Positions 1-64,000 of a stretch of 64,000 bases of DNA are shown here, one piece after another. The DNA is taken from the NCBI GenBank assembly GCA_024280835.1, contig JAJRPJ010000012.1:186001-250000 (forward strand), in the 5' to 3' direction. A model generated the notes under the pieces. The model made no database searches. It saw only the letters and a list, made by a program, of their open reading frames with translations, and was not told the origin of the DNA. Source of the stretch: Candidatus Zixiibacteriota bacterium (GTDB lineage Bacteria; Zixibacteria; MSB-5A5; GN15; JACZUZ01). How positions within the stretch are numbered: position 1 is the stretch's first letter; each line of letters opens with the position of its first letter. The translations under genes were made by a program, and so were the position numbers.

Positions 1-1597
1 GAACTTGTGATTCGGAATCACTCCAGGAAATCGTTCCGTTATTGAGGAAATCGTCATTCAACAAATGTAACAATACATCATTAGTGTCTTTGCCGTCGGC
101 CAAAGGCTCAACAACCGCCTCGGCGACTCCCAGCGAGGGGAATTCGAGAGAGGGAGCGCCTATCACATCATGCTTCCTTTCCAGAAAATCCAAATCGGGC
201 AAGACGATGTCCGCTAATTGCGCGCCAGCGTCTGGATACGGAGAAAAACTCACTACAAATGGAATCTGTTGAATGAATTCATCCCAACCCGGCACTGTGG
301 TAGAAAGGAGGCCGCAATTCACTCTGTCAATAAGCAGAACTTGCGGCAACATGGCGTTGTTATGTAGCGCAATTTGGACAACCTCCGCAATCAGACTTTG
401 TTTGTCAGAGTTGCCAGTGATAGTTGATTTTGCTTTGCGTACAGATGTAAGCGGTAGATTCTCTTGCAGAACCATCCCACCGCGCATACCAATGCTTCCT
501 AACATTGCGTTCAAAGCAACGTACGTCATTTGCTCTGCGACACCGGAGTTTTGTGGCCGACGCTCACCTAGAGCTAGCGGGCGCTCACTTGAAGCAATTC
601 TCCGCGCCAGAATGTTGATAGTTTCTATGGGCACACCTGTTTCTGAACTAACGTATTCAGTAGCGTACTTTTCTAGAATCATCTCCCTGAATTCAGAAAA
701 ACCCTCGCAATGCTCTTTGACATAACTATTATTATACAGACCTTCACGCAAAAGCACATGCACAAGCCCTAAGGCAAGCGTTGCTGAGGTGTAAGGCTTC
801 ACCTCGATATATTCATCCGCGACACGTCCTTCTTGACCGCGACGACTTCCAATGAATATCATTGAGCCGCGACGCTCCCGGCCTCGGCGGAAATCGCCAT
901 ACATCTTAGCCAGCGCGGTTGAATTGCCCCACCCGCTAAAAACTGGAGTGTCAAAGACAACAAGCAGATCCGCTCGCTCAATATCATACACGGGCCAATC
1001 TGTATAGCCACACATGCGCTCCAACGCTATGCGGGCTGAATTGTCTCTTTGCGTGTTTATCGGAATTAGACCTTCTAGCGAACCCAGCTTAGAGAGCGTC
1101 CTCGCAAATAGCTCTGTACGCAAGCTTCTCTCATCAGGGCACAAAGCCATTACAGGCATTGTATTTCTCGAAGATGATTTTTGCGCTATTTTGATTTGAG
1201 CGCGCAGTTTTTCCAGCCCAGCGTTCCAAGTTATCGACTTCCAACTCAGTGAATCACCTGAACCGGCGCGCTCGACTGGTCCAGCCAGTCTATCAGGATT
1301 GTAGTGTAGCTCTAATCCCATCTGGCCGCGCGGGCAAAGTCCACCTTCGCCAATTGGACAATCCGGATTCCCTGTGATACGCACCGGAACACCGTCAACC
1401 AGGCGCACCCGAATACCACATCCTGCCGGGCACATTCCGCACACTCCGGTGCGAATGGTTTCTTTTTGCATACGGAAGTTAGCGCCTAGATAGTAATCTT
1501 CGTATGGCAATATCTGACTTTTGAAATACCATCCCCCTAAAGTTCCAACTAGGGTAAAGCCGGTAAAGGCTAGGAAATCTCGGCGTGTAATATTCAT
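1..1597 (-). CDS. Molybdopterin-family oxidoreductase, Tat-exported, 3' end missing
   Basis: The frame is open from ATG at 1597 to the left edge (532 codons), with an in-frame TAA four codons upstream fixing the start. The N-terminus has a twin-arginine signal (TRRDFL, residues 4-9) and a hydrophobic stretch, so the folded enzyme should be exported. Cys53, Cys56, Cys60 and Cys88 form the C-x2-C-x3-C-x27-C motif that holds a 4Fe-4S cluster in complex iron-sulfur molybdoenzymes (CISM); CPRG at 88-91 is typical. The rest reads as the usual MGD-binding fold. Directly upstream on the same strand lie a pentaheme and smaller cytochromes c, so electrons probably pass between it and hemes. Possible relatives are the Psr/Phs group, Qrc-B or Act-B of alternative complex III. 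The substrate cannot be told, and it is not certain that molybdenum is bound. Confidence 0.85.
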   Translation of the reverse strand, partial: MNITRRDFLAFTGFTLVGTLGGWYFKSQILPYEDYYLGANFRMQKETIRTGVCGMCPAGCGIRVRLVDGVPVRITGNPDCPIGEGGLCPRGQMGLELHYNPDRLAGPVERAGSGDSLSWKSITWNAGLEKLRAQIKIAQKSSSRNTMPVMALCPDERSLRTELFARTLSKLGSLEGLIPINTQRDNSARIALERMCGYTDWPVYDIERADLLVVFDTPVFSGWGNSTALAKMYGDFRRGRERRGSMIFIGSRRGQEGRVADEYIEVKPYTSATLALGLVHVLLREGLYNNSYVKEHCEGFSEFREMILEKYATEYVSSETGVPIETINILARRIASSERPLALGERRPQNSGVAEQMTYVALNAMLGSIGMRGGMVLQENLPLTSVRKAKSTITGNSDKQSLIAEVVQIALHNNAMLPQVLLIDRVNCGLLSTTVPGWDEFIQQIPFVVSFSPYPDAGAQLADIVLPDLDFLERKHDVIGAPSLEFPSLGVAEAVVEPLADGKDTNDVLLHLLNDDFLNNGTISWSDSESQV

Positions 1598-1738
1598 GAT
1601 TGCGTATTAGAGGTTATTGGTTCAATCCCAGTAGTTGTCTTATTGACTTGTTGTTTTGTTGTCTGTATTCGAATCGTTAGTGTTACAGTCTTTTTCAGAA
1701 TCGTTTTCAGCATCTTTTTCTTTTGCCGTGGGTTTCAG

Positions 1739-2281
1739 TTATCGGTGGCAACGCGCGCAATCTGTGCTTTGATGTTTCTCACGGTGACAATCACGGCAAG
1801 CCTTCATACTGACGCGCTTCATTGGTAACATAGGAGGTGATTTACGCGTGGCCATATCTCCATGGCAAGTTTGACATTCCAGCTTTGCGAATTTTGTGTG
1901 ACGGAGATGTGAAAAATATACATGGTCTGGAGTCGAAGCTAGCTTGCGCCAACGAAGCTCTCCGGTGGCCGTGGCCTCCTGCCACACTTTCAGCGCCTCT
2001 TTATCCTTCAAAGGTGATGTTGCATGACACTTTTGACAGGTAGAAAAAGGCGGCAACCCGGAGTGAACCTCACTCCGGGCGCCGCTATGACAAATAGCAC
2101 AATCCATAGTGTAATGAGCGGCATGATTGAACTTATAAGGTTGCGTCAACTGCAACGCCTCAACGGCCCGGTATCCCCAAAAACCAACCAGTAACCCAAG
2201 GATGGAGAATAGGATGACTGTCAAGCTTTTGCGTCTTGCCGGACGCTCTTGCGCATTATCTGTTGTTTCAACCGTATTCAT
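1739..2281 (-). CDS. Membrane-anchored pentaheme cytochrome c
   Basis: This 180-residue protein has one N-terminal transmembrane helix (about residues 19-37) that is not followed by a clear cleavage site, so it is probably anchored with its hemes in the periplasm. Five CxxCH motifs start at residues 61, 82, 136, 162 and 175, with extra histidines (residues 53, 56, 125, 127) that could be distal ligands. The size, anchor and heme count resemble the ActA/QrcA-type cytochromes that sit with CISM proteins in quinone-linked complexes. It lies between the small cytochrome genes and the molybdopterin oxidoreductase. After the TAA at 1739-1741 the same frame stays open for 32 hydrophilic codons, to a second TAA at 1640-1642. 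The family assignment is by heme pattern, not alignment. Confidence 0.85.
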   Translation of the reverse strand: MNTVETTDNAQERPARRKSLTVILFSILGLLVGFWGYRAVEALQLTQPYKFNHAAHYTMDCAICHSGARSEVHSGLPPFSTCQKCHATSPLKDKEALKVWQEATATGELRWRKLASTPDHVYFSHLRHTKFAKLECQTCHGDMATRKSPPMLPMKRVSMKACRDCHREKHQSTDCARCHR

Positions 2282-2293
2282 ACGTTCAACTCA

Positions 2294-2728
2294 TTACTTT
2301 TTCTGTTTTGCATCTTTGCCCGCCGCGGCTGTCTTGATTTTAATCAAATCGGCCTTGCGTTGTTCAGAATCATAAACTAGAAACTTATAGATCTTCTTGG
2401 CGTGCTTTTTCTTGATTTTAGAACCCGGTTTACGGCGCATACGTTTGACGTACCTCTTCCATTCACCCGGAAGCGCAAATTCTGAATTGATAATCCGAGA
2501 AAGCTTATGACATTGGGTGCATTTCTCTTTGACCACTTCGTAATATTGTTGCATTTCTTCAGGGTAGTTTGAAACGTCAATAGAATCGATACCGTTGTCC
2601 AGCGCTGCGAGACGCAGTGAATCTTGAAGGGCCTCATCGGTGGCAGAGTCTTCTTCGCTATCAGCGAATAGATTTGCGCCAAGCGCAGAGATGAGCAAAA
2701 CGAGCGTGATACGGTATAGTAGACGCAT
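2294..2728 (-). CDS. Small monoheme cytochrome c
   Basis: A single heme site (CTQCH) lies in a short secreted protein. ATG at 2728 is chosen because a good Shine-Dalgarno (AAAGGAAC) precedes it and a signal peptide (MRLLYRITLVLLISALG...) follows at once; a longer reading from 2761 would overlap the upstream gene. After the heme come an L-P-G-E-W segment and methionines that could supply the second axial ligand. The last 40 residues are very lysine-rich, which suggests docking to an acidic partner or surface. It sits 12 bp upstream of the pentaheme gene. It is probably a periplasmic electron shuttle of the same respiratory chain. No named family is recognised. Confidence 0.8.
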   Translation of the reverse strand: MRLLYRITLVLLISALGANLFADSEEDSATDEALQDSLRLAALDNGIDSIDVSNYPEEMQQYYEVVKEKCTQCHKLSRIINSEFALPGEWKRYVKRMRRKPGSKIKKKHAKKIYKFLVYDSEQRKADLIKIKTAAAGKDAKQKK

Positions 2729-2753
2729 TGGAGTTCCTTTCTTCATTCTTAAA

Positions 2754-3026
2754 TCAGTCACGATTGTTAGCTTGCAGATATTTCAACACTGCGCGTGACT
2801 CTTTAGCTGTCAATAGAGCTATAGTGCGCATGTGAGTTACTACTACACGCCATTCTTTATCGGTTTTTTCCATCGGACTGCGTTCATTGTGACACTTGGT
2901 GCAATTGTTTCTAAAAACTCTGGCTCCATCCATTTCACCAGAGAACGCAGCTGTCACTCCAAAAAGTGAAACGACAACTATGGCTCCAATGATAGCCCTG
3001 CCTAGTGATGTCTTTGCTAATCTCAT
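2754..3026 (-). CDS. Small monoheme cytochrome c
   Basis: This 90-residue protein has an N-terminal signal peptide (hydrophobic residues about 11-28, cleavage near AAFSG) and one CTKCH heme motif at about residue 42. The following H-M-R offers a candidate methionine ligand. The compact 55-60-residue mature domain is among the smallest c-type cytochrome folds. The gene ends 25 bp before the next cytochrome's likely start, on the same strand, and follows the porin gene, so all are probably co-transcribed. It presumably carries electrons in the periplasm; the partner is not known from sequence. Confidence 0.8.
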   Translation of the reverse strand: MRLAKTSLGRAIIGAIVVVSLFGVTAAFSGEMDGARVFRNNCTKCHNERSPMEKTDKEWRVVVTHMRTIALLTAKESRAVLKYLQANNRD

Positions 3027-3097
3027 ATATGCTATATCCTTCCTTTACGTATTGTCTCGCTCAATTTCCACTATTTAGTTAGTCTTGACGCAAGCCG

Positions 3098-4171
3098 CTA
3101 GAGCCCTTTGGCAAACATTGCTACAAACTGGTTGTCAACTTTCTTATAGGCGGTAGCGCCTTGGGATGCGCCATTGAAAGAATATCCCAGACGTAACACG
3201 GTTGTACTTCCAAAATAGTAGTTAATTGTCGGAGTCACTTCGTGAATGTCATCAGCTACGCCAGTGAAGTTCTGCCCGGAAACCCGCACTGCGAGTTCAA
3301 AAGGCATCAGCAGATCATTATCTGTGATACTCAGTTTCAAAGCCGCTTGGGCATAGTAGCCACGCTTGATAACGTATTGCCCAGGAGTTATTTCCTGGTC
3401 AGCTTGATTTAATTCGCCGCGCAATTCAAACAAGTCCTGATAGTGATATTCGCCATCCACTCCGACCATGTTCAAATTCAAAACAGGAGTGGCCACCGCA
3501 TCATACTTGCCAGTATATCCCGAAACACCAAATTCAACACCCGCGGTCGGAACAATACCAAGTCGACCACCAACCGCTTTGCTACTGTTATTCATTTCGC
3601 GCGGATCGCCTTCTTTGCGAAGCTCACGAATGCCATCGCCTGCGGCTCCTTCTAAGCCATTACTAACATAGAAAGAGTAGTTCACCCGGGCTCCGTTTTC
3701 GCCTAGTCCAACAGCTCCAGAAGCCATAAGGCCTACTTCCGCCCAGCCGGTTGGAACCACATCAATGTTTGAAAGCGGTTTCCCTGGAACTCGCGCAATC
3801 CAAGTTGGATGTAAACGTCTGTTATATGCGCCAAACGGCACTAGAAACTTACCTAAAGTGAATGTTACATAATCGTTCCAAATATAATCAAGTTGCATAT
3901 ATTCGACCACGATTTCATCACCGCCGTTTTCAAACTCAAGCTCTGCCGACGCTAATATGTTGTCTTCGACTTGATAGAGAAAAATCGGATTGTAGTGAAA
4001 CGCATTGAAACTCGACGGCTTAACCCCGGCCTCATAGGCGGTGAAAGTCCAATCCAAATACCCCCCGAGAGCAAACTTGCCTTCTTGGGCGTTTGCAGTT
4101 GAGTTCCCCAGTCCCGTGAAAACGCAACCGAGGATTAGCGCTGTTAACAGTTTTGACTTCATACTAGCCAC
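3098..4171 (-). CDS. Outer-membrane beta-barrel protein (porin-like)
   Basis: A 357-residue protein with a signal peptide ending near ANAQ (about residue 28), then alternating amphipathic strands rich in Tyr, Phe and Gly. Segments such as FTLGKFLVPFGAYNRR and the C-terminal QFVAMFAKGL, with aromatic residues near the end, are typical of OprO/OprP-like or related porins. It sits inside a run of cytochrome genes. It may admit the respiratory substrate, or could form an outer-membrane sheath for electron transfer, but it has no heme motif and does not look like MtrB. The substrate is unknown. Confidence 0.75.
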   Translation of the reverse strand: MASMKSKLLTALILGCVFTGLGNSTANAQEGKFALGGYLDWTFTAYEAGVKPSSFNAFHYNPIFLYQVEDNILASAELEFENGGDEIVVEYMQLDYIWNDYVTFTLGKFLVPFGAYNRRLHPTWIARVPGKPLSNIDVVPTGWAEVGLMASGAVGLGENGARVNYSFYVSNGLEGAAGDGIRELRKEGDPREMNNSSKAVGGRLGIVPTAGVEFGVSGYTGKYDAVATPVLNLNMVGVDGEYHYQDLFELRGELNQADQEITPGQYVIKRGYYAQAALKLSITDNDLLMPFELAVRVSGQNFTGVADDIHEVTPTINYYFGSTTVLRLGYSFNGASQGATAYKKVDNQFVAMFAKGL

Positions 4172-4291
4172 CCTCCATTTTTGTTGTAACCTGCTCTAGG
4201 CGCCAGCAAATGCTGACTTCCTCTTCTACCTGTTCTTACCTGAAACCGTCTCGCTCATGCGCTTATCTCAATACTGCGCACATCACAAATT

Positions 4292-4833
4292 CTACCAATC
4301 GTCATCGTCACTAGTGTCTTGCGGTAGGAGTTGCCATACGTAAGCGGTCAAATCTTTCAATTCCGATTTACTAATCGTTCCTCGCCAACCGGGCATACGC
4401 CAAGGAGGAACTAAACCTTTTGCATCCTTCGTTGAATTGTTTTGACACCTGTGAGTGTTCTTTTCTGAAATTCCTTTTTCGTGTAACCTTCGGCGATGTA
4501 GGTCAAGCTCGGGATTTCTTCGCCAGTTTTTGCATTTGGGTTACTGCGACCTTTTTCGCCGTTGAGACCATGACAGAGAATGCAACCATGCGCGCGATAC
4601 ACCGCATAGCCGCGTTGCGCGGCGGGATTCTGTGATAGTGTAGCCAATACAGAGTCTGCGCGAGGCTTCAAATCAACATTTGACGCTGACTGGGTTGAAT
4701 TGCAGGCGCTCCCAATTAGAATAAGAGAGAGTGAGCAAAAAGCCATTAAATACATGTGATGATACCACTGATTCCGTTTGGGCTTTCCAAGTCCATTCAT
4801 TAGATAAGCTCCATAGCTTGTCACTTTCGACAC
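4292..4833 (-). pseudogene. Lipoprotein monoheme cytochrome c with a one-base frameshift
   Basis: The first frame gives a lipoprotein signal (hydrophobic run ending IGSAC, a lipobox) and a CILCH heme site, but stops at 4411 after an implausible tail. In the -1 frame the missing C-terminus is clear: K-D-A-K-G-L-V-P-P-W-R-M-P-G-W-R-G followed by SELKDLTAYVWQLLP and a stop at 4292. This contains the expected methionine ligand and last helix of a class I cytochrome c. Adding one base to the T4 run at 4440-4443 would join the two parts smoothly. It may be a true mutation, a sequencing or assembly error, or programmed slippage; error or mutation is more likely. The start could be any of ATG 4833, 4800 or 4755. 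It would be the outer- or inner-membrane anchored carrier of the cluster. Confidence 0.75.
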
Positions 4834-5489
4834 ATATTCTCTATCTCAAAACCCACTAATTCAAGTATGAGTAGTAACTTGATTGTGGATGCCTACTGCC
4901 CCCCTGTTTTCCATTATCGACAACACGGTCGGAAATGTCAAGGTTTAATAGGCAATAAACCCAAATAATTGTCTTTCCACTCCACTATTACTCCCAGTCA
5001 GATCCGGCTATAAGATGCCGCACGTAAGTCAAGACATAGCTAGCAGTTAACTGCAGGCGAAGGATGAGGGCCATGTTCATAGACGACATCAAATCTTGAA
5101 TTGATTGTGATTAACGGTGAAATCGCAGGGAACTACTAGTTGTATTCGTCCCATTCACGACTATGAGGTCTGATATTCAGCTAATGCTTGAGCACGTTGA
5201 AACAATCAATGAAACGCAAAACAATTATGTGACTGATAGTTAACGAGTTGCAGTGCACTTACCTTCCTTTCGTGCGTCATAATCCTAGGTTGCGGAATAT
5301 CCTCGTTTCTCGGCCAGTGATATTGTCAGTCTTTTTTTAGCAATGGGCTTTGTGGTTCGACAAACATATGATTCGAGAGAATAGCAGTTCTATATGTGTC
5401 CCAGTTCCCCCGCCATTATTTTCTTCACTCATTTAACTTATGCCGATAATTCGAGTGTAATTGGCAGAAGCCAATCGGGTGGGAGTTTT
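4834..5489. other. Intergenic stretch, no intact gene seen
   Basis: About 650 bases lie between the cytochrome cluster and the integrase remnant. All frames are broken. The longest readable piece is a 26-codon open frame starting near 5161 (MRSDIQLMLEHVETINE...), which matches no family I know. The stretch may contain decayed mobile DNA and the promoter of the cytochrome cluster near 4840, but no confident site was found. Confidence 0.4.
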
Positions 5490-5780
5490 ATGGCCAGCGT
5501 TTATCCAAAGAAGACAACTAACAACTCCAGCGGATCTACCAAGACAATGTGGTATGTCGGTTGGTATCAAGAGGGCAAGCATCGTAGCAAATCTGTGGGT
5601 TCTTCCAAGGCTGTCACCAACAAACTCAAGAGGCGAATTGAGGCTGAGCTTGAGACTGGCAAGTATGAATTCTTAATTCAGCTTGATACTGTTTCGATTG
5701 ATACATCTATCAAAGACTTCCTCAGCCACACTGAGCAACTTAGAAAGCCAAAGACACATCATGATCTTCCCCCGATTTAG
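5490..5780 (+). pseudogene. N-terminal fragment of a tyrosine recombinase (integrase)
   Basis: ATG 5490 follows a Shine-Dalgarno-like GGGTGGGAG. The 96 codons read like the arm-type DNA-binding domain of phage or island integrases (MWYVGWYQEGKHRSKSVGSS, then K-x-L-K-R-R-I-E-A-E-L-E-T-G-K-Y). They continue into the first helix of the core-binding domain (SIKDFLSHTEQLRKPKT). The frame stops at TAG 5778-5780; after it the same frame continues for 26 further codons to a second stop, but no catalytic domain with R-H-R-Y residues is found downstream. It is therefore a remnant of a site-specific integrase and cannot act alone. It lies about 400 bases left of a tRNA-Ser 3'-end match. Confidence 0.65.
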
Positions 5781-6179
5781 TGGATACATCTAGAAGAGAT
5801 TGTTTCAAAGATTGAATCTATTCCGGAATCTCCGACGAGTCATGAAAATCCGTTCATGTGAACGTACTCTTGAAGTGCTCTCAGTATCTTACCAGCCCTA
5901 GAGTGTCAAGCTTGTGCATGTCGTCAAACGAAGTGGACATTCTGTTGCTAGAAGTCAATTCACGAATTCTTGCTTTGTGGCTGTTATTCTGTACGTTCTC
6001 TAATAAAACCTGAAAGCCGAGACCATCAATTGGAAGCTAAACTGAAGCTAACAACCCACCAACCATCAATAATCCCAACAAACCAATACAAACCCACACA
6101 AACATTCTAATCAACTACTACAACTATTCTTATGGCCTAAGTGGCTATGTGTTAGTACGTTACGTCCTTATATGATAGA
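5781..6179. other. Degenerate stretch between integrase remnant and tRNA-like site
   Basis: About 400 bases with no intact gene. Short pieces (for example VVKRSGHSVARSQF near 5929) might be decayed recombinase or phage sequence, but none can be assigned. Positions 6040-6115 are nearly free of G on the plus strand. Confidence 0.35.
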
Positions 6180-6196
6180 GAATCCCTGTCTCTCCG
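6180..6196 (+). other. Possible attR: 3' end of a tRNA-Ser gene
   Basis: The 17 bases GAATCCCTGTCTCTCCG match, from memory, the T-arm to acceptor end of many tRNA-Ser genes. No 5' half of a tRNA precedes it. An integrase remnant lies to the left and a rho-independent terminator 17 bases to the right. This is what remains at the distal end after an element integrates into a tRNA 3' end. The intact tRNA would then lie left of the window. This is an inference from a short match. Confidence 0.4.
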
Positions 6197-6213
6197 GATT
6201 TGTTACATTCATG

Positions 6214-6242
6214 ACTTTGGCCAAGTAAGCCAAAGTTTTTTT
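6214..6242 (+). terminator. Rho-independent terminator
   Basis: An 8-bp perfect stem (ACTTTGGC / GCCAAAGT) with a 7-base loop is followed by a run of six T on the plus strand. No intact plus-strand gene precedes it, which fits the native terminator of an interrupted tRNA gene. It does not serve the minus-strand mtnN, which ends to its right. Confidence 0.7.
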
Positions 6243-6256
6243 GTTTGTAGTATGTT

Positions 6257-7012
6257 CTAACTAGTCGACTGCTGATGAACACCAAGCGCCTTCGCGCCAT
6301 CGTTTCTGTATGAGATTATTTCCAACATTGTCTTTACGACTTGGAAAGAATTATTACAAGCAACTTTGAGATAGTCCTTGAAATCCCCAGCAGCTTGATC
6401 ACCACCTGTATCGGAAATCGTGCGCATCAACACAAGCCTAACTCCGTTGAGATAACACGTATAACCAAAGGCCGCGCCTTCCATTTCAGTTGCCACTGCG
6501 CCAAACTCACGCTGGAGCCAACTTATTTTGCGAGTGTCAGTCACAAACTTATCACCCGAACAAACAGCGCCCACAAAGAGATTTGGGCCATCACCGCTTG
6601 AACCAAAAACATCCTCGAATGCATAACAGGCGAACTTCACCAAATCACCGTCCACCTCAATCATCCGACCCACATCTGGCAATTCACCATGACGGCGCCC
6701 AAAAGCCGTCAGATCAAAATCATATTGCACAACATTATTGGAAACAACAAAATCACCTTGAGACATATTCGGCATGAGAGCGCCAGCGAGACCCGTAAAA
6801 ATTATCAAATCAACATCAAACCTATCGATCATTATCTGGGTTCCCATCGTGGCTTTCACTTTGCCGATACCCGATTGCAACAACACTATTTGCTCATTAC
6901 AGAGTTCCCCAACAATATAATCCATCCCTGCAAATTGATGTTCACTAGTGACTTTCATCTCCTGTCGAAACAGAGCCACTTCCTCAGCCATGGCGCCCAT
7001 AATTCCAATCAT
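6257..7012 (-). CDS. mtnN: 5'-methylthioadenosine/S-adenosylhomocysteine nucleosidase
   Basis: This cytoplasmic enzyme cleaves adenine from methylthioadenosine, S-adenosylhomocysteine and 5'-deoxyadenosine, feeding methionine salvage and removing inhibitors of SAM-dependent enzymes. The start MIGIMGAMAEEV carries the conserved early glutamate. ATEMEGAA (about residue 172) has the glutamates that bind the ribose, and RTISDTGG (about 197) has the catalytic aspartate. The 251-residue length is slightly above the usual 230 because of a short polar C-terminal tail. The gene stands alone on the minus strand, divergent from thrC; the 320-bp gap between them must hold both promoters. Confidence 0.93.
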   Translation of the reverse strand: MIGIMGAMAEEVALFRQEMKVTSEHQFAGMDYIVGELCNEQIVLLQSGIGKVKATMGTQIMIDRFDVDLIIFTGLAGALMPNMSQGDFVVSNNVVQYDFDLTAFGRRHGELPDVGRMIEVDGDLVKFACYAFEDVFGSSGDGPNLFVGAVCSGDKFVTDTRKISWLQREFGAVATEMEGAAFGYTCYLNGVRLVLMRTISDTGGDQAAGDFKDYLKVACNNSFQVVKTMLEIISYRNDGAKALGVHQQSTS

Positions 7013-7334
7013 GTTCTATCCATTCTAGTAATACAGATTCATTCAAAGTAAATGCAGAATATAGCTACATTATCGACCGCTCCAGAACCATTCGTAACCG
7101 TAATGCCCCACGTATTGCGAAACGCTTCGGCGTGGCGTTCCTTTATGAAATAAGAAGTTTCGACTTGAACGGCCTCAATAGGCTTAGAATGCATCATGAA
7201 GATGCGTTGCCGCAACACGATTCGAAGATAATCAAATCAGGACTATATTTCGGTTCAAACTCATCAGGTATCAACAAGCTCTCAATCTGCCATGCCGCTA
7301 GCATTTGTCGTAAGTCATACCTATATTCTTCTCC
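7013..7334. other. Divergent intergenic region mtnN/thrC with imperfect hairpin
   Basis: No convincing gene lies here; a 68-codon frame at 7132-7338 runs into thrC and resembles nothing. An imperfect inverted repeat pairs AATGCCCCACG (7102-7112) with CGTGGCGTT (7131-7139) around GC-rich sequence that itself contains CGAAACGCTTCG. It could be a regulatory structure or a relic of a palindromic repeat. No clear promoter boxes were identified. Confidence 0.35.
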
Positions 7335-8609
7335 ATGACACAAAACATAAATCCAACCCCAGCTAAATTAGAGTCAACCAATCCGTCCAAATCATTTGTC
7401 AGCCATCTTGAAGGCGCAATCGACGGCGAACACCTGCCCTCCAACCAAATTCAAACCTTGCATAACGACCGCCCAATTTGGGTTCGCTATGACTTGGAGG
7501 CGATCAAAGCCTCTTGTTCACCAAAAACATTCGTCAACCGTGAATCAAGCATGTGGCGCTATCGTGAATTACTCCCCCCAGCCCCAGATGACACATTGAT
7601 TTCTTTGGGCGAAGGAATGTCACCACTGTTACCCTGTCTGAAACTGGCAGAGACATTTGGCCTCTCTGATCTCTGGATAAAAGATGAGTCACAATTACCA
7701 ACAGGAAGTTTCAAATCCCGCGGTTTAGCAATGGCGGTCACAATGGCGCACAAGTTTGACATCACACAAATGGCAATTCCAACCGCCGGAAACGCAGGCG
7801 GAGCCCTCGCAGCCTATGCCGCGCGCGCAGGCATGGAAGCGTTCGTCTTCATGCCCGCCGACACATCGATTATCAACCAAGAAGAATGTCAACTCTATGG
7901 CGCCAAACTATACTTAGTCGAAGGACTCATCAATGTCTGCGGCGCCATAGTCAAAGCTGGCAAAGAAAAAGTTGGTTGGTTCGACATGTCCACTCTCAAA
8001 GAGCCCTACAGGATAGAGGGCAAAAAAACCATGGGGCTCGAACTTGCCGAACAATTCAACTGGAGCCTACCTGATGTCATCCTCTATCCCACTGGCGGCG
8101 GCACAGGCTTAATCGGCATATGGAAAGCCTTCAATGAACTTCGCGAACTTGGTTGGCTGACAGATTCAAAAATGCCGCGCATGGTCTCAGTCCAATCTGA
8201 TGGCTGTTGCCCAATAGTTAGGGCTTTCGAAAAAGGTGAACGCCATGCAGAGCCATTTCCAAATGCCAAAACTATCGCCAGCGGAATTCGCGTTCCAGCG
8301 GCAGTCGGCGATTTCATGATTCTTGATGCAATCATGGAAAGCAATGGCACGGCGCTAGCTGTTGATGAAAATGAAATCCGAAACTGGCAGGAACTTGGAG
8401 CGCGCGCAAGCGGCATCGCCCTCTGCCCAGAAACGGCCGCCTGCGTTGGCGCTCTTGAAAGCCTTTCCACTTCAGGATGGATAAAGAAGAATGAGCGCGT
8501 CGTTATTTTCAATACAGGCGCCTCGCAAAAGTACCCAACAGTAAATGCCAAAACACCACCTACAATCAAATCAGCGGATGAAATTGACTGGAGTCAATTC
8601 ACAAAATAA
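7335..8609 (+). CDS. thrC: Threonine synthase
   Basis: A PLP enzyme converting O-phosphohomoserine to threonine, the last step of the pathway. The 424-residue sequence has the PLP lysine in LPTGSFKSRG (about residue 128), preceded by the WIKDES motif, a substrate-binding loop PTAGNAGGALAAYAAR, and a glycine-rich phosphate-binding loop PTGGGTGLIG. About 60 N-terminal residues precede a segment like the threonine synthase entry (GEGMSPLLPCLKLAE). It is followed after a short gap by an MFS transporter gene on the same strand. The long type with this N-terminus fits the bacterial/archaeal class rather than E. coli ThrC. Related fold-type II enzymes such as cysteate synthase cannot be excluded by motif alone. 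Confidence 0.88.
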   Translation: MTQNINPTPAKLESTNPSKSFVSHLEGAIDGEHLPSNQIQTLHNDRPIWVRYDLEAIKASCSPKTFVNRESSMWRYRELLPPAPDDTLISLGEGMSPLLPCLKLAETFGLSDLWIKDESQLPTGSFKSRGLAMAVTMAHKFDITQMAIPTAGNAGGALAAYAARAGMEAFVFMPADTSIINQEECQLYGAKLYLVEGLINVCGAIVKAGKEKVGWFDMSTLKEPYRIEGKKTMGLELAEQFNWSLPDVILYPTGGGTGLIGIWKAFNELRELGWLTDSKMPRMVSVQSDGCCPIVRAFEKGERHAEPFPNAKTIASGIRVPAAVGDFMILDAIMESNGTALAVDENEIRNWQELGARASGIALCPETAACVGALESLSTSGWIKKNERVVIFNTGASQKYPTVNAKTPPTIKSADEIDWSQFTK

Positions 8610-8662
8610 ACTCAACCTTGAATTTGCCAGAGCGACAAGAACCACTGCAGACATCTGAAAAA

Positions 8663-9898
8663 ATGCCAGCCAAGTGGCCAGCCAAGTGGAAAGTCATCAC
8701 TGCCCTAGCCCTTGCTGAAGCGCTAGCGATGGCGCTCTGGTTTTCGGCTTCCTCTGTAGTGCCGCAATTAGTAACCGAGTGGTCACTCGATGGCTCTCAG
8801 CAAGCCTGGCTGACAATGAGCGTTCAGCTAGGCTTTGTCTTTGGCGCGCTTATCAGCGCTGTCTTTTCCATAGCTGACAGATTTTCATCAAAGACCTTGA
8901 TTACAATTGCCACACTGCTTGGCGCAGTCTTTAACTCCTCTATAGCTTTCTTAACACCAACCTTTGCCATAGTAATCCTGTTCAGATTCTTAACTGGCGC
9001 TGCGCTTGCCGGCGTTTATCCACCAGGCATGAAAGTCATGGCGACTTGGAGCAAAAAAGATCGTGGCTTGTTGATTGGACTATTAGTTGGCGCCCTGACT
9101 ATCGGTTCGGCCGCGCCGCATTTGTTGAATGCCCTAACCTCAATTACAACTGGCGCTGGCGAAGGTCTTCCGCCTTGGCAAACAATCCTGCACATTGCCT
9201 CTGCCGCCGCAGTCCTAGGCGCTTTGATAACCGTTCTATTTGTAGTCGATGGCCCTCTCAATAAATTAGGCGCAACATTTAGCTGGCGCAAAGCGCTATC
9301 GGCTCTGACAGACAAACCAACTCGTCTAGCGAACTTTGGTTACTTTGGACACATGTGGGAAGTTTATGCTATGTGGACTTGGGCGCCAATGGCCTTGATT
9401 GCCTCGTACACTGCCGCTGGTTGGAATCTGCAAAGCGCACGTTTCGCAGGCTTTGCTGTCGTTGCAATTGGAGCAATTGGATGCCTACTCGCAGGATATT
9501 TCGCCGACAAAATCGGCCGCACACGCATTTGCATCCTGAGCTTGCTGATCTCTGGAGCTTGCTCTTTAGTAGTTGGCTTCACTTTCGCCGCACCAGCCGC
9601 ATTGACAGTCATCACACTAATCTGGGGAGTGGCCGTTGTCGCCGACAGCGCTCAATACAGCGCCGCTGTCAGCGAACTTGCCGACCCACAGTACGTTGGG
9701 TCGGCTTTGACTATGCAAACTGGAATCGGGTTTCTAATAACTTTGGTTTCTATAGGAATAATCCCACCCCTATTAGAAATATTTGGCTGGCGCTATGTCT
9801 TCATCGCCTTGGCGCCTGGGCCAGTCTTTGGAATCATCAGCATGTTGCGCTTGAGACGTTTACCAGAAGCAAAAAAAATGGCCTCTGGCGCTCGCTAG
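8663..9898 (+). CDS. MFS transporter
   Basis: About 411 residues with roughly twelve hydrophobic helices in two halves, the pattern of a major facilitator superfamily permease in the inner membrane. After helix 2 the basic-loop motif is weak (ADRFSSKT), but the second half has the equivalent ADKIGRTRI loop, and the first helix begins LAEALAMALWFSASSVVPQL. ATG 8663 is preferred; a TTG at 8618 would add 15 residues. Its 54-bp distance from thrC suggests co-transcription. The substrate cannot be told; an exporter of the cyanate/arabinose-efflux type is a reasonable guess. Confidence 0.85.
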   Translation: MPAKWPAKWKVITALALAEALAMALWFSASSVVPQLVTEWSLDGSQQAWLTMSVQLGFVFGALISAVFSIADRFSSKTLITIATLLGAVFNSSIAFLTPTFAIVILFRFLTGAALAGVYPPGMKVMATWSKKDRGLLIGLLVGALTIGSAAPHLLNALTSITTGAGEGLPPWQTILHIASAAAVLGALITVLFVVDGPLNKLGATFSWRKALSALTDKPTRLANFGYFGHMWEVYAMWTWAPMALIASYTAAGWNLQSARFAGFAVVAIGAIGCLLAGYFADKIGRTRICILSLLISGACSLVVGFTFAAPAALTVITLIWGVAVVADSAQYSAAVSELADPQYVGSALTMQTGIGFLITLVSIGIIPPLLEIFGWRYVFIALAPGPVFGIISMLRLRRLPEAKKMASGAR

Positions 9899-9914
9899 CA
9901 ATTACAAACGCCCA

Positions 9915-10460
9915 TTACCGACCGTGTACCAAACTCAAGAACTCTGCGCGGGCAGAGGGCTCATCGCGAAAAGCGCCCAGCAAACATGAAGTAGTCATCA
10001 CTGAGTTTTGTTTTTCCACACCGCGCATCATCATACACAAATGCCGCGCCTCAATTATCACCGCCACACCCAGAGCGCCTGTAATCGACTGTATCGTTTC
10101 GGCAATTTCTTTGGTCAAACGCTCCTGAATCTGCAGCCGGCGCGCATACATATCAACGATTCTTGCAATTTTCGATAGCCCCAACACTTTCCCACTTGGG
10201 ATATAGCCAACATGACATTTCCCAATAAACGGCAACAAGTGATGTTCACATAGTGAATACAATTCGATTTCCTTAACCAACACTAATTCATCAGTATCGG
10301 ACTCAAAAACCGCCCCATTGACAACACTCTCTAGAGTTTGCCCATAGCCACGAGTCAGGTATTTGAGCGCTTTAGCGGCGCGTTCGGGTGTCTTAACTAA
10401 TCCATCACGAGATGGGTCTTCACCAATATTTTCTAGTAATTGTTTATAGAGGTTTTCCAT
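9915..10460 (-). CDS. folE: GTP cyclohydrolase I
   Basis: Converts GTP to 7,8-dihydroneopterin triphosphate, the entry to folate and pterins. Zinc ligands are visible in [10 protein letters not shown] (Cys and His) and in [13 protein letters not shown] (second Cys). The substrate motif [19 protein letters not shown] and the ERLTKEIAE helix are typical. ATG 10460 ([21 protein letters not shown]) gives 181 residues, close to the normal size; a TTG or similar start at 10523 would add an unlikely tail. The gene converges with the MFS gene, only 16 bp apart at their ends. Confidence 0.95.
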
Positions 10461-10657
10461 ACCCCAATGATACGAAAAAATCCGATAGCCTCCAACCCTA
10501 CCAAAATAGGCCTTGACTCCCACACTAGCAGCACATAAATTGTCTTTGTAGAAAGGTCACTGAAACCAAATCGCAAATCGATTCACTCAATTCCACACAG
10601 AGTGATTCTGTTCAACATTTGGGTTGTACAACTTAATGTCTTATCGGGGAGATAATC

Positions 10658-12172
10658 ATGAGTTCCACCATGAAAAAACGACAACTTTCTCTGGCTTCAG
10701 CTTTCATAATCGGCTTAGTAGGACTCGGCCCTTCCGCCACCACCAGCCACGCCCAATGCGACCCTCTGATGACTTTCACAGCTGAATCAGCCAATGACGG
10801 CTTTGGCTCTTCGCTAGCGAACGCAGGCGATGTTAACAATGACGGTTTCTCTGATTTAATTATTGGCGCAGCGGACCTAGGCGCTGGTCGCGCCTATGTC
10901 TACTCTGGTCAGACTGGCGAATTACTATACTCCTTCACAGGCGAAGCCACAGGCGACCTTTTCGGAGTAACAGTAGATGGCGCAGGTGATGTCAACAATG
11001 ACGGCTTCGCGGATGTCATAATTGGCGCTTCTCGCAATAACGCTGGCGGCGAAGACGCTGGCAAAGCATATATCTATTCAGGCCAAACTGGAAACATGCT
11101 ATACTCATTTGAAGGCAATAGCAATAACAATCTCGGCTCCCATGTTTCAGGAGCTGGAGATATCAATAATGACGGCAATGACGACTTCATTGTCTTTAAG
11201 ACTTTTGACTTTGTAAGCGACACACTAATCACATCAGGCTGGGCCAGAGTTTACTCTGGAAAAACTGGCGATGTGTTGCTCGAGTATCCATCCTACCTCC
11301 ACTATAGTCTTACATCCGCTGGCGATATCAACAATGACGGCTATGACGATCTGATTTCAGGTTCAAGTTATTACAAATCAATGTATGCCCCCGATTCAGT
11401 TGGTGTTGGCCTATCTGTTACCTATTCAGGGAAAACTGGTGAAATTTTACAATCCTTCGCTGGAGAACTAGAAGGTGAAAGAATCGGAGCCTCCGCCACT
11501 GGAGCTGGTGACTTAGACAAAGACGGTTTCGACGATATCGTTTATGGAATGGGCAGCTTAGGAAACACAGAAGCTTTTGTGCGCTCAGGACAAACAGGCG
11601 AAGTTTTGTTCACATTCAGAAGCGTGGAAAACTCAGGACAGTACTCTGATGCTTTTGGTGGAAAAGTTGCCGCCGCTGGCGATGTCAACTCTGATGGCTT
11701 CCCAGATATTATTGTCGGAGCTCCGTTCACCAATTTTGGAGGAAAATTTACTGGACGAGCTTACGTTTTCTCTGGTCGCACTGGTGGACTCTTGTACTCA
11801 ATAACCGGCGCCAGTGATACCAGCTTGGTTGGTTGGAAAATTTCTGGGGCTGGCGACATAAACAATGACGGTTTTGCCGATATCATGCTTTTAGCCAAAA
11901 ACAGCGCAGGCGATGGCATTTCAACAGTCTCTATTTACTCAAGATGTAGCTGTTGTGACACTCCAGGCGACGCCAACAATGATGGCGCTTTCAACATCGC
12001 CGACATCACCGCAGGAATTGCCACAATATTTAGCGGCGCCCAAACAGCTACCTGCCAAGACGAAGCCGACGCCAACGGCGACAACTCTTTCAACATCGCA
12101 GATGTCACTCTCGGAATTGCACGCATATTTAACGGCGCCTCTGCTCCAACCTGCGGAGCGACCTCACAATAG
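10658..12172 (+). CDS. Secreted FG-GAP repeat protein with C-terminal dockerin
   Basis: A 504-residue exported protein: signal peptide (cleavage near SHAQ, about residue 32), then seven FG-GAP/integrin-alpha-like repeats of about 60 residues. Each repeat has a calcium-loop motif such as AGDVNNDGFSDLIIGA, and together they should form one beta-propeller. The end is a two-repeat type I dockerin (GDANNDGAFNIADITAGIA ... DANGDNSFNIADVTLGIARI), each with the D-x-N-x-D-G calcium loop. A Shine-Dalgarno GGGGAGAT precedes ATG 10658. It is likely at the cell surface or outside, with a binding or adhesion role. No catalytic domain is visible and no cohesin partner is in the window. A strong terminator follows. 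Confidence 0.9.
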   Translation: MSSTMKKRQLSLASAFIIGLVGLGPSATTSHAQCDPLMTFTAESANDGFGSSLANAGDVNNDGFSDLIIGAADLGAGRAYVYSGQTGELLYSFTGEATGDLFGVTVDGAGDVNNDGFADVIIGASRNNAGGEDAGKAYIYSGQTGNMLYSFEGNSNNNLGSHVSGAGDINNDGNDDFIVFKTFDFVSDTLITSGWARVYSGKTGDVLLEYPSYLHYSLTSAGDINNDGYDDLISGSSYYKSMYAPDSVGVGLSVTYSGKTGEILQSFAGELEGERIGASATGAGDLDKDGFDDIVYGMGSLGNTEAFVRSGQTGEVLFTFRSVENSGQYSDAFGGKVAAAGDVNSDGFPDIIVGAPFTNFGGKFTGRAYVFSGRTGGLLYSITGASDTSLVGWKISGAGDINNDGFADIMLLAKNSAGDGISTVSIYSRCSCCDTPGDANNDGAFNIADITAGIATIFSGAQTATCQDEADANGDNSFNIADVTLGIARIFNGASAPTCGATSQ

Positions 12173-12197
12173 GCTCAACTTAACTAAAACTAGCGAG

Positions 12198-12228
12198 GCG
12201 AGTGGGAGAAATCCCGCTCGCTTTTTTT
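12198..12228 (+). terminator. Rho-independent terminator after the FG-GAP gene
   Basis: A 10-bp stem (GCGAGTGGGA / TCCCGCTCGC with one G-T pair), GAAA loop and seven T follow the stop codon by 25 bases. Confidence 0.9.
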
Positions 12229-12345
12229 ATGCCCAATTCAAACTATCACAGAGTACCTTTTGTATAAGGGTCTTAGTGTACAAGCGTCTGAGTGTTGAGT
12301 GCCTACTAATTGCCCCCAATAATTGAACTGAATATCAACAAACGG

Positions 12346-12834
12346 ATGGTAACCATGATAACATCGTACCCCTACAGGCTTTCTATCTTTCGGACTCTCT
12401 CTTTTCTCCTGCTCTCTGCAGTCATATTGGCAACATCCGCCTCGGCTGGCTCTCTCGCCGAAGTGACTAAAGCCAGCGACAACGCCAGACGCAAAGTCAA
12501 AACAGCAATTTCAGAAAAGGACAGCGGATTACTCTCCTCTTTGTTCACTTCAGACGGCGCAATAATCACAGCCAACGGACACACAGTCTCTGGCCGACTA
12601 AAAATCAGAATGGCCGCCAAAATTGCAATGTTAACAGGACAAAGCGGAGCCTTATCAACAGTTCGCGGAGTGATATCAATTATTGACAATACCGCCTATG
12701 AAACAGGCTCATATTCCTTTGTCAGCGATGGTGATTCCAGTGACAAAAGTCAAAACCTCAACGCACATTATACGATAATCTGGCGCCTTGAAAACAAAGC
12801 TTGGAAAATCCATCGAGTTATTGCCCTAAAGTAG
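12346..12834 (+). CDS. Exported SnoaL/DUF4440-like protein
   Basis: A signal peptide (hydrophobic stretch to about SASAG) is followed by about 130 residues with the NTF2-like cone fold typical of DUF4440/SgcJ proteins. The visible features are DNARRKVKTAISEKDSGLLSSLFTSDG, a middle DNTAYETGSYSF strand pair and the final HYTIIWRLENKAWKIHRV. ATG 12346 is used; ATG 12355 is also possible. Family members bind small molecules or act as isomerases, but many have no known role, and no catalytic residue is obvious here. The TPR gene follows within 100 bases and may be in the same transcript. Confidence 0.75.
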   Translation: MVTMITSYPYRLSIFRTLSFLLLSAVILATSASAGSLAEVTKASDNARRKVKTAISEKDSGLLSSLFTSDGAIITANGHTVSGRLKIRMAAKIAMLTGQSGALSTVRGVISIIDNTAYETGSYSFVSDGDSSDKSQNLNAHYTIIWRLENKAWKIHRVIALK

Positions 12835-12917
12835 GGGATTGGAAGATATTGCGCTCTGAGTCTTACTACAGTATGATACGTCTCAGAAAAATTAACTATT
12901 TCAGTAAATTGATAAAT

Positions 12918-14423
12918 ATGACTACTAAACAATTTCCAAAAACCAATCATCCCGCACTAGTCAAACTTCCATTCTTCCCTCGACTGGCGTTTATGTTGTT
13001 GCTGGCCATCGTTAGTTGCTCGACAATTGACGAGGGAGCTATTCCAATTACGACCACCTCCAGCGATGCTCGTGAATTCTTCCTTGAAGGCCGTGAACTA
13101 GCAGAACGACTCAGAAGAGTCGAAGCGCATGAACTATTTACGAAAGCCATAGCCGAAGATTCAAACTTCGCTCTCGCCCATTTGGGAATGGCTAATACAC
13201 ATCCAAGCGCTCGCGGATTCTTTGAAAGTTTCGCTAAAGCCAAAGCGCTCATTGACAGTGTTTCCGAAGGCGAACGCCTTTTAATACTAGCTGGGGAGGC
13301 TGGGATCAATGGCAATCAAGTCATCCAAGAGGAATTGTTACTCAAACTGATTGAACTCTATCCTACTGATGCCCGCGCACAAAACGGCCTTGGTTTGCTT
13401 TACTTCGGTCAGCAAAGATTTGACTTGGCAATTGAACGCTTCAAACAGTCAATTGCTCTTTCACCTGAGCTATCCTCGCCCTACAACCAACTTGGGTATT
13501 GTTACCGCTTTACAGGAGACTTAGATAAGGCAGCCGAGACATTTCAAAAGTATACCGACCTCATTCCTGACGATCCAAATCCACATGATTCCTATGCTGA
13601 GCTCTTGCTAAAACAAGGGGAATACGAACTTTCAATTGAGTCATACAGCCGCGCTCTCTCTTTGGACCCAGGTTTTATCGCTTCATATATCGGTATCGCT
13701 TCAAATCTATGCTATCTCGGTAAGCATGACGAAGCCCGCAATGAGCTCCAACAATTGTATGCAGTCGCGCACAACGACGGTCAACGTAGAGGGGCGCTGT
13801 ATGGCATAGCCGCGACGTATCTAAATGAAATGAATCTAGATAGCGCCAAGAATGTAATTCGAAGAGCTCAAAAGATTGCCGAAAAAGTCAATGACATCCG
13901 TTCAGTCGCCGCAGACTTCAATACACTCGCTCTCTTTGAACTAGAACAAGATAATCTCGATGCCGCTCGGCTCTTTTTTGATAGCGCAGCAACATCAGTC
14001 CGTACTGCCGATCTGGACGACCTCACTCAGACCAACTCAGAACGCACGCATCTTTACAACATAACAGCTTGGTCTATCCGATCGGGAAAGTTAAGAGAAG
14101 CCGATTCGCTCAGCGCGGAGTTTACCAAACAGATGGCCACACGTTCAAACATAGGACTGACCGCATTGGCCCACCAGTTGGCGGGGATGGTTGCCCTGGC
14201 AGAGAACAATTTCGACGAAGCCTTGACTGAATTCGCTCAAGCGAATCCTCGCAGTACATATAATCACTACCGCATCGCTCTGGCTCTACGTGGGAGGCGT
14301 GAGAACCAAAAGGCCGCAGAAGAACTTCGATGGGTTGTTGATTTTAATTCTGTCTTGGCCATCAACTATTCACTTGTCCGTGGCAGGGCCATGACTCTCC
14401 TTGATAGCCTAACAAATCAATAG
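12918..14423 (+). CDS. TPR-repeat lipoprotein
   Basis: About 501 residues. The hydrophobic leader ends in a lipobox (LLAIVSC), so the mature protein is lipidated. It then has many tetratricopeptide repeats (for example LGLLYFGQQRFDLAIERFKQSIALSPELSSPYNQLGY is split across two units near residues 150-190). ATG 12918 is chosen since earlier starts overlap the preceding gene. Repeats extend nearly to the C-terminus. It resembles the C-terminal TPR portion of the Ser/Thr kinase encoded at 34.8 kb, without the kinase. It is likely a protein-interaction scaffold in the envelope; its partner is unknown. Confidence 0.85.
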   Translation: MTTKQFPKTNHPALVKLPFFPRLAFMLLLAIVSCSTIDEGAIPITTTSSDAREFFLEGRELAERLRRVEAHELFTKAIAEDSNFALAHLGMANTHPSARGFFESFAKAKALIDSVSEGERLLILAGEAGINGNQVIQEELLLKLIELYPTDARAQNGLGLLYFGQQRFDLAIERFKQSIALSPELSSPYNQLGYCYRFTGDLDKAAETFQKYTDLIPDDPNPHDSYAELLLKQGEYELSIESYSRALSLDPGFIASYIGIASNLCYLGKHDEARNELQQLYAVAHNDGQRRGALYGIAATYLNEMNLDSAKNVIRRAQKIAEKVNDIRSVAADFNTLALFELEQDNLDAARLFFDSAATSVRTADLDDLTQTNSERTHLYNITAWSIRSGKLREADSLSAEFTKQMATRSNIGLTALAHQLAGMVALAENNFDEALTEFAQANPRSTYNHYRIALALRGRRENQKAAEELRWVVDFNSVLAINYSLVRGRAMTLLDSLTNQ

Positions 14424-14488
14424 CCTTCCAAGCAAGAATCTCTCATTGCTCACTTGCCAATGACCTTTCATCGCAATACTATAGCCGT

Positions 14489-15256
14489 ATGTTCAAACGC
14501 GACGTAACAGGCACACTGGTCTTTGCCAAGAAACTTGTAATCTTCTTCATAGGTGTGTTCATCTATCCGATTCTCAAATGGGTGAACAAAACTCGTTTCA
14601 TCGGGCAGGAACATATTCCAGAAGGTCGCCTGAAGAATGTCCTCCTTGTTTCAAACCACCAAACGTATTTCATCGATGTCATGCTAATTTACATCGCCGC
14701 CACCAGCCACAACTATGGCTCGCGTGGCGCTCTCAAAAGCCCCGCCTTTATCGTCCACCCATCTGACAATATCTATTTCATAGCCGCGCAAGAAACAATG
14801 CGCTCTGGCCTGATTCCCTATTTGCTGGAGATGGCAGGCTCTGTCTCAATACAGCGCACATGGCGACATGCAGGCGCTGATATTAAAAAGCAAGTAAAGT
14901 TCACCGACTTCAGCGCTATTGGTCAGGCGCTGGACAACGGATGGGTTATCACCTTCCCACAAGGAACAACGACACCTTTCGTACCCGGGCGTCGAGGAAC
15001 AGCCCATTTGATTAAGAAGTTCAAGCCGACAGTGATTCCTGTCGTCATTGATGGATTAAATCAGGCTTTTGATAGGAAGAGTGTCAAATTGAATAAAAAG
15101 GGCGTCGATATTAGTGTCCGCTTCAAAGAGCCGCTGAAGATTAACTACGATGATTCGGCTAATGACATACTCGCACAAGTCATGGACGCTATTGAGCAAA
15201 GTGAGAAATTTCGCGACGCAAACAGTGAGCCATCCTCCCCGACAGAAGATTCATAG
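14489..15256 (+). CDS. 1-acyl-glycerol-3-phosphate acyltransferase-like protein
   Basis: A 255-residue membrane-associated acyltransferase of the PlsC/LPLAT family, which adds a fatty acyl chain to lysophosphatidate or a related acceptor. Motif I reads NHQTYFID: the aspartate is five residues after the histidine rather than the usual four, a variant I recall from FCB-group homologues. FPQGTTTPF is motif III. A hydrophobic N-terminal segment (about residues 12-30) may anchor it at the inner membrane. It is alone on the plus strand between the TPR gene and the convergent rnd. Confidence 0.85.
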   Translation: MFKRDVTGTLVFAKKLVIFFIGVFIYPILKWVNKTRFIGQEHIPEGRLKNVLLVSNHQTYFIDVMLIYIAATSHNYGSRGALKSPAFIVHPSDNIYFIAAQETMRSGLIPYLLEMAGSVSIQRTWRHAGADIKKQVKFTDFSAIGQALDNGWVITFPQGTTTPFVPGRRGTAHLIKKFKPTVIPVVIDGLNQAFDRKSVKLNKKGVDISVRFKEPLKINYDDSANDILAQVMDAIEQSEKFRDANSEPSSPTEDS

Positions 15257-15298
15257 CAAGAGATTCATTGCGAAGAATCACCCCAACGGTAACTCTTC

Positions 15299-16489
15299 TC
15301 AGCTGCTTGAAAAACCAGGCACAACCTTGGCAATAACCTCAGCTACCAATTTTGTTTGCCAATTGAGCAAATACCCTCGCTCGACCACTTCACCAATACT
15401 CTGCGGTTCATTGCGTACAATTGACTCAACCGCCGCTCTCGGAGCCACAATAAACGGTTCCAACTCTAATCCAGCGGCTATTTTTGCGCAACCAGTGCGC
15501 AAGGCTTCGATTTCCTTTTTCTTATCGGGAGGCGGCGGAAATCGTTTCGGAAACTCAGGACAATCATCGTCGCCAATTTTGCGAGCCTGCATGATACTTT
15601 CAGACAAATCCGTTTTGCGCCTCATAGTATAAGTTCTAGGTAAACGTGGAGCGCCATTAATTGAGAACGTCTCAAAAGTAATTGGCTCAGATAATTCATC
15701 AGCCCACAAGGCCAACTCCAGTATCTTCTCATTGGTCAAGATTTTGAATGCCGGTATGTCCGCTCTTTGAGCATTCGCATCCCGCCAATGCCAAACTCCA
15801 CGCACATATGCCAACTGACGCCGACTGAAGTCCTTTAGCCCTTTGATCCTCCAACGACGATCAGGATCAATTTCCCTCTTGATGGCCGTTGAATTGACAA
15901 CCGCCGCACAGGATTCCAGATGCCACTCCAAACGTCCTTTTTCAACGAGCTGGTCCTCCAGTTCATTAGCAATGAGATCCAAATAGCGAGTATCCTCAAC
16001 AGCATAAGCTAATTGCGATGGTGTCAGTGGCCTGCGCGACCAATCAGACTTCTGCCCTTGTTTGCTCAAAACCACACCAGTGAACTTCTCTACTAAAGCC
16101 GCCAAACCAACATGGCTATACCCTAACAATTGCGAAGCTAACATCGTGTCAAAAACTGGCTCTTTGGGAGAGTAGTTATAGAACCCACGCAACAATCGCA
16201 GATCATAATCACAGCCATGCAAGATAATCTTGCGCTGTGAAAACAAGTCTATCAAGGCTGATAAACTAGCTATTGAAAGTGGATCAACCAGCCAATGTCT
16301 ATCGCTGGCGGTAATTTGAATCAGGCAGACCTTTTGAAAATAATGATGTAAACTATCCGCCTCGGTATCAACTGCAATTCGACTTTCAGGCTCCAAAATT
16401 GCAACCATCTCAGCCAACGCCGAGGTCGTATCTACATACGTAAACTCGGCGTTTGTAAAACCATCCGATGAAGTTGTCTCTTCGCTCAT
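15299..16489 (-). CDS. rnd: Ribonuclease D
   Basis: A 3'-5' exoribonuclease that trims tRNA and other small RNA. The DEDDy residues are all visible: AVDTEADSLHHY (D and E), HGCDYDLRLLRGF (D), and AYAVEDTRYLDLIA (Y within ExxxY-like spacing and D). The exonuclease domain covers about residues 15-200. It is followed by an HRDC-type domain (RQLAYVRGVWHWRDANAQRADIPAFKILTNE) and a C-terminal extension with a second helical region. The length of 396 is normal. The gene converges on the acyltransferase gene. Confidence 0.92.
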   Translation of the reverse strand: MSEETTSSDGFTNAEFTYVDTTSALAEMVAILEPESRIAVDTEADSLHHYFQKVCLIQITASDRHWLVDPLSIASLSALIDLFSQRKIILHGCDYDLRLLRGFYNYSPKEPVFDTMLASQLLGYSHVGLAALVEKFTGVVLSKQGQKSDWSRRPLTPSQLAYAVEDTRYLDLIANELEDQLVEKGRLEWHLESCAAVVNSTAIKREIDPDRRWRIKGLKDFSRRQLAYVRGVWHWRDANAQRADIPAFKILTNEKILELALWADELSEPITFETFSINGAPRLPRTYTMRRKTDLSESIMQARKIGDDDCPEFPKRFPPPPDKKKEIEALRTGCAKIAAGLELEPFIVAPRAAVESIVRNEPQSIGEVVERGYLLNWQTKLVAEVIAKVVPGFSSS

Positions 16490-16695
16490 GACACCCGATT
16501 CGTTAAATACTTTTCATTAGAAATACATTGCTAGGACAATAATTAAGTCCAAAGTTCATTGAGATTTCAACGCAATCTAAATCGCGCCTACTCTCAGAAC
16601 GCTAACTTACTGCAACTCATAGACTATCGCAACTTATATCGAGTTTATATCCACTACAGTTGCTTCTGAAAGCCTTTGTGTAGTATTCTCTGGCT

Positions 16696-17949
16696 ATGGA
16701 AGACAATCAGAAAACAAACTCAGCTCCAAATGCAAATGTTAATGCAAAGATATTTCGCATGCTGGCCAAAACTCTATACGGTCTCGAAGATGTCCTCGCC
16801 GAAGAACCAGAGTTTCTAGGAGCCGGAAATATTGAGACTCACAATCGAGCGGTTTCATTCACTGGCAATCAGGCTCTACTCTACCGCGCCAACATCGCCT
16901 GCAGACTCGCCACTCGCATCCTCAAACCAATCTACGAATTCAAAGCCAATAATGAAAAAGAGCTCTACCGCAATGTCAATCGTATTGATTGGAGTCAATA
17001 CCTAACCCCAGCGCACACTATCGCCATCGACACAGTCATCAGCCATTCAACATTCACAAATTCACTCTTCGTCGCCCAACGCGCCAAAGACGCCATTGTC
17101 GATCACATTCGCAAAAAAACTGGTGACCGCCCTACAGTCGATGTCAAAAACCCAGACGTTCGAATAAACCTACACATCCATGAAAACAATGCCACACTCT
17201 CACTAGACTCAAGCGGCGAACCACTCAGCAGACGAGGCTATCGTCTCGAAGCAGGCGAGGCCCCCATTGGCGAAGTCTTGGCCGCGGGGATATTGGACAT
17301 CATCGGTTGGAATGGCGAAATACCACTAATCGACCCCATGTGCGGTTCGGGAACATTCGTCATCGAAGCCGCTCTGAAAGTCAATCGAGTAATTCCAACC
17401 ACAAAAGGACGCGACTTTGCCTTCACACGTTGGCAAGATTTTGACGAAGATTTATTCAATAGCATCGTCGACGCCGCCGAAAGCGTCAATTTTGATTCAG
17501 ATTCCGAAGAGCAAATAGACATCAGCGGCTACGATATCGACACCAAACAATTGTCCTATGCCGAACACAACGCCAGACGTGCAACCGTCTCGAATTGCAC
17601 CGACTTTGAACAACAAGATTTTTTCAAAGATGACTATCAAACTCAAGACAGTGTCGCGGTCTTCAACCCACCCTACAATCAACGCCTGAGCCTAGAAGAT
17701 GCCCGTGAGTTCTACAAGCAAATCGGCAACACACTAAAAGCCAAATACTCTGGCTCGACTGTCTACATAATCACTTCGAACCTAGAAGCCATCAAAGCCG
17801 TTGGCCTCAAGGCCACTCGCAAAGTCACTCTCTACAACGGCCCTCTTGAGTGTCGGTTGCTCGAATACCAGATGTTCAAAGGCAAACGCAAAGAACATCT
17901 GCAAACAGAAGCTGACCAAGACCAAAGCCAAACAGAGTCCTCAGAATGA
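16696..17949 (+). CDS. THUMP-domain rRNA (guanine-N2) methyltransferase
   Basis: A 417-residue SAM-dependent RNA methyltransferase of the RlmL/YcbY N-terminal or YpsC type, which modifies 23S rRNA guanine at N2. The THUMP region (about residues 55-170) ends in the conserved LSLDSSGEPLSRRGYR. The Rossmann domain has the SAM loop DPMCGSGTFVIEAA (about 215) and the catalytic NPPY motif (about 325). The stop codon overlaps the next start (ATGA type), so it is translationally linked with the VOC gene. Its short acidic, glutamine-rich C-terminal tail is unusual but not informative. Confidence 0.9.
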   Translation: MEDNQKTNSAPNANVNAKIFRMLAKTLYGLEDVLAEEPEFLGAGNIETHNRAVSFTGNQALLYRANIACRLATRILKPIYEFKANNEKELYRNVNRIDWSQYLTPAHTIAIDTVISHSTFTNSLFVAQRAKDAIVDHIRKKTGDRPTVDVKNPDVRINLHIHENNATLSLDSSGEPLSRRGYRLEAGEAPIGEVLAAGILDIIGWNGEIPLIDPMCGSGTFVIEAALKVNRVIPTTKGRDFAFTRWQDFDEDLFNSIVDAAESVNFDSDSEEQIDISGYDIDTKQLSYAEHNARRATVSNCTDFEQQDFFKDDYQTQDSVAVFNPPYNQRLSLEDAREFYKQIGNTLKAKYSGSTVYIITSNLEAIKAVGLKATRKVTLYNGPLECRLLEYQMFKGKRKEHLQTEADQDQSQTESSE

Positions 17950-18314
17950 GAATGCTAGAGATGCACATAGGTGTCAGTGACATCAATAAATCACTGGCTT
18001 TCTACAGACAATTGCTTCCGCACAAGCGAGTCATTGAAGATGATGAAAACAAGCAAGTCTTTATCGTCTTAGAGGACGGTACTGCATTTGGGATATGGGA
18101 AGCGGGTTATCGCGGTGTGTTAAATGGACTCCCTGCGAAACATCTCCATTTCGCATTTCAAATCAAGCCCGAAGAATACGACACATTCAAACAAAAACTA
18201 GAAGACTTAGGAGTCGAATTCTTGGAACACAAATGGACCGACGGAGAGCGTAGCTTATACTTTTTCGATGCCGACGGTCATCAAGGCGAGTTCATGACCA
18301 AAGAATGGTCATGA
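17946..18314 (+). CDS. VOC (glyoxalase/bleomycin-resistance) family protein
   Basis: A 122-residue two-module vicinal-oxygen-chelate fold: MHIGVSDINKSLAFYRQLLP at the N-terminus and SLYFFDADGHQGEFMTKEW at the C-terminus. The metal positions (an early His, then HLHFAFQI and the final E) look usable. The substrate is not known; members include glyoxalase I, fosfomycin or bleomycin resistance proteins and dioxygenases. It starts inside the stop of the methyltransferase gene; ATG 17952 is an alternative start. Confidence 0.85.
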   Translation: MRMLEMHIGVSDINKSLAFYRQLLPHKRVIEDDENKQVFIVLEDGTAFGIWEAGYRGVLNGLPAKHLHFAFQIKPEEYDTFKQKLEDLGVEFLEHKWTDGERSLYFFDADGHQGEFMTKEWS

Positions 18315-18335
18315 CGATTCGCTTTTTCTATTCAA

Positions 18336-18875
18336 CTATTTTGTCGCAGTTGAATCCGCGCTCGGTATAAATGCCAACGCCGCGGAGTTCATGCAATATC
18401 GAGCGCCAGTCGGCTCAGGGCCATCATAGAACAAGTGCCCCAGATGTCCATCACAGCGCGCACAGATAATCTCGGTGCGTACAGTTCCAAAACTTCTATC
18501 AACTACTTCGCCGACATGATTCGAATCAGCCACTAACCAAAAACTCGGCCAACCTGTACCCGAAACAAACTTCGTCTCCGAATCAAACAAGCTCCAGCCA
18601 CAAGCGACACAAGTGTAAGTTCCTTGTTGATGATTGTCCCAGTATGTGCCAGTAAAAGCCCGCTCGGTGCCCTGCTCGCGGGTAATATGGAACTGCTCCG
18701 CCGTCAAAACTTTACGCCACTCGTCATCACTGCGAATAATCTTGATAGTGTCACCAGCGTCATTGACTGTAATCATTTGCGCCAATGGGACGACTTTCTT
18801 TTCGGCGCCACCAGCGCAGGCGCCGAAAGCCATAGCGCCAAAAAACAAAACCATCACAAACAATTGTCTTTTCAT
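18336..18875 (-). CDS. msrB: Peptide-methionine (R)-S-oxide reductase, lipoprotein
   Basis: Repairs methionine-R-sulfoxide in proteins. The lipobox AFGAC near residue 20 shows it is a lipoprotein and so works in the envelope. Two CxxC pairs (CVACGWSLF and CARCDGHLGH) hold structural zinc, SGTGWPSFW is the family signature, and the catalytic cysteine is in RYCMNSAAL. ATG 18875 is used; an upstream TTG would overlap purT. It follows purT on the same strand by 14 bases. Confidence 0.93.
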   Translation of the reverse strand: MKRQLFVMVLFFGAMAFGACAGGAEKKVVPLAQMITVNDAGDTIKIIRSDDEWRKVLTAEQFHITREQGTERAFTGTYWDNHQQGTYTCVACGWSLFDSETKFVSGTGWPSFWLVADSNHVGEVVDRSFGTVRTEIICARCDGHLGHLFYDGPEPTGARYCMNSAALAFIPSADSTATK

Positions 18876-18889
18876 TTTAATAGTATCTC

Positions 18890-20062
18890 TCAAACTCTTT
18901 TTGCATAAACAATCTTAACCGAATCAGCAACTTCTTTTGCCAGCGCTCTGGCTTTATCCGTCGACTCCGCTCGAGCTAAGCCAACACCCATTCTACGATA
19001 TTTTCGTGTGGTCGGTTTGCCGAAAATCCGAATTGACGTGTTTTCTTTGGACAATGCCTTCTCTAGCCCTTCGAAATGAAACGTCTCCGACTCACGGTCT
19101 GCCAAAATAACCGCCGAACAAGATGGGCCATAGTAATTGATTTTCGGAATCGGCAATCCGAGAATTGCCCGCGCGTGCAAATCAAACTCGCTCAAATCTT
19201 GCGAGATCATCGTCACCATCCCTGTGTCATGCGGACGCGGCGAAAGTTCAGAGAAAATAACTTCATCACCTGCGATAAAGAACTCCACACCAAACACACC
19301 AGCGCCACCCAACCGATCCGTAACCTTCTTAGCCATGTCCTTAGCCGAGTCAAGTTGTGTCTCAGTCATCTTTGCTGGAATCCAAGATTCCTGATAATCA
19401 CCTCGCTCCTGCCGATGTCCAATCGGATCAACAAACAGAGTCTCGCTATTTCTCTGCTTAACTGTCAGCAACGTAATCTCTAAGTCAAAATCGATATACT
19501 CTTCGACCAGAACCTGCTGTTCATCGCCACGCATCCCAGCGCAAGCGTACTCCCAAGCGGTAGCGACACCATCGGCATTTTCAATCTTTGACTGCCCCTT
19601 ACCCGATGATGACATCACTGGCTTAACCACATTCGGAAAACCAATCTCCGCGCAAACACTTGTCATTTCCTCAAGCGTCGAAGCATACTTATACTTTGCA
19701 GTCCGTAATCCAAGCTCAACACTGGCGACTTCACGAATAGCCGTGCGGTTCATAGTCAAATAAGTCGCCTCAGCCGTCGGAATAACAACCACCCCACGCT
19801 CTTCAAACTCCGCCAACTTTGTAGTCCGAATCGCCTCAATCTCTGGCACAATCATATCAGGTGCAAATTGCCCGACAACTCTCTCAAGCTCATCAGCATC
19901 CAACATATTGATAACCGCAAAATCATCCGCCACCTGCATAGCAGGCGCCCCAGCATACCGATCAACCGCAATCACAGTTTTCCCCAACCGCTTAAGCGCA
20001 ATAGTAACTTCCTTACCAAGTTCCCCAGCGCCAAGCAACATGATTGTATTGATCTGTTTCAT
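18890..20062 (-). CDS. purT: Formate-dependent GAR transformylase
   Basis: Makes formylglycinamide ribonucleotide from GAR, formate and ATP in purine synthesis, replacing the folate-dependent PurN step. The 390 residues match the usual 392. The N-terminus has the nucleotide fold (IMLLGAGELGKEVTIALKRLGK); the ATP-grasp domain contains FPNVVKPVMSSSGKGQSKI, the QVLVEEYIDFDLEITLLTV strand and the metal site FSELSPRPHDTGMVT. It is the first gene of a likely purT-msrB transcript. Confidence 0.95.
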   Translation of the reverse strand: MKQINTIMLLGAGELGKEVTIALKRLGKTVIAVDRYAGAPAMQVADDFAVINMLDADELERVVGQFAPDMIVPEIEAIRTTKLAEFEERGVVVIPTAEATYLTMNRTAIREVASVELGLRTAKYKYASTLEEMTSVCAEIGFPNVVKPVMSSSGKGQSKIENADGVATAWEYACAGMRGDEQQVLVEEYIDFDLEITLLTVKQRNSETLFVDPIGHRQERGDYQESWIPAKMTETQLDSAKDMAKKVTDRLGGAGVFGVEFFIAGDEVIFSELSPRPHDTGMVTMISQDLSEFDLHARAILGLPIPKINYYGPSCSAVILADRESETFHFEGLEKALSKENTSIRIFGKPTTRKYRRMGVGLARAESTDKARALAKEVADSVKIVYAKRV

Positions 20063-20113
20063 TGTATCTTTCTAATTAGGAATAAGCCCCAACCCGTCAC
20101 TCCAGCCACTCAC

Positions 20114-20152
20114 GTCATTCCCGTGAAGGGGCTTGTTGATAAAGCCCGAAAC
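20114..20152. repeat. Partial dispersed repeat (GTCATTCCCG type)
   Basis: CGTCATTCCCGTGAAGGGGC begins like the left end of the two fuller copies at 20291 and 20934 but then diverges into a small GGGCTT...AAGCCC hairpin. It is a third, shorter relative beside purT. Confidence 0.5.
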
Positions 20153-20217
20153 GTTGCGTTGGGTCTTGCGACGGCGCTTTTTGCCGTTGTGTGACCCGAC
20201 GCTTTCTCTATGAAAAG

Positions 20218-20373
20218 GTGTCAGGTCACAATTTTCAAAAAGCGAAAATCAAGACCTGACACAACAAATAATCATCATTCTCACCACCATCGTCATTCCC
20301 GTGCAGTCGGGTATCCACACGCACGTAGCAACACTAACCTTACAAAATGGATGCCCGCCTACGCGGGCAAGAC
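20218..20373. repeat. Composite hairpin repeat, copy A
   Basis: Two joined elements. First, a perfect 10-bp inverted repeat GTGTCAGGTC (20218-20227) / GACCTGACAC (20253-20262). Second, an 83-base unit at 20291-20373 starting CGTCATTCCCGTG and ending in the hairpin TGCCCGCCTACGCGGGCA followed by AGACG. The same arrangement recurs as copy B on the other side of the DUF4188 gene, in the same orientation. Confidence 0.85.
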
Positions 20374-20400
20374 GACAGTTTAACCTCCGTTGCGTCATAC

Positions 20401-20871
20401 CTAATTGCCCAACCTACCCTTGGCGGACTCCATTTTGCCGGCAACAGGAACATGCGCTCCAACTTTTGCGAGTCCGAACTTTGGCATATTGGCGTAGATG
20501 CTTTCGCAGGCGCCCCTTTTCACTACGTAAGTTTCATGCCAAATTCCCACATCACCAGACTTGCCAATTTTCTTGTTGAACTCTTTCCAGGCTGGCAAAT
20601 GGTTTGAGTCTCGGCTTTTGGCATAATTTTCGAGACGCTCAAATGATTCCCAGTATTGAACCATAATAGTAGTCCGTCCAAACCAAGATTCTTGACTACG
20701 AAATCCCAGTTCGGGGTTGGCATACAACTCTTTCAACATTTTGGGCATAGCCAGAATCACAGGTAGCCATTTATGTATTTTCCAAAGTTTATTTATTCGC
20801 AATCCAATCAAAAACACAACAACATCATCATCCAACTCCGCCGTCATTCTCTCACTATATATCTCTGCCAT
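20401..20871 (-). CDS. DUF4188 domain protein
   Basis: A 156-residue protein covering the whole DUF4188 family: the opening EIYSERMTAELDDDVVVFLIGLRINKLWK, then WLPVILAMPKMLKELYANPELGF, and the closing GIWHETYVV ... IYANMPKFGL. The family is thought to have a ferredoxin-like (dimeric alpha-beta barrel) fold like small monooxygenases; the reaction is unknown. It is cytoplasmic, with no signal. It stands alone between two direct copies of a composite hairpin repeat, which suggests acquisition as a unit or repeat-mediated duplication around it. Confidence 0.85.
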   Translation of the reverse strand: MAEIYSERMTAELDDDVVVFLIGLRINKLWKIHKWLPVILAMPKMLKELYANPELGFRSQESWFGRTTIMVQYWESFERLENYAKSRDSNHLPAWKEFNKKIGKSGDVGIWHETYVVKRGACESIYANMPKFGLAKVGAHVPVAGKMESAKGRLGN

Positions 20872-20901
20872 CTCGCCTCATTACTTTCGTAATCATCTGT
20901 T

Positions 20902-21015
20902 GTGTCAGGTCCTCAGACCTGACACTCGTCCAACGTCATTCCCGTGCAAACGGGAATCCACACGCACAATGCAACACACCTAAATTACTGGATGCCCGCC
21001 TACGCGGGCAAGACG
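20902..21015. repeat. Composite hairpin repeat, copy B
   Basis: A tight hairpin of the same 10-bp arms as copy A (20902-20911 and 20916-20925, loop CTCA) is followed by an 82-base unit (20934-21015). The unit has the complete CCCGTGCAAACGGG left hairpin and the right hairpin TGCCCGCCTACGCGGGCA. The last 25 bases are identical to copy A. Confidence 0.85.
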
Positions 21016-21039
21016 GTAAAGTGTGACTTCAAATTCCCT

Positions 21040-21507
21040 CTAACCACCCATTCTGCGCCTAATAGCATCTCTCCGGCGTTCTTCCGCTGAGACTTTGAAC
21101 TCGAAAGCAACTTGAACTCGTGAACTCACAGATTTGCCGTTTTTTGTAGCAGATGAAAATATGCACTTCGTTGCAGCTACTTCGGCGCTCTCTCGAAACT
21201 CGGTCATATTGCGCGTATCTCTAACTGCAACGACATCATGAGGCAAGCCATTTGCATCCACAATCATCTCAACCCAGACAACTTCTTCGACCATTGCAAG
21301 ACGAGCCAATGACGGATATACTGGCTTTTTGAATCGTAGTAGTGACGGAATCTCATCGACAAGCGAAGAATCAGAAACTAACACAATCTTTACTTCATGA
21401 GAGCTGCCACATGCGACAACGTTGGCAAAGACAAAACATGAAATAGCTACCGCAAATCCAAGTCTTCCTAACAAAAACACTCTCACCCTACAACCCACCA
21501 CCTTCAA
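21040..21507 (-). CDS. TonB C-terminal domain protein
   Basis: A short envelope protein: hydrophobic leader ending at a possible lipobox-like VVAC (about residue 33), then a TonB C-terminal fold (RFKKPVYPSLARLAMVEEVVWVEMIVDANGLP, then SAEVAATKCIFSSATKNGKSV and the final strand VQVAFEFKV). It lacks the proline-rich spacer of true TonB, so it may be a lipoprotein or anchored protein using the TonB fold for binding. Only TTG (21507) or GTG starts are available. It overlaps the end of the VOC gene by 20 bases, so they are probably co-translated. Confidence 0.75.
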   Translation of the reverse strand: MKVVGCRVRVFLLGRLGFAVAISCFVFANVVACGSSHEVKIVLVSDSSLVDEIPSLLRFKKPVYPSLARLAMVEEVVWVEMIVDANGLPHDVVAVRDTRNMTEFRESAEVAATKCIFSSATKNGKSVSSRVQVAFEFKVSAEERRRDAIRRRMGG

Positions 21508-21865
21508 CCTCGCTCAATTCAATCTCATACCCATTCGGGTCCTGAATATAAACCGAACGCGACTTCTCCCATTCGAGAATCCCATTATACATAACCTTAA
21601 CATTCAAACGCTCACAGGTTTCAATCACCTCATCAAAATTCGAAACATGAATCCCAAAGTGCGAAATCCCATTCCGGTCTCCAGCGCTCTCGCCCTCATA
21701 AATACAGAGTTTTACATTATCGTCACCAATAATAACCGAATCCTGCTCGGGCTGCCTCTTCTTCACCTCAAACCCAAACACCCGAGAATAAAACTCAACA
21801 CTCTCATCAAGGTCCTTAACAATCATATTAATATGATCAATACAAACAGTCTTCAGCATAATCAC
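21488..21865 (-). CDS. VOC (glyoxalase-like) family protein
   Basis: A 125-residue VOC fold: IDHINMIVKDLDESVEFYSRVFGFEV, central ISHFGIHVSNFDEVIE and the end VYIQDPNGYEIELSE. The histidines (HINM, HFGI) and final glutamate are the usual metal ligands, so it is probably an active metal-dependent enzyme of unknown substrate. It is followed by an overlapping TonB-like gene. Confidence 0.87.
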   Translation of the reverse strand: MIMLKTVCIDHINMIVKDLDESVEFYSRVFGFEVKKRQPEQDSVIIGDDNVKLCIYEGESAGDRNGISHFGIHVSNFDEVIETCERLNVKVMYNGILEWEKSRSVYIQDPNGYEIELSEVEGGGL

Positions 21866-21884
21866 CCTTCCAAGCCGACTCTTG

Positions 21885-21995
21885 TGGCCTGCCCCTCTGG
21901 GGCAGGTTTCCAGAGAAATAGTTTAGAATCATATAATATATTATCGTATCAAGAGTCGCTTCTCACTAGAAACCCGCCGCAGAGCGGACGGGCCA
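21885..21995. repeat. MITE-like inverted repeat element
   Basis: Two related 25-base arms in inverted orientation: TGGCCTGCCCCTCTGGGGCA plus GGTTTC on the left, and GAAACCCGCCGCAGAGCGGA plus CGGGCCA on the right. They enclose about 58 AT-rich bases. Each arm can also fold on itself. There is no coding content. The left arm is close kin to the palindrome at 58636-58661. Confidence 0.65.
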
Positions 21996-22000
21996 CCAGC

Positions 22001-22804
22001 CTACTCGGCTGTCAGTTCAAAGATTCTCTTGTCCGAATTCGATGAGACTCTTACCTGACGCCCAGTCTCACTGAATTCTACCTTCCAAACCTCGTCTCTT
22101 GGAGATTGAAGTAATTGCTCCCCAACTATCTTTCCAGATTCAACATTGTAAAGTCTCAAGAAACTCTTATAGCGACGCTCTCCATCTATTGGGTCTTTCT
22201 CGCTACTTGCACAATGACAGACTGCAAGCAGCTTGACCTTTGGAGAGAGATCGAACCCGTAAAACCACTCCTGATTTGAGAACTCAACTTTTGACGCGAT
22301 GTCACGAGCGCCTGTATCAAACAAGCAGAATCCGTATTTTGTCAAATACAAGATGTATTTTCCATCATCCAACAACTTGAAAATCTCACAAGACTGCGCC
22401 CAAAGGCCATCAAAGTCGAACGACTTCACTACCTGAAACTTCTTCTCTGGCTTAAACAGAAACTGACCCGATTCACCGATCAAAGAAACGGATGTGCCAC
22501 CACCATTCATCGTCGAGTGAAACGTTTGATTCGCAACCCAAAAGCACCCTCGCGCATAAACACAAACCCACGTATATCCTATAAGGCTCTCGGCGTCAAT
22601 CAAGAGACCTATAGTATCTCCAGCTGCGTTGAGTACCGGGTGCTTTCGTTCATATCTTCCATTGTCTACACCTACAAGCCGAAAATCTCCTACGGCGCGT
22701 GGACTAATGGAAAACGACGTATCGAACCAACTGAAGTCAGCAGGTCGTTCATGAGCATGAAAGGGCTCATTACTCTCTTGAAATTGAATTCTCTCGCTAT
22801 CCAT
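22001..22804 (-). CDS. Hypothetical protein, beta-propeller-like
   Basis: A 267-residue protein with no signal peptide and no family I recognise. Its pattern of short beta strands with W/F-rich turns (DDGKYILYLTKYGFCLFDTGARDI, WFYGFDLSPKVKLLAVCH, LRLYNVESGKIVGE, WKVEFSETGRQVRVSS) resembles WD40/YVTN-type blades. About four blades can be seen, so it may be an incomplete or small propeller. It is probably cytoplasmic. It lies between a MITE-like element on its downstream side and a hairpin repeat on its upstream side. Confidence 0.6.
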   Translation of the reverse strand: MDSERIQFQESNEPFHAHERPADFSWFDTSFSISPRAVGDFRLVGVDNGRYERKHPVLNAAGDTIGLLIDAESLIGYTWVCVYARGCFWVANQTFHSTMNGGGTSVSLIGESGQFLFKPEKKFQVVKSFDFDGLWAQSCEIFKLLDDGKYILYLTKYGFCLFDTGARDIASKVEFSNQEWFYGFDLSPKVKLLAVCHCASSEKDPIDGERRYKSFLRLYNVESGKIVGEQLLQSPRDEVWKVEFSETGRQVRVSSNSDKRIFELTAE

Positions 22805-22881
22805 ACTGGCTCTTATCTCTCCTTATCACAATGTTGCGTAGTTTGTGGGTAAGCTCCACTGTTGCAGAATTTTTTTCCGTT

Positions 22882-22927
22882 GTGTCAGGTCCTCAGACCT
22901 GACGCTCGTCGGTTCCGAAGAACCGAC
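22882..22927. repeat. Hairpin repeat (GTGTCAGGTC type) with second hairpin
   Basis: GTGTCAGGTCCTCAGACCTG, as in copy B above, is followed by a second perfect hairpin GTCGGTTC-CGAA-GAACCGAC. It is a third genomic site for the 10-bp-arm element in 3 kb. Confidence 0.75.
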
Positions 22928-22943
22928 GTAACGTCAGGTGACT

Positions 22944-25118
22944 CTACAACGCCTCCTTATGCCCAAGCACATCCAAAATAAAGGCATAATCAAACGCCGT
23001 CTCTTCAAGACGCTTGAACCTGCCAGATGCCCCACCATGACCAGCTTCCATATTCGTCTTCAATAACAAACGATTGCTACTGGTGTTAAGCGTCCGCAAT
23101 TTCGCCACCCACTTCGCTGGCTCCCAGTATTGAACTTGCGAGTCATGCAAACCAGTCGTCACTAACATATTCGGATAGTCCTGCGCTGTAACATTGTCAT
23201 AAGGCGAATAAGAAAGAATATAATCATAATACTTCTTCTCATTCGGATTCCCCCACTCGTCATACTCACCAGTGGTCAATGGAATATCAGGATCAAGCAT
23301 AGTAGTGATAACATCCACAAACGGCACCGACGCCACCACACCCTTAAACAAATCAGGTCGCATATTAACAATCGCTCCCATCAACAATCCACCAGCGCTT
23401 CCACCCATCGCAAAAAGTTTCTCTTTTTGAGTATACTTCTCAGCAATCATAAACTCCGCGCAATCAATAAAGTCAGTGAACGTATTCTTCTTCTTCAGCA
23501 ACTTGCCATCCTCATACCAATACCGGCCCATCTCCTGCCCACCACGAACATGCGCAATAGCAAAGACAAACCCACGATCCAACAAACTAATCCGCGTCGA
23601 ACTAAAATACGCATCCATGCTCAACCCATAAGAACCATAAGCATAAAGCAACAACGGATTAGAGCCGTTCTTCACAAGACCCTTACGATAGACCACAGAA
23701 ATCGGCACCCTAGCGCCGTCACGAGCAGTCGCAAAAATACGCTCGGTCGCATAATTGTTCTTATCAAAACCACCCAGAACTTCCTCTTCTTTGAGAATCG
23801 TTTTTTCCTTGGTATCCATATGGTAATCAATAGTGGTATTCGGTGTCGTCATAGACATATATCCATAACGCAACTCTACAGTATTGAATTCATGATTAGA
23901 AGTCGTAAAAGCAAAATAGGCCGACTCACCAAAGTCGATATAACTCTCAGCCCCAGATTTCCAATTACGCACCCGCAACTGCACCAAACCCTCTTTGCGC
24001 TCCTCAACTACCAGATATTTCTTGAAAATCTCAAAACCCTCAAGCAAAACATCGCCACGATTCCCAATCACTTCGGTCCAATTGTTTTTGCTCGTTTTGG
24101 AGGTCTCTGTGCGCATCAAACGGAAGTTCTTGGCATCCCAATTGGTGCGAATATAGAAGTAATTACCAAAATGCTCGATTGAATACTCATGATCCCGTTC
24201 ACGAGCCAAGAACATCTTGAACTTCCCTTTAGGATTATCAGCATCCAAAAATCGCATCTCAGAACTAAGTGTCTGCGAAGATTCAATAAAAATGTATTTC
24301 TGCGACTTAGTCTTGCCCACACCACAATTAAATGTATCGTCTTTCTCTTCAAAGACCATTTCATCCTTGGCGGGATCATCACCGAGCGTATGACGATAAA
24401 TCTTATCCCACCGCAATGTCTCAGGATTCATCGTCGTGTAAAACAATGTCTTATTGTCGTTAGCCCAAGCCATATTCCCAGTAGCGCTTGTCAATTTGTC
24501 GGAATACTCTTCGCCAGTTTTCAAATTACGGAAATGAATCGTGTAAACCCTGCGTCCTGTCGTATCAACAGCATAGGCAATAATGTCATTTCCCGAACTA
24601 ACTTCACGACCACGAACAGCAAAATAATCATGCCCCTTGGCCAACAAGTTGCCGTCAAGCATCACCTCTTCTTTAGCATCCAGCGAACCTTGCTTACGGC
24701 AATAAATCGCGTACTCATTACCTTCTTCAAAACGATTGTAGTAAAAATACCCATTCTCGCGATAAGGCACAGACTCATCATCTTCCTTGATACGCGCCTT
24801 CATCTCCGCAAAAAGAGTCTCCTTAAGCGGCTTGGCATCAGCCATCACTGAAGCTGTATAATCATTCTCGGCATTCAGATAGGCAATGACTTCTGGATTC
24901 TCACGATCTTTGAGCCAATAATAATTGTCTACACGTACATCACCAAGATTTTCTAATTCGTGCGGAACAACTTTCGCAATTGGCGGCGAGCTAACATTTG
25001 TCGCATCACTCGATGTTGAACATTGAACTGTCATAATTAAGAGAAACGCTCCTCCCAGAGCTTTTGTAATGGCTCTTGTAATAATACTTGTGTCTGTACA
25101 TGTGATTGTACTGCGCAT
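22944..25118 (-). CDS. ptrB: Oligopeptidase B / prolyl oligopeptidase family serine peptidase
   Basis: A 724-residue S9 family peptidase: N-terminal seven-blade propeller (about residues 60-440) and C-terminal alpha/beta hydrolase. The catalytic serine lies in GGSAGGLLMG, the aspartate in TGLHDSQVQYWEP and the histidine in EAGHGGASGRF. AHVRGGQEMGRYWYEDGK is the oligopeptidase B signature, implying cleavage after Arg or Lys in short peptides. The leader contains a possible lipobox (IMTVQC), so it is likely an envelope lipoprotein. It is a single gene with hairpin repeats downstream. Confidence 0.92.
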   Translation of the reverse strand: MRSTITCTDTSIITRAITKALGGAFLLIMTVQCSTSSDATNVSSPPIAKVVPHELENLGDVRVDNYYWLKDRENPEVIAYLNAENDYTASVMADAKPLKETLFAEMKARIKEDDESVPYRENGYFYYNRFEEGNEYAIYCRKQGSLDAKEEVMLDGNLLAKGHDYFAVRGREVSSGNDIIAYAVDTTGRRVYTIHFRNLKTGEEYSDKLTSATGNMAWANDNKTLFYTTMNPETLRWDKIYRHTLGDDPAKDEMVFEEKDDTFNCGVGKTKSQKYIFIESSQTLSSEMRFLDADNPKGKFKMFLARERDHEYSIEHFGNYFYIRTNWDAKNFRLMRTETSKTSKNNWTEVIGNRGDVLLEGFEIFKKYLVVEERKEGLVQLRVRNWKSGAESYIDFGESAYFAFTTSNHEFNTVELRYGYMSMTTPNTTIDYHMDTKEKTILKEEEVLGGFDKNNYATERIFATARDGARVPISVVYRKGLVKNGSNPLLLYAYGSYGLSMDAYFSSTRISLLDRGFVFAIAHVRGGQEMGRYWYEDGKLLKKKNTFTDFIDCAEFMIAEKYTQKEKLFAMGGSAGGLLMGAIVNMRPDLFKGVVASVPFVDVITTMLDPDIPLTTGEYDEWGNPNEKKYYDYILSYSPYDNVTAQDYPNMLVTTGLHDSQVQYWEPAKWVAKLRTLNTSSNRLLLKTNMEAGHGGASGRFKRLEETAFDYAFILDVLGHKEAL

Positions 25119-25181
25119 AATCGCGCTCCTTTTTCAAATGGTTGTCTATGTTTCATATTTTCTTACTTGAAAGTTTACCAA

Positions 25182-25469
25182 TCAATCCGCTTCAACAACC
25201 TCAACACCTTTCCAAAAAGCGATATAGTCCTTGATCTCTTTCACGGCTTCCATTGGCTCAGAATAAAACCAAGCCGCGCCAGAGTTGACTGAATCGCCAA
25301 CAACTACATCATGGTAACAAGCGTCACCCTTCCATGGACAGAAAGTCGTCGCCTCGGATTTACTAAAATGTTCACGATTCACAGAATCAGGTGGGAAATA
25401 CTGATTGTTCTCAATTACAATCGTCTGATCGCTTTCAGCAAGGATTGCTCCACGCCAAATCGCCCGCAT
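25182..25469 (-). CDS. DUF427 protein
   Basis: A 95-residue protein filling the DUF427 domain: RAIWRGAILAESDQTIVIENNQYFPP, then CPWKGDACYHDVVV, AAWFYSEPMEAVKEIKDYIAFW and a final GVEV. ATG 25469 is chosen since AAGG lies seven bases before it. The family has a small beta-rich fold and no settled function. The gene stands alone next to oligopeptidase B. Confidence 0.88.
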   Translation of the reverse strand: MRAIWRGAILAESDQTIVIENNQYFPPDSVNREHFSKSEATTFCPWKGDACYHDVVVGDSVNSGAAWFYSEPMEAVKEIKDYIAFWKGVEVVEAD

Positions 25470-25553
25470 TTGCTTGCCTTCATTCTTCATGTCGAAACAT
25501 AACTGAAACAACGCCTCCCAGCAAATCTACCCCAATCAGTCATCGCGCAACCA

Positions 25554-25581
25554 GTCATTGCGAGCGAAGCGCGGCAATCTC
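25554..25581. repeat. Dispersed repeat (GTCATTGCGAGC type)
   Basis: GTCATTGCGAGCGAAGCGCG plus GCAATCTC has ATTGC/GCAAT ends. It is a widespread kind of small intergenic repeat in bacterial genomes. A partial copy (CAGTCATCGCGCAA) directly precedes it. Confidence 0.6.
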
Positions 25582-25645
25582 AGTGATTCATAGAACCCAC
25601 CCCACCCACAACCACACTTTCCGCGGAACATCCTGCCCCCTCAGC

Positions 25646-25690
25646 GGTTGTATTTGGAATGGTCGTATTTGGGATGGTTGTATTTGCCTG
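25646..25690. repeat. Three 15-bp tandem repeats
   Basis: GGTTGTATTTGGAAT, GGTCGTATTTGGGAT and GGTTGTATTTGCCTG are adjacent. They lie about 110 bases upstream of arsM and could affect its promoter spacing, though no binding protein is known. Confidence 0.8.
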
Positions 25691-25799
25691 ACGGGTACAC
25701 TACCTTCCGCCAATAAGGGGATTCGCAATCAGGCTTCCCTTGTATAACAAATATTGATGACCTGTATACACGACTTTTACTCTTACGGAGTTTGACACC

Positions 25800-26771
25800 A
25801 TGAGTTACCTCAAAACTACCAACGATTTCTACAAGGCCGCCGCCGAAACCCCAGATGTTGGACTATGCTGCACCACCTCTCCCGTCTGGCTCTTCCCTGG
25901 CTTAAACATCCCAAAGAAAATGCTGGAAATGAACTACGGCTGTGGAGCAACAGTCCATCACCGCGATCTAACCAACAACCCCACCGTTCTCTATGTCGGA
26001 GTCGGCGGCGGAATGGAACTCTTGCAATTCGCCTATTTTTCACGTAAACCAGGCGGAGTAATTGGTGTTGATAGTGTTCCAGAGATGCTCAGCGCCTCAC
26101 GTGAGAATTTTGTTGAGGCTGAGAAAAGCAATGATTGGTTCAAGAACGAGTACGTCAAACTAGTCGATGGAGATGCGTTAAACTTACCAATCGACGACAA
26201 TTCAATTGATGTCGCCGCACAAAATTGCCTCTTCAATATCTTCAAACTCGACGACCTCAACGCCGCTCTCGCCGAAATGTATCGCGTTCTCAAACCACAT
26301 GGTCGACTTGTAATGTCCGACCCCATCACTCCCGAGATTCTGCCTGAGTCATTACAAGATGACGAAACTCTACGCGCCATGTGCGTCTCAGGAACCCAAA
26401 CCTATGACAATTACATCAACGCCCTAATCCAAGCTGGTTTTGGAACTATTGAAATCCGTGCCAAACGCCCCTATCGCTTGCTCGACCCAAAACGCTATGC
26501 CGACCTCGACCATCCAGTTTTGTTGGAATCACTTGAAATCGCCGCAATTAAGGATCCAGTTCTTCCAGATGGCGCCTGTGTCTTCACTGGCCGCGCCGCA
26601 ATTTATTTTGGCGAAAACGACAACTTCGACGACGGCGCTGGACATTTAATGCAACGTGACATGCCCCTCTCCATCTGCGACAAAACCGCCGCCAAACTAG
26701 AAGCGCTAAACCGCGACGACATAATGATAACTCCATCAACCTACTTCTACGACGGAGGCGGATGTTGCTGA
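25800..26771 (+). CDS. arsM: Arsenite methyltransferase of the arsenosugar-biosynthesis type
   Basis: A 323-residue class I SAM methyltransferase. The N-terminus (TPDVGLCCTTSPVW ... MLEMNYGCGATVH) is characteristic of the ArsM group linked to arsenosugar synthesis. Cys23, Cys24 and Cys48 are candidate arsenic ligands, with another in AAQNCLFNIF. The SAM loop is LYVGVGGGMELL and the second motif GVDSVPEML. The C-terminus ends DGGGCC, a further vicinal Cys pair. It would methylate As(III) in the cytoplasm. The FAD/NAD(P) oxidoreductase follows after 28 bases and is probably co-transcribed. No ArsR regulator, ArsS radical SAM enzyme or efflux pump is in the window. Confidence 0.88.
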   Translation: MSYLKTTNDFYKAAAETPDVGLCCTTSPVWLFPGLNIPKKMLEMNYGCGATVHHRDLTNNPTVLYVGVGGGMELLQFAYFSRKPGGVIGVDSVPEMLSASRENFVEAEKSNDWFKNEYVKLVDGDALNLPIDDNSIDVAAQNCLFNIFKLDDLNAALAEMYRVLKPHGRLVMSDPITPEILPESLQDDETLRAMCVSGTQTYDNYINALIQAGFGTIEIRAKRPYRLLDPKRYADLDHPVLLESLEIAAIKDPVLPDGACVFTGRAAIYFGENDNFDDGAGHLMQRDMPLSICDKTAAKLEALNRDDIMITPSTYFYDGGGCC

Positions 26772-26799
26772 TTTTCATTGTTGACACTGGAGTACAAAT

Positions 26800-28047
26800 A
26801 TGCGTCACACTTACGACCTAATCATAATCGGAGCTGGCCCTGCTGGAATCGAAGCTGGACTCGCCGCCTCAGAAGCTGGGCTAGATTTCCTAATTCTAGA
26901 ACGCGGCCGCATTGCCGAAAACATGCGCCGCTGGGGATTCGTTTCCATGTTTTCTCCATGGAGCATGAACCTTTCTTCCTCTGGTGAAAAACACTTAGAC
27001 CCCAAGAACGTAGACCTCAAGGACATCGACCGCGACTCTTTTCCTACGGGCGCGGAATATATCAAACACTATTTACAGCCCCTAGCTGAACATCAAGACC
27101 TAGATGAACACATAATAAAAAGAACAAATGTTCTAAAAATTGGCAGAGCAGGCGCCTTCAAAAACACTCTCATAGGTGATTCCAAACGTGCAAAACTCCC
27201 GTTCGTTATTCTAGCCGAACAGTATTCCCAAGAAGGAACACGAACCGAAGTAACATATTTGTCTCATGCCGTCATTGACGCCTCAGGTGTCTATGGAAAT
27301 CATCGCTGGCTAGGCCTCGGAGGAATCCCCTGCCTCGGCGAACGTGAGTATCGTCGCTACATCAGCTATGAAGTCGCCGACATCGAGCCGATTGTCAAGA
27401 AAAGTGAACTACATTTACATCTTGTAATCGTTGGCTCAGGATTCTCAGCTTGCACATTACTGGAATCCGCCAAAGCTCTCAACGAATCTGGCCATAGACT
27501 TAACATCAGCTGGATAACAGCCGACACTAGCTCTCAGCCGATCCCAGTGGTAGAGAACGATCCACTGCCCTACCGAGCGCGACTAGCCCAAATGACTAAC
27601 AAACTCGCAGAGTCGCCACCCGAATGGCTAAACTACAAGCCAGGCTACTGTATCGTCGAAATCAAAAACACAGAATCAAACGAAAGCTCAGCGACAATCA
27701 CACTCAAGCGCCTCGATAATCTCGATGACCAAGAAGAGTTAGTCCTAATTGCCCAACAGATTTTCGCGCTAATTGGCTACACGCCCGACAGAAGAATTTA
27801 TGAGGAATTACAAGTGCATGAATGTTGGGCAACATCAGGCCCAATGAAACTTGCCGCGTCACTCTTGTCACAGCAGGGCGCTGATTGCTTGAGCTTACAA
27901 GCCGACGGAGAGACATTGGTCAACCCTGAACCGAATTTCTTCATTATCGGGGCCAAAAGCTATGGAAGGAATTCTAATTTCCTAATCGACAGACTCAAGG
28001 AGCAAGTTGCATCAGTAGTATCTATGCTCGTTTCAGACAACAAATGA
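26800..28047 (+). CDS. FAD/NAD(P)-dependent oxidoreductase
   Basis: A 415-residue flavoprotein with an N-terminal FAD fold (LIIIGAGPAGIEAGLAASEAGLDFLILE) and a second dinucleotide motif for NAD(P) (LVIVGSGFSACTLLESA, about residue 208). There is no CxxC redox pair, so it is not a classic thioredoxin reductase; it is closer to YpdA-like or monooxygenase-like two-domain flavoproteins. Immediate placement after arsM suggests a step in arsenic metabolism, perhaps reduction or oxidation of an arsenical or of a thiol cofactor. That role is inferred only from position. Confidence 0.8.
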   Translation: MRHTYDLIIIGAGPAGIEAGLAASEAGLDFLILERGRIAENMRRWGFVSMFSPWSMNLSSSGEKHLDPKNVDLKDIDRDSFPTGAEYIKHYLQPLAEHQDLDEHIIKRTNVLKIGRAGAFKNTLIGDSKRAKLPFVILAEQYSQEGTRTEVTYLSHAVIDASGVYGNHRWLGLGGIPCLGEREYRRYISYEVADIEPIVKKSELHLHLVIVGSGFSACTLLESAKALNESGHRLNISWITADTSSQPIPVVENDPLPYRARLAQMTNKLAESPPEWLNYKPGYCIVEIKNTESNESSATITLKRLDNLDDQEELVLIAQQIFALIGYTPDRRIYEELQVHECWATSGPMKLAASLLSQQGADCLSLQADGETLVNPEPNFFIIGAKSYGRNSNFLIDRLKEQVASVVSMLVSDNK

Positions 28048-28075
28048 TTCGACAAGGTACAATAATTAGTGAACT

Positions 28076-31000
28076 TTACACTTTTTCTGTGATGGCGCCA
28101 ACGGCTGATTTATTCAGAGCCCTACGAATACTCTGCCCAACTCTTATGCTATCAAATGGCTTTATCAACAGAGCAGAGAATCCCATCTCAGCAGCAACTT
28201 CTGGAGTAATTGACTCTGCATAGCCAGTCATTAGGATCGCAGGTACATCAACACCCATTTGACGCACCTTCTCTATGAATTGAACGCCTGACAGTTTCGG
28301 CATGATTTTATCCGTAAGAATCAAATCGAATTGTTGCGAATTCTCACGCAACTTCTCAAGAGAAATAAGTGGATCTCGCACACCAATTGTATCGTAGCCC
28401 AGCTTCTGGAGCATTCTTTGGATAACAGCTAGAGCTTGCTCGTCATCTTCAACAACCAATATATTTTCACTACCCTTGAACTCTAATTCTGATTCATCCA
28501 CTTCAACTTCAGCGTCTCCTTTATAACTTGGGAGGTATACTTTGAAAGAACTTCCTACACCAACTTTACTGTCAACAGTAATGGCGCCACCATACTCCTG
28601 AACAATTCCATAAACAGTAGAAAGGCCCATACCGGTACCTTTCCCAACTCCTTTGGTTGTGAAGAATGGTTCAAAAATCCGCGACTTCACTTCATCGTCC
28701 ATACCACTTCCTGTATCAGAAACAGAAAGGACAACATACTCACCAGCAGACAATTCATCCAACCCAGCTAATTGCAAATCTTGACCATCGGCTAAACTCA
28801 CTACTTTCAACTCAACCGACAATTTGCCACCGTCTTCTTGCATGGCATGGTAAGCATTGGTACACAAATTCATAACTATCTGATGAACGTGCGTTGGATC
28901 ACCAAGAATAGTACCACAATCATTGGGCACATTTTGCACAACTTCGATATCCGCTGGCAGGGTAGCGGTCAACAGTTTCAGCGCCTCTTTTGCCACTAAA
29001 TGTGGCATAATCGGCTTGCGCTCAGTTTCATGTTGGCGCGAGAAAGTCAAAATCTGCTGCACCAAATCTTTCGCGCGACCACTGGCTGTCAAAGCCTCTT
29101 CTAAATCTTCAGCCATCGCGCTACCTTCCGGAAGCTCGTCATACACAATTTGTGTGAACCCTATGATACCCATTAGCATATTATTGAAATCGTGTGCTAT
29201 ACCTCCCGCTAGGGCGCCAATAGCTTCCATCTTTTGCGCCTGACGCATTCGAACTTCATTTTCCTCACGCTCTGTTATATCACGCTGAACACTGATATAA
29301 TTCGTCAGCTCCCCAAACTCGTCTCTGATAGAACTAATACTAGTTTCCGCGGTATATGCCTTGCCATCTTTCCTATGGTTGATCAGAATTCCACGCCATT
29401 CGCCCTTAGATTTGAGCGCTCCCCACATCTTCTTGTAAAATTTCTTGTCCTGCTGGCCACTGTTTAGAATTTTAGGATTTCCTCCCAAAGCGTCAGACTG
29501 AGAATAACCAGTAATCTTCTCGAAAGCGGGATTAACATATTCTATCACCCCACGTTTGTCGGAAATAATCACAATATTGGAGGTAGCAATAACTGCTTGT
29601 GCCAATTGCTTCGTTTGCTTTTCACTCTGCATCCGCTCTAACTCTGAAGCAGCTCGCGCCGCGAACATGCGAATAACGGACTCTTTGAATTCAATTTCTG
29701 TGATTTCCTTAGTACTAGTTACTACTAAGAGCCCAAGCGGTTTCCCACCAACCGAGGTCAATCGGGCGCCGATATATCCTTCAACCTTTAGCTCAACCAA
29801 ATCTTCATCTTGAGGGAATTGATCTTGAACACCCTTGGCAAATGAACTGAACCCAGTTTTTTGTACTACTTCGCAAGGTGTACCTTTAAGACTGTATTCA
29901 ATATCATTGGACAATTCACCATCGAAACAAATTGAGTGAGTCCGCACTTTTTCTTTCTTCTTACCAACAAATTCACCGACTAGCACACAATCCACGCCCA
30001 ACTTTTCGGCCAACTGTCTTGACAACTCATGAAAGAATTCAGAACCAGTCTTTTGCGACACGCTCTCAAGAATAGAATCAATTGTACAACGCTTGCGGTC
30101 TTCTTCGGCTCTGAACTCTACCTCAATTTTGTCCTTCTGTTCTTCAGCCAAACATCGTTCAGTTATGTCAACTGCCATCGCTACAAAAACCAAACGCGAA
30201 TCATATGTCGACACCAGTAATTGAACTTCCGCTGGGTACTTAGTTCTATCTTTGCGTATATGTTCTCTCTTCATGGTAATCCGAGACTTTGACCCATTAA
30301 GAATCTGCTCAAGTAATTCTGGAACCTTGCTCGCCTCGAAATCAACGACGACATCGCTCGGCTCCAAATGCAGCAACTCTTCTTCTGTATAACCAAGATT
30401 TTCACAAGCCCCTTTGTTGATCAGTAGAAACTTTCTAGTTTCCACATCCACTATGTAAATCTCGTTTAACGAAGAATCCAATATTCTACCAAACGTCAAC
30501 GCATCCTCTTCGGCGTTGACACGCTCTGTAATATCCATTGAATACAATTGACCGATCTTCTGCTCGGCCAAGCCCTTCAACAAGACCAAATAACTACGCC
30601 CAGCTATCTCAACAGACCGACTAACAGATGTGCCGTTTTCAATACAAAACTTTATTGTTGATTCATAGAGTTCTGGCATGATATCAGTGAGCTTAGACGA
30701 TGTGCCTCTACTGATTCCAAACCACGTTTCAGCTGCAGGATTCGCATCCAGAATATTCCCACTACAATCCACACGAACCAAAGCCGAAGGGTTATGCTCA
30801 GAATACAACGCCATGGCTTTCATTTCATCATTGGCCGCTTTGCGATCAGTAATGTCCCGAACTATACCAGTGAACAACCGCTCTCCCATTACCTCAAATG
30901 AACTAACTGACAGGTCCATTGGGAAAAATGAACCATCGGACTTGCGACCTTGAACCTCACGCGCAAACCCTTTGACTCCGCTTGCAGCTGACGCAATACT

Positions 31001-32365
31001 TCTGTCAGCCTGCTTGACATGTTCGTCATGAGAGCGAGCGTCTGTCTCAGGCATCAACATACTTATTTTTTTTCTGATAACTTCCTCGGCTTGATACCCA
31101 AACAGCTCTACAGCTGCTTTATTGAAAGACTGAATTATTCCATGGCTATTGATAATGATAATGCCATCTGTAGCTGAGCTAATAATAGAGCGACTAAGAG
31201 CCTCACTTCTCTCCACTCTATCAAGAGCGTCTTTACGAGAATAGACAACCCCAGCAAAATACCAGCAGGCCCAAAGAAGTAATATACTGACACCTAATGC
31301 AAAGGCCCTTATCGTACTAGTTGATTCTGCAATCTTAGCGTCCATTACTTCAGAGCCTACATAAGAAATAATTTTCCACTCCAATGAGTTTCCAATGTCA
31401 TACTTGGTATACAATTCTGTATGCATCATGGTCCAATTTCCCAATTGACCCGTCAACATCGAAGCTGGAGAAATTGTCTCATAAGTAAATAGCCCCTGAG
31501 CGCTCCTAAACTGACCACTCGAAGCGTCATTAGTCTGACTCCACGCCCCAGGGAACGTATTATCAAGAGTCTTGTTATTTCTATATCCGAGCAAGAACCC
31601 CCACTCGTCACTATCTTCCAAACCACGAATCCAATACCCATCTGAGTTAGCCAACAACATTTGTCCACTAAAGTCATTACCCCTTGATTCTGAGAAATCT
31701 AAGAACTCATCAGCCAGGCAATTGATGACAACTATGGCTTTGTTCGTCCTTGCTTTATCTAAGAATACTGGAGTAGCTAATCTTAAAACTGGGATGAAGG
31801 GGTATTCGTACTCTCCCTTCTCTTGATTTAGATCGAGATGGGAAATGTAAATGTCCCCAATATTCATTTCTATCGCTTCAATGAAATAGGGACGACGTGA
31901 TTTGTTTTGTAGGTCCTGAGACACACCGATACTACCAGTCTTTGACCTCTCTACACGAATCAGTTCCCGACCATCTGCGTTAATTAGTCGAAGTTGAGAA
32001 TATTTCTTCTCATTATTCAGGAGAATCAAAAACTCCTGGGACAGGTCTGAAAATTCATTGCCTTCTGAAATTATCTCGCGCTGTACATGATCAGTTGCCA
32101 TAATCAAATCCAAAACGAGATGTCGTATGTCGTCTCGAATAGACTCGGCATGACCAGCCACCCTTTGCTTCTCGGAAGCCTTGAATTGTTTGACAACTGA
32201 AGAGCGCTCCACGGAGCAAAAAGTGAATGTCAGCATCCCAACGACAAACAGAACGCCTATTGAGATACCTAGAAATAGCTTGAACCGACCAGCTTGTTCT
32301 ATGAAGTAATTTTGGGGGCTTTCTTTCGTCACAATAATACCTAGCCTGATGGTCATAATACACAT
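28076..32365 (-). CDS. Multi-PAS hybrid sensor histidine kinase
   Basis: A 1,429-residue membrane sensor. Order: transmembrane helix (about residues 29-50), extracytoplasmic Cache-like sensor (about 60-345), second helix (about 350-372), three PAS domains (about 385-740), GAF (about 760-905), a fourth PAS (about 915-1035), HisKA with the phosphorylated histidine in [11 protein letters not shown] (about 1058), HATPase with DTGSGM and GMGLSTVYG, and a C-terminal receiver with the aspartate in LILTDKIMP (about 1351). It should autophosphorylate and relay to its own receiver; no output protein with HPt or DNA-binding domain is adjacent. The start may be ATG 32365 or 32356. The ligand is unknown. 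Confidence 0.93.
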
Positions 32366-32513
32366 AGCAAATCATCAGAATCTAGAAGTCTCATTTCGAC
32401 TCATGCGGCAGATTCCTTATCCTTAATTTCGGCCATTTTCCAACTAAATTAACGATTATCAGGTAATCGACTCCAGAATCGCAAACTTTTGCGTCCCATA
32501 ATGGCCTGACGGC

Positions 32514-32745
32514 TCATTTCTCAACGGCGCAAGCAGATTGCTGAGCTCCAGCGGTGGTCTCTTCCGTCACAGAAATGATACCCTCGATATTACGCGAGAT
32601 TTCTTCTACAGCGGCAGACTGCTCTTAGGCTACCATATCGCTTCAATCTCTGCGTTCAATTGCAACAGATTTGTTTGATCTGCGATACATCAATTGCGGA
32701 AATCACTTCTCTGCATTCATCTGAATCCGATTTTGTCAGAAGTGA
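32514..32745 (-). pseudogene. Relic of a methyl-accepting chemotaxis protein
   Basis: On the minus strand, three frames give pieces of the conserved MCP signalling tip. They are EVISAI (near 32710), IADQTNLLQLNAEIEA (starting 32686) and EQSAAVEEISRNIEGIIS (starting 32624), the last followed by VTEETTAGAQQSACAVEK and a stop at 32514. The segment that normally joins the last two (ARAGEQGKGFAVVA...) is missing. There is no sensor region upstream. It cannot be functional. It lies in the gap between the histidine kinase and the phosphatase genes. Confidence 0.8.
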
Positions 32746-33015
32746 CCACCTAATTACTCGTCCGCCCCTGTTATCATTCTATCAACTTGCATATTGGGCC
32801 CTTATGACACAAAATTGATTAACTCTTCAGAAAACTGTGATATGGAGATATCCCTCTGGAACATTCTATGGCTTTTGGATCACAATGATTTGAATCACAA
32901 TGAAATCAAGCGTACCTTAGAGCTTGCAGTTTTATGCAATAATTGTATCTTTGCACTGGGGACTCACTTGCTCCACATAGCTGAAATCATTTCAACGACA
33001 AGGATGACGCGCACT
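32746..33015. other. Upstream region of the FHA-GAF-phosphatase gene
   Basis: The frame of the next gene is open back to 32794, but the extra 74 codons have no domain and no Shine-Dalgarno, so this stretch is taken as leader and promoter. No clear -35/-10 pair was chosen. Confidence 0.4.
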
Positions 33016-34752
33016 ATGCTTAAACTGTTGGCCACTGACGGGGAACGTACATATACATGGGAAATTACCAAGGGTGAGTATGATCTCGGCCGTGGTAAAG
33101 ACTGCGAGTTTACGGTCTCCAACAAGACCATCTCACGCAGACACGCTCACCTAGAGTCCGATGGAAGTGACACCTACATTCATGTTGAAGACCTTGGAAG
33201 CCACAACGGCGTCTCAATCAATGGTCGTCGCATCAATGGACGGGAAAAAGTTCAGCTTGGGGACGAATTCATGTTTGGCGAAGTTGAGTGCAAGCTCATC
33301 GGAGACAATACAACTATAGGATTCACAACCAAGACACGTAATGTCGCCTCCACTGGCACGGCAACCCTCTTAGCGGCCATGGACCCAGAAAAATCAGTCG
33401 TCCTCTCAATTAATGAAGCGCTCGCACCTCTGCCGAAACGTGCCGCTGACCTTCCTGAGCTATTACCAACACTATTCGAATTGGCGAAAACTCTCTCGTC
33501 CCCCGAGCCGCAAGAATCAATGCTTGAGACATCATTGGAGCTGATAACTAGAGTCATACCATCAGAACGAGCAGCGGTCCTCTTGCGCGCAAAAACTCCA
33601 GATCCAAGTGAGTCTGGAGATCAGGCCACCCAGAACACAGATGCGGGCAAAACAAGCAATGAAGTCTATACCGCAGCGCTGAGAGTCACATCTGGCAAAG
33701 CCCCTGGCGCGTTCCATATCTCGAAACGTATTGTCGAGAGCATTTTTTCGGACAAAAACGCTGTCCTAATCGGAAATGTGATGAACGACCCACGCTTTGC
33801 TCAGCAAGAGTCCTTGATTAGCTCAAATATTGTCTCAGCTATGGCCGCTCCGCTCTTCGATGAAGGCAAAGCTCTTGGTATCTTGTACGTCGATACAACC
33901 AACCCATTGCATAGCTATAGTAATGAACATCTTCGACTGCTGGCAACATTTGGCAATATTATCGCCGCCAGAATGCTCAACACAGCCCTGCTTCAAGAGC
34001 GCCAACAAAAAGAGGCTATGGAACTCGAAATGCAACGCGCTGAAACAATACAGCGCAACCTGCTGGACATCCAGCTACCCGAATTCCCGCACTGTGATTT
34101 CCATCCCTTTCTCCTCCCGTCTAGGCAAGTCGGTGGCGATCTCTACGATGTCTCCAGACTACCCGATGGACGGCTATTCTTCATGGTTGCCGACGTTAGC
34201 GGAAAAGGTATGGGAGCTGCGCTCCTGATGACCAGTATCTTAACTTCATTTCGTATACTTATGGCAGACGAAGATTTCAAACTTCTTGATGCAGTCACGC
34301 GAGTTTCTAAACAATTACATGCCACAAGTGACCCTATTGATTTTGCTACATTATTTGCAGGAACGATATCTCCAGACGGCAAAACAATTACCTATGTCAA
34401 CGCTGGACACAACCCCCCTTACCTACTAAGAGCAAGTGGAGCGCTTGAAGAGTTGCCAGCTTCGGGTACAATGATCGGGGCTTTTGATTTTAGCACATGG
34501 GAAGAGGCAACAATTGAGTTTCATCAAGAAGACGTACTCATTATCTTCACCGATGGAGTCACCGAAGCGGAAAATGCCGCAGAAGAACAATATGAAGAAG
34601 AAAGACTGATTGCAGATCTCAAAACCTGCGCTTCCGGAAGTCCCAAACATATCACAGAAACATTACTTGAGCGCCTTCGTATATTTGTCAGTGAGGCGCC
34701 TCAATCGGACGATATCACAACTTTGGTTTTGAAGAACAATCTTGATTCTTAA
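33016..34752 (+). CDS. FHA-GAF-SpoIIE (PP2C-type) phosphatase
   Basis: About 578 residues. An FHA domain (ISKGEYDLGRGKD-like region, with SRRHAHLESD and DLGSHNGVSINGRRI) reads phosphothreonine. A GAF domain follows (about 150-330, with SAMAAPLFDEGKALGILYVDT), then a coiled coil and a SpoIIE/RsbU phosphatase (QVGGDLYDV, VADVSGKGMGAALLM, NAGHNPPYL, FTDGVTEAEN). The aspartates for metal binding are present, so it should dephosphorylate a Ser/Thr phosphoprotein, often an anti-sigma antagonist. ATG 33016 has AAGGA 8-12 bases upstream; ATG 33004 and an earlier 32794 start are less likely. The Ser/Thr kinase gene follows in the same direction and could supply the FHA ligand. Confidence 0.9.
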   Translation: MLKLLATDGERTYTWEITKGEYDLGRGKDCEFTVSNKTISRRHAHLESDGSDTYIHVEDLGSHNGVSINGRRINGREKVQLGDEFMFGEVECKLIGDNTTIGFTTKTRNVASTGTATLLAAMDPEKSVVLSINEALAPLPKRAADLPELLPTLFELAKTLSSPEPQESMLETSLELITRVIPSERAAVLLRAKTPDPSESGDQATQNTDAGKTSNEVYTAALRVTSGKAPGAFHISKRIVESIFSDKNAVLIGNVMNDPRFAQQESLISSNIVSAMAAPLFDEGKALGILYVDTTNPLHSYSNEHLRLLATFGNIIAARMLNTALLQERQQKEAMELEMQRAETIQRNLLDIQLPEFPHCDFHPFLLPSRQVGGDLYDVSRLPDGRLFFMVADVSGKGMGAALLMTSILTSFRILMADEDFKLLDAVTRVSKQLHATSDPIDFATLFAGTISPDGKTITYVNAGHNPPYLLRASGALEELPASGTMIGAFDFSTWEEATIEFHQEDVLIIFTDGVTEAENAAEEQYEEERLIADLKTCASGSPKHITETLLERLRIFVSEAPQSDDITTLVLKNNLDS

Positions 34753-34817
34753 ATCATAATCTAAGTCTAGAGACAATCTCAGATACAAACATCCTCAGAT
34801 ACAAAGAGCACAAAATA

Positions 34818-37800
34818 ATGATCAAATCAGGACAAATAATCGGTCAATTTAAGATACTAGAGAAACTTGGCTCTGGAGGCATGGGTGATGTCTTCCTAGC
34901 TGAGGATATGAAACTCGGTCGAAAAGTTGCTCTAAAGTTTCTCTCATCTGATTATTTCACCGATGCTGAACGTCTCAGTCGTTTCCAACGCGAGGCCAAG
35001 ACCGCAGCAAAAATCTCTCACCCAAATGTCACAGCAATTTATGACCTCGGCACATTTCAAGCGTCTGAGACAGGCGAAGAGTCTCTCTATATCGTCATGG
35101 AACATGTCAGCGGCGAATCACTTAAGGGCCGCCTAAAAGACAACAAAACCGACTTGACCGAAATCTTACGATTAGCCGAAAAAATTGCCGCAGGACTCTC
35201 CGCCGCCCATAAACTTGGAATCGTCCACAGAGACATCAAAGCTGACAATATTCTCATCAACGAAGACGGCGAACCCAAAATCCTCGATTTTGGACTGGCA
35301 AAATTTGCGGAAGCCCCAACTCTGCAAGATTCAAATCGCCCAAAAGACAACCTAGACGATGAAGATGGCGACACAATCTCGCGCGAATTAACTCAAGCTG
35401 GAAAAATTGTTGGCACTGTGACATATATGTCACCAGAGCAGGCCCGTGGTGAAGACATTGACACTCGTTCGGATATATTCTCTTTCGGAGCTCTCCTCTA
35501 TCGCATGTCTACTGGAGAGTTCCCTTTTACTGGCCCGACCCAAGTTTCAACACTCGCAAAAATCCTTGAAGTTACCCAAGACCCACCAAGCACAAAAAAC
35601 GACTCCATCCCCCCTGAGCTAGAACGAATCATCACCAAATGTCTCCAAAAACAGCCGAGTGATCGTTATCAAAACACGCGCGACTTGGTTCTCGACTTGC
35701 GTAGCCTACGCAAACAATTCGACAGCGGGATAACTGACAGTTTATCTTCGATAAGTTCACCATCAATATCAAAGAGCGAAGCTCCAATTAACAAGAGCAA
35801 TCTGCGCCCAATACTCATAGTAGCTACAATAGCCGCCGTCGCAGCTTCCATTATTATGAAAATCTACTTCCCGTCCAATCAAGCTGGAAGCTCCGCAAGT
35901 AGTCAGCTAGTCGCCGCAGAAAACAGCATCGCCATTCTGGACTTCGCCAACACAACCAGCGACAGCGAATTACAATGGCTAGAATCTGGACTACCAGAGA
36001 TATTGCTAACCGACTTAACTGAAAACCGCGCCCTGAATGTCATCGGACGTGGCAGAATTCTCGACTATATCCGTGCCAAGAATAATTCATCAGCAGAAAA
36101 CGCCACCGCCGAAGAAATGCGCGCCGCCTGCAAGAAAATCGGAGCGGCCTCAATAATCTCTGGGTCATTCTACAAAATGGGTGACAGCATCCGCATTGAC
36201 GCGCGACTCGAAGAAACTTCAACTGGTAATGTCATCTGGAGCCAAAAAGTAATCGGCAAAGATCTATTCACCCTCGTGGACAGTCTCACCGATAAGATAA
36301 CTCTCTCACTAGACGTCGCCGACTTATCCCCCACCGATCAGCAAGTAGCCAACGTCATGACCTCCTCCCCTGAGGCCTATCGTCTCTATCTTGAAGGCGT
36401 CGAATTGATGTTCTCCGAAAGAACTGACGAAGCGCAGGAAACTTTCCGAAAAGCCATTGACATCGATTCGTCTTTCGGAATGGCCTACCTGCGATTAGGC
36501 ATGTCACACATATTCTCTGGACACCAACAAAAGGGTCAGTCGATTCTGCAAAAAGCAAAAACTTTCGAAAACAAACTCCCCGTACGTAGCAAAAGCTTAC
36601 TCGATGTCTATGTAGATATATTCTTGACCCAGAACTACACACAAGGATTCGCTAAAATGGAATCCTATGTCAAAAACTATCCCGAAGACAAAGAAGCGAG
36701 AACTTTCTATGGCGCAATTCTTACTCTTACAGAGCAGAACATTGAGGCGTCATTCGCCCAATTTGATACAGCGCTAGCTCAGGACCCTACCTACCAATTC
36801 GCTCTTTCCACCTATGGCGCGCAACTTCTCAATCACAACGAATACGACAGGGCCCTTGAGCTCTTTGAGCGGCTTCTAGAGTTCCATCCAGAATCGCCAG
36901 GAGCATACACAAACCTGATTCGCATTTACTCGTTGCAAGGGAATATCGACAAGGCCATTGAAATGGCCAACGGCATGCGCGCCACTTTCCCAAAAAACCG
37001 TACGGCCTTGTCGACGATGGTCGACCTCCAACTCAATAAACGACAATTCGACAGCGCAGCATATTTCACAGAATTGTACAGAAAGTTCGACACCTCAGAC
37101 CATTATGCAATGATTACCTACTATAACTACATTGCCTCACTTGCCACTTGGCAAGGGCAATTCAAAGACATGATAGAAGCCAGGCGGAATCGGGTCAAAG
37201 AAGCAATTCTGACCAAAGACAATGAACGAATCTCCGCAGCTTATGGTAGTCTAGCGAGCTCCTTTCACCTAATAGGCCAGATTGATAGCGCTCTATCTTA
37301 TCTGCACCGTTCATTCGAGCACGGTCCTCAGTTCTTTGCCGCAACAAGCTACCCACTGAGCGTAATATCCATCGACCACGAAGAGGGCGTGAAACTCAAG
37401 GGGGTTTTTGACAGTCTAGTAACTGGTGTGCAAGCTCAAGTTCCTCAAGGAATGTGGTCACTCCTTGAAGCGTTGCGAGCAATCTACGAAGGCCTGTACA
37501 ATTTCGACACAAGTGCAATGATTGCGGGCTCAAAGTCTATTTGCGATGACCCATCCTTTGTCAGGGGTGGCAATCTCCGAACGCTATCCGAAATGCAAAT
37601 GCTAGTTGGTCAATACGAAGAGGCGCTGAAAACCTACAAGCTCTCCACGTCACTCAAGTTTAAGTCTACATATGGCTTCAGCGTCATCCGCTCCCTCTAC
37701 ATAGCCGCTCGCGCCCATGAAGGATTGGGCCAAAACAACCAAGCCGTCGCGGCGTACGAAGAAATGCTCTCCTACTGGGGAAATGCGGACATTCAATTCA

Positions 37801-37847
37801 AGGAAATAACCGACGCAAAAGAACGTCTAGCTCGACTAAAGTCCTAA
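34818..37847 (+). CDS. Ser/Thr protein kinase with TolB-like and TPR domains
   Basis: A 1,009-residue protein. The kinase domain (residues 10-275) has the glycine loop LGSGGMGDVF, the VALKFL lysine, the HRDIKADNILI catalytic loop and DFGLAKF, so it should be active. A transmembrane helix follows (about 330-350, ILIVATIAAVAASIIM). Outside the membrane are a TolB N-terminal-like domain (SIAILDFANTTSDSELQWLESGLPEI..., about 363-500) and about ten TPR repeats to the C-terminus. The layout suggests an external TPR sensor controlling an internal kinase. It lies 65 bases after the FHA-phosphatase gene, probably as an operon. Confidence 0.93.
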   Translation: MIKSGQIIGQFKILEKLGSGGMGDVFLAEDMKLGRKVALKFLSSDYFTDAERLSRFQREAKTAAKISHPNVTAIYDLGTFQASETGEESLYIVMEHVSGESLKGRLKDNKTDLTEILRLAEKIAAGLSAAHKLGIVHRDIKADNILINEDGEPKILDFGLAKFAEAPTLQDSNRPKDNLDDEDGDTISRELTQAGKIVGTVTYMSPEQARGEDIDTRSDIFSFGALLYRMSTGEFPFTGPTQVSTLAKILEVTQDPPSTKNDSIPPELERIITKCLQKQPSDRYQNTRDLVLDLRSLRKQFDSGITDSLSSISSPSISKSEAPINKSNLRPILIVATIAAVAASIIMKIYFPSNQAGSSASSQLVAAENSIAILDFANTTSDSELQWLESGLPEILLTDLTENRALNVIGRGRILDYIRAKNNSSAENATAEEMRAACKKIGAASIISGSFYKMGDSIRIDARLEETSTGNVIWSQKVIGKDLFTLVDSLTDKITLSLDVADLSPTDQQVANVMTSSPEAYRLYLEGVELMFSERTDEAQETFRKAIDIDSSFGMAYLRLGMSHIFSGHQQKGQSILQKAKTFENKLPVRSKSLLDVYVDIFLTQNYTQGFAKMESYVKNYPEDKEARTFYGAILTLTEQNIEASFAQFDTALAQDPTYQFALSTYGAQLLNHNEYDRALELFERLLEFHPESPGAYTNLIRIYSLQGNIDKAIEMANGMRATFPKNRTALSTMVDLQLNKRQFDSAAYFTELYRKFDTSDHYAMITYYNYIASLATWQGQFKDMIEARRNRVKEAILTKDNERISAAYGSLASSFHLIGQIDSALSYLHRSFEHGPQFFAATSYPLSVISIDHEEGVKLKGVFDSLVTGVQAQVPQGMWSLLEALRAIYEGLYNFDTSAMIAGSKSICDDPSFVRGGNLRTLSEMQMLVGQYEEALKTYKLSTSLKFKSTYGFSVIRSLYIAARAHEGLGQNNQAVAAYEEMLSYWGNADIQFKEITDAKERLARLKS

Positions 37848-38201
37848 TCGCTCTTCAAACAACCAAGCCGCATTCTGGTTGAAACCAACAATCCCCTTCC
37901 TAGCGGTCTTCATTTATTGTTCTTGACAAATCGTCATTGGAACGGCTATTTTGCTTATGTAGACATTCGCTCTTCTACATGTTCCCACTGAACTACCTCC
38001 CTCCAAAGGTTTGATCCGTTCTCACAGTTTTTTTACAATATTTATATTGGATATTCTGTAATAGTTTCCCTTTATTTCGCAGCGTTCTCACACATGGAGT
38101 TTCCTTGAGAGGCGCTAATAAGCGAGTCAACAATAACAAAACATTTCGGAGTCACTGAAGACATCCATAGAGAAAAATCAGTCAAGGAAGGAATCACAAA
38201 C
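37848..38201. other. Intergenic region before the large dockerin gene
   Basis: No gene is seen in 354 bases. It contains a promoter-like pair (listed separately), a T-rich stretch at 38028-38036, and a Shine-Dalgarno AAGGAA at 38186-38191 for the gene at 38202. Confidence 0.5.
37923..37952 (+). promoter_or_regulatory. Candidate sigma-70-type promoter
   Basis: TTGACA (37923-37928) and TATTTT (37947-37952) are 18 bases apart, upstream of the dockerin gene with a leader of about 240 bases. It is the best -35/-10 match noticed in this gap; it is not tested. Confidence 0.35.
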
Positions 38202-41200
38202 ATGGGACAATCAAAATTTCCGCCGACAAAACCGTCAACGCGATCAATCAAGACATTTCTGTCTCTTCTATCGCTAACAACATTCCTCTTGGTCACCAGC
38301 TCATCAGCCGCTGACCTTGAATACCAACACAGTTCCCGAGCGTTAAAACTCGCGCGCTACACCCAGCGTATGGCCCTTCCATCCGGAAACGAAGCCAGTT
38401 TCGCAACTCCAACCAACAACTCCCAATGGGGTGGGCAATATCTTGGCGCAACATCAAGCGTAGCTAATCTCGGTTGCGTACCTGGGGCCACTGATGCAGT
38501 CCGTGGCTTGACGGTAGGTTGTACGACCTACGACTACCAACAAAACAATTCAATGAAACGCCAAATCGGTATCACCGAACCAAGTCACCTGATCTATTTC
38601 ACATGGATGAACAAAGACAATACCATCTTTGGCGGCAACCGCAATGTCAGTTCCGACAATTGGGATCCAAGCGTTGGAGCATTGTCTGATGGTACAGGCG
38701 GTGTGGACGTCAGCGCCGCTTCCGATGGAACATCGGGACGCGCTGGGTTTGTCACTTTGGATGTCACTTCAAATGAACTATCAGTTAATGGCCATCATTG
38801 GAATGCGCCAGGTGGGCCAGGAACCAGACCACATGCTTTTATCAATAGCACACCAGGTCTTAGCGACTTCACAGCTGCAACAGGTATTCCCGATGCCCTT
38901 TGGACACCATTCTTAACTGGTAACGCTGCATTATATCTCTGGCCAGCAGTTGCGCATGGCACAGACGGAGTCAATGATGTCACACATATGCTTATTCACT
39001 CGACTCGCTCAGACGGCGATGGTGATGTCCTCTACTTACGCAAAGTCGGATCAGGAACTGGCGGAACATGGTCAACCCCATTTTCAGTCGGACTCGGCGG
39101 CTACAACACAAGTCCTGTGATTTCAGCATCCAGAAATTCAGCAAAAGTCGGCATCGCTGGTTCATTCTCGCGAGGCGACGGCACGCCATTCGGTGCGCCT
39201 ATAACTCGCTATACAGGATTCTTATCCGGTCAAATTGACAATGACCTCTATTACATGACCTCTAACGATGGCGGTGCAACATGGGGCCCATTGACCAATG
39301 TCACACAAAACCAATTCCCAGCTGTCGATAGTGTTGGTTTCTACCCAGATGCAAAACTAACATCTCTTTGGGATTCAGGCGACAATTTCCATATCGTCTG
39401 GAATGCAGGATTCAATGATGCCTCTGGATTCGTTTTGCAGCGCTCGCGATTGTTCCATTTCGATCTAGCCAGCGCCTCGATCCACACTGTCTACGACGCC
39501 GCTTGGGATCCAACGCGATGCACAGCGGGTGTCTTCGATCTAAATACCAGCAACCCACAATTGAGCGAATGTAACACTAAGCTCTATGTAACTTTTGAGC
39601 AATTTAATGACCTCCCCAACGGCGTTGAGGACGACTGCTCTGAGCGAGGCTTTGCAATCGGCTCCAGTGATTTTGCAGGAGCCGCCAACGGCGAAATCTT
39701 CGTCTCTGTCTCTGCTAATAGCGGCTTGACGTGGGATGTGCCTCGTAACTTAACTAATACCTACACACCAGATTGTGACACTATCGTCGGCGGCCTAAAA
39801 CCCGACTGCGATTCTGATACATGGCACACAGCCACACGCTACGGCATTGACGCTGGAGCCAATCTCGATGACTTTGCAGGAATCGCTGACCTAACATCAA
39901 ACATTGATCCTGCTTATGTCGCTGACAGCTTCCTCTTTGTGCAATATATCAATGACGCCGACCCAGGCGGAGCAGTCCGCCCTGAAGGCGGCTGGACATT
40001 GAATCCAGTTCGCGTCTTCCGCTTTGGTTGCGTGGAACCAGTTCTCAATGCCATTCTCGGTTCATCCTTGCCCAACGGACAAGCAATTTCCGACCCCGCT
40101 TTCGCTCTACCTGGTCAGACTTCCACAATCCCATGGAGTCTCGTCAATTTCGGCAATACTAACTTGACCTACTCCATAAGTATTATTGACCAAGTTCCTG
40201 CAAATAATCTCACTGTTAATGGAGCCTCGGGACTAATTGTGGCCGGTGTTTCGCAAATAGACACACTGGATGTTGTACTCAACACTTCACTTGAAACAAC
40301 TCTACAAAACGCCTCGGCGACAATTATCGCTTCAGGAAACTTTGCTTCCTCACCCGACACATTCTTCGTTAGCTACACAATCGGAGATATCGAGCTTCTA
40401 ACCTTCGACTCACTCAACAATTGTCTTGTCTTTGGCAACAACGGAAACATTGCCGCCCAGAATAATTCTCGACCTGGTGTAACTGGTAATGGCCAATTGA
40501 ACATGGACTTTGTCGGCAACCCCGCCGAATGTGACACTACTGGCAACGCCAATAGTTATTTGTTCGATGGTTCACCAGTGATTTCCTATAACGGCGGGCA
40601 GGTTGTTTCATCCATGTTTGAATTTAACATTGTCGATAGTTTCCAATTCCGCCCACAGACAATGCCATCTACAGATAATAATCCCAATGGCGACCCTGAT
40701 TACTTGCACGCAAACTCTGGTGTCTTTACAACTCAGGATTCAACTATTGGCATGACTGTTGATTACTGGACACCAACACCCTCAATCGCTCCTGCAGGTC
40801 CTTGGAAGATCGTTATCGGTCGCGCCTGTTATTACAATATGAGCGCATCGCCAATCGACAGCGTCTATTGCGCCTTCGCTTGGGATTGGGATGTGCCTTC
40901 CGACTCAGCCTCCCGTAACACCTCAACAGTTAGCGCCAGTCGATTCATGGTCTATCAACAGGGCGCCGAGTTCGGGCTGGACACTGGGAATGCAGCCTGT
41001 TTACCAAACAATGATCGCTTTGCCGCCACAATTTACATACCACCTTCAGACGTAAGTCTTCCAAGCTACACTGATGGCGGCTCGGGGGTTATGGGTGTCG
41101 GATTCCAAGGCTTGTTCACTAGAGACAATGCAACCTTCGTTTCCTCAGACTGGCAGCACACAAAGATTGATTCAATCTTGAAAGATATATCTGGATTCTC

Positions 41201-41627
41201 AAAGTTTTCAAGTTCAGCGCCGGATTCTCAAGAGGTTGACTTATTCACTGTCCTCAACGGTGGTCAATATCGAATTGACACAGACGACTCTCTCTACCTT
41301 TGGTTCATAATGGTCACAGGAATAGGCACAACGAACGAATTCCTGGCTTGCGTAGACTCTGCGCGTGGCTTAGGAGACCCGTCAGTCGCAGGCTGCTGTG
41401 CATTTGCAGGCGATTACACACATGACGGCTCATTCAATATCGCTGATGTTACCGCTGGTATTGCTCGTATCTTCGCTTCCCCGCCTGGACCAGCTCCATC
41501 CTGTCAAGATGAGGCCGATTTCAACAGCGATAACACCTTTAACATCGCTGATGTAACCGCTGGAATAGCGCGTATTTTTGCCTCCCCCCCTGGCCCAGCG
41601 CCAGTTTGCGGTAACGCTGGCATATAG
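38202..41627 (+). CDS. Large secreted protein with C-terminal dockerin
   Basis: A 1,141-residue exported protein: signal peptide to about residue 37, then a long region with sialidase/BNR-type turns (YYMTSNDGGATWGPLTNV, FVSVSANSGLTWDVPRNLTN-like), suggesting a beta-propeller. A later beta-sandwich-like part (about 620-720, IPWSLVNFGNTNLTYSISI) follows, then a third unknown region. It ends in a two-repeat dockerin, each repeat with FNIADVTAGIARIFASPPGP. The two dockerin repeats are nearly identical in protein but differ at synonymous sites, so they are an old internal duplication. No sialidase catalytic set was identified. It is likely a surface or secreted binding protein. Confidence 0.85.
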   Translation: MGQSKFPPTKPSTRSIKTFLSLLSLTTFLLVTSSSAADLEYQHSSRALKLARYTQRMALPSGNEASFATPTNNSQWGGQYLGATSSVANLGCVPGATDAVRGLTVGCTTYDYQQNNSMKRQIGITEPSHLIYFTWMNKDNTIFGGNRNVSSDNWDPSVGALSDGTGGVDVSAASDGTSGRAGFVTLDVTSNELSVNGHHWNAPGGPGTRPHAFINSTPGLSDFTAATGIPDALWTPFLTGNAALYLWPAVAHGTDGVNDVTHMLIHSTRSDGDGDVLYLRKVGSGTGGTWSTPFSVGLGGYNTSPVISASRNSAKVGIAGSFSRGDGTPFGAPITRYTGFLSGQIDNDLYYMTSNDGGATWGPLTNVTQNQFPAVDSVGFYPDAKLTSLWDSGDNFHIVWNAGFNDASGFVLQRSRLFHFDLASASIHTVYDAAWDPTRCTAGVFDLNTSNPQLSECNTKLYVTFEQFNDLPNGVEDDCSERGFAIGSSDFAGAANGEIFVSVSANSGLTWDVPRNLTNTYTPDCDTIVGGLKPDCDSDTWHTATRYGIDAGANLDDFAGIADLTSNIDPAYVADSFLFVQYINDADPGGAVRPEGGWTLNPVRVFRFGCVEPVLNAILGSSLPNGQAISDPAFALPGQTSTIPWSLVNFGNTNLTYSISIIDQVPANNLTVNGASGLIVAGVSQIDTLDVVLNTSLETTLQNASATIIASGNFASSPDTFFVSYTIGDIELLTFDSLNNCLVFGNNGNIAAQNNSRPGVTGNGQLNMDFVGNPAECDTTGNANSYLFDGSPVISYNGGQVVSSMFEFNIVDSFQFRPQTMPSTDNNPNGDPDYLHANSGVFTTQDSTIGMTVDYWTPTPSIAPAGPWKIVIGRACYYNMSASPIDSVYCAFAWDWDVPSDSASRNTSTVSASRFMVYQQGAEFGLDTGNAACLPNNDRFAATIYIPPSDVSLPSYTDGGSGVMGVGFQGLFTRDNATFVSSDWQHTKIDSILKDISGFSKFSSSAPDSQEVDLFTVLNGGQYRIDTDDSLYLWFIMVTGIGTTNEFLACVDSARGLGDPSVAGCCAFAGDYTHDGSFNIADVTAGIARIFASPPGPAPSCQDEADFNSDNTFNIADVTAGIARIFASPPGPAPVCGNAGI

Positions 41628-41651
41628 CGTAATTACGTAGATAGTATTATC

Positions 41652-41688
41652 ATGCGGACGACATTATTCATGTCGTCCGCATTTTTTT
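41652..41688 (+). terminator. Strong rho-independent terminator
   Basis: A perfect 13-bp stem (ATGCGGACGACAT / ATGTCGTCCGCAT), 5-base loop and T7 follow the dockerin gene by 24 bases. Confidence 0.95.
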
Positions 41689-41785
41689 GTGGAATTTTGT
41701 GTCTGTAATAACTGAAGCAACGCAGACTCTTATGTATTAACAAATCACATTGGTGGTTATCTTACGCGATAGAGACGCTCAACAA

Positions 41786-42565
41786 ATGCAACCCGAATAC
41801 ACAAATAGCAACCAAGTATCTTTCAAAAAGAAGATTCGCCAGCGCAACCTCTATGCCCCCGATAGCCAAGAGCCGTACAAGCTCAGCCGTTCGCGCTTGG
41901 ATAATTTTATCCGCTGTGCGCGTTGTTTCTACTTCGACCGCAGGTTAGGCGTCGACCATCCCTCAATCCCAGGCTACACACTCAATTCTGCTGTCGATTC
42001 CCTACTCAAAAACGAATTCGATACTTATAGAGAGCAAAAAACGCAACACCCTCTCTTGGCTCAGTATGGAATCGATGCTATCCCCTTTGACCATGAGCTA
42101 ATGGACGATTGGCGAAATGTTCGCAAAGGCATAACAACTCTCCACCAGGCTTCAGGCTTCTTAGTCACAGGCGCAGTGGATGATATTTGGGTCAACCCCG
42201 CTGGTGAGCTAATTGTAGTGGACTACAAAGCCACCAGTGTCAAGAAAGGCGTCACTGGCGAAACTCATCTACGCTCAGGCTACCGCAGACAGCTTGAAAT
42301 CTATCAGTGGCTATTTCGCCAGAACGGTTTTGCAGTCTCAAACACTGGCTTTCTCGTCTATGCCAACGGACGCAAAGATAGAGACAGCTTCGACGGAAAA
42401 CTCGAATTCGACATGACCTTGCTGCCATATGAAGGTCAGACCGCATGGGTCTCCAGAAAACTCCTACAAGCCAAGGCCTGCCTGCAAAGCGACAACATGC
42501 CGCAACCTTCGCCCTATTGCGAACATTGCGCCTATATCGAACACGTAATCGAAAAATCTCGTTAG
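41786..42565 (+). CDS. Cas4/RecB-like PD-(D/E)XK nuclease
   Basis: About 259 residues. The nuclease core is visible as TGAVDDIWVN then LIVVDYKATS (the D and D-x-K of the PD-(D/E)XK motif) and a later YRRQLEIYQWL (the Q-x3-Y motif of RecB-type nucleases). Two cysteine pairs, CARC near the N-terminus and CEHC near the C-terminus, match the four ligands of the iron-sulfur cluster in Cas4 and AddB. ATG 41786 is used; an upstream TTG at 41750 is open. No cas genes or CRISPR are in the window, so it is probably a stand-alone DNA repair or DNA-end nuclease. Confidence 0.85.
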   Translation: MQPEYTNSNQVSFKKKIRQRNLYAPDSQEPYKLSRSRLDNFIRCARCFYFDRRLGVDHPSIPGYTLNSAVDSLLKNEFDTYREQKTQHPLLAQYGIDAIPFDHELMDDWRNVRKGITTLHQASGFLVTGAVDDIWVNPAGELIVVDYKATSVKKGVTGETHLRSGYRRQLEIYQWLFRQNGFAVSNTGFLVYANGRKDRDSFDGKLEFDMTLLPYEGQTAWVSRKLLQAKACLQSDNMPQPSPYCEHCAYIEHVIEKSR

Positions 42566-42602
42566 TCTAGTTAATGGGCAATTAATAGAAAGAAAATCAA
42601 TA

Positions 42603-43274
42603 ATGAGTCATGGAAAACTAGTCCCACTCAGCGACTATCAAGAATACCCAGTCGAAGAAATGAAAAGTCGATCAGAAAAATTCTATCAAATGATGCGAAA
42701 AAGACGAACCGTGCGCGACTTTGACACTCGCACCGTTCCGCGTGAAATCATCGAGAGCTGCCTGCTAACCGCAGGCACAGCCCCCAATGGCGCCAATATG
42801 CAACCTTGGACTTTCGTCGCTATCTCTGCATCAGATATCAAGGCAAAAATACGTCATGCCGCTGAAGAAGTTGAACGTGAGTTCTATCAAAACCGAGCTC
42901 CAGATTATTGGCTTGAAGCGTTAGGCCCTCTAGGCACTGACGAAAACAAACCCCACCTAGAAGAAGCGCCATATCTAATTGTAGTCTTCTCCAAACAATT
43001 TTCGACAACCGCAGATGGAGAGCGGTTACACAATTACTATATCTCAGAATCGGTGGGTATCGCAATGGGATTTCTAATCTCCGCCATTCACAATGCCGGT
43101 CTAGCTTCACTAACTCACACCCCCAAACCCATGAGCTTCCTACGCGAATTACTAAACCGCCCAAAGAGCGAAACTCCTGTACTAATACTAGCGGTAGGCT
43201 ACCCTAAAAAAGACGCTTGCGTGCCAAGCATAACCAAAAAACCTCTTGAAGAAATCGCTGTTTTTGTCGATTAA
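42603..43274 (+). CDS. Nitroreductase-family flavoprotein
   Basis: A 223-residue FMN enzyme. MMRKRRTVRDFDTRTVPREIIE is the usual start with the FMN-phosphate arginines, followed by TAGTAPNGANMQPWTFV, SVGIAMGFLISAIHNAGL and the glycine turn ILAVGYPKKDA. The overall shape is closest to the iodotyrosine deiodinase/BluB-like branch rather than NfsA/B; the natural substrate is unknown. It follows the nuclease gene by 37 bases and precedes an Rrf2 regulator gene that may control it. Confidence 0.9.
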   Translation: MSHGKLVPLSDYQEYPVEEMKSRSEKFYQMMRKRRTVRDFDTRTVPREIIESCLLTAGTAPNGANMQPWTFVAISASDIKAKIRHAAEEVEREFYQNRAPDYWLEALGPLGTDENKPHLEEAPYLIVVFSKQFSTTADGERLHNYYISESVGIAMGFLISAIHNAGLASLTHTPKPMSFLRELLNRPKSETPVLILAVGYPKKDACVPSITKKPLEEIAVFVD

Positions 43275-43356
43275 TCCAAGGAGCATGTTTTTGTTGGATG
43301 TTTCAACTTTGAGGGCAATCCTTAACGGTCACTAGAGACGGGATTACGAGAAAACT

Positions 43357-43785
43357 ATGTTACTATCAAAAAGCGCAATTTATGGTCTCAGAGCCGCCCT
43401 ATATATCGCCTCTCGCAAAACCGATGAATTCGTAACGGTCAAACAGATTTCCGAAGAACTTGGCATATCGTTCCACTTCCTAGCCAAAATTCTCCAGTCA
43501 TTAACCCAGCACGGAATTCTCCGCTCATTCCGTGGTCCTAACGGCGGTGTAGCCTTAGCCAAACCCGCCACAGATGTCCGCTTGGCTGATCTACTAAACG
43601 CCATCGACGGAGCCACAATGTTCGACGAATGCCTAATGGGCTTGCCTGGCTGTGGACACGAACGCCCCTGCCCACTGCATGACCAATGGGCCAGCGCTCA
43701 GAAACAAATCAAAGATATCTTCGAAAACTCAACTCTGGCCGAACAATCTGAAAGAATCCAAGAACTTGGCCTACGCTTGAAATAG
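43357..43785 (+). CDS. Rrf2-family regulator with iron-sulfur cysteines
   Basis: A 142-residue winged-helix regulator: the start LLSKSAIYGLRAALYIA, recognition helix region ISFHFLAKILQSL and wing RSFRGPNGGVALAKP are typical of IscR/NsrR. Three cysteines in DECLMGLPGCGHERPC (C-x7-C-x5-C) are positioned to bind a 2Fe-2S or 4Fe-4S cluster, so it probably senses redox state, NO or iron-sulfur supply. It lies between the nitroreductase and GH15 genes on the same strand; its targets are unknown. Confidence 0.92.
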   Translation: MLLSKSAIYGLRAALYIASRKTDEFVTVKQISEELGISFHFLAKILQSLTQHGILRSFRGPNGGVALAKPATDVRLADLLNAIDGATMFDECLMGLPGCGHERPCPLHDQWASAQKQIKDIFENSTLAEQSERIQELGLRLK

Positions 43786-43889
43786 CCCTATTCAACAATA
43801 TCTTCACTAATAGCCCATAACACTATACTATAACATTAAAATCAGTAACGCCTAGGCATATACAACCAGAGCGTTTAGGAACCAGAACC

Positions 43890-45722
43890 TTGCCAAACCA
43901 GTCCTCTTATCAACCTATTGAAAACTACGGCATTATCGGCGATTTACATACAATTGCACTTGTCGGTATCAATGGCTCCATCGATTGGCTCTGCTTTCCA
44001 AACTTTGATTCACCAGCAATCTTCTGCTCAATGCTAGACAGTCAAAAAGGCGGCAGCTTCAAAATCACCCCCCAAGCCACCGATGTAACTTTCAAACAAT
44101 TGTACTGGCCAGATACAAATGTCCTCGTCTCCCGATTTCTCAGTGTCGAAGGTGTCGGAGAAATCACCGATTTCATGCCCATGGGTCAAAGGACAAGGTC
44201 CACCAAGCGACATCAATTGGTCCGCAGAGTCTCAGTGGTGCGCGGCTCAATGCGCTTCCGCATGACCTGCTCACCGGCTTTCAATTTTGCTCGTGACGAA
44301 CACACCTGCACCGCTACTGAAAACGGCGTACGCTTTGAATCTCCAAAACTCTCCATACACCTCTCCGCCACAACAAAAATCCAACTAGATGGTGCAACAG
44401 CCTACGCCGAGTTTACACTCAACGAAGGCGAAGAAGTCGTCTTTGCCATCGATGACTGTCTCGAATCTGGTGACCAAGGTGTAGCAATTACAGAAGAACA
44501 ATCGCTTGAAATGTTCAATCGCACAGTCAATTACTGGCGGCGCTGGCTCTCGAAATGCACTTATACTGGCAGGTGGCGCGAAATGGTTTACCGCTCTGCC
44601 TTAACACTCAAACTACTAACCTACAAACCAACTGGCGCAATTGTCGCTGCCCCAACTTGTTCACTGCCTGAAGACATCGGTGGTGAGCGCAACTGGGACT
44701 ACCGCTACACTTGGATCCGTGATGCCGCCTTTACCACCTATGCCTTCTTGCGAATCGGATTCATCGAAGAGGCGGGCGATTTCATGCGCTGGCTGGAAGC
44801 GCGCTGCCAAGAATTGAATCCCGATGGTTCACTGCAAATCATGTATACAATTGACGGCGGCCATGAAATCGCCGAGGAAACCTTACCAAATCTCGAAGGC
44901 TATCGCGGCTCAAAACCTGTGCGAGTAGGCAATGCGGCATATGGGCAATTACAGCTCGATATTTATGGCGAACTAATGGACGCTGTTTATCTCTACAACA
45001 AGCATGGCCAGCCAATCTCTTATGACATTTGGATTTCCCTCCGTCGCTTAGTAAAATACGTCTGCGAAAACTGGCGCCGCGCAGACGAAGGCATATGGGA
45101 AGTCCGCAGTGGACAGCAACATTTCGTCTACTCAAAACTAATGTGCTGGGTAGCCCTAGATAGAGCCATAAGGCTGGCGACAAAACGCTCCTTCCCCGCC
45201 GATATTCCTCTCTGGCGCAGTACTCGTGATGAAATCTACGAGGACATCATGCAAAACGGCTGGTGTGACAAATTAGAAGCCTTCACCCAAAGCTACGACA
45301 GCGAAGCCCTCGACGCTGCCAATTTGATGATGCCCCTAGTATTCTTCCTTGCCCCGACAGATCCGCGCATGCTCAAAACTCTAAAAGCCATCAATCGCTC
45401 ACCCCAGAAGGGTGGTCTAGTCTCAAATTCTCTGGTTCATCGCTACAACAATGCCGAATCCGACGACGGACTCTCTGGCGAAGAAGGCACATTCAACATC
45501 TGTACATTCTGGCTTGTCGAAGCCCTAACACGCGCTGGTCAATTGGACGAGGCTCGGTTGATGTTTGAAAAGATGCTCGGCTATGCCAACCATCTAGGTC
45601 TCTACGCCGAAGAAACTGGTCACTCTGGCGAAGCCTTAGGCAACTTCCCGCAAGCCTTCACCCATTTAGGATTAATCAGCTCAGCCTTCAACCTAGACAG
45701 AGCCCTTGGAAACAAGGCCTAA
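43890..45722 (+). CDS. GH15 glucoamylase/trehalase-like glycoside hydrolase
   Basis: A 610-residue protein with the N-terminal beta-sandwich ([36 protein letters not shown]) and the C-terminal alpha/alpha barrel of family GH15. [18 protein letters not shown] is the conserved substrate loop and [17 protein letters not shown] carries a catalytic acid. It should hydrolyse alpha-glucosidic bonds, of maltodextrin or trehalose. It has no signal peptide, so it is cytoplasmic. The start is TTG 43890, after TTTAGGAACC; no ATG fits upstream. Confidence 0.92.
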
Positions 45723-45900
45723 TTCCTAGAGCCAAGTTTTGGAACTAGCTGATAAGACTTTACGTATGATACTGAGGTGGTGAACGCTTGATTTCTCAGT
45801 TTAATCCGCTAGTTTCAAACTTAGTTGGATAAACCGCAAACCGAACCCCCAACAACCATTCGCCTCAAACCATTGTATTGCACATTACTCAGGAACATCT

Positions 45901-46944
45901 ATGACAAACAACTTAACTCGAATTCTCTCACTGTGCGCTATCGCATTACTTTCTATTTCTTGCAATCAACTGACAGCCCAAAAGAATAAAGAACTAGTCA
46001 ATCGCCCAGGCACGGAGTCATTTACATTTTCCTATGAGATTTCATCGCAATCAATTCCTAGTGACGCAAAGTCAATTGAAGTCATCATGCCCGCCCCCCC
46101 CTCCGATGACAAGCAGACAATTTGGAATTTTCGCATCTCCACTAACCTCAATGACTCCCAATTCACCGACTCAAAACATGGCAATAACATTCTGGTCTTC
46201 AGCTCAGACGAAACCATTCCCGACTCATTTGGCGTCACTCTATCCTTTAACGCCATCCGAAATCAGCGAGCTCCCATCGACTCATTTGACTTAGCTAATT
46301 TCGATGCCACAAACTCAAAGACCATTCCTGATTCAATCCTCAAATACACTCGCCCTGACGCTTTGGTACCCATCGACGGCCCAATTCTGCGCGAAGCGGA
46401 TTCACTTCTAGCAGATGAGCTTAGTCCTCTCCAAAAAGCACAAAAATTGTACGACCATCTATTCGAAACCATGAAATACGACAAGAGCGGAGATGGTTGG
46501 GGTAATGGCGACGCGCTCTATGCCTGCGATGTACGCACAGGAAATTGCACCGATATTCATTCGCTATTCATCGGTATGGCTCGCTCTCAAGGCATCCCCG
46601 CACGCTTTAGAATCGGCTTCCCGTTACCCACCGAAATCTCCAAGGACACTTCAACTATCTCGGGCTACCATTGTTGGGCAGAATTCTATCTCGCAGGCGC
46701 AGGCTGGATTCCAGTTGATATCTCAGAAGCCATCAAACATCCCGAGAAAAAAGACTACTATTTCGGACGCCTAGACTCGCACAGAATCGGTTTTTCAATC
46801 GGCCGTGATATTAGCGCCCAGACTCTCACAGGCGATAAAACCTTCAACTACCTAATCTACCCCCAAGTCTTCATCGACGGTAAAGAGTTTGGTTCAGTCG
46901 AGAAATTATTCACAGTGTCCAAAATACTGGATTTAGACACCTAA
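45901..46944 (+). CDS. Transglutaminase-like domain lipoprotein
   Basis: A 347-residue protein with a lipoprotein leader (ALLSISC, about residue 21). Its C-terminal half has the transglutaminase/protease fold: catalytic Cys in RTGNCTDIHSLFIGMARSQG, His in GYHCWAEFY and Asp in WIPVDISEA. Such domains in bacteria are mostly peptidases or uncharacterised. The N-terminal 160 residues are beta-rich (an immunoglobulin-like region as in other bacterial transglutaminase proteins). It is probably anchored in the envelope; the substrate is unknown. Confidence 0.88.
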   Translation: MTNNLTRILSLCAIALLSISCNQLTAQKNKELVNRPGTESFTFSYEISSQSIPSDAKSIEVIMPAPPSDDKQTIWNFRISTNLNDSQFTDSKHGNNILVFSSDETIPDSFGVTLSFNAIRNQRAPIDSFDLANFDATNSKTIPDSILKYTRPDALVPIDGPILREADSLLADELSPLQKAQKLYDHLFETMKYDKSGDGWGNGDALYACDVRTGNCTDIHSLFIGMARSQGIPARFRIGFPLPTEISKDTSTISGYHCWAEFYLAGAGWIPVDISEAIKHPEKKDYYFGRLDSHRIGFSIGRDISAQTLTGDKTFNYLIYPQVFIDGKEFGSVEKLFTVSKILDLDT

Positions 46945-47101
46945 ACATATACTTGTGCGGTCTTTTATCCGACGGCAAATCTCATACTAGTCTATTTTTT
47001 CTACTTGCTACGACAGCCACAATACGCCATATTCGGCCAGCGAAATCTTTCGTTCGTGAAGTTTTGATACAATAATTTTCACCAAGACTCAGGAGGAGTT
47101 T

Positions 47102-47599
47102 ATGTCCAAGAAACTATCAAAAATGGGACTAATTATCTCATTCATCTTCGTCGCCGTAACAGTCGTTAACGCTGGCGACAGCACCCACACTCGTGGCGAA
47201 AATTCAATGGAACATCCGATGGAACATCCTGAAGACGGCGCCAGCGCCTACAAAGTCGACAAAGATGCCATGGCCATGGCTATCATGGATTTCATCGACC
47301 ATGACAGCAAGCTCAAAGGCGGCTTCTTCATGTTCTACGATACCAAAGACAAAGCCCCATTGGTTTTGACTTTGGACAAAGTCCACAAAGAGCGTCTCGC
47401 CCAAGTTGGTGAGAATTTGTATTTTGCCTGCTCGGATTTCAAAGAAGCTAGTGGAACCATGTACGATCTAGATTTCTTCATGAAAGACGATGGCGAAAGT
47501 TTGGTCGTCACTGAAGTCATGGTCCACAAGAAAGCTGGCAATGCCCGTTACACTTGGCATGAAGAAGAAGGCATGTGGTCTACCAAAGCTGTTAAGTAA
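47102..47599 (+). CDS. Hypothetical exported protein
   Basis: 165 residues with a clear signal peptide (MSKKLSKMGLIISFIFVAVTVVNAG) and an unusually strong Shine-Dalgarno, AGGAGGAG. The mature start is Met/His/Glu-rich (MEHPMEHPED), which could bind metal. The body is a mixed alpha/beta domain with SKLKGGFFMFYDTKDKAPLVLTLDKVH and a closing RYTWHEEEGMW. I do not recognise the family. It is periplasmic or secreted. A bidirectional terminator follows, so it is a single-gene transcript, and the ribosome site suggests high expression. Confidence 0.8.
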   Translation: MSKKLSKMGLIISFIFVAVTVVNAGDSTHTRGENSMEHPMEHPEDGASAYKVDKDAMAMAIMDFIDHDSKLKGGFFMFYDTKDKAPLVLTLDKVHKERLAQVGENLYFACSDFKEASGTMYDLDFFMKDDGESLVVTEVMVHKKAGNARYTWHEEEGMWSTKAVK

Positions 47600-47625
47600 A
47601 ACTTAATCTACTTGAATTAAGAAAA

Positions 47626-47654
47626 GCCAGTCGCATTCTGCGACTGGCTTTTTT
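47626..47654. terminator. Bidirectional terminator
   Basis: A perfect 10-bp stem (GCCAGTCGCA / TGCGACTGGC) with a three-base loop has T6 to the right and A4 to the left, so it can end both the plus-strand gene and the convergent disulfide oxidoreductase gene. Confidence 0.9.
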
Positions 47655-47695
47655 GTTACTAATAACTTTTTCCACCAAATTCTATACTACAATAC

Positions 47696-49102
47696 TCATC
47701 CCAAACTCATAAACAAATTGTTCAATGACTCAGCTAAAGTGGGATGCGCAAAAACTCCGTCACGAATCTGACTATACGGGACTTTACCCATCATCGCCAT
47801 TTGTAAAACTGACATCACTTCCCCGCCTTCAATCCCCAAAACGACAGCCCCCAGAATCTCGCCACTCTTTGGATCAACAAGCGCCTTCATAAAACCACGA
47901 GTCTCATCCATCTCCAAAGCCCGCGCTACATGTGTCATAGGTATTTTCGCTACTAACACATCAAGGCCCAACTCTCTGGCCTCTTTCTCACTCAAGCCAA
48001 CCCGCGCTAATTGCGGATCAAGAAACATTGTATACGGAACCAAACGACCGCTTGTAGACTTGTCACCATTCTCAAGCAAATTGGCGCGTAATATCCGGAA
48101 ATCATCATAGGCTATATGCGTAAAAGCCGGCCCACCATTGATATCACCTAGCGCATAAACTCCCGCGACATTAGTCTCAAGCTTTTTATCCACTGGGATA
48201 TAACCACGCTTATCGTTCTCTATACCAGCAGCGCTCAAGTTCAATTTGTCACTATTAGGTGTCCTACCTACAGCCAACAGAACATGTGAGCCACGAACAT
48301 CTTTCTCTTTTCCGTCTTGAGCAATCGTCAAAACAATCTCACCGTTCGACTCTTTGACAATCTTGACAGGCGAGCTAGACAACTCAAGCGTCATCCCCTC
48401 ACCGTGTAGTATCTCTTCAACTGTCTCTGAGACATCTTCATCCTCTCGGCCAACCAAATGCGCGCCTCGATTAACAATTGTAACTTCCGCGCCAAACCGA
48501 CGAAACATTTGTCCAAACTCTAAACCAATATAGCCACCGCCAATAACAATCAAATGCTCTGGCACAGAATCCAATTCCATAATCGTCGAAGAAGTCAAAG
48601 CTGCGACCGTCTCCAAGCCAGGGATATTCGGAATAGTAGGACGAGCCCCTGTATTGATGAATATTCTCTTAGATGTGATTACTTTCTTAGATGTGATCGT
48701 CTGAACGCCCACAGCATTTAGAGCCACAGTCAAAGTCTGTGGGCCAGAAAAACTCGCCACTCCGCGAATAAGATCAAGACTCTCTAAACGCTCAAGACCC
48801 TTCTCACTTCCAGAACTAAACGAATGAACAATCTTTCTCTTGCGCTCGCGCACCACCGACAGGTCAACCTCAAACTCCCCCGTCATAATCCCATACTCGG
48901 CCGCACGTGATGCGACATAAGCCACCCGAGCGCTAGCTATCATCGTCTTAGTCGGAGTACATCCAACATTAACACAAGTCCCGCCAATATCACCACATTC
49001 GACAATCGCCATCTTCCAGCCAGCTCGCGCAAAATTCGCGGCCAACGGCTTTCCACCCTGACCGGTCCCAATTACTATTCCATCATATTCTGTTGCTGAC
49101 AT
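47696..49102 (-). CDS. Pyridine nucleotide-disulfide oxidoreductase (mercuric reductase/E3-like)
   Basis: A 468-residue flavoprotein with the FAD motif GIVIGTGQGGKPLAANFARAG, the redox-active pair in GGTCVNVGCTPTK, the NAD(P) fold VIGGGYIGLEFGQMF, the second FAD loop ALGDINGGPAFTHIA and the dimer-interface end DGVFAHPTLAESLNNLF. It has no N-terminal metal-binding domain and no C-terminal Cys pair, so true mercuric reductase activity is unlikely; a soluble thiol or quinone reductase or lipoamide dehydrogenase-like role is more probable. It is divergent from the TlpA-like gene. Confidence 0.9.
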   Translation of the reverse strand: MSATEYDGIVIGTGQGGKPLAANFARAGWKMAIVECGDIGGTCVNVGCTPTKTMIASARVAYVASRAAEYGIMTGEFEVDLSVVRERKRKIVHSFSSGSEKGLERLESLDLIRGVASFSGPQTLTVALNAVGVQTITSKKVITSKRIFINTGARPTIPNIPGLETVAALTSSTIMELDSVPEHLIVIGGGYIGLEFGQMFRRFGAEVTIVNRGAHLVGREDEDVSETVEEILHGEGMTLELSSSPVKIVKESNGEIVLTIAQDGKEKDVRGSHVLLAVGRTPNSDKLNLSAAGIENDKRGYIPVDKKLETNVAGVYALGDINGGPAFTHIAYDDFRILRANLLENGDKSTSGRLVPYTMFLDPQLARVGLSEKEARELGLDVLVAKIPMTHVARALEMDETRGFMKALVDPKSGEILGAVVLGIEGGEVMSVLQMAMMGKVPYSQIRDGVFAHPTLAESLNNLFMSLG

Positions 49103-49256
49103 ACGCTTGCCTCCAATATAGTTACCCCTTCAGCATCGCTGAAGAATCGGATGTTTTTTGCTATTGGGCAAATTGAGAGAACCTTTATTGCCGGACATTG
49201 TTTACCTTTGTATGCCTACAACTATGAAAGGCCGCCGAGCACATAAGGAGATTCAT

Positions 49257-49835
49257 ATGTACATAAGACGAATTGCTGCAATCCTACTCATTCTAATCCT
49301 AATACTTGGAAGCGCCGTCCCTCCTGCACAATCACAAAGCTCCACTAGAGGCATTAGAGGACAGGCAGCCCCAAAGTGGCAGGTTCAAGAATGGTTCAAC
49401 TTACCCGCTGGCAAACAAGCTCTGGACATCACCGACTATCGTGGAAAAGTTCTCTACCTCTATTGCTTCCAAAGTTGGTGTCCAGGCTGTCTAGAATACG
49501 GTTTCCCGACTCTACAAGAAATGACCGAGCGCTACGCAAATAATGACAGCGTCGAGTTTGTCGCCATTCAAACAGTCTTCGAAGGCTACAACGCCAACAC
49601 AGTCTCACGTGCTCGTGACCTATCAAAACAATTCTCTCTGTCAATTCCCTTCGGCCAAAGCGGCGAAAAAGGAGAACGCTCTCTAGTGATGAGCCGTTAT
49701 CGAACTGGCGGCACACCTTGGACAATCATCATTGACCCAAACGGTATAGTTCGTTACAATGACTTCCACATCGAAGCTGACAATGCAACAAGACTCATTG
49801 GCCATATCCTCGCCGAAAAACCAGATAATGAATGA
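49257..49835 (+). CDS. TlpA-like thioredoxin-fold protein
   Basis: A 192-residue exported thiol-redox protein. ATG 49257 follows AAGGAGAT and begins a signal peptide (YIRRIAAILLILILILGSAV...). The thioredoxin domain has the active site WCPGC, preceded by YRGKVLYLYCFQS and followed by the cis-proline loop TGGTPWTIIIDPNG. It would act on periplasmic disulfides or as a thiol supplier for cytochrome or metalloprotein assembly. It overlaps the HAD gene by eight bases, so the two are co-translated. Confidence 0.9.
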   Translation: MYIRRIAAILLILILILGSAVPPAQSQSSTRGIRGQAAPKWQVQEWFNLPAGKQALDITDYRGKVLYLYCFQSWCPGCLEYGFPTLQEMTERYANNDSVEFVAIQTVFEGYNANTVSRARDLSKQFSLSIPFGQSGEKGERSLVMSRYRTGGTPWTIIIDPNGIVRYNDFHIEADNATRLIGHILAEKPDNE

Positions 49836-50550
49836 AGCAAACAATAACTCAGATTCTCCTTTGGATCTCAAGAACATCGAAGCCTTGACCTTTGATTGCT
49901 ATGGCACATTGATTGATTGGGAAAGTGGGATATACACAGCGCTAAAACCGATTCTAGAGAACCACAACATAGAGCTCACTAGAGACGAGACACTAGAACT
50001 CTACAGCGCTATCGAACCCAAAGCCCAATCTGCTATCTATAAGCCCTATCGAAATATTCTCAGCGAAGTTGTACAACTATTCGGCGTCAAACTGGACTTC
50101 AAACCATCACTTGAAGAAACTCTTTCGCTAGCAGAATCAATTGCAAATTGGCCGCCATTTGCAGATACAAACGCCGCTCTTCATAAATTGAAACAAGACT
50201 ACAAACTGGCTATTGTCTCAAATATCGACAATGACCTAATTAAACTCTCAGCCTCACAACTCGATGTAGAGTTCGACTGGATAATCACGGCACAAAATGC
50301 ACGGGCCTACAAACCTGATCTAAGAGTCTTTCAGCATGCTTTCGAGCAAATGCAACTAGACACAACACAAATACTGCATATCGCCCAAAGCATCTTTCAT
50401 GACATAACGCCAGCCAATGAACTAGAATTGCAATCTGTATGGGTCAATCGTCGTCGTGGTCTGAAAGGAACAGGAGCCACTCCTCCAGCTGAAGCGCATC
50501 CAACTTTGGAAGTTGGCTCACTAGCGGAATTGGCCGAGATTCTTACTTAG
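49828..50550 (+). CDS. HAD-superfamily hydrolase (haloacid dehalogenase type II-like)
   Basis: About 240 residues. ATG 49828 overlaps the stop of the TlpA gene; longer starts lie inside that gene and are rejected. Motif I is LTFDCYGTLIDW (nucleophile Asp), motif II LAIVSNIDN, and the lysine is in RAYKPDLRVFQ; the final acidic motif is weak (IAQSIFHDITPAN, with a D after H). The cap helix set matches the 2-haloacid dehalogenase branch, though most such proteins are phosphatases. The substrate is unknown. Confidence 0.88.
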   Translation: MNEANNNSDSPLDLKNIEALTFDCYGTLIDWESGIYTALKPILENHNIELTRDETLELYSAIEPKAQSAIYKPYRNILSEVVQLFGVKLDFKPSLEETLSLAESIANWPPFADTNAALHKLKQDYKLAIVSNIDNDLIKLSASQLDVEFDWIITAQNARAYKPDLRVFQHAFEQMQLDTTQILHIAQSIFHDITPANELELQSVWVNRRRGLKGTGATPPAEAHPTLEVGSLAELAEILT

Positions 50551-50583
50551 AGCAAGTCAATGGCTTGAGCTATCAAGGACAAT

Positions 50584-51207
50584 CTACAATCGCCGCAATA
50601 CCGCACGAACAGGTGAAGCGTCCATTCCAACTATTTTCAGCGGAACTGCTATTAATTCATACCGCCCTGCCTCAACCTCATCCAAGAGTAGATTCTCAAG
50701 TATTAATACCTTACCAGATCCGAATATATGATGAGATGTCAGTGTCTTAGAATCAGATCGATCAACCGAGGGCGTGTCAATGCCAACCAATTTCACTCCT
50801 AACGCGACAATCGCTCGCGCCGCATCTTCAGAGAAATGACTAAACTTCTCAGTGAAACATTTTGAGTCTGCAGTCATCGTCTTAAATAACAACCGCTCCA
50901 CCCCTGCTACATTCGCCTCAAACACATGACGTTCCTCTACAATCTCCGAATCCGTCGCATCAATTACTAACGCCTCACCGATATAAGTCTCAAGAGGACA
51001 TTGGTCAATTGAGTCCTGACCATCAGCCACATGCAACGGAGCATCAGCATGAGTCCCTGTATGCAGGCTCATCGTCACACTGCCAAGATTAACAGAGTCA
51101 CCACCTGAGATATTCATGATAGTCGAATTTGAAAAAGGAGTGTCACCTGGCCAAACAGCAATCTCGGGCGACAAGGGCTGGGATATGTCAATAAACTGTT
51201 TTGACAT
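50584..51207 (-). CDS. kynB: Kynurenine formamidase (cyclase family)
   Basis: Hydrolyses N-formylkynurenine to kynurenine. The 207-residue sequence begins FIDISQPLSPEIAVWPGDTPF and has the metal motif LHTGTHADAPLH with a later DTPSVDRSDSKTLTSHH, typical of KynB. It is cytoplasmic. It follows kynU by eight bases on the same strand, which supports the kynurenine role over a generic cyclase. Confidence 0.92.
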   Translation of the reverse strand: MSKQFIDISQPLSPEIAVWPGDTPFSNSTIMNISGGDSVNLGSVTMSLHTGTHADAPLHVADGQDSIDQCPLETYIGEALVIDATDSEIVEERHVFEANVAGVERLLFKTMTADSKCFTEKFSHFSEDAARAIVALGVKLVGIDTPSVDRSDSKTLTSHHIFGSGKVLILENLLLDEVEAGRYELIAVPLKIVGMDASPVRAVLRRL

Positions 51208-51215
51208 ACAAATAG

Positions 51216-52409
51216 TTAATTCGCAGAATGGCTAACACTAGAAGAAGTCTGAGATGCCTTTGCTATGAGACCATCAATCTCAACAAACAAATCAATTATC
51301 TCACTATCAGTATTATAGAAATGCGGGGAAACACGAATCCCAGAGTTGGGTCGATAATCAACCAAGAAATTACGCGCATTAAGCGTCTCACAAAGAGCCT
51401 GTCCATCAGGCAAATTCAAAGCCACAGTCCCCGCCCGCTTTTCAGGATCAGTATGTGTCGTAGTTTTCCACTGACGTTCGCCAGCCAGTTTCAGAACCAA
51501 AGCGCTCATCTCTTTGGAACGTTCGCGAATACGCTCAACACCAATCTCAGCGATCAAATCCAAACCACCTTGACAAGTGTACAAAGCCGGAATCACTGGT
51601 GTGCCGCTTTGAAAACGGTAAGCCCCACTGGTACGCTTAATAGAGCCACGTTCAAAACCAAATGGATTCTCATGCGCCAACCACCCAGTAAATGCAGGCT
51701 CCAACGTCTCAGCCAAATCAGGCCGCACATAAAGAAAACAAGCCCCTGGACCACCGCACATCCATTTCAATAACCCACCAACCGCAAAATCAACCTTCAA
51801 TTTAGTCAAATCAAGAGGAACAACTCCGACAGACTGAAACACATCCAAAACCACAAGCGCTCCCACACTATGCGCCTTTTCAATTATCGCCTGAGCGTCA
51901 ACTATATAAGAAGAACGAAACAAAACATGCGAAATAGGAACCAACAACGTTCTCTCATCAATCGCCGCCAGCAACTCCTCGAGCGGAACACTAACACCAT
52001 CAGGGCATGTCACCACTTCAATCTCAAACTTGTCTCTGGCGTGCGCTTGATACAAATACTGAATCGATGGAAACTCCATATCCACCATCACAATTTTGTT
52101 ACGTTTTGAACTAGAAGTTTGGTTGCCAAAGCAGGAGATAATAACTTCCTCAGCGCTAGTAACATTCGGATGCATCGAGATGCTATCCTCAGGAGCCCCA
52201 ATTATCGCGCCAATCTTATCACCCACGACGCGTGGCAGCATCCACCAATCCTCACTCCAAGCCCGCACACCCTTACTAGCCCATATATCAGCATAACGCA
52301 ACGCATAATCACGAGCCGCATTGGGCATAGCCCCAAGTGAATTAGCTATCAGATAATGACACCCCTGCAAAGAATCAAATCTCTGCCTGTAATCCAGCAA
52401 ATCAGTCAT
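51216..52409 (-). CDS. kynU: Kynureninase
   Basis: A PLP enzyme that cleaves kynurenine to anthranilate, or 3-hydroxykynurenine to 3-hydroxyanthranilate. About 397 residues from ATG 52409, which overlaps the nadE stop by eight bases. The PLP lysine is in GGLLKWMCGGPGACFLYVRP and the upstream aspartate in ALVVLDVFQSVGVV; SGTPVIPALYTCQGGLDLIAEIG and the C-terminal NSGIRVSPHFYNTDSEI are shared with kynureninases. A related class V aminotransferase is possible, but the kynB and nadE neighbours favour kynureninase. Confidence 0.88.
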   Translation of the reverse strand: MTDLLDYRQRFDSLQGCHYLIANSLGAMPNAARDYALRYADIWASKGVRAWSEDWWMLPRVVGDKIGAIIGAPEDSISMHPNVTSAEEVIISCFGNQTSSSKRNKIVMVDMEFPSIQYLYQAHARDKFEIEVVTCPDGVSVPLEELLAAIDERTLLVPISHVLFRSSYIVDAQAIIEKAHSVGALVVLDVFQSVGVVPLDLTKLKVDFAVGGLLKWMCGGPGACFLYVRPDLAETLEPAFTGWLAHENPFGFERGSIKRTSGAYRFQSGTPVIPALYTCQGGLDLIAEIGVERIRERSKEMSALVLKLAGERQWKTTTHTDPEKRAGTVALNLPDGQALCETLNARNFLVDYRPNSGIRVSPHFYNTDSEIIDLFVEIDGLIAKASQTSSSVSHSAN

Positions 52410-54135
52410 TGGAGCTATCTTCCTTAATCGTTGGAGATTCGACATCCTCTTTGGCTTTGACAACATCTTCAGGAAACTGTTGGCTCAAAAACTGATTATG
52501 CCTCGCGGCTATCGGCATCCGTCTGCCCCTGCCAAATGACTTGGAAGAAACCCGCAAACCAGGCGCTGACTGTCGCCTCTTATACTCATTACGATCAACA
52601 GCCTCAACAACCCAACGGATAACTTCTGGCGGCACATCATCAGAAACTAAATCTTCAGCCGAACATTTCTCCTCCACATAACAATGCAGAATCCTATCGA
52701 GAACATCATAAGCAGGCAATGTGTCTTGGTCCGCCTGGGCGGGTCGCAGTTCCGCTGATGGCGCCTTATCAATTATCGCCTGCGGAATAAGTTCCTTATT
52801 GCGATTGATATAACCTGCTAAATTGTATACTTCAGTTTTGGGCACATCCGCCAACACACTCAACCCACCACTCATATCTCCATATAGTGTGCAATAACCG
52901 ACAGCCAGTTCACTCTTATTGCCAGTTGAGAGCGTCAAATAGCCAAATTTATTAGCATAGGCCATCAAAAGATTGCCTCTAACACGGGCCTGCAGATTCT
53001 CCTGAGTAATACCCACCTCTGCTGGATCAATATCAGGTGTCAATGTGTCCAGATAAGAGTTGTAGACATTTTCAATCGGAACAGTCTTCATTTCCACACC
53101 ATATCGCTCAGCGAGATCCCGTGAGTCAGTAATGCTCCCTTTCGAGGAATACAATGAAGGCATACAAACACCAAGCATATTCTCAGCGCCCAAAGCCTCC
53201 ACATCAATAGCAAGTGTCACTGCCGAATCAATACCACCTGATAAACCTAGAATCGCTTTTTCAAAACCACACTTATGCGCATAATCACGCAAGCCAAGCG
53301 CCAAGGCGTCATGCACCGCGGCAATTTCCTCTCGCGGCTGGAATAATTCTGCTCGGCCCGCCTCCGATGTTTCGACTGTCACTACAGTCTCACAAAAACC
53401 ACCTAGGACAGCATTAGGTACGCCGTCCTTATCAAAGCTCAAACTGTTACCATCAAATATCAGCTCATCATTGGCGCCAACTTGATTAACAAACACCAAT
53501 GGTATGCCATGTTTACGCGCATGTGATGAAAGTAAACTAAACCTTGTCCTGATCTTGTAAACATTAAATGGCGAAGCCGACAAATTCAACAAGATGCTGG
53601 CGCCCTTGTTCGCCAATTCACCAATAGGGTCAGTATTGTAAATCTGCGCAGTCAACCCCAGCGATGAATCAACCCAAGCATCCTCACAAATACTAATCCC
53701 CAGAGTCTCACCTTTGAATTCAACGACATCAATTTCAGAAGCGGGCTGAAAATAACGCCCCTCATCAAAGACATCATAGGTCGGCAGCAGTGACTTAATC
53801 TGAGTATAAACAATTCGCCCATCAGCTATCAAAACCGCCGTATTGTGCAACCTACGACCACCAGATTTTGGATTGGCTTGCGGAGCTCCAACCAAGAGTC
53901 CTGTCTCAGGAAATTCGCCGCTCAACTTACAAAGCGAACGCAACGCCTCCTCAACTCGGCGAATCACACTCGGACGCTCAAGCAAGTCCTGAGGTGGATA
54001 CCCAGTCAAAAACATCTCTGAAAACATTATCAAGTCCGTGCCTGAAGCGTACTCACGAAACGTCTCAGAAATCAGTTCGAGATTCCCCTCAACATCGCCG
54101 ACTATTGGATTCAGTTGTGCAAGTGTTATGCGCAT
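52402..54135 (-). CDS. nadE: Glutamine-dependent NAD synthetase
   Basis: Amidates nicotinate adenine dinucleotide to NAD. The 577 residues comprise an N-terminal nitrilase-type glutaminase (MRITLAQLNPIVGDVEGNLELI, FSEMFLTGYPPQD with the catalytic Glu, then a Lys and the catalytic Cys in GISICEDAWV). The C-terminal synthetase has the ATP loop LGLSGGIDSAVTLAI and the LSTGNKSELAVGYCTLYGDMSGG motif. It is the first gene of a likely nadE-kynU-kynB transcript, linking NAD synthesis with tryptophan breakdown. Confidence 0.95.
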   Translation of the reverse strand: MRITLAQLNPIVGDVEGNLELISETFREYASGTDLIMFSEMFLTGYPPQDLLERPSVIRRVEEALRSLCKLSGEFPETGLLVGAPQANPKSGGRRLHNTAVLIADGRIVYTQIKSLLPTYDVFDEGRYFQPASEIDVVEFKGETLGISICEDAWVDSSLGLTAQIYNTDPIGELANKGASILLNLSASPFNVYKIRTRFSLLSSHARKHGIPLVFVNQVGANDELIFDGNSLSFDKDGVPNAVLGGFCETVVTVETSEAGRAELFQPREEIAAVHDALALGLRDYAHKCGFEKAILGLSGGIDSAVTLAIDVEALGAENMLGVCMPSLYSSKGSITDSRDLAERYGVEMKTVPIENVYNSYLDTLTPDIDPAEVGITQENLQARVRGNLLMAYANKFGYLTLSTGNKSELAVGYCTLYGDMSGGLSVLADVPKTEVYNLAGYINRNKELIPQAIIDKAPSAELRPAQADQDTLPAYDVLDRILHCYVEEKCSAEDLVSDDVPPEVIRWVVEAVDRNEYKRRQSAPGLRVSSKSFGRGRRMPIAARHNQFLSQQFPEDVVKAKEDVESPTIKEDSSND

Positions 54136-54146
54136 ATCAGCCTCGC

Positions 54147-54773
54147 TTAAAGAAGACTCTCTATTTTATCCGTCAACTCCTCAGAAAGCGGAGTCACATC
54201 AGATTTGTATCGAGCAACAATCTTACCCTCGCGATCAAGTAGAAACTTATGAAAGTTCCAGGAGATATCTCCTGATGGATCACTATGGGTAGTCAGATTA
54301 GCAAAGAGAGCATGTTGGTCATCGCCCTTGACACTAACCTTGCTCATCATCGGAAAGGTCACCGAAAAATTGTCTGTGCAAAAACGCTGAATTTCCTCAT
54401 CACTACCTGGCTCCTGACCGCCAAAATTATTGGCCGGAAACCCGACAACAGTTAACCCACGTTCACTATATTTCTCATACAGCTTCTGCAACCCTTCATA
54501 CTGCGGAGTATAACCACACTCACTAGCCACATTGACTACCAAAATCACGTCCCCAGTAAAGTCGGCCAACTTCGTGGGCTGACCTTCAATAGTATTAAAA
54601 CCAATTTCTAAGATATTAGTCTCGTTCACAGCATCCATCGTTATCTCTTCCTGTACAACATTCTTCTCTACACCATTCTTCTGTACAACATCGTTCTGCG
54701 TGGCGCTATCGCTTTCTTGACCGCTACAGGCAACCAATAACGCCATACAAACTATCAATGCGCTCATTCTCAT
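54147..54773 (-). CDS. Glutathione peroxidase family lipoprotein
   Basis: 208 residues with a lipobox (MALLVACSG, about residue 16) and a polar linker, then the peroxidase fold. The catalytic cysteine (instead of selenocysteine) is in NVASECGYTPQYEGLQ, with the glutamine in PANNFGGQEPG and tryptophan in ISWNFHKFLLDREG. A second Cys in RFCTDNFSVTFP suggests a thioredoxin-dependent mechanism. It works in the envelope against peroxides. It lies 11 bases before nadE on the same strand, so it may head that transcript. Confidence 0.92.
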   Translation of the reverse strand: MRMSALIVCMALLVACSGQESDSATQNDVVQKNGVEKNVVQEEITMDAVNETNILEIGFNTIEGQPTKLADFTGDVILVVNVASECGYTPQYEGLQKLYEKYSERGLTVVGFPANNFGGQEPGSDEEIQRFCTDNFSVTFPMMSKVSVKGDDQHALFANLTTHSDPSGDISWNFHKFLLDREGKIVARYKSDVTPLSEELTDKIESLL

Positions 54774-54910
54774 ATTTGTTCCTCAACTATTTCATCGCAA
54801 AACCACTGCTTACTATACTGTAAGGTACACGCTTTCTGTAATACACGCAACCTTCTTGTCCGCCAATCCTCTCTATTTCTAGCCAGACAAACTGTAAGAT
54901 AACAACCACC

Positions 54911-54949
54911 AGAAATGACCTGCCAGAAGTGACCTGAAAGTGATAGGCC
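54911..54949. promoter_or_regulatory. Direct repeats in the gpx/umuD divergent promoter
   Basis: AGAAATGACCTG (54911-54922) and AGAAGTGACCTG (54926-54937) are spaced 15 bases start to start, and a weaker AAAGTGATAGG follows. They lie about 70 bases before umuD. They may be an operator; no LexA box of the E. coli or Gram-positive type was seen. Confidence 0.4.
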
Positions 54950-55007
54950 GTTTCTTATCCAATGGTAATATGCAGTAGAAACCGACCAGAGAAAACGCAG
55001 GAAAACC

Positions 55008-55409
55008 ATGAACGCAAATCAAACAAGACCAGCAATTCAAAATCAACAGCAAACGCCACAATCTGGCTCGCGCACCACAGCTGGCTTCCCCTCGCCATCC
55101 GACGACTACTTGGAAACACCGCTCGACCTAAACCGCCTCCTAATCAAACGCCCAGCGGCGACCTTCTTCATGCGCGCCAGCGGCAATGCTCTACGAGAGG
55201 CAGGTATCAGAGACCATGACCTGCTGATTATCGACCGAGCCAGCCAAGTAACACACGGAGCAATCATAGTGGCGCTCGTCGATGGCGAACTACAACTACA
55301 ACGCTTCACAATGCGCCCACAACCCAACGCAGAAACCGACGACCTGCTATATGAGACTCCATATGAGATATGGGGAGTAGTGACTTGTGTCATCCGCGAA
55401 CTCAGCTAA
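55008..55409 (+). CDS. umuD: UmuD-like protein lacking the catalytic Ser and Lys
   Basis: 133 residues aligning end to end with E. coli UmuD from the cleavage region on: AG-FPSPSDDYLE (cleavage site Ala25-Gly26), LDLNRLLIKRPAATFFMRAS, DLLIIDRA and the final strand GVVTCVIRELS. In E. coli the catalytic serine (S60, ASGDSM) and lysine (K97, GEFTVKK) are required for self-cleavage. Here the matching positions are Ala61 (ASGNAL) and Gln98 (GELQLQR). The protein should therefore fold and dimerise but not cut itself or a partner. It precedes umuC with a 23-base overlap. Confidence 0.88.
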   Translation: MNANQTRPAIQNQQQTPQSGSRTTAGFPSPSDDYLETPLDLNRLLIKRPAATFFMRASGNALREAGIRDHDLLIIDRASQVTHGAIIVALVDGELQLQRFTMRPQPNAETDDLLYETPYEIWGVVTCVIRELS

Positions 55410-56754
55410 GAGAGCCCATAAGCCATTCGCGTTAGTCGATTGCGATAACTTCTATGTCTCCTGCGAACGAGTTTTTGCGCCCAAATTGCGCAACAGGCCA
55501 GTGGTCGTGCTCTCCAATAATGACGGCTGCATCATCTCACGCTCGGCCGAAGCCAAAGCCCTCGACATCAAAATGGGCGCCCCACTCCACCACATCACCG
55601 CACTCATCAAATCCGCCAATGTCGCAGTTTGCTCATCAAACTACGCGCTCTATGGCGACATGTCCGAACGCGTCAAACAAACCCTCAAACAATTCTCGCC
55701 AGAAATCGAAATGTACTCTATCGACGAAGCCTTCTTGCGTCTACCCGCCAATCCAGAACTAACTCTGTGCGCCTCTGACATTCACCAGCGCGTCTTGCGC
55801 TGGACTGGCATCCCAGTTTCAATCGGTATTGGCGAAACCAAAACCCTCGCCAAAGTCGCCAGCCGCATCGCCAAAACCAGCCCCAGCCGAGTTTGTAATG
55901 CCTTTGAACAAACATCTCTCGAACAAACATCGCTCGAACGAATAGACCGCGACAAATTACTCGCAGAAACGCCAGTAACTAAAATCTGGGGAATCGGCAA
56001 ACGCCACGGAACATGGCTCAAAGCACAAGGAATCACCACTGCCCTACAACTACGCGACATCAATGACGAACAAATCCGCCGCCGCGCAGGAGTCCTCGGC
56101 CTGCGCACTGTTTGGGAATTACGTGGCCGCTCATGCCTACCCTTAACCATGACTATCCCAACTCGCAAAGGCGTCACCTGCTCGCGCTCATTCGGACGAC
56201 GCACCCGTAACCGTGAACAATTACGCGAGGCCCTAGCCACCTATGCCGCACGTGTCGGCGAAAAAATACGACGTGACGGCTCAGCCGCAGGCGCCTTGAC
56301 CGTCTTCCTAATGACCAACCGGTTTTCCAATGAACCGCAATATTCCAAATCGGCGCTCCTAACCATCAACCCGCCTAGTGACGACGAAAAGACACTAATT
56401 CAACTGGCGCTTGCAGGCTTTGAACGCATTTACAACGCCAACTACCGCTACCAAAAGGCTGGTGTCACACTCACCGACCTCACCCCAATCAACGAAGTTC
56501 AAACCGACCTCTTCCCCCCCTCCCAAACATCAAGGGCGCCAGAGAAGCGCGAAACAAACACCACACAAAACGCCGCAGAACACAGCAAATCCCTCAGCCA
56601 CATCCTCGATTCACTAAACACCACCCACGGCGCTGGAACCATCCGCTACGCCGCCACTGGCATAGACAAACCCTGGCGCATGCGCTCCAACTACCGCTCC
56701 CCCTGCTACACAACCCACTGGTCCGACCTCCCCCTCATCCCAACTCTCTATTGA
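55387..56754 (+). CDS. umuC: DNA polymerase V catalytic subunit, Y-family
   Basis: A 455-residue error-prone polymerase for translesion synthesis. Metal-binding residues are in FALVDCDNFYVSCERVF and YSIDEAFLRL, with the VVVLSNNDGCIISRS finger typical of UmuC. A clamp-binding sequence QTDLF lies near residue 370, and the end carries the DUF4113-like tail (GTIRYAATGIDKPWRMR). The GTG start at 55387 overlaps umuD, implying translational coupling. All catalytic residues appear intact, unlike its UmuD partner. Confidence 0.93.
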   Translation: MSSANSAKRAHKPFALVDCDNFYVSCERVFAPKLRNRPVVVLSNNDGCIISRSAEAKALDIKMGAPLHHITALIKSANVAVCSSNYALYGDMSERVKQTLKQFSPEIEMYSIDEAFLRLPANPELTLCASDIHQRVLRWTGIPVSIGIGETKTLAKVASRIAKTSPSRVCNAFEQTSLEQTSLERIDRDKLLAETPVTKIWGIGKRHGTWLKAQGITTALQLRDINDEQIRRRAGVLGLRTVWELRGRSCLPLTMTIPTRKGVTCSRSFGRRTRNREQLREALATYAARVGEKIRRDGSAAGALTVFLMTNRFSNEPQYSKSALLTINPPSDDEKTLIQLALAGFERIYNANYRYQKAGVTLTDLTPINEVQTDLFPPSQTSRAPEKRETNTTQNAAEHSKSLSHILDSLNTTHGAGTIRYAATGIDKPWRMRSNYRSPCYTTHWSDLPLIPTLY

Positions 56755-56845
56755 CAAAACTCCACCAGCACAACTTATTGTCAAAACCAAGGTGGCAAAA
56801 GCAACACACCCGACAGCAAACTGCAAACCGCGATAGGACGCACCA

Positions 56846-57271
56846 ATGAAAACTCTGTCCATACTCTTACTACCAATCTTCGGCTTAGTCATAGGCTGTT
56901 CACATTCTCCAACTGAACCCAAACCATCCGAAGAAATTTCAATTAGCATAATTTCCATCGAAGGTGACATTGCAACGCTAAGGCCTCGCCTTACTGTCGT
57001 CGCTAAAGACGATACCAATCCGCCAAATGCCTCCCCAGATGTCGCTGCTCGGCCAGCCCCGCAAATCATTTTTGACATCCCAACCGCCACAGAGTATGGA
57101 GTATTCCTCTTCGATATCTCCGGCAATGAAGTCTTTCGCTTTATAGGCTCTGGCCCAGCAGGTCCAGTTGCAGTGACCCTAGACTTCACAGGCAGACCCT
57201 CTGGAATCTATGTCGTCGCGATTGTCGCAGGAGAGATCGCTGCCGCCACAAAATTCAAAATTGTCAAATAG
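56846..57271 (+). CDS. Short lipoprotein ending in a type IX-like sorting domain
   Basis: 141 residues: lipobox LVIGCS (about residue 18), a short linker, then a single beta domain. The domain reads IIFDIPTATEYGVFLFDISGNEVFRF, PSGIYVVAIVAGEIAAATKFKIVK. This resembles the C-terminal sorting domain of type IX secretion substrates (F-x-I, D-x-x-G, x-x-G-I-Y, final K-hydrophobic-V-K). Here the domain makes up almost the whole protein, which is itself lipidated. It is eight bases before the PorV/PorQ-family gene. Confidence 0.75.
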   Translation: MKTLSILLLPIFGLVIGCSHSPTEPKPSEEISISIISIEGDIATLRPRLTVVAKDDTNPPNASPDVAARPAPQIIFDIPTATEYGVFLFDISGNEVFRFIGSGPAGPVAVTLDFTGRPSGIYVVAIVAGEIAAATKFKIVK

Positions 57272-57279
57272 GACTAGCA

Positions 57280-58434
57280 ATGAAGGTAGAAACCACAAAA
57301 TCGCACCGTATCCCCTCCAAACTAACGTTCACTTTGCTGACACTGGCATACCTACTAAGCTGGACTCCCATTGTCGCCCAACCAGCAGCAGTCTTCGTCC
57401 GCTTAGTGAATTCACCACGAGCCGTAGGTATGGGGTCAGGGGCGCTATTACTAACTGACCAAGAATCAATCTTCTATAACCCATCTGCTATGGCGCTATA
57501 CCACCTAAATGCAAACGCTTCGGCCACATCGCCATTTGGAACCGCTTGGATACCGATCTTGACCGACGACTTTCGCCTGCGCAGCGCCTCACTAACTTAT
57601 TCCTTCATGCGAAACCAAGCCAAAACTAGCGCCTTTTCGCTCGGACTACTCTTCCAACGCTTCAGCTATGGGCAGGTGGCAACACTCAACATGAGTGGCC
57701 AACCTAACGGAACAAGTAAACCCCGTGACATGGCAGTCGGACTCACTTTAGGCTACGCCAAAACTGGAGCTTTCAAATACGGTTTCGGAATCACCACACG
57801 GTACATCAACTCCAACCTGAAAGGCAGTGGGGGAGATCTATTCACAAATGCAACCGCCAGCGCCATCCTAATTGACGCCGCCGCAATGATTGAAGTCCCA
57901 ATCACAGGCTCAAAGACAGAAGAAAAACAAGTCTCACTACGCGCCTCAGTCTTGCAAACACTAATTGGTAGCAACCTCACATTCATTCAAGTCAAGAATG
58001 CAGATCCATCTCCAAAAATCAACCAATTCGGAGCCGCCCTCTCAGCGCACTGGGGACCTCCAAACCTGCGCAGCATGTCGTTATTAGCCAGCGCACAATT
58101 AGACAGAGATGTCTCAGGAGCCACTAACAATCTCAGTGCAACAACGCGAGCTGGCCTCGAAGTAGGTTTCTATGAAATGGTCTATGGCCGTATCGGAGCC
58201 TTTAGTTCAGATTCCGGGGAACCTCTACTAAAGTCATTCGGAGCTGGCTTTTCTCTCAATGGCTTCCTCAAACTAATACACCACAACCAACTCGATGCCA
58301 CAGTCGCAAACAACGACTTCCCTTTCTGGCGAAGCGTTGATGTACGATTCGACTACGCAAAAATCCGCACCCTAAACAACCTCGCGATTTCTGGCACAAA
58401 GTTCTGGAAAGTATCAATCGCTTGGAGAAGATAG
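57280..58434 (+). CDS. PorV/PorQ-family outer-membrane beta-barrel protein
   Basis: 384 residues with a signal peptide, then the family start AAVFVRLVNSPRAVGMGSGALLLTDQESIFYNPSAMAL and repeated amphipathic strands ending in VDVRFDYAKI...FWKVSIAWRR. PorV and PorQ act in type IX secretion; many FCB genomes encode relatives without a known T9SS. It is paired with the sorting-domain-like lipoprotein, so both may work in protein delivery to the surface. Confidence 0.85.
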   Translation: MKVETTKSHRIPSKLTFTLLTLAYLLSWTPIVAQPAAVFVRLVNSPRAVGMGSGALLLTDQESIFYNPSAMALYHLNANASATSPFGTAWIPILTDDFRLRSASLTYSFMRNQAKTSAFSLGLLFQRFSYGQVATLNMSGQPNGTSKPRDMAVGLTLGYAKTGAFKYGFGITTRYINSNLKGSGGDLFTNATASAILIDAAAMIEVPITGSKTEEKQVSLRASVLQTLIGSNLTFIQVKNADPSPKINQFGAALSAHWGPPNLRSMSLLASAQLDRDVSGATNNLSATTRAGLEVGFYEMVYGRIGAFSSDSGEPLLKSFGAGFSLNGFLKLIHHNQLDATVANNDFPFWRSVDVRFDYAKIRTLNNLAISGTKFWKVSIAWRR

Positions 58435-58466
58435 ACTTCATCATAAACAGAAAAGGAATACACCCC

Positions 58467-58625
58467 ATGTACAACATCCCACAAGAAGACTACGACAAAA
58501 TCGAGAAACTAATCTTCTCAGATACCAGCCCAGTAGGAATCGACGCCAAGAAAACCCACATAATTATCCTCCACAAACTCCTACAAATAGAAAAACGCCT
58601 CGACTCCCTAACCAAACCTCAATAG
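58467..58625 (+). CDS. Small hypothetical protein
   Basis: 52 residues from ATG 58467, which has AAAAGGAA about ten bases upstream. MYNIPQEDYDKIEKLIFSDTS ... IILHKLLQIEKRLDSLTKPQ is mostly helical and charged, with a heptad-like second half that may dimerise. No family is recognised. It starts 33 bases after the PorV/PorQ gene and could be in its transcript. Confidence 0.65.
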   Translation: MYNIPQEDYDKIEKLIFSDTSPVGIDAKKTHIIILHKLLQIEKRLDSLTKPQ

Positions 58626-58635
58626 CATGCTAAAC

Positions 58636-58661
58636 GAAACCTGCCCCTCGGGGCAGGTTTC
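58636..58661. repeat. Perfect palindromic repeat
   Basis: GAAACCTGCCCC-TC-GGGGCAGGTTTC is a 12-bp stem with a two-base loop, nearly the same sequence as the left arm of the MITE-like element at 21885. It can serve as a terminator-like hairpin for the small gene before it, but has no T run. Confidence 0.75.
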
Positions 58662-58827
58662 TAGTAACTACAGCTTTCCACCAAACTATCACCCATACCG
58701 GCACACCCCGAAACATCTTCATATCCCCCACCAACAACACTATGATATGCCAGCTGTCAGATTTGCCACACCGCACGTACAACTCGCCAATGCCAGTGGC
58801 TCACAAGCCATGAAGCTGATATTGAAC

Positions 58828-58899
58828 GATGAAATCGACACCAACGCCGACATTGGCTTCAATGTCTCTGACGTAACCTATATATTCATCCGAATATTC
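58828..58899 (+). pseudogene. Decayed dockerin repeat
   Basis: Within a frame open from 58627 to 58983, the codons DEIDTNADIGFNVSDVTYIFIRIF copy the second dockerin repeat of the neighbouring proteins (DEADANGDNSFNIADVTLGIARI-type), but the rest of the frame is not protein-like and there is no signal peptide. It appears to be the tail of a lost dockerin gene, cut off on the left near a palindromic repeat. Confidence 0.6.
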
Positions 58900-59164
58900 A
58901 AGACGATCTTGCCTCAATCTGTGGTACAACTGGCTCCGAATAACTCTCAGTTTGAACCCACTGCAAATCACATCAGTCTCTGATTCAACATCTGTTTCAA
59001 TTTGAAGCGAACAACAACTGTCATCGCGCTGGCGGTTAAGTCCTGACCTCTAGCGTTCGATATATTGAAATAGATAACATCTTACGACATGATTTCTATT
59101 CTCTGTCATAGAGACACACATTGACAGAAAAACAAATCTATAGTGATACTTTAGGGAGTTAGTT

Positions 59165-60232
59165 ATGCAAAAAGCAGAGGTAACATCATTCGCCAATAGC
59201 AGCCACAGTTCTTCAATCCACTCTGTCATTCTAGGATTCGGCGCCCTCTTGCTAGCGCTATTCTGTTGCGCAACAGTTACACAAGCTGACCAAAAACGTT
59301 CAGCAACAGTAACACGCATCACCAACCCTTCGTTCACATCTATTAAGGTTGCTTCCGACGGATCACAAACAATTAGCCCGTCAATAGACTTAACGACTGC
59401 CTTCCAATGCGCATCACGACATGACTCAGGCGCCGTCTGGGCCGTCAGCAATTGGGTTCTGGGTAACGAGCTCTACAAATCTTACCAAGACCCAATCGAG
59501 GCTTGCGGTGGAGCTTACCCCTACACAATCACCGACGTTCACTTCGTCCTTCAAGTCGCTACACCAGCGACCATGACAATCGCCGTGGACATAGAAGACG
59601 TCGACCTCGACTTTCTACCTGGCTGCCCTGTGCCTGGAACAATGACTTATCTCGGTGGCTTAACCGATGTCGTCTTCCCAAGTGGAGGACTCTACGATGT
59701 CATCATCGAACTTGACACACCTCAAGTAGTCAATGCTCCATTCTTTGTGGGTTTCTTCTTTGCTTCGCTAACCGACCCAGCTTGGAATCTCTCCCTAGTA
59801 ACTGACAGCTTTCAGGTTGAATGCGCATCCTTCAATATTTGGGATACAGCCATCGGCTATGTCGACCTTGGAGACAACCTAGGAGTCCATCAATCGATCT
59901 ACCCATCGTCTGACCCCTGCTACAATAGCGTCACCAATAGCGCAACATGCTTCGGCTTCGATGGTCGACTGCTTCTTTACACATCTGGTACCCTCAGCGA
60001 ATCTACCGGCTGCTGCCTGGTAGCGGGAGACGCCAACCACGACGGCAAGAAAAACATCGGTGACATCACCTTCATGATAGCGCGAATCTTCACGGGTAGC
60101 TCGCCACCTGTTTGCAATGATGAATTCGACGCCAATGGTGACAATTCAATAGATATCTCAGATATCACGTTCATGATTGCTCATATTTTTCAGGGACTAC
60201 GAGGACCAGTTTGCGGAACCACTGGCCTCTAG
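59165..60232 (+). CDS. Secreted protein with C-terminal dockerin
   Basis: 355 residues, ATG 59165 after AGGGAG. The signal peptide (about residues 20-41, SVILGFGALLLALFCCATVTQA) is followed by a beta-rich domain of about 230 residues with a DVDLDFLPGCPVPGTM region; no catalytic motif is recognised. The two-repeat dockerin (GDANHDGKKNIGDITFMIARI ... DANGDNSIDISDITFMIAHIF) closes the protein. Cysteines flank the dockerin as in the other two dockerin proteins here. It is probably exported to the surface. Confidence 0.88.
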   Translation: MQKAEVTSFANSSHSSSIHSVILGFGALLLALFCCATVTQADQKRSATVTRITNPSFTSIKVASDGSQTISPSIDLTTAFQCASRHDSGAVWAVSNWVLGNELYKSYQDPIEACGGAYPYTITDVHFVLQVATPATMTIAVDIEDVDLDFLPGCPVPGTMTYLGGLTDVVFPSGGLYDVIIELDTPQVVNAPFFVGFFFASLTDPAWNLSLVTDSFQVECASFNIWDTAIGYVDLGDNLGVHQSIYPSSDPCYNSVTNSATCFGFDGRLLLYTSGTLSESTGCCLVAGDANHDGKKNIGDITFMIARIFTGSSPPVCNDEFDANGDNSIDISDITFMIAHIFQGLRGPVCGTTGL

Positions 60233-60274
60233 CGCTATAACGCGCTAATCATCGAAGTATAGCATAGCAACGTT

Positions 60275-62377
60275 ATGAACTACAATCCCTCACAGTCATC
60301 TCACAGCTCCTCTCTTGAACCGCAAATCGCCGAGGATCTAGGATTCAGTGAGGCGCTGGTTCTAATTCAACCCATTGCCACTGTCACCGCTGGTATTGAC
60401 CAGCAAGTCAAAGAAGTCAGTGAGATAACTGGCATGGACACTTACACAGTCCGCCAACGACTCACTGGCGCTTCGGTAGATATACTTTGCGCAGGCAACG
60501 ATAAGAAACATCTGCAAGAAGTCACACTATCCTTAACCAAGGCTGGCTACCAAACTGCCTTCATCGAAAAGTCAGACTTGGCACAAAGTCATACTCACAA
60601 ACGTGCAGTAGCAGCCAGACTAGACTCTACGAACTCAAACGACAATGTAAATTCCATCACGTTCCTTGATATGAATGGCGCTGAACTAATTCTGTGGGAA
60701 TGTAATTCTCCAGCCTTAATTGTCGCTGGCTCATTAGCGTCAGAACAGTACGGAACCAGCAAAGCGCTGTTGGCAACGCTCTACAATGGCGCCGCAGGTG
60801 TTAGCGCACCGAATGCTGATTCAAACAAGTCTCTCTTGGTCAGCATAAGTAAACAATCACCTGCCCTCTTTCTCATACCAGAAAGCAAGTCCACTCCAAT
60901 CCTGATAGACGCAACAAGATTCAACTACGAATTCCTCGGTGAAAGACGTACACTTTCGTTGGCCCGTAACTTCCTCACCTTGGTAGAAATTCTTCAGGGC
61001 AACACACAATCAAACCGGACTCAATTGAATACTGACTTTGGACAAAAAAAACTTCCCATAGGAATTCTATCTTCAAAACCAAAACGCCAGTCCGACGTTA
61101 TCAAAATGTTCGCACTCTACGCCAAGCTAATGTCACTGGCCTATCAACAGGGATTCTTCAAATCACATCCTGTCTGCGCAAACACTGCCACTAAAGACGT
61201 TGATGTCCCCAGTCACCTTAACTTTAGCTCCGCCTCCAATCCAGATATAACAACCCCACTAACACTCGGCGTCATCCCAGGAATCACTGGCGCCTTAGGC
61301 AACGCAACAAAACCACACAAAACTCCACCAACAATCCAAGACACAACAAGGCAAGAGTCCGATTCAATTCTACCACCAGCCCCCGAAGGCTCAAAATTGC
61401 ACGGTGATCAAATCAATCTCGCCAAACTCATTACTCTTGCTCAACGCCTAGGTCCACCGCCTCTGATTATCGGTTGCTTTGCTTTGAGTATTGCACTCAT
61501 AGCCACTACGATCTTCCAGCATGGCGCAATCAGCTCATTCTGGAGTTTCCTACCAATTGGAATAGCGCTGTGCGTTGCCAGTGTAACTTTTGCCGCACGC
61601 AAGAGAGCAATCTCGAACCTACCGACTTCACGTATTCGCTCAATGCCGATGGGCGTCGTAGAAGTCAAAGGCCAAGCTATTCGCAAGTACGCACTCAAAG
61701 CCCCGCACAGCTTAGTAAACTGCATTTACTACAGCTACCGAATCCTAGAACGCACAACTCGCTCAATGGCCTCTAGAGGCGAAGCTGAAACGTGGCGTGT
61801 AGTTAGTCGCGGTGATTCTGGACGTGTACCATTCTATGTCGAAGATGAAACTAGCAAAGCCCTCGTCGATCCCGTTGGCGCAATTCTATCAGGAGCGCAA
61901 ACGAGCGAATACACCGCCAGCTTCGCAGACATGATTTCAGGAATTGCAACCCGCCCGAATCGCAGAATAATCGAAACCGTAATTCCCGAGGGAGCCGAAC
62001 TCTACGTCATTGGTTTTGCCAGCCCAAACTCAAAATCGCCAACTGAGCGCCACGATGAATACAGAGAGCGACTCAAAGCGCTAAAAGCCGACCCAGAATT
62101 ATTGGCGCGTTATGATGCAAATAATGATGGCGTGATTTCATTTGAAGAGTGGGCTGTCGCCAAAGCCGACCTCGACAATCAACTCTTCCAAGAGAAACTC
62201 AAAACCGACACAAATACAGAAAGTGTCGTCATCGGCAAACATCCACACAGTGGAGTGTTCTACATCTCAGACAAAGAGGAGTCCGATATCCTCAGCTCAT
62301 ACACTTGGAAAATACCAGCGCTTGGAATAATCGGTTTTGCCCTTTTGGTCAAAGGCATCCTCGGCTTGATGGGGTAA
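60275..62377 (+). CDS. Membrane protein with GIDE-like domain and EF-hand
   Basis: 700 residues. The N-terminal 80 residues form a small alpha/beta domain (VLIQPIATVTAGIDQQVKEVSEITG) of unknown type; the next part to about 385 is unrecognised. Two transmembrane helices (about 390-440) precede a GIDE-like (E3 ubiquitin ligase-like) beta domain (GVVEVKGQAIRKYALKAPHSLVNCIYYSYRI ... VPEGAELYVIGFA). An EF-hand calcium loop DANNDGVISFEEW (about 614) and a last helix close the protein. Bacterial GIDE domains lack ubiquitin partners; the role is unknown. It precedes lemA, a common pairing. Confidence 0.75.
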   Translation: MNYNPSQSSHSSSLEPQIAEDLGFSEALVLIQPIATVTAGIDQQVKEVSEITGMDTYTVRQRLTGASVDILCAGNDKKHLQEVTLSLTKAGYQTAFIEKSDLAQSHTHKRAVAARLDSTNSNDNVNSITFLDMNGAELILWECNSPALIVAGSLASEQYGTSKALLATLYNGAAGVSAPNADSNKSLLVSISKQSPALFLIPESKSTPILIDATRFNYEFLGERRTLSLARNFLTLVEILQGNTQSNRTQLNTDFGQKKLPIGILSSKPKRQSDVIKMFALYAKLMSLAYQQGFFKSHPVCANTATKDVDVPSHLNFSSASNPDITTPLTLGVIPGITGALGNATKPHKTPPTIQDTTRQESDSILPPAPEGSKLHGDQINLAKLITLAQRLGPPPLIIGCFALSIALIATTIFQHGAISSFWSFLPIGIALCVASVTFAARKRAISNLPTSRIRSMPMGVVEVKGQAIRKYALKAPHSLVNCIYYSYRILERTTRSMASRGEAETWRVVSRGDSGRVPFYVEDETSKALVDPVGAILSGAQTSEYTASFADMISGIATRPNRRIIETVIPEGAELYVIGFASPNSKSPTERHDEYRERLKALKADPELLARYDANNDGVISFEEWAVAKADLDNQLFQEKLKTDTNTESVVIGKHPHSGVFYISDKEESDILSSYTWKIPALGIIGFALLVKGILGLMG

Positions 62378-62514
62378 AGAACCTTATTTAGAACAATCTT
62401 ATTGGGAACAATCCTATTTTGAAAGCAGCAAAACGATATAGAGACAATGACAAGACGCTAGCATAGTATTGTAACCATACTATGGCGTAAAACTATAATG
62501 ATGGAGACACGATC

Positions 62515-63069
62515 ATGGCAACCTTAGTTGGAATTGGAATCATTGCCGTCGCGCTCATTTTCTTCCTGATGGTCTACAACGGCCTCGTAACACTGAAGAA
62601 CAATGTTGCGCGAGCATGGAGTAATATTGATGTAATTCTCAAACAGCGTTATGACGAACTACCGAAACTGGTAGCTCTTTGTGAGCGCTATATGAAACAC
62701 GAGCGCGAAACTCTTGAGGCGGTGATTTCCGCACGCTCACAGATTTCACAAATCGGTGGAGGTGAAGAAGCCGCCAATGCCGAGAATATGCTCAGTGGCG
62801 CCCTAAAATCTCTCTTTGCGGTAACTGAGAATTATCCAAAACTGAAAGCCGACACCAATTTCATGCAATTGCAAACTCGCATTTCAACCCTCGAAAACGA
62901 AATCGCCGATCGACGTGAGTTCTACAATGATAGCGTCAACCTATACAATATCGGTATTGAGAAAATGCCAGATGCGCTAATTGCTAGCGTCTTAAACTAT
63001 GCCCCGAAACGAATGTGGAAAATCAACCCCGCCCATCGTCAGGACGTCAAAATCAAATTCTCATCGTAA
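62515..63069 (+). CDS. lemA: LemA family protein
   Basis: 184 residues: one N-terminal membrane helix (VGIGIIAVALIFFLMVYNGLV), then the LemA helical bundle (NNVARAWSNIDVILKQRYDELPKLVALCERYMKHE ... ENYPKLKADTNFMQLQTRISTLENEIADRREFYNDSVNLYN). The topology is short N-terminus out, bundle inside or in the periplasm. LemA's function is not settled, but it often sits with GIDE or M48 peptidase genes. A GGAG site precedes ATG 62515. Confidence 0.93.
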   Translation: MATLVGIGIIAVALIFFLMVYNGLVTLKNNVARAWSNIDVILKQRYDELPKLVALCERYMKHERETLEAVISARSQISQIGGGEEAANAENMLSGALKSLFAVTENYPKLKADTNFMQLQTRISTLENEIADRREFYNDSVNLYNIGIEKMPDALIASVLNYAPKRMWKINPAHRQDVKIKFSS

Positions 63070-63382
63070 GCTCCTATTGCGGACACAATCGGAGCTAACA
63101 TAGCTATCTAAGAGCTAAGTCAAGCTCAACTTCAAGCATATGAGCGGCAAGGACGGGGAACCTCTTTGCCGCTCTGCTTGTTTATTCCTCTAAGTCGCTG
63201 CACTCCAACAGAGACCGGACTCCAAAACGAGTCGCATATTGCGCATTTTCCATAAACTGCTATACTTGGATGGAGCCGAAGGCATTGCTACCTCACCGGT
63301 AATGCTATTAATCAAAACATTCGCTGGATCGCAAATGCAAACAAGACGTTCCGCACCTTAGCGGGGAGCATCAGTAACGCCT
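63070..63382. other. Intergenic stretch after lemA
   Basis: No gene is seen. It contains a terminator-like hairpin at 63142-63174 and, further right, a weak inverted repeat (GGCATTGC...GGTAATGCT, 63280-63307). I found no riboswitch consensus. Confidence 0.45.
63142..63174 (+). terminator. Terminator-like hairpin after lemA
   Basis: A 9-bp stem GAGCGGCAA / TTGCCGCTC with a 15-base loop is followed by only a weak T-rich tract (TGCTTGTTT), so it is a possible but not ideal terminator. Confidence 0.5.
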
Positions 63383-64000
63383 ATGAATAAATTCACTTAC
63401 AATACTTGGACAATTTCGCTCTTGGTTCTTTGCCTCTCAATTTTGCCAATACCTACGTTCTTCCAATCAAACCTGTCTGCTGAGACTCGTCAAGACTCAT
63501 CTGCTGAGATACCGCAAGCGCTTCTGGATATGATGGCCGAGGAACGTGAAAACTCCCCAAGAAAACTCTATGACCCAAGCTCCACGCCTCCTTCAGTAAT
63601 CGACCCTCTCTATCGTGTAGCTATTGTCACGCCACGCACAGATAGCAAAATACATACAATCGGTAACTTACGAATGACCCACACAAACTTCGGCCAATTC
63701 CAACGCGGTTTCTTCCCTGGGACAACTGGTGAAACATATTTAACTGTGGGCGGCTTATGGGTCGGCGCAGTTGTCGGTCGCGACACTTTAGTTTCCACAG
63801 CCACAGACGATCTCGGAATACAAGAGTTCTGGCCCAATGAGTTTGACACTCTCATCCAACTCTCTATCAATGTTAATGACAATTTCTTTTCAGAAGACGC
63901 CATTTCCGAGCAAGACTTTGTGGCCACCTACTATGACACACTCACTAATCAATTCTTCGTGCGCCAAGACCCAATCGATAATCGTGTACACAAACCACTC
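63383..64000 (+). CDS. Exported protein, start of a large gene, 3' end missing
   Basis: 206 codons from ATG 63383 to the right edge, without a stop. A signal peptide (about 30 residues, TWTISLLVLCLSILPIPTF) is followed by a region with RMTHTNFGQFQRGFFPGTTG and YLTVGGLWVGAVVGRDTLVS. I recall this pattern from large uncharacterised secreted proteins of FCB-group genomes. No enzyme motif is visible in the part present. It is probably surface-directed; its C-terminal sorting domain, if any, lies outside the window. Confidence 0.75.
   Translation, partial: MNKFTYNTWTISLLVLCLSILPIPTFFQSNLSAETRQDSSAEIPQALLDMMAEERENSPRKLYDPSSTPPSVIDPLYRVAIVTPRTDSKIHTIGNLRMTHTNFGQFQRGFFPGTTGETYLTVGGLWVGAVVGRDTLVSTATDDLGIQEFWPNEFDTLIQLSINVNDNFFSEDAISEQDFVATYYDTLTNQFFVRQDPIDNRVHKPL

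Follow-up and report, generated by a model that had tools for sequence, protein, structure and literature searches.

Can a polymerase V operate without the cleavage of UmuD, and would a umuDC operon lacking that step be an isolated accident? In textbooks, RecA-dependent cleavage of UmuD serves as the safety catch of the most mutagenic polymerase in bacteria. The question is raised by a locus in Candidatus Zixiibacteriota, in a window of 64,000 nucleotides (on contig C14; genome size 3.3 Mb, completeness 96%), where the initial annotation had noted a UmuD without its two catalytic residues next to an intact UmuC. The umuD homologue, catalytically inactive as judged by sequence, occupies positions 55008..55409 of the plus strand and encodes 133 amino acids from an ATG codon; a likely ribosome-binding site, AGGA (54999..55002, +), supports this start. 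The umuC gene (55387..56754, +; 455 amino acids) overlaps it by 23 bases, and a glutathione-peroxidase-like gene adjoins the pair divergently, a layout shared with a sister species of the same genus.

Comparison with E. coli UmuD leaves little doubt about the identity of the protein and about what it lacks. In phmmer alignments (UmuD chain of 8gmt, E=1.3e-23; UmuD′ structure 1umu, 3.4e-23) residues 22-106 match without gaps, giving an ungapped stretch of about 80 residues. In that stretch the nucleophile Ser60 is replaced by Ala61 (gct, 55188..55190, +) and the general base Lys97 by Gln98 (caa, 55299..55301, +), exactly as first proposed; the 8gmt chain itself has Ala at position 97, and UmuD′ 1umu shows Lys at the same position. 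The cleavage bond also reads as reported: Ala25-Gly26, an (Ala/Cys)-Gly pair, is retained at 55080..55085 (+) and followed by FPSP. The alignment had been described as gapless up to the final strand, which holds for residues 22-106 but not for the stretch between Lys97 and that strand, where the window UmuD is 7-8 residues shorter (23 residues counted, against 30 in E. coli and 18 in the sister species). The missing residues fall in a degenerate loop at about residues 102-120 (55311..55367, +), where intact UmuDs have LxPENDxYxPI and the window protein lacks the L107...N111...P segment. Finally, the N-terminal arm (residues 1-25; 55008..55082, +) is rich in Gln, Pro, Asn and Thr and is without the (F)PLF docking motif. 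The window protein shares with E. coli UmuD and UmuD′ the ungapped core, the fold, GFPSP, the final strand and the operon with umuC, but differs in having no Ser-Lys dyad, a shorter C-terminal loop and an arm without FPLF. Fold, sequence core and operon identify it as a UmuD, but without the dyad it does not qualify as a self-cleaving one; RecA-stimulated self-cleavage would not be expected of it.

Family models place the protein in the same way. Its match to Peptidase S24 (Pfam PF00717; 53.3 bits, gathering score 23.3) is uninformative on catalysis, and with 107.9 bits it falls just below the cut-off of 110 of the curated NCBIfam UmuD model. A UmuD from another genome (L044:1501-1896, G011), which has neither catalytic residue, scores above the cut-off of this "autoproteolytic subunit" model, so automatic annotation would mislabel it. 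HumD of phage P1 is a direct UmuD′. Like HumD and other genes encoding UmuD′ directly, the window gene would yield a UmuD′-like product without cutting; those proteins, however, have no arm, whereas the window UmuD keeps one of normal length (25 residues), albeit degenerate, and matches the HumD family NF051876 weakly (80.5 bits against a cut-off of 120). Some cyanobacteria have LexA variants without catalytic residues. These likewise contain an S24 domain incapable of self-cleavage, but they are repressors with a DNA-binding domain and not polymerase subunits.

The loss of the dyad is genuine. A base error at the two codons, raised as a possibility at the outset, is ruled out because the independently assembled genome of the sister species is also changed at both sites, with His and Arg in place of Ser and Lys. 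Both positions are altered in both species of the genus, with different replacing residues (Ala/Gln and His/Arg), and the two other members of the family (G002 and G003) have an intact dyad. A second conceivable escape is an active site that has shifted to another nucleophile and base. We regard it as scarcely credible: Ser58 and Arg99 are near in sequence, but Ser58 aligns with the unconserved Ser57 of E. coli, no other Ser/Lys pair was found, His and Arg occupy the dyad positions of the sister species, and the dead UmuDs of the phylum (those with one or both dyad residues lost) have no new residue in common. Nor is there a second UmuD in this 96%-complete genome. A search for S24-type proteins returned three matches, namely LexA (with both Ser and Lys), LepB and the window UmuD itself.

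This last result bears on the suggestion of the initial annotation that a LexA-like protein might cut the window UmuD in trans. In E. coli, UmuD S60A can indeed be cut by an active UmuD partner (PMC5342242), Ala25-Gly26 is kept in the window protein, and the LexA of the genome has its Ser and Lys. On the other hand, the genome offers no UmuD partner, only LexA and LepB; the arm, which would need to enter the active site of a partner, no longer has its docking motif and drifts between species; and other dead lineages of Zixiibacteriota have Val, Thr or Ile as the residue preceding the bond (P1). We therefore do not favour trans cleavage by LexA or a further S24 peptidase, which we consider very improbable.

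UmuC, by contrast with its partner's dyad, is intact, as the initial annotation stated. It has IMS, IMS_C and DUF4113 domains, the metal-ligand Asp of VDCDNFY (55438..55440, +), the catalytic Asp-Glu of YSIDEAF (55723..55728, +) and the β-clamp-type motif QTDLF (56500..56514, +), and between the two species of the genus its dN/dS is 0.12 (dN 0.149, dS 1.21). A second umuC without umuD lies beside an ankyrin-like gene at L054 and L055 (G036, G037), L011 and L024; the second copy in G037 contains an in-frame TAA.

Is umuD itself merely decaying toward loss? Several conserved positions are gone, and some dead lineages of the phylum have long UmuD branches. However, the frame is open in both species, the operon with umuC is kept, and the 76 codons of the core have a dN/dS of 0.14 (dN 0.146, dS 1.03), compared with 0.53 for the arm (dN 0.59, dS 1.11); for the part after the core dN is 0.40 and dS 1.15. 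With dS near 1 these are rough values, and the pattern was similar when the segment borders were changed. The core is under strong purifying selection, like UmuC, while the arm and the loop drift. Two other dead UmuD pairs of the phylum have core dN/dS values of 0.10 and 0.06 with a drifting loop. The arm of the g55 pair is more constrained (0.20), which leaves two of the three dead pairs with clear arm drift. In intact pairs the loop is constrained (0.12-0.25 where measurable). Together with a large class of Bacteroidota UmuDs that retains Ala/Arg at the dyad positions (see below), these observations make decay quite improbable. In an AlphaFold2 model built with 18 sequences, pLDDT is mostly >90 in the core (about residues 50-100 and 120-130) and <50 for residues 1-20 and 107-115. 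The best match among solved structures is E. coli UmuD′ 1ay9 (E 4e-8), followed by 8gmt, UmuD on RecA. This monomer model (pTM 0.61) backs the fold and says little about the arm beyond the low confidence.

The initial annotation had described a single protein with two substitutions. On sequence evidence, the case is wider: the whole proteolysis module is degenerate, and this has happened more than once among Zixiibacteriota and very extensively among Bacteroidota. The affected parts are the dyad, Met61, the C-terminal loop and the arm motif, joined in most other dead lineages by the P1 residue. One or both dyad residues are lost in 9 of 27 UmuD-bearing Zixiibacteriota genomes, representing 6 of 17 genera. 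Besides the window genus g1 (Ala/Gln and His/Arg), these are g55 (Ala/Gln and Ala/Gly), g28 (Ser lost or shifted, His at the Lys position), g30 (Ser kept, Ala at the Lys position, cleavage site gone), and g25 and g8 (Ser kept, Arg replacing Lys). A one-residue gap makes the residue at position 60 of L046 uncertain; L045, a relative, has Ala. The UmuC tree scatters the dead-UmuD lineages across the phylum and joins the window genus (G000/G001) to its sister G003, with its intact UmuD, at support 99/96. We read the tree as pointing to at least four independent losses, a reading and not a count because several of its deeper forks are weak. The conserved columns specifically lost in dead Zixiibacteriota UmuDs are A24, S60, M61, K97, L107 and N111, all six of which belong to the proteolysis module. 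Most dead lineages with a changed P1 still retain GFPSP, which may serve the fold. At one locus (L065 ~420-1080, G059) the open frames upstream of umuDC read as repeated APFMGAWIET / SRPSWARGLK units, which is what a CRISPR array might give when translated in more than one frame.

Outside the phylum, both dyad residues are present in 94 of 100 Pseudomonadota UmuDs; six are changed, and only one (L208, Ala/Gln) has lost both. Two of the six, L185 and L192, were apparently born as UmuD′, because their genes begin almost at the cleavage position (likely starts MAAFPSP and MGAFPSP); both have Arg for Lys97. The difference in frequency between Zixiibacteriota (9/27) and Pseudomonadota (6/100) gives a Fisher p of 0.0005 when relatedness is ignored, and the enrichment ceases to be special once Bacteroidota are counted. 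There, the 30 best-scoring UmuDs are all intact, including L311, which a script had flagged as altered through misalignment and which reads as intact (GHSM...TLKRL). Among lower-scoring ones (L331-L370), 29 of 40 are altered, 22 of the 29 being Ala/Arg, a proportion that is not a rate for the phylum because these 40 were picked for low score. Nearly all altered Bacteroidota UmuDs have Thr-Gly at the cleavage position, and Leu107 of the loop is mostly kept. Members of the Ala/Arg class (for example L363, L365 and L355) mostly adjoin umuC. They resemble the window UmuD in having a dead dyad and, mostly, an intact umuC beside it, but differ in Thr-Gly, in Leu107 and in forming one large class instead of a genus-level loss. 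An intact umuC lies right after umuD or within 0.6 kb of it at 13 of 15 altered Bacteroidota loci. When five Pseudomonadota loci are added (20 altered loci with flanks), a umuC frame comes directly after umuD or overlaps it at 16, although L388 among these has only an 81-residue piece; umuC is within 0.6 kb in two more, lies elsewhere on the other strand at L378, and was not found among the flanks of L374. In all sets taken together, 94 of 156 intact UmuDs carry the PxF arm motif, against 2 of 43 altered ones, a contrast inflated by relatedness, as the rows are not independent. The 80 best viral matches, from a scan that favours conserved sequences, are all intact. To our knowledge, the Ala/Arg, Thr-Gly class has not been described. 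We found no description of a natural dyad-less UmuD beside UmuC in the open-licence literature, and the passages seen of a paper on the Bacteroidetes SOS response make no mention of such UmuDs.

What would a UmuD of this kind do? Loss of catalysis alone restrains the E. coli polymerase: UmuD K97A, which has lost catalysis, holds UmuC at the membrane (PMC4552617), and S60A cuts UV mutagenesis (PMC3901139). The window protein, whose arm still has about 25 residues, could accordingly be fixed in the uncleaved state, binding UmuC and the replicase and acting only as a brake or checkpoint, with polymerase V off or non-mutagenic. We consider this unlikely, although less so than the other alternatives, since the arm is a drifting segment that is without the motif needed to hold it down and is predicted with low confidence, and the polymerase residues of UmuC are under strong selection. 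In our opinion, the window UmuD is probably a non-cleavable, UmuD′-like structural subunit, and its polymerase V would have no cleavage switch. The first suggestion that the normal switch would be missing here agrees with all the evidence that could be tested.

This preferred reading would work as follows. The Ser-Lys dyad, the residue beside Ser, the loop after Lys and the arm docking motif have been lost together, whereas strong selection maintains the core and the final strand. The arms would have ceased to fold onto the body, leaving the dimer in the UmuD′ conformation from birth and able to pair with UmuC at once. Such a state depends on the arms being free, because in E. coli the K97A and S60A losses of catalysis by themselves are restraining; it is the combination with loss of the arm motif that suggests a UmuD′-like subunit from birth. 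A precedent is the E. coli laboratory mutant UmuD3A (T14A L17A F18A). According to PMC5342242, which cites Beuning 2006, it is full-length and non-cleavable, and the failure of its arms to bind the body makes it a mimic of UmuD′. The window UmuD is likewise expected to be a non-cleavable UmuD′ mimic with full-length arms and lost docking residues, but it is natural and its dyad is gone as well, whereas UmuD3A has three arm substitutions only. The truncated UmuD 18 is also partly UmuD′-like (PMC5342242). Binding and activation of UmuC without processing would be consistent with the conserved core and UmuC. The retention of Ala-Gly and GFPSP in the genus counts against this reading.

In that case transcription, protein turnover and activation by RecA would control the mutagenic polymerase in place of UmuD self-cleavage; the polymerase may still depend on RecA filaments for its activation, though no longer for the cutting of UmuD. 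A candidate LexA site, TGCCCGAATGTGCA, lies before lexA (L001) near a TTGACA element, with the one-base variant TGCCCGAATGAGCA in the sister species (L007); presumably it resembles the Fibrobacter LexA box. Before umuD, no match stood clearly above shuffled sequence in dead genomes and hardly any did in intact ones, and the region upstream of recA gave no usable shared motif. Since there is no clear site before umuD, we make no claim of its SOS control.

Given repeated, coordinated losses in many Bacteroidota and several Zixiibacteriota, we lean towards the view that polymerase V free of self-cleavage is widespread, with mutagenic translesion synthesis in these lineages governed by other means than the proteolytic switch. 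Databases label dead UmuDs as an "autoproteolytic subunit", which is a warning for annotation. Natural umuDC operons without the catch, whose losses can be traced as a series, suggest that some lineages can dispense with cleavage, and they are ready material for asking what the cleavage of UmuD is for. With the same loss recurring in many other bacteria, the textbook UmuD switch is probably not universal.
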